Shown here in pieces: positions 1 to 37,475 of a stretch of DNA of 37,475 bases (positions are counted from its first letter, which is position 1; each line of letters begins with the position of its first letter). The notes below the pieces were generated by a model. That model had not been told where the DNA came from, made no database searches, and worked only from the letters and a program-made list of their open reading frames with translations. The translations under genes were made by a program, and so were the position numbers. Where the stretch lies: the NCBI GenBank assembly GCA_947481595.1, contig CANKHC010000006.1, positions 1 through 37,475 of the forward strand. The letters run 5' to 3'. This stretch comes from Fidelibacterota bacterium. Its GTDB lineage: Bacteria; Pseudomonadota; Alphaproteobacteria; Rhodospirillales; Rhodospirillaceae.

Positions 1-83
1 ACCGATTTACCCGATGACGTCGCAACTTCAATCTGACGCAGTAGCGTCACGATCTGCTCCGGACTGGGTCTCTTCTTTGGCAT
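1..83 (-). CDS. IS3-family transposase OrfA, N-terminal fragment (cut by window edge)
   Basis: Reading the minus strand from the ATG at 83 gives a 27-residue N-terminus starting MPKKRPSPEQIVTLLRQIE. This pattern (basic start, PEQIV.LLRQIEV..S.GKS) is characteristic of the helix-turn-helix OrfA of many IS3-family elements, which binds the terminal repeats and is usually fused to the OrfB integrase by -1 frameshifting. A strong ribosome-binding site, GGAAAGGAG, lies 6 bases upstream of the ATG on this strand. The frame is open to the window edge, so nothing can be said about intactness. The gene runs away from the truncated marR and the efflux operon. Confidence 0.75.
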   Translation of the reverse strand, partial: MPKKRPSPEQIVTLLRQIEVATSSGKS

Positions 84-129
84 GACAAAGCTCCTTTCCA
101 AGCTAGTTTCTATCAAATCGCTTGGTACA
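1..129 (-). mobile_element. IS3-family insertion sequence, end only (continues left of window)
   Basis: The minus strand carries the start of an IS3-type OrfA (83 to 1), and about 46 bases of non-coding sequence separate its start codon from a plausible element tip at 129, where the minus strand reads TGTACCAAGCG. TG...CA tips and such a short leader are usual for IS3-family elements. To the right the sequence switches directly into the middle of a MarR gene, which fixes the boundary to roughly 120-135. The other tip, OrfB and the target-site duplication lie outside the window, so the exact end and the IS group are inferred. Confidence 0.6.
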
Positions 130-130
130 A

Positions 131-340
131 AAAGAGCCGGTCAGGTCAGTGGTGCGCGGCCGATCGAAAGAAGACCGCCGCGTCGTCGAGGTCACGCTCA
201 CCCGCACTGGCCGCAAATTTTACGATCTCATCCAAGAGGCCCACGTCCAATCCGTGTCGAAGATTTTGCAGGCTCTCAGCGCCGGCGAACAGGACACATT
301 GTTGAAATTATTCCGAAAGATAACGGCGAACCTCAAATGA
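131..340 (+). pseudogene. MarR-family repressor, 5'-truncated by the insertion sequence
   Basis: The open frame encodes the C-terminal part of a MarR-type regulator: the wing motif RGRSKEDRRVVEVTLT (the family's R.s..DRR.v.v.LT signature), then G.k.y and an alpha-helical dimerisation tail ending LFRKITANLK. The N-terminal dimerisation helix and the recognition helix are absent; codons upstream of about 131 belong to the insertion sequence. No convincing start codon or ribosome-binding site remains, so this is very probably a dead gene. Its TGA overlaps the ATG of the RND adaptor (ATGA at 337-340), which shows the repressor was originally the first, translationally coupled gene of the efflux operon. 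MarR proteins in this position usually repress their own operon, so its loss would be expected to change pump expression. Confidence 0.8.
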
Positions 341-1449
341 CCGACATTTTCATGCACCCTAGCGCTCGCAAGACGTATTTCATTGGCGCAGGCGTTCTTG
401 CCCTCGTCGCCGCGCTGGTCACGACCCTGGTCTGGCAGCGCGCGCCGCAAGGCGAGGCTCCGCAGACAGCTGTGCCGGCGCTGTCGGTGACCGCCGCGAC
501 GCCGCACCGCGCCTTGTGGCCGACGACACTCGACGTCAGCGGCGCCATCGCGCCATGGCAGGAAGCGGTCATCAGCTCACAGATCGGCGGCTACCAGATC
601 AGCGAAATTCTCGTCAACGTGGGCGATCAGGTGAAGAAAGGCCAGGTGCTGGCCCGTCTCGACCAAGCCCTGCTGCGCGCCGACGAGGCCCTTCTGCTCG
701 CGAACTTCGAGCAAGCCGAAGCTAACCACAAGCGCGGGCTTGCGCTGAAGGGCAAGGGGTTCATCAGCGACCAGAACATCCTGCAGACCGAAACCCAAGT
801 GAAGACCACGCGCGCACTGCTCGACAGCAAGCGGCTTCAGATCCGCTACACCGATATCGTCGCCCCCGATGACGGTGCTGTGGCCGCGCGCGACGCGACG
901 CTCGGCAGCGTTGTCTCTACCGGGCAGGAACTCTTCAGGCTCGTGCGCCAAAATCGCCTGGAGTGGCGGGGTGAGCTTTCTGCCAAGCAGATCACGCAGG
1001 TTCTCCCCGGCCAGTCTGTACGTCTGTCCTTGCCCAATGGGGCGCAGGCCTCGGCCGTGGTCCGCCAGGCCGCGCCCACACTCGATGCCGGCTCCCGTCT
1101 CGGCACTGTCTACGCCGACCTGGAAGCCAATTCCGCGGCGCGGGCAGGGATGTATGCGAGCGGTCGGATTGCCATCGGCGAAGTGCCGGCCCTCGCCGTT
1201 CCCGCCGAGGCCGTCGTTGTCCGCGATGGCCGCAACTATGTTTTGGAGATCACCGGCACTGAGGCTGTTTCCAAGGTTGTCTTGCGCGGCGTGGAAATCG
1301 GCCGCCGCGAAGGCGAGCATGTCGAGATCTTGACCGGTCTGACCGAGTTCACGCGCTTCGCTGTGCGCGGCGCCGGCTTCCTCAACGACGGCGCCGTCGT
1401 CCGCGTGGTGAAGGAACTGCTCGGCGTCTTGCAGGGGGCTCAGCGCTGA
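337..1449 (+). CDS. RND efflux periplasmic adaptor (membrane fusion protein, HlyD/AcrA type)
   Basis: A 370-residue periplasmic adaptor that would link the inner-membrane RND pump to an outer-membrane channel. Order of parts: an N-terminal hydrophobic anchor or uncleaved signal (about residues 13-35), a biotinyl-lipoyl-like half (GGYQISEILVNVGDQVKKGQ), a helical hairpin (DQALLRADEALLLANFEQAE), the second lipoyl half (RYTDIVAPDDGAV), a beta-barrel and a C-terminal membrane-proximal domain (VVVRDGRNYVLEI...GLTEF.RFAVRGAGFLNDGA). Length is normal for the family. The frame is open back to position 82, but that extension crosses the insertion sequence and marR fragment; the ATG at 337 overlapping the marR stop is the natural coupled start. 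The pump follows after one base. No outer-membrane factor gene is present here, so a shared channel encoded elsewhere is likely. Confidence 0.9.
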   Translation: MTDIFMHPSARKTYFIGAGVLALVAALVTTLVWQRAPQGEAPQTAVPALSVTAATPHRALWPTTLDVSGAIAPWQEAVISSQIGGYQISEILVNVGDQVKKGQVLARLDQALLRADEALLLANFEQAEANHKRGLALKGKGFISDQNILQTETQVKTTRALLDSKRLQIRYTDIVAPDDGAVAARDATLGSVVSTGQELFRLVRQNRLEWRGELSAKQITQVLPGQSVRLSLPNGAQASAVVRQAAPTLDAGSRLGTVYADLEANSAARAGMYASGRIAIGEVPALAVPAEAVVVRDGRNYVLEITGTEAVSKVVLRGVEIGRREGEHVEILTGLTEFTRFAVRGAGFLNDGAVVRVVKELLGVLQGAQR

Positions 1450-1450
1450 C

Positions 1451-4400
1451 ATGACTCTCGCGACCTGGTCCATCCGCAACCCTGTTCCCACCATCCTCAT
1501 CTTTGGCCTGCTGGCGCTGGCCGGAGTTTGGGGATTTTCCCGCCTGGCTATTCAGGATCTCCCAGATTTCGACTTTCCGACCGTAACCGTCACGCTGTCC
1601 CAACCCGGTGCTGCCCCCGCACAGCTTGAAACAGAGATCGCGCGCAAGGTCGAGGATTCACTCTCAGCGCTCCCGGCCGTGAAACACCTGCGTACGACCG
1701 TAAGCAGCGGAGCGGTCTCCGTCGTCGTGGAATTTGAATTGTCCAAGGCGCTGTCGGATGCGGTCAGTGAGACCAAGAACGCCGTCGATCAGATCCGCGG
1801 CGATTTGCCCAATGATATGCAGCCGCCGATCGTCACCGCGCTTGCCATCAACGGCGAAGCCCTCATGACCTATGCGGTCGGATCGACCCGCATGGATGAA
1901 GAGGCCTTGTCTTGGTTTGTCGACGACACCCTCTCGCGTGCGGTCCTTGCCGTGCCGGGTGTCGGCCGATTCGAGCGTATCGGCGGCGTGCAGCGTGAAG
2001 TCCTTGTCGAGATCGACCCCGCGCGGCTTTCCGGCCTCGGCATCACGGCGGCCCAAGTGTCGCGGGCCTTGCGCCTGGTGCAGCAGGAATCTTCGGGCGG
2101 CCGCGGCCAGATCGGCGGCGCGGAGCAGGCGGTACGTACCATCGCCACCGTAGGACAGGCGGCAGAACTCGCGGCCCTTCCCCTGGTCCTGCCCAATGGC
2201 CGCAGCGTCCGGCTGGACGAAGTCGCCACCATTACGGATGGCTCGGGCGAGCGCATGCAGATGGCGCTCTTGGACGGCAAGCCCGTGGTCGGCTTTCGCA
2301 TCTACCGCTCGCGAGGCTTCGACGAGGTCAGTATCTCCAAAGGCGTGCAGACTGCCCTCGACGCCCTGTCGAAGACCGATCCTTCGCTCAGCGTCACGCT
2401 CATTTCCGATACCGTGCGCTACACGCTGAACCAATACGAAGGTTCAATGGACCTGCTCTACGAGGGTGCGTTTCTCGCGATCTTGGTGGTCTTCCTTTTC
2501 CTGCGCGATTGGCGCGCCACCTTGATTTCGGCGGCTGCTTTGCCGTTGTCGATCTTGCCAGCCTTCGCCGCCATTGCGTGGCTCGGCTACTCCCTCAACA
2601 CGCTCACGCTTCTCGCTCTGGCCGTCATCGTCGGCATTCTTGTCGACGACGCCATTGTCGAGATCGAGAATGTCGAGCGCCACGTTCACATGGGCAAATC
2701 GGTGGAAAAAGCCACCGAGGATGCGGTGAACGAGATCGCCCTTGCGGTGATCGCGACAACCGCCAGCCTGGTCGTGGTCTTTCTTCCCACCGCCCTGATG
2801 AGCGGCATCGCGGGGGTCCTCTTCCAGCAGTTCGGTTGGACCGTCGTCATTGCCGTGCTGGCATCGCTCTTGGTGGCGCGCCTCTTTACGCCCATGCTGG
2901 CCGCACGCTTTCTCAAGCCCAAGCCGTTCAAGAGCGAAAGCCAAGGCCCCATCATGCGGCGGTACTTGGCCGCGGTCGACTGGTGCCTCGGGCATCGCAA
3001 GACCACGATCCTTGGCGCTACGGCCTTTTTCGCTGTCTCTCTCGCGCTGCTGCCGCTGATTCCCACGGGTTTTATTCCCGCCGGGGATCAGGGCCTCACC
3101 CGCGTCAGGATCGAGCTTCCCCCCGGCAGCACCGTCGAACGCACCCTCCAGACGGCCGAGGAGGCAAGGGCCGTGCTCTCCGAGGTCCCGGGCATCCAGA
3201 GTGTCTTCACCACCGTGGGCAATGCGGGGGTCGGCACGGGATTTGGCCGCCAAGCCGGCGAAGTCCGCAAAGCGCAGCTGTTGGTCATTCTCACGCCGCG
3301 CGAAGACCGTGCCCCTCAGGCCGAAATCGAAAGTTCCGTGCGCAAGGAGCTCCTGCGCGTTGCGGGGGCGCGCTTCGACGTCGGCAACGGCGGGTCGGGC
3401 GAAAAGATGCAAGTGACCTTGGCCAGCACCGATTCCCAAGCCCTCAAATCCAGCGCGCTCGCCCTTGAACGCGAATTGCGCGCCCTGGGAACGCTTTCCA
3501 ACATCACATCGACGGCAAGCTTGGAGCGTCCCGAAATTGTTGTCCGTCCCGATCCGCAATTGGCGGCGGAACGCGGCGTCACGGCCGCAAGCATCGGCGA
3601 GGCCTTGCGCATCGCCACCGGCGGCGACTTCGATTCTCAGGTCGCCAAACTGAATTTGGACAATCGCCAGCTTTATATCCGGGTCCGCGTACCGGATGTC
3701 TCGCGCATGGACCTCGACACTTTTGCCGCCCTTCCGATTCTGGGGCGCAGCGGCCTCGTCCCGCTGGCGAGCGTCGCCAAGGTGTCGATGGAAACCGGTC
3801 CGGCACAGATCGACCGCTTCGACCGCAGCCGCTATGTCACGGTTAATGCCGATCTGGATGGAATGCCGCTCAGCACGGCCTATGCCCAGGCCATGGCGTT
3901 ACCGTCCATGAAGCTGTTGCCGTCGACGGTCAAGACCATCAGCACCGGCGATACTGAGATCTTCGAAGAGGTGCTTTCGGGCTTCACGATCGCGCTGATC
4001 ACCGGATTTATCTGCATCTTCTGCGTCATCGTGCTGCTGTTTAAGGATTTCTTACAGCCGATCACCATCCTCTCGGCGATTCCGCTGTCGGCCGGCGGGG
4101 CCTTCCTTGCGCTGCTGCTGTTCAATATCGAGCTCGGCGTGCCGGCGATGATCGGCCTCATCACCCTCATGGGCATCGTCACCAAGAACTCGATTCTGCT
4201 GGTGGATTACGCCCTCGCGAACACCCGCGAGCGTGGCATGCCAACCCGCGAAGCCGTGATCGACGCCTGCCGTAAAAGGGCGCGCCCGATCGTCATGACC
4301 ACCATCGCGATGATCGCCGGCATGATGCCCATTGCCATTGGCTTTGGTTCGGACGCCAGTTTCCGCCAACCCATGGCCGTTGCGGTCATCGGCGGGCTGA

Positions 4401-4528
4401 TCACGTCAACGGCCCTCAGTCTGCTGGTTGTTCCGGTCGTCTTTGTCTATGTGGGCCGGTTTGAAGCCTGGATCGGTCGGATCGCCAACCGCGCGGGCCT
4501 ATCCCCCCGCAAGGCCGAGGTGCTCTAG
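1451..4528 (+). CDS. RND multidrug efflux permease (HAE1/AcrB-like)
   Basis: A 1025-residue inner-membrane proton/drug antiporter of the resistance-nodulation-division superfamily, full length for the family. It starts MTLATWSIRNPVPTILIF, with the first transmembrane helix leading into the porter-domain signature of QDLPDFDFPTVTVT. The proton-relay aspartates are present as D399-D400 in VDDAIVEIENVERH (the AcrB D407/D408 site), and the matching lysine is K912 in MGIVTKNSILLVDYA (AcrB K940). Two large periplasmic loops flank the usual 12-helix plan. The ATG is one base after the adaptor stop, so the two genes are cotranscribed. Substrate cannot be read from sequence. The original local repressor has been truncated. 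Confidence 0.93.
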   Translation: MTLATWSIRNPVPTILIFGLLALAGVWGFSRLAIQDLPDFDFPTVTVTLSQPGAAPAQLETEIARKVEDSLSALPAVKHLRTTVSSGAVSVVVEFELSKALSDAVSETKNAVDQIRGDLPNDMQPPIVTALAINGEALMTYAVGSTRMDEEALSWFVDDTLSRAVLAVPGVGRFERIGGVQREVLVEIDPARLSGLGITAAQVSRALRLVQQESSGGRGQIGGAEQAVRTIATVGQAAELAALPLVLPNGRSVRLDEVATITDGSGERMQMALLDGKPVVGFRIYRSRGFDEVSISKGVQTALDALSKTDPSLSVTLISDTVRYTLNQYEGSMDLLYEGAFLAILVVFLFLRDWRATLISAAALPLSILPAFAAIAWLGYSLNTLTLLALAVIVGILVDDAIVEIENVERHVHMGKSVEKATEDAVNEIALAVIATTASLVVVFLPTALMSGIAGVLFQQFGWTVVIAVLASLLVARLFTPMLAARFLKPKPFKSESQGPIMRRYLAAVDWCLGHRKTTILGATAFFAVSLALLPLIPTGFIPAGDQGLTRVRIELPPGSTVERTLQTAEEARAVLSEVPGIQSVFTTVGNAGVGTGFGRQAGEVRKAQLLVILTPREDRAPQAEIESSVRKELLRVAGARFDVGNGGSGEKMQVTLASTDSQALKSSALALERELRALGTLSNITSTASLERPEIVVRPDPQLAAERGVTAASIGEALRIATGGDFDSQVAKLNLDNRQLYIRVRVPDVSRMDLDTFAALPILGRSGLVPLASVAKVSMETGPAQIDRFDRSRYVTVNADLDGMPLSTAYAQAMALPSMKLLPSTVKTISTGDTEIFEEVLSGFTIALITGFICIFCVIVLLFKDFLQPITILSAIPLSAGGAFLALLLFNIELGVPAMIGLITLMGIVTKNSILLVDYALANTRERGMPTREAVIDACRKRARPIVMTTIAMIAGMMPIAIGFGSDASFRQPMAVAVIGGLITSTALSLLVVPVVFVYVGRFEAWIGRIANRAGLSPRKAEVL

Positions 4529-4629
4529 CTCAAGACCGGGAATTTATCCCCCTTACGGCAGAACTTTAAGTTCGCCTCAGCGTTTTATTCCGTGATTTCT
4601 CCTATCGGACGTAGCGCTGGGACACCGCC

Positions 4630-5451
4630 GTGACTGAACAGCGACCTCTCGAGCTCACCTGTTATGTCCATGAGGCGTGGGCGCCGCGCATTCGCCCCGC
4701 CGGATCAAAACGCGAATGGATGGAAAAATCGCCGGAGCGCTTCGCCTACCGCTGTCTTCCGCTCGCCATTGCCAATACGCACGGCTGGGAGATCGGAAGT
4801 CCCTGCGGTTTTGAAGCCCGCTGGCGCGGCGGCCGGGGTGTCGAGGCCGTCGAAATCCGCGCCGACAAGGACACGCCGCCCCACCTGGTGCCAACCTCGC
4901 TGTTCGGCGAGGGCACCATCACCTTCCATGTCGATGGCATCTTCCGCACGTCACCCGGTTGGAATCTGTGGGTGAGTGGTGCCCCCAACGCCGCAAAGGA
5001 CGGCATCGCCCCGCTCGGCGGCGTGATCGAGACCGATTGGTCGCCCTACACCTTCACCATGAACTGGCGCTTCACCCGGGCCAATCACTGGGTCCGCTGG
5101 GAAAAAGACGAGCCGTTTTGTTTCTTCTTTCCGGTGCAGCGGGGCGTTCTCGACGTCATCCAGCCCGAAATCAAACCGCTCTCGGATGCACCCGAGTTGG
5201 AAAAGACCTTCACGGACTGGGCCCACGCCCGCAAAGCTTTCCAAGAACATGTGCGCCGTACCAACCCCACCGCGCCCACCGATCAGTGGCAAAAACTCTA
5301 TTACCGCGGCGTGTGCCCCAACGACACTCCGGGTGCCCCCGATCATCAAACCAAATTGCACCTGGCCCCGTTCAAGGCATCCGACGGCTCCGCCGCGGCC
5401 TGCCCCATGCACCCTATTCCCGGCGAAACGCCACATCCGCCCCGGGATTAG
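4630..5451 (+). CDS. DUF6065-like conserved protein
   Basis: A 273-residue soluble protein with no signal peptide or membrane segment. It looks like the DUF6065 family (YRCLPLAIANTHGWE, a tryptophan-rich middle TDWSPYTFTMNWRF, and PFCFFFPVQRG); this is recognition by pattern, not by search. No function is established for that family. Tryptophan and aromatic residues are abundant, and the C-terminal third is polar and probably helical (DWAHARKAFQEHVRR). The GTG start at 4630 lies after a weak GGGA; no better start is visible. The gene stands alone, 101 bases after the RND pump, with no obvious terminator between them, so read-through from the efflux operon is possible. Confidence 0.7.
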   Translation: MTEQRPLELTCYVHEAWAPRIRPAGSKREWMEKSPERFAYRCLPLAIANTHGWEIGSPCGFEARWRGGRGVEAVEIRADKDTPPHLVPTSLFGEGTITFHVDGIFRTSPGWNLWVSGAPNAAKDGIAPLGGVIETDWSPYTFTMNWRFTRANHWVRWEKDEPFCFFFPVQRGVLDVIQPEIKPLSDAPELEKTFTDWAHARKAFQEHVRRTNPTAPTDQWQKLYYRGVCPNDTPGAPDHQTKLHLAPFKASDGSAAACPMHPIPGETPHPPRD

Positions 5452-5652
5452 ACCGTACCCGGCTGTTTTATTTATATAAATAAGACGAGACCGGCGGTCC
5501 GGCCCTTCCGCACGCTCATATATAGAGCAGGGCGCTTTCCAGTGTGCAGTGCAGCAACAGACGAGGGCCCTGACGAGCCCCTCGTTTGACCATATATTGC
5601 CGGGAGCGTCGGCCCGATTCGGGCCGCGCAAACACATCATCGGGAGATGCAG
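5452..5652. promoter_or_regulatory. AT-rich intergenic region with palindromes upstream of an exported-protein pair
   Basis: This gap holds three AT-rich islands that stand out from the GC-rich surroundings: a perfect 16-base palindrome TTATTTATATAAATAA at 5468-5483, a CATATATAG island near 5517-5525, and a CATATATTG island near 5590-5598. Between the latter two is an inverted repeat ACGAGGG...CCCTCGT with an 11-base loop (about 5560-5584). I cannot assign a clear sigma70 promoter. The region probably holds the promoter and an operator for the gene starting at 5653. Confidence 0.4.
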
Positions 5653-6726
5653 GTGAAGATCGTTAGGAACGTATTGCTCGTGGGCAGCGCGCTGATGGCG
5701 GCCGGTCCCGCTCTGGCAGAGTCGCGCAGCTATGTCGTCAGCAATTTCACGCTCGCGTCCTACAGCACGGACGGCGACTGCTCGAAGGGCATCAATCCTT
5801 CGGTCGATGCGCAGAACGATTTGAACCTGCTGGCCTTGGGTTACACCAAGGAGGAAGTGGAAAAGTTCAACAACGCCGGACAGGGCGGCGGCGCCGGCCA
5901 AATCCTCATCAATCGCGCCAAGGTTGGCGGCAAAAACGTCAGTTCCTGGGTCAACCCGGCGAGCGCGCCCGATCCGAAGTTGAACGCCGTCGACGGCAAG
6001 TATGCCTTCGGCTTCAACCTCGACGGCCGCGGCGCTGACTCGCCCAACGGCTTCGAAGAACCGTTCACCAAGGAAAAAGGCATCAACAACCAGCTCTTCC
6101 GCGCCATGGGCTGCTTCACGGTCTTCCGCGGCGACGAGAAGGTGAAGCCGACCGCCTGGTTCTCTGCCTGGGACATCATTCGCCCGGGCATGCCGGCCTG
6201 GCTGATGACGTTTGAAGGTGCGGATCTCAGCAAAGACGGCGATATCAAAATCGTCTTCGACCGCGCGCTCGAGCACGCCGAACGTGATGCGAAGTCCGAA
6301 GTGCTGCGCGACATGACTTTCCGCCTCGACCCGAACCCCCGTGCGCACATCGAACTCAAGGGCCGGATCAAGGACGGCAAGATCGAGCTCGTCGAACACG
6401 GCGAAGTGCGCGCGGTCTTCGGCGAAGAAATGCTCTTCCCCGAACTTCTGCTGAAGAACACGCATTTGCGTCTCACCATGCAGAAGGACGGTTCGCTGGC
6501 GGGTTACATCGGCGGCTATCAGCCGTGGAAAGATACCTACAGCAGCAGCTGGTACGCCAACGGCGGCTCCGACCAGGTGGGCCTCTATTACCTGCTGCGC
6601 GCGGCAGCTGACGCCAACCCCGATCCCAAGACCGGCCTCAACCGCGACATCTCGACGGCCTATACCCTCGAAGCGGTCCCGGCGTTCACCGTTCCGCTGA
6701 ACAAAAACAAAATCGCGAACCGCTAG
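5653..6726 (+). CDS. Exported protein of unknown function
   Basis: About 357 residues with a clear Sec signal peptide (positively charged KIVRN, hydrophobic VLLVGSALMAAGP, cleavage after ALA). I do not recognise a family. The mature protein has two cysteines and is rich in glycine and charged residues, with a lysine-rich beta-like segment (RAHIELKGRIKDGKIELVE). An in-frame ATG lies at 5647, but GGGAG at 5641-5645 is only one base from it and seven bases from the GTG at 5653, so the GTG is the better start. The next gene, also exported, begins 11 bases after this stop, so the two form an operon and probably act together in the periplasm or at the cell surface. Confidence 0.8.
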   Translation: MKIVRNVLLVGSALMAAGPALAESRSYVVSNFTLASYSTDGDCSKGINPSVDAQNDLNLLALGYTKEEVEKFNNAGQGGGAGQILINRAKVGGKNVSSWVNPASAPDPKLNAVDGKYAFGFNLDGRGADSPNGFEEPFTKEKGINNQLFRAMGCFTVFRGDEKVKPTAWFSAWDIIRPGMPAWLMTFEGADLSKDGDIKIVFDRALEHAERDAKSEVLRDMTFRLDPNPRAHIELKGRIKDGKIELVEHGEVRAVFGEEMLFPELLLKNTHLRLTMQKDGSLAGYIGGYQPWKDTYSSSWYANGGSDQVGLYYLLRAAADANPDPKTGLNRDISTAYTLEAVPAFTVPLNKNKIANR

Positions 6727-6737
6727 GAAAAACACCC

Positions 6738-8090
6738 ATGAAGATCACATTGAACGCGGCCGTCATTGCGATCGCCTGCGCCGTCGCCGCCAGCTCCGCC
6801 TCTGCTAAGGATATGCCGATCACCAAAGAAGCCATGCCGGCCGGCATCACGCTGCAACCCCTCGGCCGCGCGCAAGGCTACGGCGCGCAGCGCTGGCGCC
6901 AGATCAGCCGCGCGGAAATCGTCTATGCCAGCGACAAAGGCCTGACCACCTACACCTCCGACGCCGACCAGCCGGGCAAGTCCAATTGCGTCGCCGAATG
7001 CGCGCAGACCTGGATTCCGCTGTCACCCGTTGCCAAAGCCAAGGGCGTTCCGGGCTGGACGGTCATCAGCCGCGCCGACGGCACCAAGCAATGGGCCCAT
7101 GAAGGCAAGCCGCTTTACACGCACAAGGACGACAAAGAAGGCGGCGATGTCATGGGCCAGGGTGATGACCCCAATGGCCGGCAGTTTTTCGGCGGCGAGG
7201 GCAAGGCTCTCAAGGCGAAGCTCCCCGACGGCTGGCGTATCCACAAGTCTCACACCGGCGGCGAGTCGACGGGCGGCGTCGCCATGCCGGTTGGCTTTGC
7301 CGTTCACGAAGTCGGCGATGCCAATGGCGTGGTCATCGTCGACATGCACAACCCCGAAGTCGAGCGCACGCTCTATTACTACACCGGCGATATCGCGAAA
7401 GATAAGCGCGCCTGCGGCACGCAGTCGGCGGTGTGCGCCGGTTTCGAACCGGTGCAGGCGCCTGTCCTCGCCATGGCGATCGGTGAGTGGACCATCGTTG
7501 AGCGCAAGGACGGCATCCGCCAGTGGGCGTTCCGCAACAAGCCGCTCTACACCTACGAAGCCGACCGCATCACCGGCGACGTGCACGGCGTGAACGTCGA
7601 CAAGCGCTGGCAGCTCGCCGCAGTCGATACCTACTTCATGCCGAAGAATGTCATCTGGCGCGATGACTTCATCCAGGGCCGCATGCTTGCCACCGACAAA
7701 GGTATGACGCTCTACCGCCGCAACATCCTGTCCTTCAACCCGGCCTCGGTGCAGCTGGCACACGACCGTCCGTATCGTCCGCGCATCGGCCGCCACATCC
7801 GCGACGTGGCCTGCGACGCGGTGTGTCAGAAGGCCTACAAGCCTTACCTGGCACCGAAGGACGCGCAGCCCCAGGGCTACTTCGGCATCCACACGCTGCC
7901 CGATGGCAGCAAGCAGTGGACCTACAAGGACTTCGCGCTCTACACCTCCGTCGACGACAAAGCCCCGGGCGATTCCCTCGGCGATGTGGTCTACAGCCTC
8001 CTGATGTCCGATGAACCGAACGTCGACAACGACGTCGGCTTCCCCGGCCTTTACAAGGCCGGCTTCTATTGGATGGTCGCGACTTTCTAA
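6738..8090 (+). CDS. Exported protein with three PF03640-like secreted repeats
   Basis: 450 residues with a Sec signal peptide (cleavage after SSASA, about residue 23). Three long repeat units follow, each with a GLTTYTSD/LYYYTGD/GMTLYRR strand, a cysteine pair, and a second strand of the form DG.KQW.....PLYT..DD (ADGTKQWAHEGKPLYT, KDGIRQWAFRNKPLYT, PDGSKQWTYKDFALYT). This is the secreted repeat of unknown function (PF03640/COG4315). Cysteine pairs are C84/C88, C226/C233 and C359/C363, one per unit, suggesting disulfides. Typical members have one to four of these half-repeats. There is no lipobox, so it is probably periplasmic. It is the second gene of a two-gene operon and ends before a strong terminator. 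Confidence 0.85.
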   Translation: MKITLNAAVIAIACAVAASSASAKDMPITKEAMPAGITLQPLGRAQGYGAQRWRQISRAEIVYASDKGLTTYTSDADQPGKSNCVAECAQTWIPLSPVAKAKGVPGWTVISRADGTKQWAHEGKPLYTHKDDKEGGDVMGQGDDPNGRQFFGGEGKALKAKLPDGWRIHKSHTGGESTGGVAMPVGFAVHEVGDANGVVIVDMHNPEVERTLYYYTGDIAKDKRACGTQSAVCAGFEPVQAPVLAMAIGEWTIVERKDGIRQWAFRNKPLYTYEADRITGDVHGVNVDKRWQLAAVDTYFMPKNVIWRDDFIQGRMLATDKGMTLYRRNILSFNPASVQLAHDRPYRPRIGRHIRDVACDAVCQKAYKPYLAPKDAQPQGYFGIHTLPDGSKQWTYKDFALYTSVDDKAPGDSLGDVVYSLLMSDEPNVDNDVGFPGLYKAGFYWMVATF

Positions 8091-8115
8091 GTCGCGCACG
8101 CCTCTATTGATCGAG

Positions 8116-8145
8116 CGAGGGCGTCACACGCGTGTGACGCCCTCG
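8116..8145. terminator. Perfect 30-base palindrome, bidirectional terminator
   Basis: CGAGGGCGTCACACG is followed directly by its exact reverse complement, giving a hairpin of up to 15 base pairs between two convergent genes (stop at 8090 on plus, stop at 8158 on minus). There is no long T run on either side, so it may act as a stem barrier or Rho-assisted terminator. Confidence 0.75.
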
Positions 8146-8157
8146 TGTTATCTGGCG

Positions 8158-10353
<2,196 letters not shown>

Positions 10354-10554
10354 GAGAGTCCTTTGCGATGTGAAAAACGCCAGCCGGAGGCCCGGAGGCC
10401 GAGTCCAACGGAGCACTTCTGGAATAGTTCCAATCGTGCCGTGCGATACACGCCTGTGGGACGGCGCGCCGGCTCAAGGCATGGACAGCGTTTCCGCAAC
10501 GCACGCGCCTGGGCGGAGTTACACTTCGGGCCATCTGGTGAACAAGGAACATCC
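10354..10554. promoter_or_regulatory. Divergent promoter region between catalase and phasin-like gene
   Basis: This 201-base spacer must hold promoters for both directions. A short inverted repeat TGGAATAGTTCCA lies at 10420-10432. It does not match the spacing of known OxyR sites, and I see no confident -35/-10 pair, so regulator identity is unknown. Confidence 0.35.
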
Positions 10555-10968
10555 GTGAAACGCAAGCAGACGATCAGCACGAAGCCGCTGCGCGCCGCCG
10601 CACGTCAGGCGCAGCGCAACGTTGCTCAATCCCTCAAGCTCGCGGCGGGGGCGAGCGAGGTCATCGCCGCGCGAACCGGCGTATCCGGCAACGGTGACGT
10701 TCACGATCCTTGGGAACTGGCCAGGATCGTTCCCGAAAAAGCCGTCGCCTTCAGTTCATCGGGACTCATATGGATGATGAGCCTCATGCGCATCGGCGCC
10801 CAGTTCTCACAGGAGAGCCGCAACCCCGGCAGGGGGATGTTCGCGTTTCAAAGCGGCATGTGGATGGCCTGGACGCGCGCGGCCTCACGCACCTTGCGCG
10901 CCCAGCATGACGCCAGCCTTCCGCTTACGCGCGCGGTTGCGCGCAACCAGCGCCGCCTTTGTCGCTAA
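10555..10968 (+). CDS. Small phasin-like protein
   Basis: 137 residues from a GTG start preceded by AAGGA at 10544-10548. The N-terminus is lysine/arginine-rich; the middle is helical and alanine-rich (RNVAQSLKLAAGASEVIAAR) and carries ELARIVPEKAVAFSSSG, close to the RMVPEKVEAFSAAG block of alphaproteobacterial phasin-like proteins that coat polyhydroxyalkanoate granules. No signal peptide. The frame is open far upstream over the catalase antisense strand, but that part is an artefact of high GC. No polyhydroxyalkanoate genes lie nearby, so the granule role is inferred from the motif only; it may be a stress-related helical protein given its catalase neighbour. Confidence 0.65.
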   Translation: MKRKQTISTKPLRAAARQAQRNVAQSLKLAAGASEVIAARTGVSGNGDVHDPWELARIVPEKAVAFSSSGLIWMMSLMRIGAQFSQESRNPGRGMFAFQSGMWMAWTRAASRTLRAQHDASLPLTRAVARNQRRLCR

Positions 10969-11049
10969 GCGCCCTGACAAACCCCGCAACGAAAACGTGC
11001 GGCGCGCGTTGTTCTCATACATCCACCATCATAGCGCTGGTTTTTGACC

Positions 11050-11262
11050 ATGACCGAAGCCCCGACCGAAACCCCGACACGCGCGACCTTGGATCGCGCC
11101 GCCGCCATCGCCCGCGACAACTTGGTCTTTTCCGAACGCCGCGCCCGCGATGTGGAAAACCAGGCCAAGACCGCACGGCTGCGTGCCATGCGCCTCGCGC
11201 ACGAGGCCTCTCAAGCTTCTGAGAGTGCCGCGCAAGAGCCCGCGAAGAGAGCCTCTCGCTAA
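11050..11262 (+). CDS. Small charged helical protein, unknown function
   Basis: 70 residues starting MTEAPTETPTRATLDRAA; after a threonine/proline-rich start it is almost entirely predicted helix with alternating arginine, glutamate and alanine (ARDNLVFSERRARDVENQAK). I recognise no family. The start is the ATG at 11050; the ribosome-binding site is weak. It lies 81 bases after the phasin-like gene and may be cotranscribed. A small, highly charged open frame in GC-rich DNA can be spurious, but its position and stop placement make a gene plausible. Confidence 0.5.
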   Translation: MTEAPTETPTRATLDRAAAIARDNLVFSERRARDVENQAKTARLRAMRLAHEASQASESAAQEPAKRASR

Positions 11263-11585
11263 CCTTTAAGCGACTCCGCCGCCGTCCCATCGCTGCGCCC
11301 CTCTTGTTATTTTGGGCCATGCCGTGACATAGCGGCCAATCCCGCGCCTCAACCCGTCAAAAGGGATTGCAGACCAAGGGCTTCCGGCCTGTTGTGCAAA
11401 TCCATATTGTGTTGCGCCGCAACGTGGCCCATTTTTGACGAGTTGGCCCAAAATTCCTTTTCATCAAGCGACCACAAGCCATGAGAGAGCCTTTTTTCTC
11501 TATGGAATCGGGCCACAACTGCAGAAGATTTGGCGTGTTACTCATGTTGCGTTCAGGTTGAGATGACTCACCGGCGAGCCTCACG
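11263..11585 (+). promoter_or_regulatory. AraC-gene upstream region with repeated TGGCCCA boxes
   Basis: No gene is visible in these 323 bases. It holds TGGCCCA direct repeats at 11425-11431 and 11444-11450 (19 bases apart), the second extending to TGGCCCAAAAT (11444-11454), whose reverse complement ATTTTGGGCCA occurs at 11309-11319. Just upstream is an inverted repeat GTTGC-GCC-GCAAC at 11411-11423. The first box reads TGGCCCATTTTTG, nearly the same as TGGCCCATTTCTG at 12841 in front of the cytochrome operon. These are candidate operator sites for autoregulation by the AraC-type protein; the promoter hexamers are not clear. Confidence 0.45.
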
Positions 11586-12464
11586 ATGAATATGCAAATC
11601 AACCCGGTGTCGGTGATCGACGACGACACCGCCAAAATCATCATCGAGCACCGCTTGCAGGTGCCCGGTGTGACGTTCGAGCTGCACCAAGTCGAACGCG
11701 TCACGCCGCGCAAGATTTTCGTCAACACCGAGAATCATGCCGTCTCGCTCGCACTCTCGCCGCTGCCGAAAGACTGGTACTGGCAGTTTCTTCCTGACAC
11801 GCAGGCGGTTCCGGCCGGCACCTTGAACTTTCGCCCTGCCGGTCAGAAGCTGCGTGTCTTCCCGCGCCGTGGGCGCCACCGCTGGCTGTCGCTCAACATC
11901 GACCCGGCGCACTTCAAACAGATCAGCGGCCACAGCGACGACTGCGTGCTCAAAGCCTGCCCCAACATCAAGGGCACGCCGATGGACGCGGCATTGTTCC
12001 GCGTCGCGCGCGAGATGACCTCGCCCGGAATGGACACGCCGGCCCTGGTGGAAGCCATCAGCCGCACGTTTCTGATCGACCTTGCGCGCACGGTGGTTGG
12101 ACCGCGGCGTTCCCAGCTCGAACAGCAAGACGGTCTGTCGCAGCAGCAGTTCAACCGCATCAACGAATTCATCGAAAGCGCTGATTGCTACGCACCGTCG
12201 ATTTCGGACATCTCCGAACTCCTCGGCATCAGCCGGCGCCACCTGACACGCCTGTTCCGCATGTCCTCCGGCCAGACCATCCACGCGCACATCGCCGAGA
12301 TCCGGCTGCGCAAAGCGGTCGATCTCTTGGCTCGCACAGAGTTGTCGGTGAAAGAAATCTCGCACAAGCTGGGCTTCTCTTCGCCCAGCGGCTTGGCAGC
12401 TACGTTCCGCGCCGCCACCGGGCAATCGCCCAGCCAATTCCGCCACCAGTACCGCGCGCCTTAA
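11586..12464 (+). CDS. AraC-family transcriptional regulator
   Basis: 292 residues. The C-terminal ~100 residues form the double helix-turn-helix of AraC/XylS proteins: first motif SISDISELLGISRRHLTRLF, second motif LSVKEISHKLGFSSPSGLAA followed by FRAATGQSPSQFRHQYR, the usual GFSS.S.F...F....G.sP..yR signature. The N-terminal ~180 residues form an effector or dimerisation domain with no family I can name (FELHQVERVTPRKIFVNTEN), rich in beta strands. The start is ATG 11586, with an in-frame ATG two codons on; the ribosome-binding site is poor. It is separated by 542 bases from the cytochrome/propeller genes on the same strand, and shared sequence boxes suggest it controls them. No ligand can be inferred. 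Confidence 0.9.
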   Translation: MNMQINPVSVIDDDTAKIIIEHRLQVPGVTFELHQVERVTPRKIFVNTENHAVSLALSPLPKDWYWQFLPDTQAVPAGTLNFRPAGQKLRVFPRRGRHRWLSLNIDPAHFKQISGHSDDCVLKACPNIKGTPMDAALFRVAREMTSPGMDTPALVEAISRTFLIDLARTVVGPRRSQLEQQDGLSQQQFNRINEFIESADCYAPSISDISELLGISRRHLTRLFRMSSGQTIHAHIAEIRLRKAVDLLARTELSVKEISHKLGFSSPSGLAATFRAATGQSPSQFRHQYRAP

Positions 12465-12503
12465 GCACCTTCGGGTGCCGCCACGGCCTGATTTGGTAGC
12501 TTT

Positions 12504-12535
12504 GTCCCGATTTCAAAACGCTTGGGCCGGTCCTT
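12504..12535 (+). repeat. 32-base imperfect direct repeat, copy 1 (copy 2 at 12799-12830)
   Basis: Copy 1 has blocks GTCCCGATTT and CTTGGGCCGGTCC; copy 2 has GTCCGATTT and CTTGGTCCGGTC with the same overall length. The two copies are 295 bases apart, one just after the AraC gene and one upstream of the cytochrome promoter. They could be paired regulator sites or a relic of duplication. Confidence 0.5.
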
Positions 12536-12658
12536 TTCATTTCGTTTCGCATAAGCTTGCTTGGAGTTTGTCACCGACTTCCTCCCTGAAGTTGTGAGAG
12601 CCGGCCGGAAACAACACCTCCCAAGGTTGAAGCACTGGTTGACTCGACAGGTGACAAA

Positions 12659-12696
12659 GCTGGCCGGCAGCACTCCGCTGTCGGCCAGCATTTTTT
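12659..12696 (+). terminator. Strong intrinsic terminator in the leader region
   Basis: GCTGGCCGGCAG pairs with CTGTCGGCCAGC across a 7-base loop (12-pair stem including one G-T pair, 12659-12689), followed by A and six T residues (12691-12696). It lies 195 bases past the AraC-gene stop and 311 bases before the next gene, so it ends either the AraC transcript or a separate short RNA. Confidence 0.85.
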
Positions 12697-12840
12697 CTGG
12701 GGCATCCCAAAAGTCCGAACAACTTTGCAACAGGATGTAACAGTTCTTCCGCTTTGTAACGGGCGGGGCGGGTAGCGTTTTTGGGACACCAAAGCCGTGT
12801 CCGATTTTACAGTCACTTGGTCCGGTCTTTCGCAGTGCAA

Positions 12841-12918
12841 TGGCCCATTTCTGGGCCTTTGTCTCGAAAGCCTCACCAATACGAATTGCTGAATTACAGC
12901 GGTTCCTTAGTGTAGAAT
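12841..12918 (+). promoter_or_regulatory. Candidate activator site and promoter of the cytochrome/propeller operon
   Basis: The inverted repeat GGCCCA-TTTC-TGGGCC (12842-12857) contains the TGGCCCATTT box shared with the AraC-gene upstream region. Downstream, TAGAAT at 12913-12918 is a good -10 hexamer, with TGAATT at 12890-12895 as a poor -35 at 17-base spacing. A weak -35 with an upstream box is typical of activator-dependent promoters. Start site would be near 12925. Confidence 0.4.
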
Positions 12919-13006
12919 TGGGAGTCTCAAAAGAGTTCTTCGTAACGGCGCAGGATGGTTCGGTGAGGAGCCGCCCGCGCATGTCATAACGGGAGGCAAT
13001 CGCCAC

Positions 13007-13480
13007 ATGAAAAAGACACTTGCTGCTCTTGCCCTGTTGATCTCGGCGTCGGCCGGCATCGCGGTGGCATCCGAGCTGACCATCCAGGACAAAGCCGCGG
13101 TTGATGCCTGGACCAACCTGACCTACGGCCAGGCGAAAAGCCCCAACGATCCGATGGGCGACACCGCTCTCCTGCAGTCCTTGACCAAGGACGAACTCCG
13201 GGGCGCCGCACAGTTCAACATTCACTGCAACGCCTGCCATGGTCCTGAGGCGAGCATCGCCGTCACCTATGGTCCGCGCATCACGCAGGATAACCTCAAG
13301 GACCGCGAAGATTTCATCCGCATGCAGATCACCGACGGTTCGCCCAACATGCCGGCCTTCAAGTACGCGCTGAAGCCGCGCGACGTTGATCAAATCATGG
13401 CTTACCTGCGCAAGGTTCCGCCGCTCTGCTTCGACTGCAAGGTCGGCGACTTCCGCCGCGCCATTCCCGTTTCCCAATAA
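13007..13480 (+). CDS. Exported small monohaem cytochrome c
   Basis: 157 residues with a Sec signal peptide (MKKTLAALALLISASA, cleavage after VAS or similar). Haem is attached at C74-N-A-C77-H78, and the probable axial ligand is Met115 in DGSPNMPAFKYALK, the usual class I arrangement; the last helix is VDQIMAYLRKV. After the haem fold is an unusual C-terminal CFDC pair (C141, C144) without histidine, suggesting a disulfide or metal contact. GGGAGG precedes the ATG. The next gene, a haem-propeller protein, starts 23 bases after the stop, so the cytochrome is its likely electron partner in the periplasm. Confidence 0.9.
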   Translation: MKKTLAALALLISASAGIAVASELTIQDKAAVDAWTNLTYGQAKSPNDPMGDTALLQSLTKDELRGAAQFNIHCNACHGPEASIAVTYGPRITQDNLKDREDFIRMQITDGSPNMPAFKYALKPRDVDQIMAYLRKVPPLCFDCKVGDFRRAIPVSQ

Positions 13481-13503
13481 CGCCAATCCGAGGGAGAAGT
13501 ACG

Positions 13504-15351
13504 ATGACAATGTTCAAAACATACGCGCTCAGCACGTCGATCCTCGCCGGTTTGGCGGTGGGTGCACTGGCGACACCGGCTTTCGCCGACACCATCCTGA
13601 CCGGCAAGATCACCAATGCCACCAACCAGCCGCTGGAAGGCGTCCCGGTCTCGTTCCGGCAGCTCGGCTCGAGCTACACCACCAGCGTCTATACCGACGC
13701 CGCCGGTGAATACGTTTTCCCGGCGATGCCCGTCGGCAAGTACAAGATGTGGGCCCAGGCCGTGGGCTTCCAGAACCACATCGCCGACGTCGACGTGAAA
13801 GGCAACGTCCTCAAGCAGGACATCAAGCTACCCGCGCGCGCCGACTTCGAAGTGCAGATGCGCGGCGATGAGTGGCTCCATTCGATGCCGCGCGAGACCG
13901 ACGAAGACAAGCGCATGGCGGTGGTCTTCCGCATGGCCTGCATGGGCTGTCATCCGCAGTCGGTCACGCTCAAAGACAAGTTCGACCAGAGGGGCTGGGA
14001 GAACATCATCACGGTGATGAGCCGCATCAACACCGCGGGTTACCGCAGCAATTACGGCGACATGGACGACACGTTGCCAAACCACAAGATGCTCTACTTC
14101 AAGAAGCGCTTGGCGGCCTGGCTGGCCAAGGGCCGCGGCCCGACCACCACAGCGGCCGATTTCAAGCCCTACGCCCGCCCGCGTCCGAAGGGTGAGGAGA
14201 CCATGCTGCTCATCCGCGAGTACGACACCAACCAGCCGGGCACCGGCCTGCCGTTGTTCGTCGACGGCAGCCTGTGGTCCGACAGCGCGCCCTCCAAGCT
14301 CTATATCAAGAACCATCACGCCATCGACGGCGCGCTGGATGCCAACGGCGACGTCTACTTCTCCGACGACGTCAACCTGAACCCGTACCGCACCGTCGGT
14401 AAGATCGACTGGAAGACCGGCAAGACCACCAACATCAAGATTGTGCGCCGCGACGGTTCGGGTCTGGCCGCCAACAACCACGACATCCTCACCGACAAGG
14501 AAGGCTTCGTGTGGTTCGGCACCGAAGGCAAGATGTACAAGTACGATCCCAAGACCGCGAAGCTCGACTCCTACCTGCCGCCGCGCGGCGTCAGCGTCGG
14601 CAGCATGCTGAACGAGGATCCCCTCGGCGGCATCTGGAGCCCGCGCTCACGCTTCGACTCCAAGACCGGCGAAGTGAAGGGTTTCAACCTGCCGATCTCG
14701 CAGAACCCCGAAGCGTATCCGGCCACCTACGGCATCGCGGCCGACCAGACCGGCGATGGCTGGGCGATCATGCAGTCGCTTGGCCTCTTGGTGCATATGG
14801 AGACCAAGACCGGCAAGACCGAGATCGTCAAGTTCCCCAAGGACGACAACCCCGACTACGCGCTGTTCACCGGCGACGACCGCGTCGTCTACGAGCAGGG
14901 CGGCGGCTCGAACTTCAACGGCCATGGCAAACCGGACACCTATACCGTCCGTAAGCCGGGTGCCGGCCCGGGCCCGACCGACTCGGTGTGGGGACCGGCC
15001 TGGTACAATGACGCCCTGGTGCGTGTGAACATCGATACGCGCCAAGTTTCGATCGTCAAAGCGCCGTGGAAGTATGCCGACCCCTACCACACGCAGGTGG
15101 ATAAAGACGGCAACGTGTTCACCATCTTCACCGATGGTGACTTCGTCGGCCGCTACAATCCGAAAACCAATACCTGGACGCGCTACGACATGCCGACCGT
15201 CGGCACCGAAGCGCACGGCCTCAACCTCTATACGGTCAACGGCAAGACGGAAGTCACCGTGCCCTATTGGGCTGCCGGCAAGACCGCGAAGGTCCAGTTC
15301 CGTACGCAAGCCGAGATCGATGCCCTCAAGGCCGCTGCCAAGAAGGGCTAA
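13504..15351 (+). CDS. Exported haem protein: carboxypeptidase-regulatory-like domain, CxxCH, streptogramin-lyase-like propeller
   Basis: 615 residues with a Sec signal peptide cleaved near A28 (TPAFA-D). Residues about 30-110 form a carboxypeptidase-regulatory-like/transthyretin-like beta sandwich (GKITNATNQPLEGVPVSFR, then YTDAAGEYVFPAMPVGKYK). A single c-type haem motif follows at C146-M-G-C149-H150. Residues about 240-600 carry repeated propeller-type blades (DANGDVYFSDD, GKIDWKTGKTT, DKEGFVWFGTEGKMYKYDP, DKDGNVFTIFTDGDFVGRYN) as in the virginiamycin B lyase/NHL class. GGGAGAAG precedes the ATG. The fold combination resembles proteins annotated only as carboxypeptidase regulatory-like domain proteins; no function is established that I know of. 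A role as periplasmic oxidoreductase or substrate-binding electron carrier is inferred from the haem and from the adjacent cytochrome. A paralogue lies at 16901. Confidence 0.8.
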   Translation: MTMFKTYALSTSILAGLAVGALATPAFADTILTGKITNATNQPLEGVPVSFRQLGSSYTTSVYTDAAGEYVFPAMPVGKYKMWAQAVGFQNHIADVDVKGNVLKQDIKLPARADFEVQMRGDEWLHSMPRETDEDKRMAVVFRMACMGCHPQSVTLKDKFDQRGWENIITVMSRINTAGYRSNYGDMDDTLPNHKMLYFKKRLAAWLAKGRGPTTTAADFKPYARPRPKGEETMLLIREYDTNQPGTGLPLFVDGSLWSDSAPSKLYIKNHHAIDGALDANGDVYFSDDVNLNPYRTVGKIDWKTGKTTNIKIVRRDGSGLAANNHDILTDKEGFVWFGTEGKMYKYDPKTAKLDSYLPPRGVSVGSMLNEDPLGGIWSPRSRFDSKTGEVKGFNLPISQNPEAYPATYGIAADQTGDGWAIMQSLGLLVHMETKTGKTEIVKFPKDDNPDYALFTGDDRVVYEQGGGSNFNGHGKPDTYTVRKPGAGPGPTDSVWGPAWYNDALVRVNIDTRQVSIVKAPWKYADPYHTQVDKDGNVFTIFTDGDFVGRYNPKTNTWTRYDMPTVGTEAHGLNLYTVNGKTEVTVPYWAAGKTAKVQFRTQAEIDALKAAAKKG

Positions 15352-15391
15352 GACCAGGAAGGCTTAGGACGCGTCGCAACACAATGGAGTC

Positions 15392-15424
15392 CCGCCGCGC
15401 GCGATAAACGCGCGGCGGCTTTTC
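15392..15424 (+). terminator. GC-rich hairpin with T run between two cluster genes
   Basis: CCGCCGCGCG pairs exactly with CGCGCGGCGG across a 7-base loop and is followed by CTTTT. It lies 41 bases after the propeller-gene stop and just before the GGGAGG of the next gene, so it may only partly terminate and lower expression of the downstream gene, or stabilise the upstream message. Confidence 0.7.
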
Positions 15425-15436
15425 CGGGAGGAAACA

Positions 15437-16291
15437 ATGAAATCGAGAAAATACTTGAGCATGGCTGTGGCACTGATCGCCGGCCTGCTGATGGCCGCCC
15501 CAATGATGTCTAACGCGGCATTCGCTGCGGCAGCCAAAATCAATGAAGCCACAACGCCATTCGACTCCGTCGGGGCGAAAATCAATCTCCTGTCGTTCAA
15601 ATCCGGCTCGGGCAAGCAGCCCGCGGTCCTGCTCATCCATGATAAGGACGGCGTGACCGAGGACATGAAGGCCATCGCGCGCACCATCTCCGGTGCGGGC
15701 TTTGCGGTGTTCATGCCCGACTACCCGTCGCGCCCCGATCAGAAAAAAGTGCAAGGTGCGATTGACCAGATGGCCGGCATGTCGACCAAGGTGAAGCGCC
15801 TGAATGTCGCGGTGACGCTGGCCGATACGCTGGCTGCATTTGATGTTGTGGCGAAGGATCCGTCGGTTGATGCCGCCAAGATCTCCGTCATGGGCATCGG
15901 CTGGGGCGGTTGGCGTGCCTATCAGCTGGCCGCGGCCAAGCCCGAACTCTACAAGGCCGTGGTCGTGTACGGCGTGGCACCTGATGACGGCTCGCTCGCC
16001 CTCGTAAAGGCGCCCGTCCTGGGGATCTATGCGGCTGGCGATTTTTACATCACCGCAACCCACCTGACCACGAAGCAGGAACTGGGCAACAAGTTCAGCT
16101 ACGAAATCTACAAGGACACCTACCCCGGCTTCTTCGGTGGCAGTGAAGCTGGTGGGGGCCCTGCTCTGATGGGCGAAGGCGAAATCGACACCGCGGCCGC
16201 GGCCAAGGAAGCCGGGCTGTCGAAGGTCGTCGATAAAGGACCGGAGTCGCGCAAGTTGGCCATGGCCAGAGCGCTTGCATTCCTGAAGTAA
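15437..16291 (+). CDS. Exported dienelactone-hydrolase-like protein lacking catalytic residues
   Basis: 284 residues with a Sec signal peptide (cleavage near AFA-A, residue 31). The body is an alpha/beta-hydrolase of the dienelactone hydrolase family: PAVLLIHDKDGVTEDMKAIA, AGFAVFMPDYPSRP, DAAKISVMGIGWGGWRAYQLA, VLGIYAAGDFYITA. In active members the nucleophile elbow is G.C.GG; here it is G153-I-G155-W-G-G, so the nucleophile position is glycine. The aspartate is kept (D202). The usual YPGA.H.F histidine block reads Y229-PGFFGG, so the histidine also appears lost. It is therefore probably a non-catalytic binding or structural protein, or uses a different mechanism. A good GGGAGGAAA precedes the ATG. 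It lies inside the haem-propeller cluster and ends before a terminator. Confidence 0.85.
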   Translation: MKSRKYLSMAVALIAGLLMAAPMMSNAAFAAAAKINEATTPFDSVGAKINLLSFKSGSGKQPAVLLIHDKDGVTEDMKAIARTISGAGFAVFMPDYPSRPDQKKVQGAIDQMAGMSTKVKRLNVAVTLADTLAAFDVVAKDPSVDAAKISVMGIGWGGWRAYQLAAAKPELYKAVVVYGVAPDDGSLALVKAPVLGIYAAGDFYITATHLTTKQELGNKFSYEIYKDTYPGFFGGSEAGGGPALMGEGEIDTAAAAKEAGLSKVVDKGPESRKLAMARALAFLK

Positions 16292-16313
16292 TTTCGTCCG
16301 ATTGACGAGGATG

Positions 16314-16352
16314 AACCGGCCGACGGGGCAACTCGCCGGCCGGTTTTGTTTT
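16314..16352 (+). terminator. Intrinsic terminator after the hydrolase-like gene
   Basis: AACCGGCCG pairs with CGGCCGGTT (16314-16345), followed by a T-rich run TTGTTTT. It closes the first transcription unit of the cluster. Confidence 0.85.
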
Positions 16353-16373
16353 GGCAGCAAGGGACTCAGACCC

Positions 16374-16382
16374 TGTGATAAT
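16374..16382 (+). promoter_or_regulatory. Candidate extended -10 promoter for the second half of the cluster
   Basis: TGTGATAAT fits an extended -10 (TGn plus GATAAT). No good -35 is present at 17 bases (TTGGCA at 16351 is 20 bases away and overlaps the terminator tail). It lies 43 bases before the start codon at 16425, right behind a terminator, where a promoter is expected. Confidence 0.4.
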
Positions 16383-16424
16383 ATTGGCGAAAGGAACCGC
16401 GGAGCATCACAGGAGGGATTCAAT

Positions 16425-16853
16425 ATGGTCTACCTCACGCGGCGCAAGGCACTGACGGCTGGACTTACGCTCGCCTGCGCGCCCACGCTTATTCGCACCG
16501 CTTCGGCCAACGGCGACGGCTTCTTCGGCCTCGAGCAGCTTGGCCCCATCGAATTCATGTACTACGGCACCGTCCGCGACACCGACGACGGCTACCTGAC
16601 CGATGCTCAAGTCACCATGACGGTCAGCAACCCGGACCTGATCTACACCGAGGTCTCCGACGTCATCGGCCACTACCGCATGCCGGATGTCGGCCGCTAT
16701 CTGGTGGATAACAACCACAAGGTCGATCCCTCCACGTTCAAACTCTTTTGCACGATGGAGGGCTACAAGCAGGTGCGCAAACTCGACCGCCGTCCAGGGC
16801 GCCTGACCAAAGGCGCCTTCGAGGTCAATTTCACGATGCAAAAGATCAAGTAG
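16425..16853 (+). CDS. Small Tat-exported carboxypeptidase-regulatory/transthyretin-like protein
   Basis: 142 residues. The frame is open further upstream, but AGGAGGG at 16411-16417 places the start at ATG 16425. The N-terminus MVYLTRRKALTAGLTLAC has a twin-arginine motif and a hydrophobic stretch, with cleavage likely after TASA. The mature part is one beta-sandwich-like domain (GPIEFMYYGTVRDTDDGYLT, then DVIGHYRMPDVGRYL), related in outline to the N-terminal domain of the two haem-propeller proteins. Tat export often implies folding or cofactor insertion in the cytoplasm. It is followed after 47 bases by the larger haem-propeller protein, its likely partner. No function is established. Confidence 0.75.
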   Translation: MVYLTRRKALTAGLTLACAPTLIRTASANGDGFFGLEQLGPIEFMYYGTVRDTDDGYLTDAQVTMTVSNPDLIYTEVSDVIGHYRMPDVGRYLVDNNHKVDPSTFKLFCTMEGYKQVRKLDRRPGRLTKGAFEVNFTMQKIK

Positions 16854-16900
16854 GCAAAAACTAAAGTGAGTATGTGATTCAAATTTGGGGAGGGCTGCCT

Positions 16901-19054
16901 GTGTCGAAAAAAATCATCGCAGCGCTTTTTGCGTCGTCGTATCTCGCGACCGCAACGTTCTACGTAAGTCCGACTCAGGCCGCCGAGGCGATCCCGGTTG
17001 TCGCCGACAGCCTCAGTGGCGTGGTCACCAGCAGCAAGGGCCCCGAAGCCGGCGTCTGGGTCGTCGCCGAGACCTACGATTTCCCCTCGCGCCTGATCAA
17101 GATCGTCGTCACCGACGATCAGGGCCGCTACGTCCTGCCGCAACTCCCCAAAGCTAAATACGAAGTCTTCGTGCGCGGCTACGGCTTGGTGGATTCACCG
17201 CGCGTCGAAGCCGAACCCGGTAAGCGCCTTGACCTCAAGGCCGTCATCGCGCCGGACGGCAAGGCCGCTGCCCAGTACTATCCCGCCGAATACTGGTTCG
17301 CCATGATGAGGGTGCCGAAGGGTCCGCTCACCGTCGACCAGGCCTTCGGCAGCATCAAGAGCTGCGCCATCTGTCACCAGCTCGGCCACAAATACACCCG
17401 CGAATTCACCGAAGCCTTCCTCAAGCTTGGGCCCTTCAAGACTCCGCACGAAGCCTGGGACCGCCGCGTGCAGTCTGGTCCGCTGGGTCAGTCCATGAGC
17501 GGCATGTACAACCGCCTGGGTGAACAGCGCGCCATGTTCGGCGACTGGACGCAGCGCATCCAGAATGGCGAATTCCCCAAAGAGGCGCCGCCGCGTCCAA
17601 AAGGTATCGAGCGCAACATCGTCGTGACCGAATGGGAATGGGGCGAGCCTGACACTTATTCGCACGACGCTATCGCCACCGATCAGCGCAACCCCACCCT
17701 CAACGCCAACGGCAAGATCTGGGGCCCGACGCAATACGCCGATCAGCTGCTGTGGCTCGATCCGGTGAAGAACGAATCCGGCTTCGTGAAGGTACCCTCA
17801 TCTGCCAAACCCGTGGGCTCCGATCCCTCCCGCGACGGTTCCATGTTCAAGACCTCGCCGACCTTCGGCGACACCACCATGTGGGTCAGCTCGGCCAATC
17901 CGCGCAGCGTGATCATGGATCCGAAGATGCGCATCTGGTACGCCGTGCGTTCGCACGACGACAAGATCGCCGATTTCTGCAAGACCGGTGCGAACAACAA
18001 ATTCGCCCAGTACTTCCCCATCGACAAGCCGCAGAACGATTACGCGCTCGGCGTCAAGCAGGCCGGCGTCTACGATCCGGCCACGGGCAAGTTCGATGTC
18101 GTCGAAACCTGCACCACCACCGACCACAACCAGTTCGCCGACAACAAGGCGATGCCCGGCAACAACATCTTCTGGGGCCAAACCGGCATTTTGGGTTGGG
18201 TCAGCGTCGATGCCTGGGACAAGACCCACGATCCCGCGCAGTCAACCGGTTGGCTGCCGATGGTGATCGACACCAACGGCGACGGCAAGATTACCAAAGG
18301 CTGGACTGAGCCCAACCAGCCGGTCGATCCGAAGAAGGATCACCGCATCACCGCCGGCTGCTATTCGGTCGCCTCCAGTCCCATCGACGGTGCGGGCTGG
18401 TGCTCAGGCATCGGCGGATCGCGCCGCTTGGTGCGCGTGTTCATCGGTTCCAATCCGCCCGAAACATCGATTTCGGAAATGTTTGAGCCGCCACAGACCG
18501 ACCCGGAGGGCCTGCCCTACCAATCGGTCGGCGGTGTCGACGTCGATAGCAAAGGCGTGGTGTGGCAGAACTGGCGCCAGACCGATCAGATCACCGCTTT
18601 TGACCGCACCAAGTGCAAGATCAAGAACGGCCCTCAAACTGCCGACGGCCGCCACTGCCCCGAAGGCTGGACCACTTACCGTCTGCAGGGCCCAAGCCCC
18701 GAAGGCACCAAGCTGCGCGCCAACGTGCTCTATCTGATGGAAGTCGACCGCATGAACGGCGGCGGCTTCGGCGTCGACGCCGTGCTGCAGCAGCCCAACA
18801 ACTCCGACGCCGTGCTCGTGCTGATGCCCGAGCAGGCCGGCAAACGCGAGTGGGTCACGGCGCGCGTGCCCTATCCCATGGGCCAGTTGTGGCGGCGCAT
18901 CAGCTGGCGCATCGACGATCCCAACGGCGGCTGGAAAGGCCGCGGCCTGTGGACCTCCGATGGCTTCGTCGCCCCCTGGCACCTCGAGAATGGCCTGGGC
19001 GAGAAGCCGAAGGTCGTGAAAATCCAGGTCCGCCCGGATCCGCTGGCGAACTAA
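16901..19054 (+). CDS. Large exported haem protein: carboxypeptidase-regulatory-like domain, CxxCH, beta-propeller
   Basis: 717 residues from the GTG at 16901, chosen because GGGGAGGG ends six bases before it and it gives a normal signal peptide (SKKIIAALFASSYLATATF, cleavage near TQA-A). The layout matches the protein at 13504: a beta-sandwich domain at about 30-110 (SGVVTSSKGPEAGVWVVAE, VTDDQGRYVLPQLPKAKYE), one haem motif C155-A-I-C158-H159, then a long propeller region (NANGKIWGPTQYADQLLWLD, DVDSKGVVWQNWRQTDQIT). It is about 100 residues longer than the paralogue, with extra cysteines and insertions, including an acidic loop DTNGDGKI resembling a calcium-binding DxNxDG loop. The best current label is carboxypeptidase regulatory-like haem-propeller protein; an oxidoreductase role in the periplasm is inferred. 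Confidence 0.8.
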   Translation: MSKKIIAALFASSYLATATFYVSPTQAAEAIPVVADSLSGVVTSSKGPEAGVWVVAETYDFPSRLIKIVVTDDQGRYVLPQLPKAKYEVFVRGYGLVDSPRVEAEPGKRLDLKAVIAPDGKAAAQYYPAEYWFAMMRVPKGPLTVDQAFGSIKSCAICHQLGHKYTREFTEAFLKLGPFKTPHEAWDRRVQSGPLGQSMSGMYNRLGEQRAMFGDWTQRIQNGEFPKEAPPRPKGIERNIVVTEWEWGEPDTYSHDAIATDQRNPTLNANGKIWGPTQYADQLLWLDPVKNESGFVKVPSSAKPVGSDPSRDGSMFKTSPTFGDTTMWVSSANPRSVIMDPKMRIWYAVRSHDDKIADFCKTGANNKFAQYFPIDKPQNDYALGVKQAGVYDPATGKFDVVETCTTTDHNQFADNKAMPGNNIFWGQTGILGWVSVDAWDKTHDPAQSTGWLPMVIDTNGDGKITKGWTEPNQPVDPKKDHRITAGCYSVASSPIDGAGWCSGIGGSRRLVRVFIGSNPPETSISEMFEPPQTDPEGLPYQSVGGVDVDSKGVVWQNWRQTDQITAFDRTKCKIKNGPQTADGRHCPEGWTTYRLQGPSPEGTKLRANVLYLMEVDRMNGGGFGVDAVLQQPNNSDAVLVLMPEQAGKREWVTARVPYPMGQLWRRISWRIDDPNGGWKGRGLWTSDGFVAPWHLENGLGEKPKVVKIQVRPDPLAN

Positions 19055-19076
19055 GACTCAAAGCGAGAGGAATATC

Positions 19077-19114
19077 CGGCGGCGGCACTTTCAAAGTGCC
19101 GCCGTTCGGCTTTT
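19077..19114. terminator. Bidirectional terminator between haem-propeller and dioxygenase genes
   Basis: CGGCGGCACTTT and AAAGTGCCGCCG form a perfect 12-pair stem around one central base (19077-19101), followed by TTCGGCTTTT on the plus strand. It sits between convergent genes and overlaps the last codon region of the dioxygenase on the minus strand. Confidence 0.85.
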
Positions 19115-19919
19115 AAACCCGCACGCCGACGGTGACGTGACCGCGATAGCCGCTGCGCGGGTCGCCGGTCATCCGTGGCGTCATGGCCGCCAGTTGCGCG
19201 ATGGTGTTGTCGGCAAACAGCCCGTCTTGCATCGGCTGAGGCATGTCCTGAAAGAACGCCACGCTGCGCGCATAGCCTTGCGCCTTCTCGTAAACCTGCG
19301 CACAGGTCTCACCCGGCATCACCAGTTGCGAGGTCAGCACGCTGTTCTTGCCGGTGCCCGCCAGGTCCTGGCTCTTGAACACTTCGATATGCATGTGCGG
19401 GAAGCGCCCGGGATAACAGCCGGGGAAGATGGTGGAGAAGCTCACTTCACCCTTGGCATCGGTCACGCCGACGCCGCGCAAGTAGTTCTCGGTCGGCAAG
19501 TCATACATCGAATAGCGGCCTTCGCGGTCGCAGTGCCAAAGATAGACTGCGTGCCCCGCGAGCGGCGTGCAGCCGCTGGCATTGGCCATCGTCAAGGTGA
19601 GCGACAGCGGCAAGCCTTCGGCACGCGTCTCCGTCGCGCCGAAACTCTTGCGGATATCGCCGCGCACGATGCCGCTTTGCGCCAGCGCATTGGCGGCGCC
19701 GCCCCCCGGCCCGCGGTTGGTGCCGTCGCCGGGGAAGGGGCCTTCAGTCTCGCGCGGGCCCGCCACACAGCCCGCCGTTTGCGTTTCCGCGCCGCCGCTT
19801 TCGCCGCAGCCCGCGAGCACCGCCGCCGCGATCAAGCCGCAAGCACCGCGGCGGTTGATCGTTCTTCGCAACAGCGCGAGATCGGCGCGCAAGCCTTCGT
19901 CATGGCTGTGCTTTTCCAT
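19113..19919 (-). CDS. Exported lipoprotein intradiol ring-cleavage dioxygenase
   Basis: 268 residues. The family opens catechol-type rings between the hydroxyls using non-haem Fe(III). All four iron ligands are visible: Tyr136 in DREGRYSMYD, Tyr169 in FPGCYPGR, His175 and His177 in RFPHMHIEVF; the family landmarks ETEGPFPGDG and YLRGVGVTD are also present. The common FPGWY tryptophan is cysteine here. The N-terminus has twin arginines (INRRGACGLI) and a lipobox LAGC with Cys38, so it is probably a Tat-exported, lipid-anchored protein facing the periplasm or outside, unlike classical cytoplasmic catechol dioxygenases. It converges on the haem-propeller gene and may belong to the same pathway; its substrate is unknown. 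Confidence 0.88.
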   Translation of the reverse strand: MEKHSHDEGLRADLALLRRTINRRGACGLIAAAVLAGCGESGGAETQTAGCVAGPRETEGPFPGDGTNRGPGGGAANALAQSGIVRGDIRKSFGATETRAEGLPLSLTLTMANASGCTPLAGHAVYLWHCDREGRYSMYDLPTENYLRGVGVTDAKGEVSFSTIFPGCYPGRFPHMHIEVFKSQDLAGTGKNSVLTSQLVMPGETCAQVYEKAQGYARSVAFFQDMPQPMQDGLFADNTIAQLAAMTPRMTGDPRSGYRGHVTVGVRV

Positions 19920-20036
19920 TGCGCAATTCTATCACCGGCGCGAAAGCACATCCACCCAAACGCGTTACGTGCAGCTGCGGAACTCCTCCGCGCGAGGGCG
20001 CGTTGAATCGCCAGGTCTCTTGTAAGGAGCAGAGCC

Positions 20037-20414
20037 ATGTTGAAACACATCACAATTCTAAGCGCCGCCCTGCTGATCAGCGCCTCCGCCTCAGCCTTCA
20101 GCGGCATCAGCGCCAAATTCGACGGCACCTACAAAGGCACTGCCGAAGTCGTGCCGGCCAGCAGCGCACCGTCTTGCGCCCCCCTGGCCCTCGACCAGGT
20201 CAACATCAAGGCCGGTCAGCTGAGTTCCGGCAGCGGCGCGCTGCAAGTCAGCGGCTTCGTCACCGCGGAAGGCTACATCGACGCCGCGCTGAAGCCTGTG
20301 GACGGCACCAAGGCCAAGATGGACGGCCGCCTCGAAGGCGACGCCATTTCCGCCGGCGCCATCGACCCCGCTAAGGGCTGCTCTTGGATCGTACGCCTCT
20401 ACAAGGCTGACTAG
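20037..20414 (+). CDS. Small exported protein, unknown function
   Basis: 125 residues with a Sec signal peptide (MLKHITILSAALLISASASA) and a good AAGGAG. The mature protein is beta-rich, with two cysteines (APSCAPLAL and AKGCSWIVRL) that could form a disulfide, and internal glycine/serine-rich strands (LDQVNIKAGQLSSGSGALQV, GRLEGDAISAG). I recognise no family; a small periplasmic beta-barrel or sandwich is likely. It is divergent from the dioxygenase, with 117 bases between them, and its stop overlaps the stop of the convergent next gene. Confidence 0.8.
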   Translation: MLKHITILSAALLISASASAFSGISAKFDGTYKGTAEVVPASSAPSCAPLALDQVNIKAGQLSSGSGALQVSGFVTAEGYIDAALKPVDGTKAKMDGRLEGDAISAGAIDPAKGCSWIVRLYKAD

Positions 20415-20923
20415 ATCTTGCGGCTGTCGTAGGCCCAGTGCAGCAGCGCCTGGCGCTGGCCTTTGCGGCAACCGCAATCGCCGGGCTCGCAGTTGCGCTC
20501 GACCTGACGGATATGCCGGCGCATTTTCCGCCATCGGCTGATCTGGCGCGCGTCCTCATCGGGAATGCGCCGGCCCATGTAATAGCGGCAGTACCACTGG
20601 AACCAGCCCCGCGGATCCTCCGGATAAATCCAGCCGTTAGCGCGCCAGATCGCGAGTGACTGGCTGGCGGCCACCCCGAAGAAGTTCAGCTTTTTATCCG
20701 CCTTACCCTTGGCCAGCTTCGCGCGGGTGAACCAGGCCGCCGGGAATTCCTTGCGGCAGTCGGTCATATATCTCCCGCCGAAAACACCCAGCGTCAGCAT
20801 CTCTTTCGGCGTCAGTTCGGGTTTGAAGCCGGGGTCAAAGTCCCGCCCGATCCGCGCCACGCGAAGGTAGCGATATCCCTTCTGCATTTTGTCACGGACC
20901 GTGACCCATTTTGTGCGCGGCAT
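20411..20923 (-). CDS. Conserved cytoplasmic protein of unknown function
   Basis: 170 residues, basic and aromatic-rich, no signal peptide. Recognisable conserved blocks are GVFGGRYMTDCRKEFPAAWF, DPRGWFQWYCRYYMGRR and QRQALLHWAYDSRKI; I recall similar proteins in fungi as well as bacteria, always without a function. A cysteine cluster C..GDCGC near the C-terminus could bind a metal. The start ATG at 20923 has GGGGAA just upstream on its strand. Its TAG overlaps the TAG of the plus-strand gene by four bases (20411-20414). It is divergent from the AIM24-family gene, 61 bases away. Confidence 0.8.
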   Translation of the reverse strand: MPRTKWVTVRDKMQKGYRYLRVARIGRDFDPGFKPELTPKEMLTLGVFGGRYMTDCRKEFPAAWFTRAKLAKGKADKKLNFFGVAASQSLAIWRANGWIYPEDPRGWFQWYCRYYMGRRIPDEDARQISRWRKMRRHIRQVERNCEPGDCGCRKGQRQALLHWAYDSRKI

Positions 20924-20984
20924 GCTTTTCCCCAGTGGAAGGGCAGCGTAGCATCGCTGTTATCCGCAATCAGGGGAGATTCAC

Positions 20985-21842
20985 ATGCCGGTACCAAACA
21001 CAGGGCCTTGGGGAACCGTTCAAACCCATCACAAGAGCGCCAGCGTCGCCGACGACATCGATTTCGAGATCAAGGGCGAGGAGCTTCAGTTCGTCGAGAT
21101 CGAACTCGATCCCGGCGAGAGTGCGGTGGCCGAAGCCGGCGCCATGGTCTGGAAGGACGCGGCCGTCGGCATGACCACGGTCTTCGGCGACGGCAGCGAC
21201 GGCGGCGCCTCGGCCGGCTTCGCTGGAAAACTGCTCGGCGCCGGTAAGCGCCTTATCACCGGCGAAAGCCTGTTCACCACCGTCTTCACCCACAACGGCC
21301 GCGGCAAGGCGCGCGTCGCCTTCGCCTCGCCCACGCCCGGCGCGATCTTGCCCCTGCGCCTCGCCGATCTTGGCGGCACGCTGATCTGCCAGAAGGACAG
21401 CTTCCTTGCCGCCGCCAAGGGTGTGTCCATCGGCATCGAGTTCCAGCGCCGCGTGCTCGTCGGCCTCTTCGGCGGCGAGGGTTTCATCATGCAGAAGCTT
21501 GAGGGCGACGGCTGGGTCTTCGTGCAGATGGGCGGCACTGTCGTCGAGCGCGAGCTCAAAGACGGCGAGGAGCTGCACGTCGACACTGGCTGCCTCGCGG
21601 CTTACCAGCCGTCGGTCGACTTCGACCTGATCCAGGCCGGCGGCGTCAAAAGCGTCCTCTTCGGTGGTGAAGGCCTGTTCTTTGCCCGCCTGAAGGGTCC
21701 CGGCAAGGTCTGGATCCAATCGTTGCCGTTCTCGCGCCTGGCCGGCCGCATGCTGGCCGCCGCCGGCAGCCGCGGCGGTCAAAACCGCGGCGAGGGCTCG
21801 GTTTTGGGCGTTCTCGGCGACATTGTGGGGGGTAATCGCTAG
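20985..21842 (+). CDS. AIM24/TIGR00266-family protein
   Basis: 285 residues of a widespread family named after a yeast mitochondrial protein; the bacterial role is not settled. Signature parts are FEIKGEELQFVEIELDPGES, VAEAGAMVWKDAAVGMTT, GGEGFIMQKLEGDG and GEGLFFARLKGPGKVWIQSL, in the expected order, with the double-stranded beta-helix repeat pattern. Length is typical. No signal peptide. GGGGAG is eight bases before the ATG. It stands alone, divergent from the conserved 170-residue gene, and is followed by a 235-base gap with two hairpins. Confidence 0.9.
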   Translation: MPVPNTGPWGTVQTHHKSASVADDIDFEIKGEELQFVEIELDPGESAVAEAGAMVWKDAAVGMTTVFGDGSDGGASAGFAGKLLGAGKRLITGESLFTTVFTHNGRGKARVAFASPTPGAILPLRLADLGGTLICQKDSFLAAAKGVSIGIEFQRRVLVGLFGGEGFIMQKLEGDGWVFVQMGGTVVERELKDGEELHVDTGCLAAYQPSVDFDLIQAGGVKSVLFGGEGLFFARLKGPGKVWIQSLPFSRLAGRMLAAAGSRGGQNRGEGSVLGVLGDIVGGNR

Positions 21843-21851
21843 AGTATTCTC

Positions 21852-21935
21852 CCGCGAAGTGGGAACCGGTTCGCGGCGGAAAATGCGACCAAAATAACGA
21901 GCTAGCGCGTGATCGTTGCGATCACACGCCAGCTC
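21852..21935. other. Two stem-loops in the gap before the penicillin-binding-protein gene
   Basis: CCGCGAA...TTCGCGG (21852-21876) and a longer stem from GAGCT to AGCTC with inner arms GTGATCG and CGATCAC (21899-21935). Neither has a good T run, so they may be Rho-assisted terminators for the AIM24 gene or operator-like sites. The remainder of the gap to 22077 shows nothing I can name apart from a run of A near 21954-21960. Confidence 0.5.
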
Positions 21936-22077
21936 TGGTTGTTCCCGCGCCCGAAAAAAATATACGTGGCGGGAATCACACGGACATGGCGGAAACGTCG
22001 GGAAAGGCGGAACAAACACGCGCCCAAAATCGTAGTGCGTAGCGAATTACCGCATTGTTAGTGCAAGGTTCGCTGCC

Positions 22078-25000
22078 GTGTTCGCTTCCGTATTTTCCGC
22101 CGTGCCCGCAGCCTTGCGTCAGGCGATCGCGCGGCGTTCTGCTCACCAGCCCCGCACCCGGCAGAGCCGCCTTCGCTGGCGTCTGATCCAGGTGACGAGC
22201 GTGGTCGCCCTGATGATCGGCGTCGGCGTCGCCTTCGAGGTGCAGAGCTCGATGCTGCAGGCGAAACTGCTTAGCCACGTCGCCGAGAACATGTCCTATT
22301 CGGTCCGTCCGGGCCCCGCCGCCACCACCCACTTCCCCGTCGCCGGCCCCTACGACGAGCGCCTCGGCTACACCGCCATCCCCAAGTTCGTCGAACGCCT
22401 GGGCCACGAAGGCTTCAAGGTTAGCCACCAAGCGCAACCCAACGCCGAACTTTCCGATTTTATCAGCCGTGGCGGTTATGCGGTTTACCGCGAGAAGACC
22501 CAAGCCGGTCTCTCCGTCCTCGACCGCGACGGCCACACCATGTTCTCCCGGCGCTATCCCGACTCCGCCTACCGTGACTTCGACGCGGTTCCGCCCGCCG
22601 TCGCCGGCACGCTGACGTTCATCGAAGACCGCGGCCTTCTGGATGCGCGCTATCCCGCCAAGAACCCCGCCGTCGATTGGATGCGCTTTAGCGCCGCAGC
22701 CGCCACGCGCCTGACCGGTCTCGAAGGCAAAGTCGGGATCAACGGCGGCGCCAGCACGCTGGCCACGCAGCTCGAGAAATTCCGCCACTCGCCGCAGGGG
22801 CGCACCGGATCGTCGGAAGAAAAACTCCGCCAGATGGCGACCGCCAGCGTGCGCGCCTACATGGGCGGCCCGGACTCCATGGGGGCCCGCCAGCGCATCA
22901 TCACCGACTACCTCAATTCCACGCCGCTGGGCTCGCGCCCCGGCTTCGGCGAGATCAACGGCATCGCCGATGGCCTTAAGGTCTGGTACGGCACCGACTT
23001 CGCCGCCGCCAACAAGGTGCTGACGCGCCTCGACCGCCCCGTGAACACCGCTGAAGCAGGCCGCGTCTACAAGCAGGTCTTGAGCCTGCTTCTCGCCCAA
23101 CGCCGCCCGGCCGCCTATCTGCGCGGTAACCTGGCCGCCCTCGACGAGCTCGCCAACAGCCACCTGGGCGCGCTCAAGACCGCCGGCGTCATCAGCCCCG
23201 AAGTCGCCGCCGCGGCGCGCAAGCACCGGCTCACCTTGCTGCCTGAAGCCCCGCTGCCGGCTGCTCCGAATTTCACGGACAGGAAGGCCGTCGATGCCAT
23301 CCGCACCGACCTGTTGGGCACGCTGCAGACCGCCGGTCTCTACAGCCTCGACCGCCTAGATCTCTCCGTTCAGTCGACCATCGACCAAAGTGCGCAGGTC
23401 GGCGTGGTCAAGGCCCTCAAGTCCCTCGCCACCCCGGAAGGCGTGAAGACCGCGGGCATGGTCGGCCACAACATGCTGGCCGATGAAGACCCTTCGAAGA
23501 TCCTCTACAGCGTCGTGCTGTATGAACGCGGTGAGGATCACCACGCTGTGCGTGTGCGCGCCGACAGCGTCGCGGCGCCCTTCGATCTCAACAGCGGCGG
23601 CAAGCTGATCTTGGGTTCCACCGCCAAGCTGCGCACGGCCGCCACGTACCTCAACATCGTGTACGACCTGCACCAGAAGTACGCGACGCTCACCGCCAAG
23701 GAACTGACCGCAGCCCAAGCCGAGGCGCGCGATCCCTTGACCGCCTGGGCCATCAACCACCTCAGCACGAGCGGCGACAAATCGCTGAAAGCCATGCTGG
23801 CCGCCGCCATGCAGCGGCAATATTCCGCCAGTCCCTGGGAAGGTTTTTTCACCGGCGGCGGTCTGCACCGTTTCGGCAATTTCAATCCGGACGACGACTA
23901 CACCAATCCGACCGTCCAGATCGCGCTCCGCCAATCGATCAACCTGCCGATGATCCGCCTGATGCGCGACGTCGTGCGCTACTACAGCTCCATCGATGAA
24001 ACGCCCACCGGCACCGCGCGCACCGCCTACCTGCGCCGCTTCGCCGACAAGGAAGGCCGTGAGTACCTGAGCCGCTTCTACCCCGACTACGCCAAGCTTG
24101 CGCCGGCCGAGGCCGCCAACCTCCTGATCGATCATGCCAAGGCCAGCCCGCGCAGCATCGCCGCCGTCTATCTCATGCTGCGCCCGAAGGCCAATGCTGC
24201 CCAGCTCCGCCGCTACATCAACGTGCGCCTTGACGAGGCGATCACCGACGCTGATGCGGAGAAGCTCCTCAAGGAATACGGCCCTGGCCGCTTCGACCTC
24301 ACCGACACCGCCTATATCGCCGGCGTGCATCCGCTCGAGCTGTGGCTCGCCAACTATGTGCAGACCGCGCCCATGGCGCCGCGTAGCCAAGTCATGACTG
24401 CCAGCACCGCTCTGCGTCAGGACGTCTATCAGTGGCTGTTCAAGACGCGCCACCGCGGCGCGCAGGATGCCCGCATCCGCACACTGCGCGAAGAAGACGC
24501 CTTCAAGCGCGTGCTGGAGGAATGGCGCGGCCAAGGTTACCCGTTCAGCCAGATTATCCCGTCGCTCGCCACCGCGCTCGGCAGCTCCGGCGACCGCCCC
24601 GACGCGCTCGCCAAGCTCATGGGCATCATCCTCAACGACGGCATCGACCTGCCCATCGCCACCGTCGAAGGCCTGACCTTCGCGTCAGGCACGCCCTTCG
24701 AGACCGGCTTGAAATATGCGCCCCAGCGCCGCCCGGTGCGCGTCTTCGCGCCCGAAGTGGCCGCCGTGCTCAAGAGCACGCTCCTCGGTGTGGTCGACGA
24801 AGGCACCGCCGTCCGCATTCACAACGCCATCCTCGACCCTGAGAACCACCCCGTGCCGATCGGCGGCAAAACCGGCACCGGCGACAACCGTTACAAAACC
24901 TTCGGCGACAACGGCGAGGTCCTCGATTCGCGCAGTGTCGACCGCACTGCAACCTTCGCCTTCTTTATTGGTGAGAACCTCTTCGGCACCATCACCGCCT

Positions 25001-25158
25001 ATGTGCCGGGCCCCTATTCCGAGCACTACAGCTTCACCAGCTCCCTGGTTGTCCAATTGCTCAAGACCTTATCGCCCGAAGTGCAAAAGTTAATGCGCGA
25101 TACGCCCCCGACCGTGGTGGCTGTGGGCAAGGAGCTCAAGGCGGCTTCGGCCCGGTAA
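22078..25158 (+). CDS. Bifunctional penicillin-binding protein, divergent class A type
   Basis: 1026 residues. A cytoplasmic basic N-terminus and one membrane anchor (about residues 36-54) precede a GT51 glycosyltransferase domain: catalytic Glu183 in TFIEDRGL and GGASTLATQLEK at 223-234, then RIITDYLNSTPLGSRPGFGE. The transpeptidase domain has all three motifs: S514-TAK, S620-IN and K931-TGTG. It therefore should both polymerise and cross-link peptidoglycan. The protein is longer than PBP1A/1B and its GT motifs are altered (GGASTLATQ for GGSTITQQ), with an extra ~90-residue region before the GT domain and a large insertion between S.N and KTG. The GTG at 22078 is the only reasonable start. 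The M28 peptidase gene follows after a hairpin. Confidence 0.85.
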   Translation: MFASVFSAVPAALRQAIARRSAHQPRTRQSRLRWRLIQVTSVVALMIGVGVAFEVQSSMLQAKLLSHVAENMSYSVRPGPAATTHFPVAGPYDERLGYTAIPKFVERLGHEGFKVSHQAQPNAELSDFISRGGYAVYREKTQAGLSVLDRDGHTMFSRRYPDSAYRDFDAVPPAVAGTLTFIEDRGLLDARYPAKNPAVDWMRFSAAAATRLTGLEGKVGINGGASTLATQLEKFRHSPQGRTGSSEEKLRQMATASVRAYMGGPDSMGARQRIITDYLNSTPLGSRPGFGEINGIADGLKVWYGTDFAAANKVLTRLDRPVNTAEAGRVYKQVLSLLLAQRRPAAYLRGNLAALDELANSHLGALKTAGVISPEVAAAARKHRLTLLPEAPLPAAPNFTDRKAVDAIRTDLLGTLQTAGLYSLDRLDLSVQSTIDQSAQVGVVKALKSLATPEGVKTAGMVGHNMLADEDPSKILYSVVLYERGEDHHAVRVRADSVAAPFDLNSGGKLILGSTAKLRTAATYLNIVYDLHQKYATLTAKELTAAQAEARDPLTAWAINHLSTSGDKSLKAMLAAAMQRQYSASPWEGFFTGGGLHRFGNFNPDDDYTNPTVQIALRQSINLPMIRLMRDVVRYYSSIDETPTGTARTAYLRRFADKEGREYLSRFYPDYAKLAPAEAANLLIDHAKASPRSIAAVYLMLRPKANAAQLRRYINVRLDEAITDADAEKLLKEYGPGRFDLTDTAYIAGVHPLELWLANYVQTAPMAPRSQVMTASTALRQDVYQWLFKTRHRGAQDARIRTLREEDAFKRVLEEWRGQGYPFSQIIPSLATALGSSGDRPDALAKLMGIILNDGIDLPIATVEGLTFASGTPFETGLKYAPQRRPVRVFAPEVAAVLKSTLLGVVDEGTAVRIHNAILDPENHPVPIGGKTGTGDNRYKTFGDNGEVLDSRSVDRTATFAFFIGENLFGTITAYVPGPYSEHYSFTSSLVVQLLKTLSPEVQKLMRDTPPTVVAVGKELKAASAR

Positions 25159-25196
25159 CTGAGACCGCGCTGTTTACAATCGCTTTTTCGGCTATA

Positions 25197-25224
25197 AACG
25201 GGGCATGAAAATGCCCCGTTTTCT
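25197..25224 (+). terminator. Terminator-like hairpin overlapping the next start codon
   Basis: AACGGGGCAT and ATGCCCCGTT form a perfect 10-pair stem closed by a GAAA tetraloop (25197-25220), followed by TTC TTT. It lies 38 bases after the penicillin-binding-protein stop. Both possible start codons of the M28 gene (25205 and 25211) and the GGGG that would serve as ribosome-binding site are in the stem. Confidence 0.75.
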
Positions 25225-26995
25225 TTGGCTCGGATTGGTGCTTTCAGCCCCCGCCCTGGCCGCCGAACCGCAGGCCGCGCGCTACGCCGCCGACATCACA
25301 TATCTCGCCAGCGACGAACTGAAGGGCAGGGGCAACGGCACGCCCGAACTCGAAAAAGCCGCCGACTACATCGCCGACCAGTTTAAGCGCGCAGGCCTCA
25401 GGCCCGCCGGCGAGGACGGCACCTTTTTCCAGAAGTTCGAGATCACCGTCGGCGCCGACTTCGGCAAGAACAATGTGCTCTCCATTGCCGGCACCATGAT
25501 GAAGCGTGACGAGGACTTCGTCCCCATCGCCTTCTCGGACACCGCCGATTTCGAAGGCCCGCTGATTTTCGCCGGCTACGGCATCACCGCCCCGGAATAC
25601 AAGTACGACGATTACGGAGCCATCGACGCCACCAACAAGATCGTCGTCGTCTTCGGCCACGAACCGCAAGAGATCGACGCCAACTCCGTCTTCGCCGGCA
25701 CCGAATTCACGCCCTACGCCTCCTACGTCAACAAGGCCATCAACGCCCGCATGCACGGGGCCAAGGGCATCGTCTTCATCACCGATCCTAGCCACGACTA
25801 TGAAGACGTCGGCCCCGCCACGCGCCGCGAAGACACGGGCGACGTCGGCATCCCAGCCGTGCACGCCAAGCGCGCGGCGATCCTGGCCGCCTTCCAGAAC
25901 GGCGGCAAAAATCTCGCCGATCTCAAGCTTGCCATCGACAAGGACCTTACCCCGCAGTCCTTTGAACTCGCGAATGTTCGCGCGCGCATCGCCACCGAGA
26001 TCGTGCGTACGCGCAAGACCGTGCGCAACGTCATGGCCTCGCTGCCGGGCGCTGACCCGGAAATGGCCAAACAGTGGATCGTGCTCGGCGGCCACTACGA
26101 CCACCTGGGTCTGGGCGGCGCCAGCTCGCTCGCCCCCTCGCTGCAGGGCCAGCCGCACCACGGCGCCGACGACAACGCCTCTGGTACGGCCGGCGTGCTG
26201 GAACTCGGCCGCCTGGCCGCCCAGAACAAAGCCGACTGGAAACGCTCCGTCCTCTTCATCGCCTTCGCCGGTGAAGAAGTCGGCCTGCTCGGATCGAGCT
26301 ACTTCGCCAATCACCCGACCGTGCCGCTGTCGGCGATCGATCTCATGGTGAACATGGACATGATCGGCCGCCTCACCAACGAACGCCTCTATATCGGCGG
26401 CGTCGGCACGGCCTCGAGCTTCAAATCCGCCATCGACGAAAGTGCGAAAGGCCTGGGCCTTGCCATCACCACCACCGAGTCAGGTTACGGCCCCAGCGAC
26501 CAGACCGCTTTCAACGCCAAGAAAATTCCGGTGTTGGCCTTCTATACCGGCGCGCACACCGACTACCACAAGCCTTCAGACACCGCCGACAAAATCAACA
26601 CCGCCGGCGCCCTCAGGATTCTCTCCCTCGTCTACAAGACGGCGGGCCGCATCGATGGCGAGTCCCAGAAGCTCGCTTACGTCGACGTGAAAGAAGCTCT
26701 GCCCGCGTTGCGCGGCTCAGGCGGCGGCTACGGCCCTTACTTCGGCTCGGTGCCGGATTTCCGCGACGACGTCAAAGGCGTGCCCTTCTCCGACGTGGTC
26801 GCCGGAAGCCCCGCCGGAAAAGCCGGTCTCAAGGGCGGCGACATCATGATCGAATTCGACCACAAGCCCGTCACGTCGCTCGCCGACTACGCCTTTGTGC
26901 TGCGCCAGAGGAAGCCGGGCGACGTCGTCAACGTGGTTGTCAAACGCGGCAGCGCCGTCGTGCGCGTCGATGTCACTCTCGAAGCAAGGAAGTAA
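25205..26995 (+). CDS. Exported M28-family metallopeptidase with PA-like and PDZ domains
   Basis: 596 residues from the first ATG; the ATG at 25211 fits the upstream GGGG better and gives 594. A signal peptide (PRFLWLGLVLSAPALA) is followed by the M28 fold with a PA-like insert (FAGYGITAPEYKYDDYGAID). Zinc ligands are visible as His297 in GGHYDHLG, Asp322 in GADDNASGT, Glu-Glu in FAGEEVGLLG, Asp in NMDMIGR and His in TDYHKPSDT. The last ~90 residues form a PDZ domain (FSDVVAGSPAGKAGLKGGDI). The family removes N-terminal residues from peptides; this one should act in the periplasm or outside. The next gene follows after two bases, so a peptidase/propeller/amidase operon is likely. A hairpin covers the start region. 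Confidence 0.92.
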   Translation: MKMPRFLWLGLVLSAPALAAEPQAARYAADITYLASDELKGRGNGTPELEKAADYIADQFKRAGLRPAGEDGTFFQKFEITVGADFGKNNVLSIAGTMMKRDEDFVPIAFSDTADFEGPLIFAGYGITAPEYKYDDYGAIDATNKIVVVFGHEPQEIDANSVFAGTEFTPYASYVNKAINARMHGAKGIVFITDPSHDYEDVGPATRREDTGDVGIPAVHAKRAAILAAFQNGGKNLADLKLAIDKDLTPQSFELANVRARIATEIVRTRKTVRNVMASLPGADPEMAKQWIVLGGHYDHLGLGGASSLAPSLQGQPHHGADDNASGTAGVLELGRLAAQNKADWKRSVLFIAFAGEEVGLLGSSYFANHPTVPLSAIDLMVNMDMIGRLTNERLYIGGVGTASSFKSAIDESAKGLGLAITTTESGYGPSDQTAFNAKKIPVLAFYTGAHTDYHKPSDTADKINTAGALRILSLVYKTAGRIDGESQKLAYVDVKEALPALRGSGGGYGPYFGSVPDFRDDVKGVPFSDVVAGSPAGKAGLKGGDIMIEFDHKPVTSLADYAFVLRQRKPGDVVNVVVKRGSAVVRVDVTLEARK

Positions 26996-26997
26996 CG

Positions 26998-28044
26998 ATG
27001 CGCAACGCCCTTCTCGCCACGCTCGCGATCTTCGCCCTCGTGCCCGCGCAGGCCGCGCAGACTTCTGCGCCCATCACCGCAGGCCCCAAGGAAACCCACT
27101 TCAAAAACATCCGCCAACTCACCTTCGGCGGCGAGAACGCCGAGGCCTACTTCTCCCTCGACGGCAAGAAGATCAGCTTTCAGTCGACGCGCGCGCCTTA
27201 TAAGTGCGACCAGCAGTTCACCATGAACATCGACGGCTCCGACTTGAAGTTGGCCTCGACCGGCATGGGACGCACCACCTGCGGCTACTTCACGCCCGAT
27301 GGCCAGCGTCTGATCTACGCCTCCACGCATAAGGCTTCGCCCGACTGCCCGGCGCCGCCCAGCCAGAAGGAAGGCTATGTCTGGGCGATCTATCCCACCT
27401 TCGACATCTATTCGGTCAAGCTCGACGGCACCGACCTCAAGCAGCTGACCACGACCAATGGCTATGACGCCGAAGGCACCATCTCGCCCGACGGCAAGAA
27501 AATCCTGTTCACCTCCACTCGCGACGGCGACCTCGAGCTCTACGACATGAATCTCGACGGCTCCAGCCCGCGCCGCCTGACCAATGCCTTGGGCTATGAC
27601 GGCGGGGCTTGGCATTCGCAAGACGGCCAGTGGATCGTCTGGCGCGCCAACCGCCCGAAGACCGAAGCCGAAGTGGCGCGCTACAAGGATCTGTTCACGC
27701 GTGACATGGTGATGCCGTCGAAGATGGAGCTGTTCACCATGAAGGCCGACGGTACCGAGCAGAAGCAGATCACAAATAATGGCGCGGCCAACTTCGCGCC
27801 CTATTTCATGCCCGACGGCAAGCGCATCATCTTCGCCTCCAATATGACCAATCCGCGCGGCGGCAACTTCGACCTGTACACTATCAACCGCGACGGCACC
27901 GGCCTCACGCAGCTCACCTTCGACGAAAGCTTTGACGGCTTCCCGATGTTCTCGCCCGACGGCAAAAAGATCATCTGGGAATCCAACCGCAATGCCGCCA
28001 AGCCGGGCGAGACCAATATCTTCATCGCCGATTGGGTCGAATAA
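26998..28044 (+). CDS. Exported TolB-like (PD40) beta-propeller protein
   Basis: 348 residues with a signal peptide (cleavage near AQAA). Repeated blades match the WD40-like PD40/TolB pattern: AEAYFSLDGKKISFQSTRAP, GYFTPDGQRLIYAST, EGTISPDGKKILFTSTRDGD, APYFMPDGKRIIFASN, PMFSPDGKKIIWESN. Six blades can be counted. No catalytic peptidase domain follows, so it is a binding or scaffold protein. AAGGAAGT in the end of the M28 gene serves as ribosome-binding site, and the genes are two bases apart. In other bacteria such propellers often accompany exported peptidases; that partnership is inferred here from position. Confidence 0.88.
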   Translation: MRNALLATLAIFALVPAQAAQTSAPITAGPKETHFKNIRQLTFGGENAEAYFSLDGKKISFQSTRAPYKCDQQFTMNIDGSDLKLASTGMGRTTCGYFTPDGQRLIYASTHKASPDCPAPPSQKEGYVWAIYPTFDIYSVKLDGTDLKQLTTTNGYDAEGTISPDGKKILFTSTRDGDLELYDMNLDGSSPRRLTNALGYDGGAWHSQDGQWIVWRANRPKTEAEVARYKDLFTRDMVMPSKMELFTMKADGTEQKQITNNGAANFAPYFMPDGKRIIFASNMTNPRGGNFDLYTINRDGTGLTQLTFDESFDGFPMFSPDGKKIIWESNRNAAKPGETNIFIADWVE

Positions 28045-28070
28045 AGCACAGGGTGCCGGTTTCGTTTTTC

Positions 28071-29654
28071 ATGGTTCGTTTCCACAAATTCCTCTGCGTC
28101 GCCGCAGCCCTCGCGTTCACGGCTTGCGTGAATAGACCGGCCGCGCCCTACGGCGTCGAGGAGGTCTCGCTCCAGCAGATCTCCACCGATCTTGCTGCCG
28201 GGCGCACCACCTCGGTCGCCGTCACCGAGGCGTATATCGCGCGCATCAAGGCCTATGATGCGGCCCTGCATGCCGTCATCGCCATTTTGCCTGACGCCCT
28301 CGACCAGGCCCGCGCCTCGGACGCGCGGCGCAGCAAAGGCCACGCGCTCGGTCCGCTCGACGGGGTGCCGATCCTGATCAAGGACAACATCGACGTCGCC
28401 GGCATCCCCACCACCGCCGGGTCCTACGCCCTGATCGACAACTTGCCGGCCGAGGATTCCGAAATCGCGCGGCGCCTGCGCGCGGCGGGCGCTGTGCTTC
28501 TCGGCAAGACCAACACTACCCAGTTCGCCAACTTCCGCACGCGCTTTGTCCTGAACGGCTCCACCGTCGGCGGCGTGCCGCACAACCCCTATGACCTGAC
28601 CCGCACGCCTTGCGGCTCCAGCAGCGGCTCAGGCATCGCCGCAACCGTCAGCTTTGCCGCCGCCGCCATCGGCACCGAGACCAGCGGCTCGATCGTCTGC
28701 CCCGCTTCGGTGATGAGTCTCGTGGGCATCAAGCCCACCGTGGCGCTGATCTCGCGCCGGGGCATCATTCCCATCAGCCATAACCAGGATACCGCCGGAC
28801 CCTTGGCGCGTTCGGTGACCGACGCCGCCATGCTGCTCAACGTCATGGCAGGGTCCGACCCCGGCGACGCGCCGACCGCGGTCTCCGACAGCCACAAGAC
28901 CGACTATGTCAAAGGCCTCGATCCGAATGCACTGCGCGGCAAGCGCATCGGTGTCGTGCGCGGGCTCTCGGGCTACGACATCCGCTCGTCCGCACCCTTC
29001 GAAGCCGCCATCGATATCCTCGCCGCGCAAGGCGCTGAACTCGTCGACGTGCCGCGCCAGCTCTTCGAGGACCTGACCTCCGAGATGCAGGTCATCCTTC
29101 TCCACGACTTCAAGATCGAGCTCAACGCCTACCTCGCGCACACGTCCCCGGCGGTGAAAACGCGCACCCTGGCCGACCTCATCGCTTTCAGCAAAACCGA
29201 TCCGCGCGAAAAAATGCACCGCGTCGACATGTTCGAAGCCGCGCAGTCGACCGGCGGCGACGACACCGACTACCGGCGCATTGTCGCCCACGCCCAAGAC
29301 ACCGCCGGCGCGCACGGCATCGGCCGCGCGCTTTCGGAATACAATGTCACGGCACTGGTGGTCCCCACGCTGGGACCGGCACCGCACATCGCCCCCGACG
29401 GCACCGACACCGCCGTCTACGACCCCAACATATCGAAGGAATCCTTCCGCCCCAGCCCGATCAGCATCGCGGCCATCGCCGGCTATCCGCATATCACCAT
29501 GCCCAACGGCAACGTCAGCGGCCTTCCGGTGGGGCTCTCCTTTATCGGAGCGCCCTGGAGCGAATCCGTGCTGCTCTCCTATGCCTACGCCTACGAACAG
29601 GCCGCACCCAAACGTCTGGCGCCCCCGCCCCTCAAGGCGACACTCACGCCTTAA
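28071..29654 (+). CDS. Lipoprotein amidase (amidase signature family)
   Basis: 527 residues from the ATG at 28071, which gives a lipoprotein signal MVRFHKFLCVAAALAFTAC with a lipobox FTAC; the open frame starts earlier inside the propeller gene. Catalytic parts of the amidase signature family are Lys104 in PILIKDNID, the serine-rich CGSSSGSG (S183-S185) and the nucleophile region GTETSGSIVCPAS (S207 likely nucleophile). The family hydrolyses amide bonds in varied substrates; the exported, lipid-anchored location suggests peptides, peptidoglycan fragments or xenobiotic amides, not the tRNA-dependent GatA role. It is 26 bases after the propeller gene and last in the operon; the ribosome-binding site is weak. 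Confidence 0.88.
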   Translation: MVRFHKFLCVAAALAFTACVNRPAAPYGVEEVSLQQISTDLAAGRTTSVAVTEAYIARIKAYDAALHAVIAILPDALDQARASDARRSKGHALGPLDGVPILIKDNIDVAGIPTTAGSYALIDNLPAEDSEIARRLRAAGAVLLGKTNTTQFANFRTRFVLNGSTVGGVPHNPYDLTRTPCGSSSGSGIAATVSFAAAAIGTETSGSIVCPASVMSLVGIKPTVALISRRGIIPISHNQDTAGPLARSVTDAAMLLNVMAGSDPGDAPTAVSDSHKTDYVKGLDPNALRGKRIGVVRGLSGYDIRSSAPFEAAIDILAAQGAELVDVPRQLFEDLTSEMQVILLHDFKIELNAYLAHTSPAVKTRTLADLIAFSKTDPREKMHRVDMFEAAQSTGGDDTDYRRIVAHAQDTAGAHGIGRALSEYNVTALVVPTLGPAPHIAPDGTDTAVYDPNISKESFRPSPISIAAIAGYPHITMPNGNVSGLPVGLSFIGAPWSESVLLSYAYAYEQAAPKRLAPPPLKATLTP

Positions 29655-29871
29655 ACCGTGCAGCGTTTCGCGGACCACACGCAACGGTAGTGCGAATAAG
29701 GCAATGAACCCGTCGAGTCCTCCACATCTGTGGGGCTCTTCAGATTCCTTAATTCCCCACGCGACCTGTGTCTACATTTCAGCGTAAGTTCGGCGCAGGT
29801 CGTCTCCTGTGCCGGATAACTTGGGGTTTAGGCACAGCATCGGGCGACCCGCCGCCAGAAAGGGGGTTTCC
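29655..29871 (+). promoter_or_regulatory. Promoter-bearing gap before the DUF1800 gene
   Basis: 217 bases with lower GC content in the middle (TTCCTTAATTCC near 29746-29757) and a short CCACA-TC-TGTGG repeat near 29723. It should contain the amidase terminator and the promoter of the next operon, but I see no confident hexamers. AGAAAGGGGG at 29858-29867 is the ribosome-binding site of the ATG at 29872. Confidence 0.35.
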
Positions 29872-31491
29872 ATGCTGCCGACTGAACCGGATCGAATCCG
29901 CCGTGCACTCAATCGCCTGACGTTCGGTGCCCGCGACACCGATGTCTCCAACGCCACCATCATGGGGCTTGGCACGTGGCTCGCCGAACAATTGGCGCCG
30001 CCGCCGGGCGACGACCCGGCGCTCTACAATTACATCTCTCAGCAAGTGATGCCGATCGAATACGCCGCGCCCTCCGTGAGCGACACGCGCGGCATGTGGT
30101 CGGCGGTCAAGGAATCGCGCCCGCTCTATTATCTCTTCACCGATGTGCCGACGTTGTGGTCGGTCGCTGTCGGGGCCAGCACGAGTTACGCGCCGGCCGA
30201 ACGCACGCGCATTCGTCAAGAATTGATCGCCGCCACCTATATCCGCAACGCCCACAGCCAATATCAGCTGCGCGAGGTCATGACCGACTTCTGGCTGAAC
30301 CATTTCAACATCGGCAAGGCCGAGAACGAACTCGCCACCGCCATGCTGCCGATGTTCGACAGCGTTTCCATCCGCCCGCAGGCCTTCGGCAACTTCCGCC
30401 AGCTGCTCGAAGCTACGGCGACCTCGCCTGCGATGCTGATCTATCTCGACAACTGGGTCAGCACCGCCGCCACGCCGAATGAGAACTACGCCCGCGAGAT
30501 CATGGAGCTGCATACGCTGGGGGCCACGTCCTACTTCGGCAAGGATCCTTCCGAGACCGGCTACTCGGTCGGCGTCGATGGCATCGCCAACGGTTATACC
30601 GACCAGGACGTCATCCAGGCTTCACGCGCGCTCTCGGGCTGGACGCTCAAGAACGGCCAGCGCAATGCCGGACGCTTGGTCTCTTCCACCGGCGAGTTCT
30701 TCTACAACCCCGGCCAGCACAACACGACCGCCAGCAAGATCCTCAATGTCGAAGTCGGCTCCTACCGCGGCGACATGGAGCAGGGGCGCCGCTTCCTCGA
30801 CATCATCGCCTATCACCCGAAGACTGGACCGTTCGTTGTCGGCAAGCTGATGCGCCGCTTCTTCGGCGACAACCCGCCGGCGGCGGTGACGGAGCGCGCG
30901 GTCGCGGCCTGGAACGCCAATCTCACCGCGCCCGATCAGATCAAGAAAGTACTCGAGGCCATCGTGTTGGGCGGCGACGAGATTTCCGCCCTGCCGGCCA
31001 CCAAAGTCCGTCGTCCTTATGAGCGCCTGCTCGCCATGGCCCGCACCACCGGGGCCATCATCAACGCCAACGCCACGCTCACGACGCTGCTCGACTCCCT
31101 CAACGACGGACCTTGGGCCTGGCAAGGGCCCAATGGCCGGCCCGACAACGACGATTATTGGCTGGCCACCGGTGCGGTGCTCACCACCTGGAATCTGCTG
31201 CTCGCGCAGCCGGGCGCTGCCTATGTCACAGCTTCGCTCACCAACCAGACGCCGGTTGAGGTGATGAATACCGCCATGGGTGTGGTCGACTACTGGGTCG
31301 GACGCATGGTCGGCCATAGCCTGGACGCAAGCCGCATGACCGCGCTCTACAACGATCAGGGCGGCACATCCGGCGTGCCCGCCGCGCGGCGCAGTTCGAC
31401 CAATACGAACACCGTCGCCACGCGCACCGAGACCGCGCTGCGCCGTCTGGTCGGCATGATCGCCGGCACCGTCGAATTCACCTATCGCTAG
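29872..31491 (+). CDS. DUF1800 family protein
   Basis: 539 residues from ATG 29872, chosen for the strong AGAAAGGGGG just before it over an earlier in-frame start at 29809. Family landmarks: RRALNRLTFGAR at the N-terminus, LREVMTDFWLNHFNIG, MLIYLDNWVS, PNENYAREIMELHTLG and DVIQASRALSGWTLKNG. DUF1800 has no established biochemical function; it is almost always paired with a DUF1501 gene, as here 10 bases downstream. A segment around residues 222-240 between ELHTLG and DVIQASRALSGW is longer than the usual short link. No clear signal peptide from this start, although the partner is Tat-exported. Confidence 0.92.
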   Translation: MLPTEPDRIRRALNRLTFGARDTDVSNATIMGLGTWLAEQLAPPPGDDPALYNYISQQVMPIEYAAPSVSDTRGMWSAVKESRPLYYLFTDVPTLWSVAVGASTSYAPAERTRIRQELIAATYIRNAHSQYQLREVMTDFWLNHFNIGKAENELATAMLPMFDSVSIRPQAFGNFRQLLEATATSPAMLIYLDNWVSTAATPNENYAREIMELHTLGATSYFGKDPSETGYSVGVDGIANGYTDQDVIQASRALSGWTLKNGQRNAGRLVSSTGEFFYNPGQHNTTASKILNVEVGSYRGDMEQGRRFLDIIAYHPKTGPFVVGKLMRRFFGDNPPAAVTERAVAAWNANLTAPDQIKKVLEAIVLGGDEISALPATKVRRPYERLLAMARTTGAIINANATLTTLLDSLNDGPWAWQGPNGRPDNDDYWLATGAVLTTWNLLLAQPGAAYVTASLTNQTPVEVMNTAMGVVDYWVGRMVGHSLDASRMTALYNDQGGTSGVPAARRSSTNTNTVATRTETALRRLVGMIAGTVEFTYR

Positions 31492-31501
31492 GGGGACCCA
31501 C

Positions 31502-32716
31502 ATGAACATCTCTCGCCGCAATCTTCTCGGCAGCACCCTCGCGGGTGCGGGCCTTGCCACACTCGCCCCCGGCCTGCGCGTCGCTTTCGGTGCCGACGCC
31601 GGCGCCACGCGTGACGCACTTGTCGTCATCTTCCAGCGCGGCGCCGCCGACTGGCTGCAGATGTTGGCGCCCTCAGGCGATGCCGACTACATCCGCGCGC
31701 GCCCGAACATCCGCGTCGCCGCCAATGCCGGCATCGGCCTCGGCACCATGAACGGCACCGACATGTATCTCTCGGCCAGCGCGCCCGAGCTCAAGACGCT
31801 CTACGACGCCGGCCAGCTGGCTTTCGTGCACGCCGCCGGCATGCCCACCAACAGCCGCAGCCACTTCGATTGCCAGGACATGATGGAGAAGGCGGCGGTG
31901 GAAACCGAAGGCAAGCAAACCACCGGCTGGCTGACGCGCCATCTCGCGTCCATCGACACCGGCCTGCCGATCCTCGCTACATTATCAGCAAGCCTCAGCG
32001 CCCCGGTTTCGCTCCAGGGCAACAATCAGGTCGTGGCTATCGGCAACTCCACCACCTTCAACGTCAGCGGCGGCGACGCCAACCTCAACCTCTTGCGCAA
32101 CTTGAATGCCGGCGGCTCGAAGTTCGAAGCCAAGGCGCGCGAGACCCTGGACGCGGTCTCCAGCATTCAGTTGGGCCTGCGCACCATCAACACCTCGCAG
32201 TCCAACAACGCCGGATATACGGGGGGCCAGCTCTCCACCGCCCTGCGCTCGCTGGCGCAGATGATCAAAATGAACGTCGGCGTCACCACGGCGACGGTCG
32301 ATTTCGGCGGCTGGGATATGCACAACGGCCTGGTCACTGAGTTCGCAGCCCGGACCCAGGAATTCAGCCGTTCCATCGCTGCCTTCTGGCGCGACATGGC
32401 TGACTACCAAAGCCGCATCACCGTCGTCACCATGACCGAGTTCGGCCGCCGCCTGACCGAGAACGCGAGCCTCGGCACCGACCACGGCTCGGCCTCGGGC
32501 ATGCTGGTGCTGGGCGGCAATGTGAACGGCGGCAAGCTCTACGGCAACTGGCCGGGGCTGGCTGCCAGCGCGCTCACCAGCGGCGACCTGACCGTGACCA
32601 CCGACTACCGCCAGGTCCTCTCGGAAATCCTGGTCAACCGCCATACCGAGAAAAACCTGGCCGCGGTCTTCCCCTCGGTCAAATACGCGCCTCTGGGGAT
32701 TATCAAGACGGCCTAG
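31502..32716 (+). CDS. DUF1501 family protein, Tat-exported
   Basis: 404 residues. The N-terminus NISRRNLLGSTLAGAGLA is a twin-arginine signal with cleavage near AFGA-D. The family is related to the alkaline phosphatase/sulfatase fold; visible landmarks are LVVIFQRGAADWLQMLAP, THE-like metal-site region SRSHFDCQDMME, FGGWDMHNG, TMTEFGRRLTEN and GTDHGSASGMLVLGG. Activity is not established. It directly follows the DUF1800 gene and is the second member of that conserved pair. Its end is followed by a GGCTGAA...TTCAGCC hairpin. Confidence 0.92.
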   Translation: MNISRRNLLGSTLAGAGLATLAPGLRVAFGADAGATRDALVVIFQRGAADWLQMLAPSGDADYIRARPNIRVAANAGIGLGTMNGTDMYLSASAPELKTLYDAGQLAFVHAAGMPTNSRSHFDCQDMMEKAAVETEGKQTTGWLTRHLASIDTGLPILATLSASLSAPVSLQGNNQVVAIGNSTTFNVSGGDANLNLLRNLNAGGSKFEAKARETLDAVSSIQLGLRTINTSQSNNAGYTGGQLSTALRSLAQMIKMNVGVTTATVDFGGWDMHNGLVTEFAARTQEFSRSIAAFWRDMADYQSRITVVTMTEFGRRLTENASLGTDHGSASGMLVLGGNVNGGKLYGNWPGLAASALTSGDLTVTTDYRQVLSEILVNRHTEKNLAAVFPSVKYAPLGIIKTA

Positions 32717-32767
32717 GCTCGAATTTCCTGCGCGGACTTTTGCAGGCGCCTGAAAATTTCTCCCGCC

Positions 32768-32788
32768 GGCTGAATTGAACCTTCAGCC
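32768..32788 (+). other. Short hairpin after the DUF1501 gene
   Basis: GGCTGAA and TTCAGCC form a 7-pair stem around TTGAACC. There is no T run, so termination would be weak; the next gene starts 70 bases on with GGAGGG before its ATG. Confidence 0.4.
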
Positions 32789-32857
32789 CTCTCGCACGTT
32801 GACCCCGGTCGTGGCAAAATTCCACGCGTACCGTTCAATCCGCTATGGAGGGCTCAC

Positions 32858-33736
32858 ATGGTTCGTCAGGGGTTTTTGTCCTGTCTGGTTTTGGCCGCAG
32901 CGCTGTTGAGCGCGCCGCTCCGCGCCGCCGAGGACGTCATCGATACGCGCGAAACCTCCAGCGAGCGCGCCATCCCGCTGCTCGCCACACCGAAGGCCGC
33001 TCCCGCTGCTGCGCGTGAAACCCAACAAGGCGTCGGCGGTTCCTGGGGCGCCTCCTACTTCGCCGGCGTCTCGGCCACCGGCACCAACGCTTTTGTCCTG
33101 CGCATCACCAACCGCGGCCCGCGCGCCGGCACCGCCACGGTGACCCTGGCGACGGCGTCGACCGGCGCGGTGCTTGGCACCTGGACCAGCGGCTCCATTC
33201 CGGTCTTTGGCGCGGTCCAATATCCCATCGCCACCATTGCCGCCGCCGTCACGCCGGCGCTGACCCCGGCCCAGCTCGCGGCACCCATGAACCTCTCGGT
33301 CAGCACGACCTTCGCCCCTGCCACGCAACTGCTCACCTTCCACAGCACCACCGGCACGGTTGCCAACGTGACGGCCTGTGGCGCCAATCTGTTCGAAGAC
33401 ATTTATCTTCTTGGCCACATGGAAGGCCCGAATACCGCCGGCATGTCGTCGGCGGTGCGTATATTCAACGGCTCTGGCCGCACTTTGGCGGCGCATCTGA
33501 CGATCTACGATGCGGGCGGCGGTGCACAGATCGGCACCTGGAATTCCCAGGACATTCCGTCCGGCGCCAGCATCACCATGTCCACGGCGGCCATCCTCGC
33601 CGCCGCCACGCCCGCCATTCCGGCGACAACGGCCGCGGTGACGATCCTGGCCACGCCGGTCCGCGGGCTTCGCCTCGAACACGTCGTCATGGCCGGCGGT
33701 GCGCTCACCGATCTCACCAGCGCCTGCAGCCCATAA
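32858..33736 (+). CDS. Exported protein with an internal duplication, unknown function
   Basis: 292 residues with a signal peptide (GFLSCLVLAAALLSAPLRAA). Two related ~56-residue repeats are visible at residues 79-134 and 198-253; shared positions include V.RI.N...R, GA..GTW.S..IP and A.I.AA.TPA. The repeats look like small beta-sandwich units. Two cysteines (C174 in VTACGANLF and C290 near the end) may pair. It is rich in alanine, threonine and glycine, as in surface or adhesive proteins, but I recognise no family. It follows the DUF1800/DUF1501 pair after 141 bases and may be functionally linked with it. GGAGGG precedes the ATG. Confidence 0.75.
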   Translation: MVRQGFLSCLVLAAALLSAPLRAAEDVIDTRETSSERAIPLLATPKAAPAAARETQQGVGGSWGASYFAGVSATGTNAFVLRITNRGPRAGTATVTLATASTGAVLGTWTSGSIPVFGAVQYPIATIAAAVTPALTPAQLAAPMNLSVSTTFAPATQLLTFHSTTGTVANVTACGANLFEDIYLLGHMEGPNTAGMSSAVRIFNGSGRTLAAHLTIYDAGGGAQIGTWNSQDIPSGASITMSTAAILAAATPAIPATTAAVTILATPVRGLRLEHVVMAGGALTDLTSACSP

Positions 33737-33780
33737 CTCAACCGTTCAGAGAGACCGGGAGGCCATGCTATTCCTAGAGC

Positions 33781-34359
33781 ATGGTCCCGGCATTCCTCAA
33801 GCGCATCTACAAGAAACTCTTCCGCGATCCCGCGATCGCGGCGCTGCCTTCGCGCGTCTGGCTGCACACCGATCTCCTGCCGGCGCTCAAAGCCGCCGGC
33901 CATACGCGCATGCTGTTTGTCGGCACGCAGTCCTACAACGGACTCTTTTATCGCCATTGCCAAGGGCTCAAGGTTTTCAGCATCGACCCCGATCCGGTGA
34001 ACGCGCGCTACGCGGCTCCCAGCGGGCACTTCATCGGCTATGTCCAGGACTTGGCGCGCCTGGCACCCGGCACGTCCTTTGACGTCATTGTCTTCAACGG
34101 CATCATCGGCTTCGGCGTCAACGATGTGCCCGCCGCCCTCGACGCCCTGCGCGCCATGGCCGTTGCCGCGGCACCCGGCGCCTTGCTGATCATCGGCTGG
34201 AACCCGGGGCGCACCGACGGCCAGGAAATCCTGGCTATGCGTCCGCATCTGACGCCCACCACCGTCGGCGCGCTCTCGCATGTGGTGGAATTCCCGGCCT
34301 TGGGCCGCGCCCAACGCAATGCGCATATCTACGAGTTCTACCGCTTTGGACCTTCATAA
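33781..34359 (+). CDS. Small class I methyltransferase-like protein
   Basis: 192 residues with a Rossmann-type order: TRMLFVGTQSYNGLFY at motif I, an acidic end of strand 2 in VFSIDPDPVNARY, and FDVIVFNGIIGFGVND at motif IV, then a strand GALLIIGWNPG. This resembles SAM-dependent methyltransferases, but the glycine loop of motif I is weak (VGTQSYNG), so activity is uncertain. The start must be at or after 33778 because a stop lies in frame at 33775; ATG 33781 is used although the ribosome-binding site is poor. The stop overlaps the next start by one base (34359), so it is coupled to the propeller gene and may act in glycan modification. Confidence 0.7.
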   Translation: MVPAFLKRIYKKLFRDPAIAALPSRVWLHTDLLPALKAAGHTRMLFVGTQSYNGLFYRHCQGLKVFSIDPDPVNARYAAPSGHFIGYVQDLARLAPGTSFDVIVFNGIIGFGVNDVPAALDALRAMAVAAAPGALLIIGWNPGRTDGQEILAMRPHLTPTTVGALSHVVEFPALGRAQRNAHIYEFYRFGPS

Positions 34360-35264
34360 TGCCCTTGCGTAAGGACATCTGGCGCGTCGGCATCGTCCGC
34401 AAGCCGATGCAGGACCTCCTCAAGGCCGGCAGCCTGCAAGGCGAAGTCGTTCACTGGCTGCCCGAATTGCCCGCGCTGCATTTCGATGCAGATCCCTTCG
34501 CGGTGTGGCGCGACGGCGCATTGCACCTGTTTGTCGAAACCTACGACTACTGGCGCAGGCGCGGCAGCATCGACGTGCTGACCCTCGATGAAAATTTCCG
34601 CGTGCGTGAGCGTCGCCCGGCCCTCAACGAGCCCTGGCACTTGTCCTATCCCTTTCTCATCGAAGACGGCGGCCAGATCTACATGCTGCCCGAAGCCTTC
34701 CGCTCCGGCACATTGACGCTCTACCGCGCCGTGGAATTCCCCACGCGCTGGGAGCCGGCCGCACGCATCGTGCTGGACACCATCGCCATCGATGCGACGC
34801 CGGTCTTCCACAACGGTCTGTGGTGGCTGTTCTACACCTCGGCGGAAAGCAAACGCGCCAAGGTCGCGGCTCTGCATGTCGCCTTCGCCGAGCGTCTCAC
34901 GGGGCCCTGGCGCGTCCATGCGCACAATCCGGTGCGCTTTGATCCCACCAGTGCGCGGCCGGGCGGAACACCGCTTGTGATCGACGGCAACATCGTCCTG
35001 CCGGTGCAGGACTGCGCCGAAACCTACGGCGGCGGTTTGCGCAAGCTTACGATCACCAAGCTCACGCCCGATGTCTTCGAGGCCGATGCCAGCGCCCGCT
35101 TCATGCCGCCCGCCGCCGGCGCTTATGCCCACGGTCTGCACACGCTGTCAGCCGCCGGTGACCTGACGCTGATCGATGCCAAGAAGTTTGAAGTGTCCGC
35201 CGAGACGCTGGCGTCAGACGTAGACCATCTCTTCCGCAAAGCGCTCCGCCGCTTCGGGGGCTAG
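34359..35264 (+). CDS. Five-bladed propeller protein resembling glucosamine inositolphosphorylceramide transferase N-domain
   Basis: 301 residues, no signal peptide. It has the repeated sugar-enzyme propeller pattern seen in GH43-like and GINT1-type proteins: ALHFDADPFAVWRDGALHLF, HLSYPFLIEDGGQIYMLPEA, DATPVFHNGLWWLFYTSA, RPGGTPLVIDGNIVLPVQDC, AYAHGLHTLSA. Bacterial relatives are usually next to glycosyltransferases or formyltransferases. Activity is unknown; a role in building or modifying a surface glycan is inferred from neighbours. It is translationally linked to the methyltransferase-like gene, and its last 51 bases overlap the 3' end of the convergent glycosyltransferase gene. Confidence 0.7.
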   Translation: MPLRKDIWRVGIVRKPMQDLLKAGSLQGEVVHWLPELPALHFDADPFAVWRDGALHLFVETYDYWRRRGSIDVLTLDENFRVRERRPALNEPWHLSYPFLIEDGGQIYMLPEAFRSGTLTLYRAVEFPTRWEPAARIVLDTIAIDATPVFHNGLWWLFYTSAESKRAKVAALHVAFAERLTGPWRVHAHNPVRFDPTSARPGGTPLVIDGNIVLPVQDCAETYGGGLRKLTITKLTPDVFEADASARFMPPAAGAYAHGLHTLSAAGDLTLIDAKKFEVSAETLASDVDHLFRKALRRFGG

Positions 35265-36374
35265 ACCCCACTTCTGCGCGTGCACGCGGTCGAAGACGTT
35301 CAAATATTTTTCCGCGATCGGTCCGATGCGATAACCGGCCACCGCATCCGCCAGGAAGCGCGGGGCCGGGGCAGGGGACGCCAGGACACGGCTGAGCGCA
35401 TCGCCCATGCTGGCGTGGTCGCCGACAGGCGTCACCGCACAGCCGTCCAGGGTGCGCAACAGTTCCGAAGCCGCCGGCCCGCAGTCGGTGCTCACTACCG
35501 GCCGTCCCGCCGCCAGCGCTTCGACGATCACGGCGCCGTAACCTTCGTAATACGACGACAGCAGGAACACGCGGGCTTGCGCCAGCCACGGCGTGATGTC
35601 GGACACATAGCCCGCGAACTGCACGCGCGCGGCCACGCCCAGCGCCTTCGCCAGAGCCGTGAGGGCTGCACGTTCCGGGCCTTCGCCCAGGAATACCAGT
35701 TTGGTATCTTTGTTCTCGATGCGCGCGAAAGCCTTCAGCGCCACGTCGAACCCTTTTTCCCGCACCAGCCGTCCGGCGGCGACAATCAGGTTGCCTTCGG
35801 CGCGCGGCAACATCGACGGATCGTTCACGTCTTCCAGCGCCGGCAACTTGATGCATTGGGTGATGCGCCGGCCGAGGATCTGATCAGCCTCACTGATCAC
35901 CGACGGCGCCAAGCTGATGGCGGCATCGGCGCAGGCGAGGCGGTGACGCGTCAGCATGTTGTAGACCACCTGCTGCACCGGCCCGCGGCCGTGGCGATGC
36001 AACGGCGTGCTGATCTGCGCCACGACGCTGGGGCGACGCTCCTTCGGCAGCACAGCGATATCGGGCAACGCCGGCCAATGGAAATTGCCGGGCACAAAAA
36101 GTGTGTCGACGTGATTTTTTTCGACGTAGCGCGCCAGCGCTTGGCCCAACTTGCGCCGCGAGCCAAATCCGCGCGGGATCACGGGCGTGCATTCGACGAC
36201 ATCGACATTGCGCCCGATCATCTCGACCAAGGGCCCCTTGAGGGCGCCTGCGAAAACCACGACTTTGCGGCCCATCCCGGCCCAGCGGTTCATCAGGCGG
36301 ATGGCAATCCGCTCCGATCCGCCCAGCGGAAAGTCGTGAAAAACGGTCGCAATCGTGCCTGCCGTGCGATGCAT
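35214..36374 (-). CDS. GT4-type (GT-B) glycosyltransferase
   Basis: 386 residues from the ATG at 36374 (MHRTAGTIATVFHDFPLGG); the open frame continues 51 codons upstream but that part is low quality. The N-terminal domain has FPLGGSERIAIRLMNRW, typical of retaining GT4 enzymes that take up an acceptor; the C-terminal domain has AAGRLVREKGFDVALKAFAR, KLVFLGEGPERAAL and SYYEGYGAVIVEALAAGRPV with the E-x7-E pair that contacts the nucleotide sugar. It should transfer a sugar to a lipid- or polysaccharide-linked acceptor at the cytoplasmic membrane. The 3' end overlaps the convergent propeller gene by 51 bases. Confidence 0.9.
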   Translation of the reverse strand: MHRTAGTIATVFHDFPLGGSERIAIRLMNRWAGMGRKVVVFAGALKGPLVEMIGRNVDVVECTPVIPRGFGSRRKLGQALARYVEKNHVDTLFVPGNFHWPALPDIAVLPKERRPSVVAQISTPLHRHGRGPVQQVVYNMLTRHRLACADAAISLAPSVISEADQILGRRITQCIKLPALEDVNDPSMLPRAEGNLIVAAGRLVREKGFDVALKAFARIENKDTKLVFLGEGPERAALTALAKALGVAARVQFAGYVSDITPWLAQARVFLLSSYYEGYGAVIVEALAAGRPVVSTDCGPAASELLRTLDGCAVTPVGDHASMGDALSRVLASPAPAPRFLADAVAGYRIGPIAEKYLNVFDRVHAQKWGLAPEAAERFAEEMVYV

Positions 36375-36575
36375 GAAAGCCGCTAACCCCCAACGTATGA
36401 CCCTGTGCGCCCAACAGTTTTTGCTGTTTTTGTTCGAGGCTGAGCACCACCGGTCCGCGCAGAAAAGATGCCGCCCAAAGGGGCCTTCCCTACCCGCTTT
36501 TCTCCCTTGGCTCGGTAACAACCGCACTTTTGCTAAGACATTGGTTTTAGCGCGCGATTCGCCCTAAAATCGGCC
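36375..36575. promoter_or_regulatory. Divergent promoter region between glycosyltransferase and sigma-factor genes
   Basis: 201 bases with an AACAG-TTTTTG-CTGTT repeat at about 36413-36428 and AT-rich stretches (36535-36565) just before the sigma-factor gene. It should contain promoters in both directions; no consensus hexamers are convincing. Confidence 0.3.
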
Positions 36576-37148
36576 ATGGTTCCCGCCCAGCCTTCACCGG
36601 TGTGCAACAGCACCGCTATTCAGGATCAGCTGCTCGCCTCCTACGGCGAGCTCAGGGCCGAGCTTTTGCGGTTTCTCGCCGCGCGCCTGGGCAACCTGGC
36701 CGCCGCCGAGGACGTTTATCAGGAGCTCTATCTGCGTCTGCGCGTCGCCGCACCGACGGCGGAGCTGCGCGATGCGCGCAGTTTCATTTACCGCTCGGCC
36801 TACAACCTCGCCAACGAACAGGTCCGCGCCTTGCGCCGCCGTGAAGCCCGCGATGCCAAATGGATCGACCAGACCACCGACCTCATGGGCGGCGAGGCGG
36901 TTGCCCCCGAGCGCGCCGCCGACGAAGCCCTGGCCGCGAAACAGCGCCTTCAGGCCGTGGCCAAGGGCATCTCTGAATTGCCGCCGCGCTGCCGCGAGGT
37001 TTTCACCCTCTGTCGGGTGCGTGGCCTTGGTCACCGGGAAGTGGCTGAAAATCTTGGTATTTCAATCAAGGCCGTGGAAAAGCACATCACCGCCGCGCTC
37101 AAGCACTTGGTCATAAAACTGCAAGGTCACAATGATGCGATCTCATAA
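36576..37148 (+). CDS. ECF sigma factor, FecI-like
   Basis: 190 residues. Region 2 is LRAELLRFLAARLGNLAAAE with DVYQELYLRLR and SFIYRSAYNLANEQVRALRR; region 4 is ISELPPRCREVFTLCRVRGL with HREVAENLGISIKAVEKHIT. This is the arrangement of FecI-like sigma factors, which respond to a TonB-dependent receptor through a FecR protein. The FecR-like gene starts 42 bases downstream, supporting this group. No iron-box sequence is evident. The inducing ligand is unknown. Confidence 0.9.
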   Translation: MVPAQPSPVCNSTAIQDQLLASYGELRAELLRFLAARLGNLAAAEDVYQELYLRLRVAAPTAELRDARSFIYRSAYNLANEQVRALRRREARDAKWIDQTTDLMGGEAVAPERAADEALAAKQRLQAVAKGISELPPRCREVFTLCRVRGLGHREVAENLGISIKAVEKHITAALKHLVIKLQGHNDAIS

Positions 37149-37165
37149 ACCGGGCGTAGGGGGGG

Positions 37166-37180
37166 TGCCGCGCTGCGGCA
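37166..37180 (+). other. Small hairpin between sigma and FecR-like genes
   Basis: TGCCGC-GCT-GCGGCA forms a 6-pair stem just upstream of the FecR-like ATG. It is too short and lacks a T run for a terminator; it could modulate translation. Confidence 0.3.
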
Positions 37181-37190
37181 TCTGTTGGGC

Positions 37191-37475
37191 ATGACCGGTA
37201 CTCCGACAGCCTTGGATCAATCCCTCTTAGCTCAGGCCCGCCTCGATGCGGCGTTGGACTGGCACGTCCGCTTGGACGGCGAGCCCTCGGCGCAGGACTG
37301 GCAGGACTTCACCGCCTGGCTTGAGTCTGACCCGGCGCACCGCACCGTTTTTGACGAGGTTGATGCGCTGTCGGCTGATGCCGCTGCCGCGCTCCCGGCC
37401 ACCGCCGACATCATCGCTTTCCCGCAGCAAGCAGCCCCTGCGCCCTCGCGCCGCCGCGCCGGCCTCTGGGTCGCC
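37191..37475 (+). CDS. FecR-like anti-sigma regulator, N-terminal part (cut by window edge)
   Basis: 95 codons are visible, open to the window end. The N-terminal cytoplasmic DUF4880-type domain is recognisable: ARLDAALDWHVRLDGEPSAQ, then DFTAWLESDPAHRTVFDEV. This part binds the partner sigma factor; the basic RRR followed by GLWVA at the edge is probably the start of the single membrane segment. In this family the periplasmic part then receives a signal from a TonB-dependent receptor, whose gene usually follows. Start is ATG 37191; the ribosome-binding site is poor. Confidence 0.85.
   Translation, partial: MTGTPTALDQSLLAQARLDAALDWHVRLDGEPSAQDWQDFTAWLESDPAHRTVFDEVDALSADAAAALPATADIIAFPQQAAPAPSRRRAGLWVA

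Follow-up and report, generated by a model that had tools for sequence, protein, structure and literature searches.

The truncation of a marR gene by an insertion sequence (IS), immediately ahead of the genes of an RND efflux pump, is real and well supported. It is an ordinary, well-known type of mutation, and this is a new instance of it in an uncultured bacterium. The source assembly is a draft genome of 220 contigs that is 84.8% complete, and the window (the whole stretch of DNA analysed, 37,475 bases) opens contig C6 and covers its bases 1–37,475. On the sequence evidence, the arrangement is very probably explained by a recently multiplied IS3-family element that entered marR, the first gene of a marR-adaptor-permease operon, at codon 80/81, an event that would have removed both the regulator and the native control of the pump. 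In this model, the OrfA end of the IS would face the pump genes and the transposase would be transcribed away from them, so that the pump genes would be left with neither a regulator nor their native control region.

Insertion point in marR

The following features lie at the start of the window:

1–148, minus strand: IS3-family element, left end, interrupted at the contig start (eight copies with a common border; 80–83% identity to IS3-family elements of Bradyrhizobium plasmids)
3–83, minus strand: first 27 codons of the transposase gene orfA, directed away from marR (70% identity to pBBta01 OrfA)
124–148, minus strand: terminal inverted repeat region, TGACCTGACCGGCTCTTTTTGTACC, which resembles the other end of the element, TGGCCTGATGGTTTTTTTGTACC
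149–340, plus strand: 3' remnant of marR, residues 81–143 of 143 (no gaps against the four intact sister MarRs; 69% identity to that of genome G008)
337–1449, plus strand: RND periplasmic adaptor gene (TIGR01730 RND_mfp above cut-off; HlyD_D23), which overlaps the marR stop (ATGA)
1451–4528, plus strand: RND permease gene, full length (ACR_tran positions 3–1020 of 1021)

Inward from base 148, the element starts with TGACCTGACCGGCTCTTTTTGTACC and continues to the ATG of OrfA at base 83 on the minus strand. The start of OrfA encodes MPKKRPSPEQIVTLLRQIEVATSSGKS. Over 27 residues it has 70% identity to an OrfA from Bradyrhizobium plasmid pBBta01 that belongs to an IS3-family element and matches Pfam HTH_Tnp_1. 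The closest annotated DNA matches are IS3-family transposases of Bradyrhizobium plasmids, and the match stops at base 148. Both ends of the IS are related terminal inverted repeats of the TG...CA type, TGACCTGACCGG... and TGGCCTGATGG..., each leading into TTTTTGTACC. The original prediction had described an IS3-type end with OrfA directed away from marR, and both the border shared by eight copies and the Bradyrhizobium relatives agree with it. The possibility that no IS lies to the left of marR is ruled out, as an IS3-family element has its left end at window bases 1–148.

The marR remnant comprises 63 residues. Its open frame is closed on the left by an in-frame TAG at 104–106, within the IS, which rules out a complete marR with another N-terminus. 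In the intact sister MarR, the PF01047 winged-helix domain occupies residues 35–93 (58.6 bits; cut-off 24.6), and a search of the window remnant for the MarR Pfam domain gave no match. The gap-free match to residues 81–143 bears out the claim that only the wing and the C-terminal helices are kept. From the structure of MarR proteins, loss of the recognition helix should abolish regulation by the protein. Because the 63-codon remnant does not contain the DNA-recognition part, the truncated MarR is inactive. The remnant shows no sign of decay, since its 69% identity to the MarR of G008 is close to the adaptor's 68%, and no stop codon interrupts it. This undecayed state, together with the identical IS copies described below, suggests that the insertion into marR is recent.

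The marR stop codon (338–340) overlaps the adaptor ATG at 337, as had been noted from the sequence before, and this overlap is common to four sister genomes. A full-length RND_mfp adaptor is followed by an ACR_tran permease, which is the gene pair that characterizes RND pumps. Among solved structures, the best relative of the permease is MdtB. The product of the gene 3' of the permease (4630–5451) is a DUF6065 protein, full length and of unknown function.

Copies of the element in the genome

Window bases 1–148 were found again at seven other contig ends, with 99–100% identity over 48–150 overlapping bases, and all eight left-end sequences part ways directly after window base 148. The right end of the IS is present at five further contig ends, with the terminus ...GGTACAAAAAAACCATCAGGCCA, and the OrfB tail encoded there (35 residues) has 71% identity to a Bradyrhizobium protein. 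All five right-end copies contain a perfect 30-base palindrome, GCTGATGTCCCATCTAGATGGGACATCAGC, near the IS terminus in the last OrfB codons (L061:73-102). The IS exists in many nearly identical copies, and contigs therefore break inside it. This near-identity also suggests that the element multiplied recently. A PF00665 profile search detected no transposase core in the genome bin, and the right-end DNA used as a query revealed no additional contigs in the bin. An OrfB search of the genome returned the five contig ends of the marR-cutting IS, as well as matches on C65 and C114 that belong to a different element. The ends of contigs C90, C65, and C114 bear the ends of other IS3-like elements, unlike the one in marR.

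By eye, further copies of the IS seem to cut genes for a UreF-like protein (C16), a response regulator (C150), and a sensor kinase (C117). At the C16 junction, GGTCA occurs in a tandem repeat. An identical IS end is also found in the congeneric genome G015. An identical end lies on CANJBL010000025.1, from a genome placed in this genus and deposited as 'Candidatus Marinimicrobia bacterium', possibly under a wrong name.

The far side of the insertion was sought in the same bin. A query with the sister protein matched just the window remnant and weak paralogs, and the 5' half of marR was not in the bin. All matches of a Pfam MarR_2 search of the genome have open frames of at least 143 residues, with no IS-cut half gene among them. 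The matching right end of the marR copy was not found in the bin, and comparison of the eight left with the five right IS ends gave no pairing by a target-site duplication of 2–6 bases. Incomplete binning is the simplest reason for this absent pairing; adjacent deletions may also account for it. An IS-mediated deletion that took the 5' half of marR plus further DNA, in place of a simple insertion, would account both for the missing half and for the unpaired ends; it is nevertheless unlikely, given that the bin is 84.8% complete and binning may just have missed the contig in question. An assembly chimera, in which an IS end was joined to an unrelated marR fragment, is brought to mind by a junction that lies near a contig start and adjoins a multi-copy repeat. 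This is very improbable, as the IS part stops at its exact terminal base, just as in the seven other contigs and in Bradyrhizobium, and short-read assembly of true insertions yields contigs that end about 150 bases inside the repeat.

Sister loci and the native control region

An ortholog of MarR was identified in 4 of the 18 other genomes searched in the genus (G008, G004, G014, and G003). The sister protein has 143 residues, and its gene is located directly 5' of the orthologous adaptor gene in each case. The sister operons share the gene order and the ATGA overlap of the window, which upholds the view that marR was the operon's own regulator gene. They differ from the window in that marR is intact and preceded by a conserved element (divergent in G003), and the insertion site carries no IS. 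Over the part compared, identity between the window and these operons is 66–68% for the adaptor and 78–83% for the permease. The permease is closest to these marR-bearing loci, as the others reach at most 77% over the part compared. An adaptor tree, with weak support, did not resolve whether the marR-bearing loci share one clade. Several congeners have the adaptor and permease genes and no orthologous marR; the regulator is therefore dispensable and not universal in the genus, and regulation of the pump seems to vary within it. Adaptor N-termini vary among the congeneric operons that have no marR (MTNM... in several).

In G008, G004, and G014, the 27 bases directly 5' of the marR start are AAATYGAATGGTTCGGATTTCGAAGTA, which contains CGAA-TGG-TTCG; the G003 version is divergent. 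This element holds an imperfect palindrome, abuts the marR start in the sisters, and occurs once in each of these three genomes. It was not found in the window genome, allowing up to three mismatches. The palindrome is likely an operator, and the conserved element probably belongs to the control region, as operator or promoter. MarR proteins beside RND operons commonly act as repressors, and it is from this family knowledge that repression by the present MarR would be expected. As marR is the first and co-directional gene of the operon, the IS separates the native control region from the pump genes. In the light of the four sister operons, the operator and promoter that probably precede marR would now lie beyond the IS.

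Expression of the pump genes

Loss of the native control of the pump is well supported, and overexpression is no more likely than lowered or altered expression. The original prediction of changed, perhaps constitutive, pump expression is partly supported; constitutive expression is not favoured over lowered expression. The other possibility that it named, loss of the old promoter, fits the position of the IS, which divides the pump genes from the native control region; this loss is no less likely than derepression.

A polar insertion, with the operon severed from its promoter and silent or barely transcribed, would be an early step toward loss of the pump. We regard this outcome as quite possible, at somewhat below even chances. 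The conserved element found at the marR start in the sisters would be across the IS, the transposase is transcribed opposite to the pump genes, and the 30-base palindrome near the right end might hinder read-through. The adaptor and permease are undecayed, which speaks against it, although a recent insertion would show no decay yet. Their intact frames speak for derepression, in which a promoter in the IS end, formed at it, or inside the operon would drive constitutive, regulator-free expression of the pump, by analogy with IS21 in mexR. Disruption of mexR by an IS is associated with raised mexAB-oprM expression (PMC3948848). For the window this outcome is possible but rather doubtful: bases 1–500 contain no plus-strand promoter-like site by an E. 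coli-type consensus, which may miss Alphaproteobacteria-like promoters, and the insertion parts the pump from the native promoter of a co-directional, first-in-operon marR, unlike the divergent mexR. It is distinctly improbable that an unrecognised outward promoter in the IS end gives stable regulator-free expression and has been selected as a replacement for native control in the lineage.

Two known systems can be compared with the insertion in marR. The IS3-family element of pBBta01 (NC_009475.1, 105881–107084) resembles the window IS in its left end (83% identity over 124 bases) and has the same terminal base; it is a separate element of the same family, with an unlike right terminus. In Pseudomonas aeruginosa, mexR is divergent from the mexAB-oprM operon. 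An insertion of IS21 in mexR, the repressor gene of that operon, has been described with overexpression (Boutoille 2004, as cited in PMC3948848). Common to that case and the window is an IS that disrupts the gene of a MarR-family regulator next to the operon of an RND pump. The P. aeruginosa case differs in its IS family, in its divergent regulator, and in the reported overexpression, whereas marR in the window is the first gene of the same operon. Raised pump expression is therefore not automatic here. The window offers a clear example, from an uncultured lineage, of an efflux regulator knocked out in nature by an IS that was active recently, and comparison with its sisters yields a testable operator candidate. 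The window also advises caution: an efflux regulator cut by an IS need not mean overexpression of the pump, as gene order decides whether the promoter is retained.
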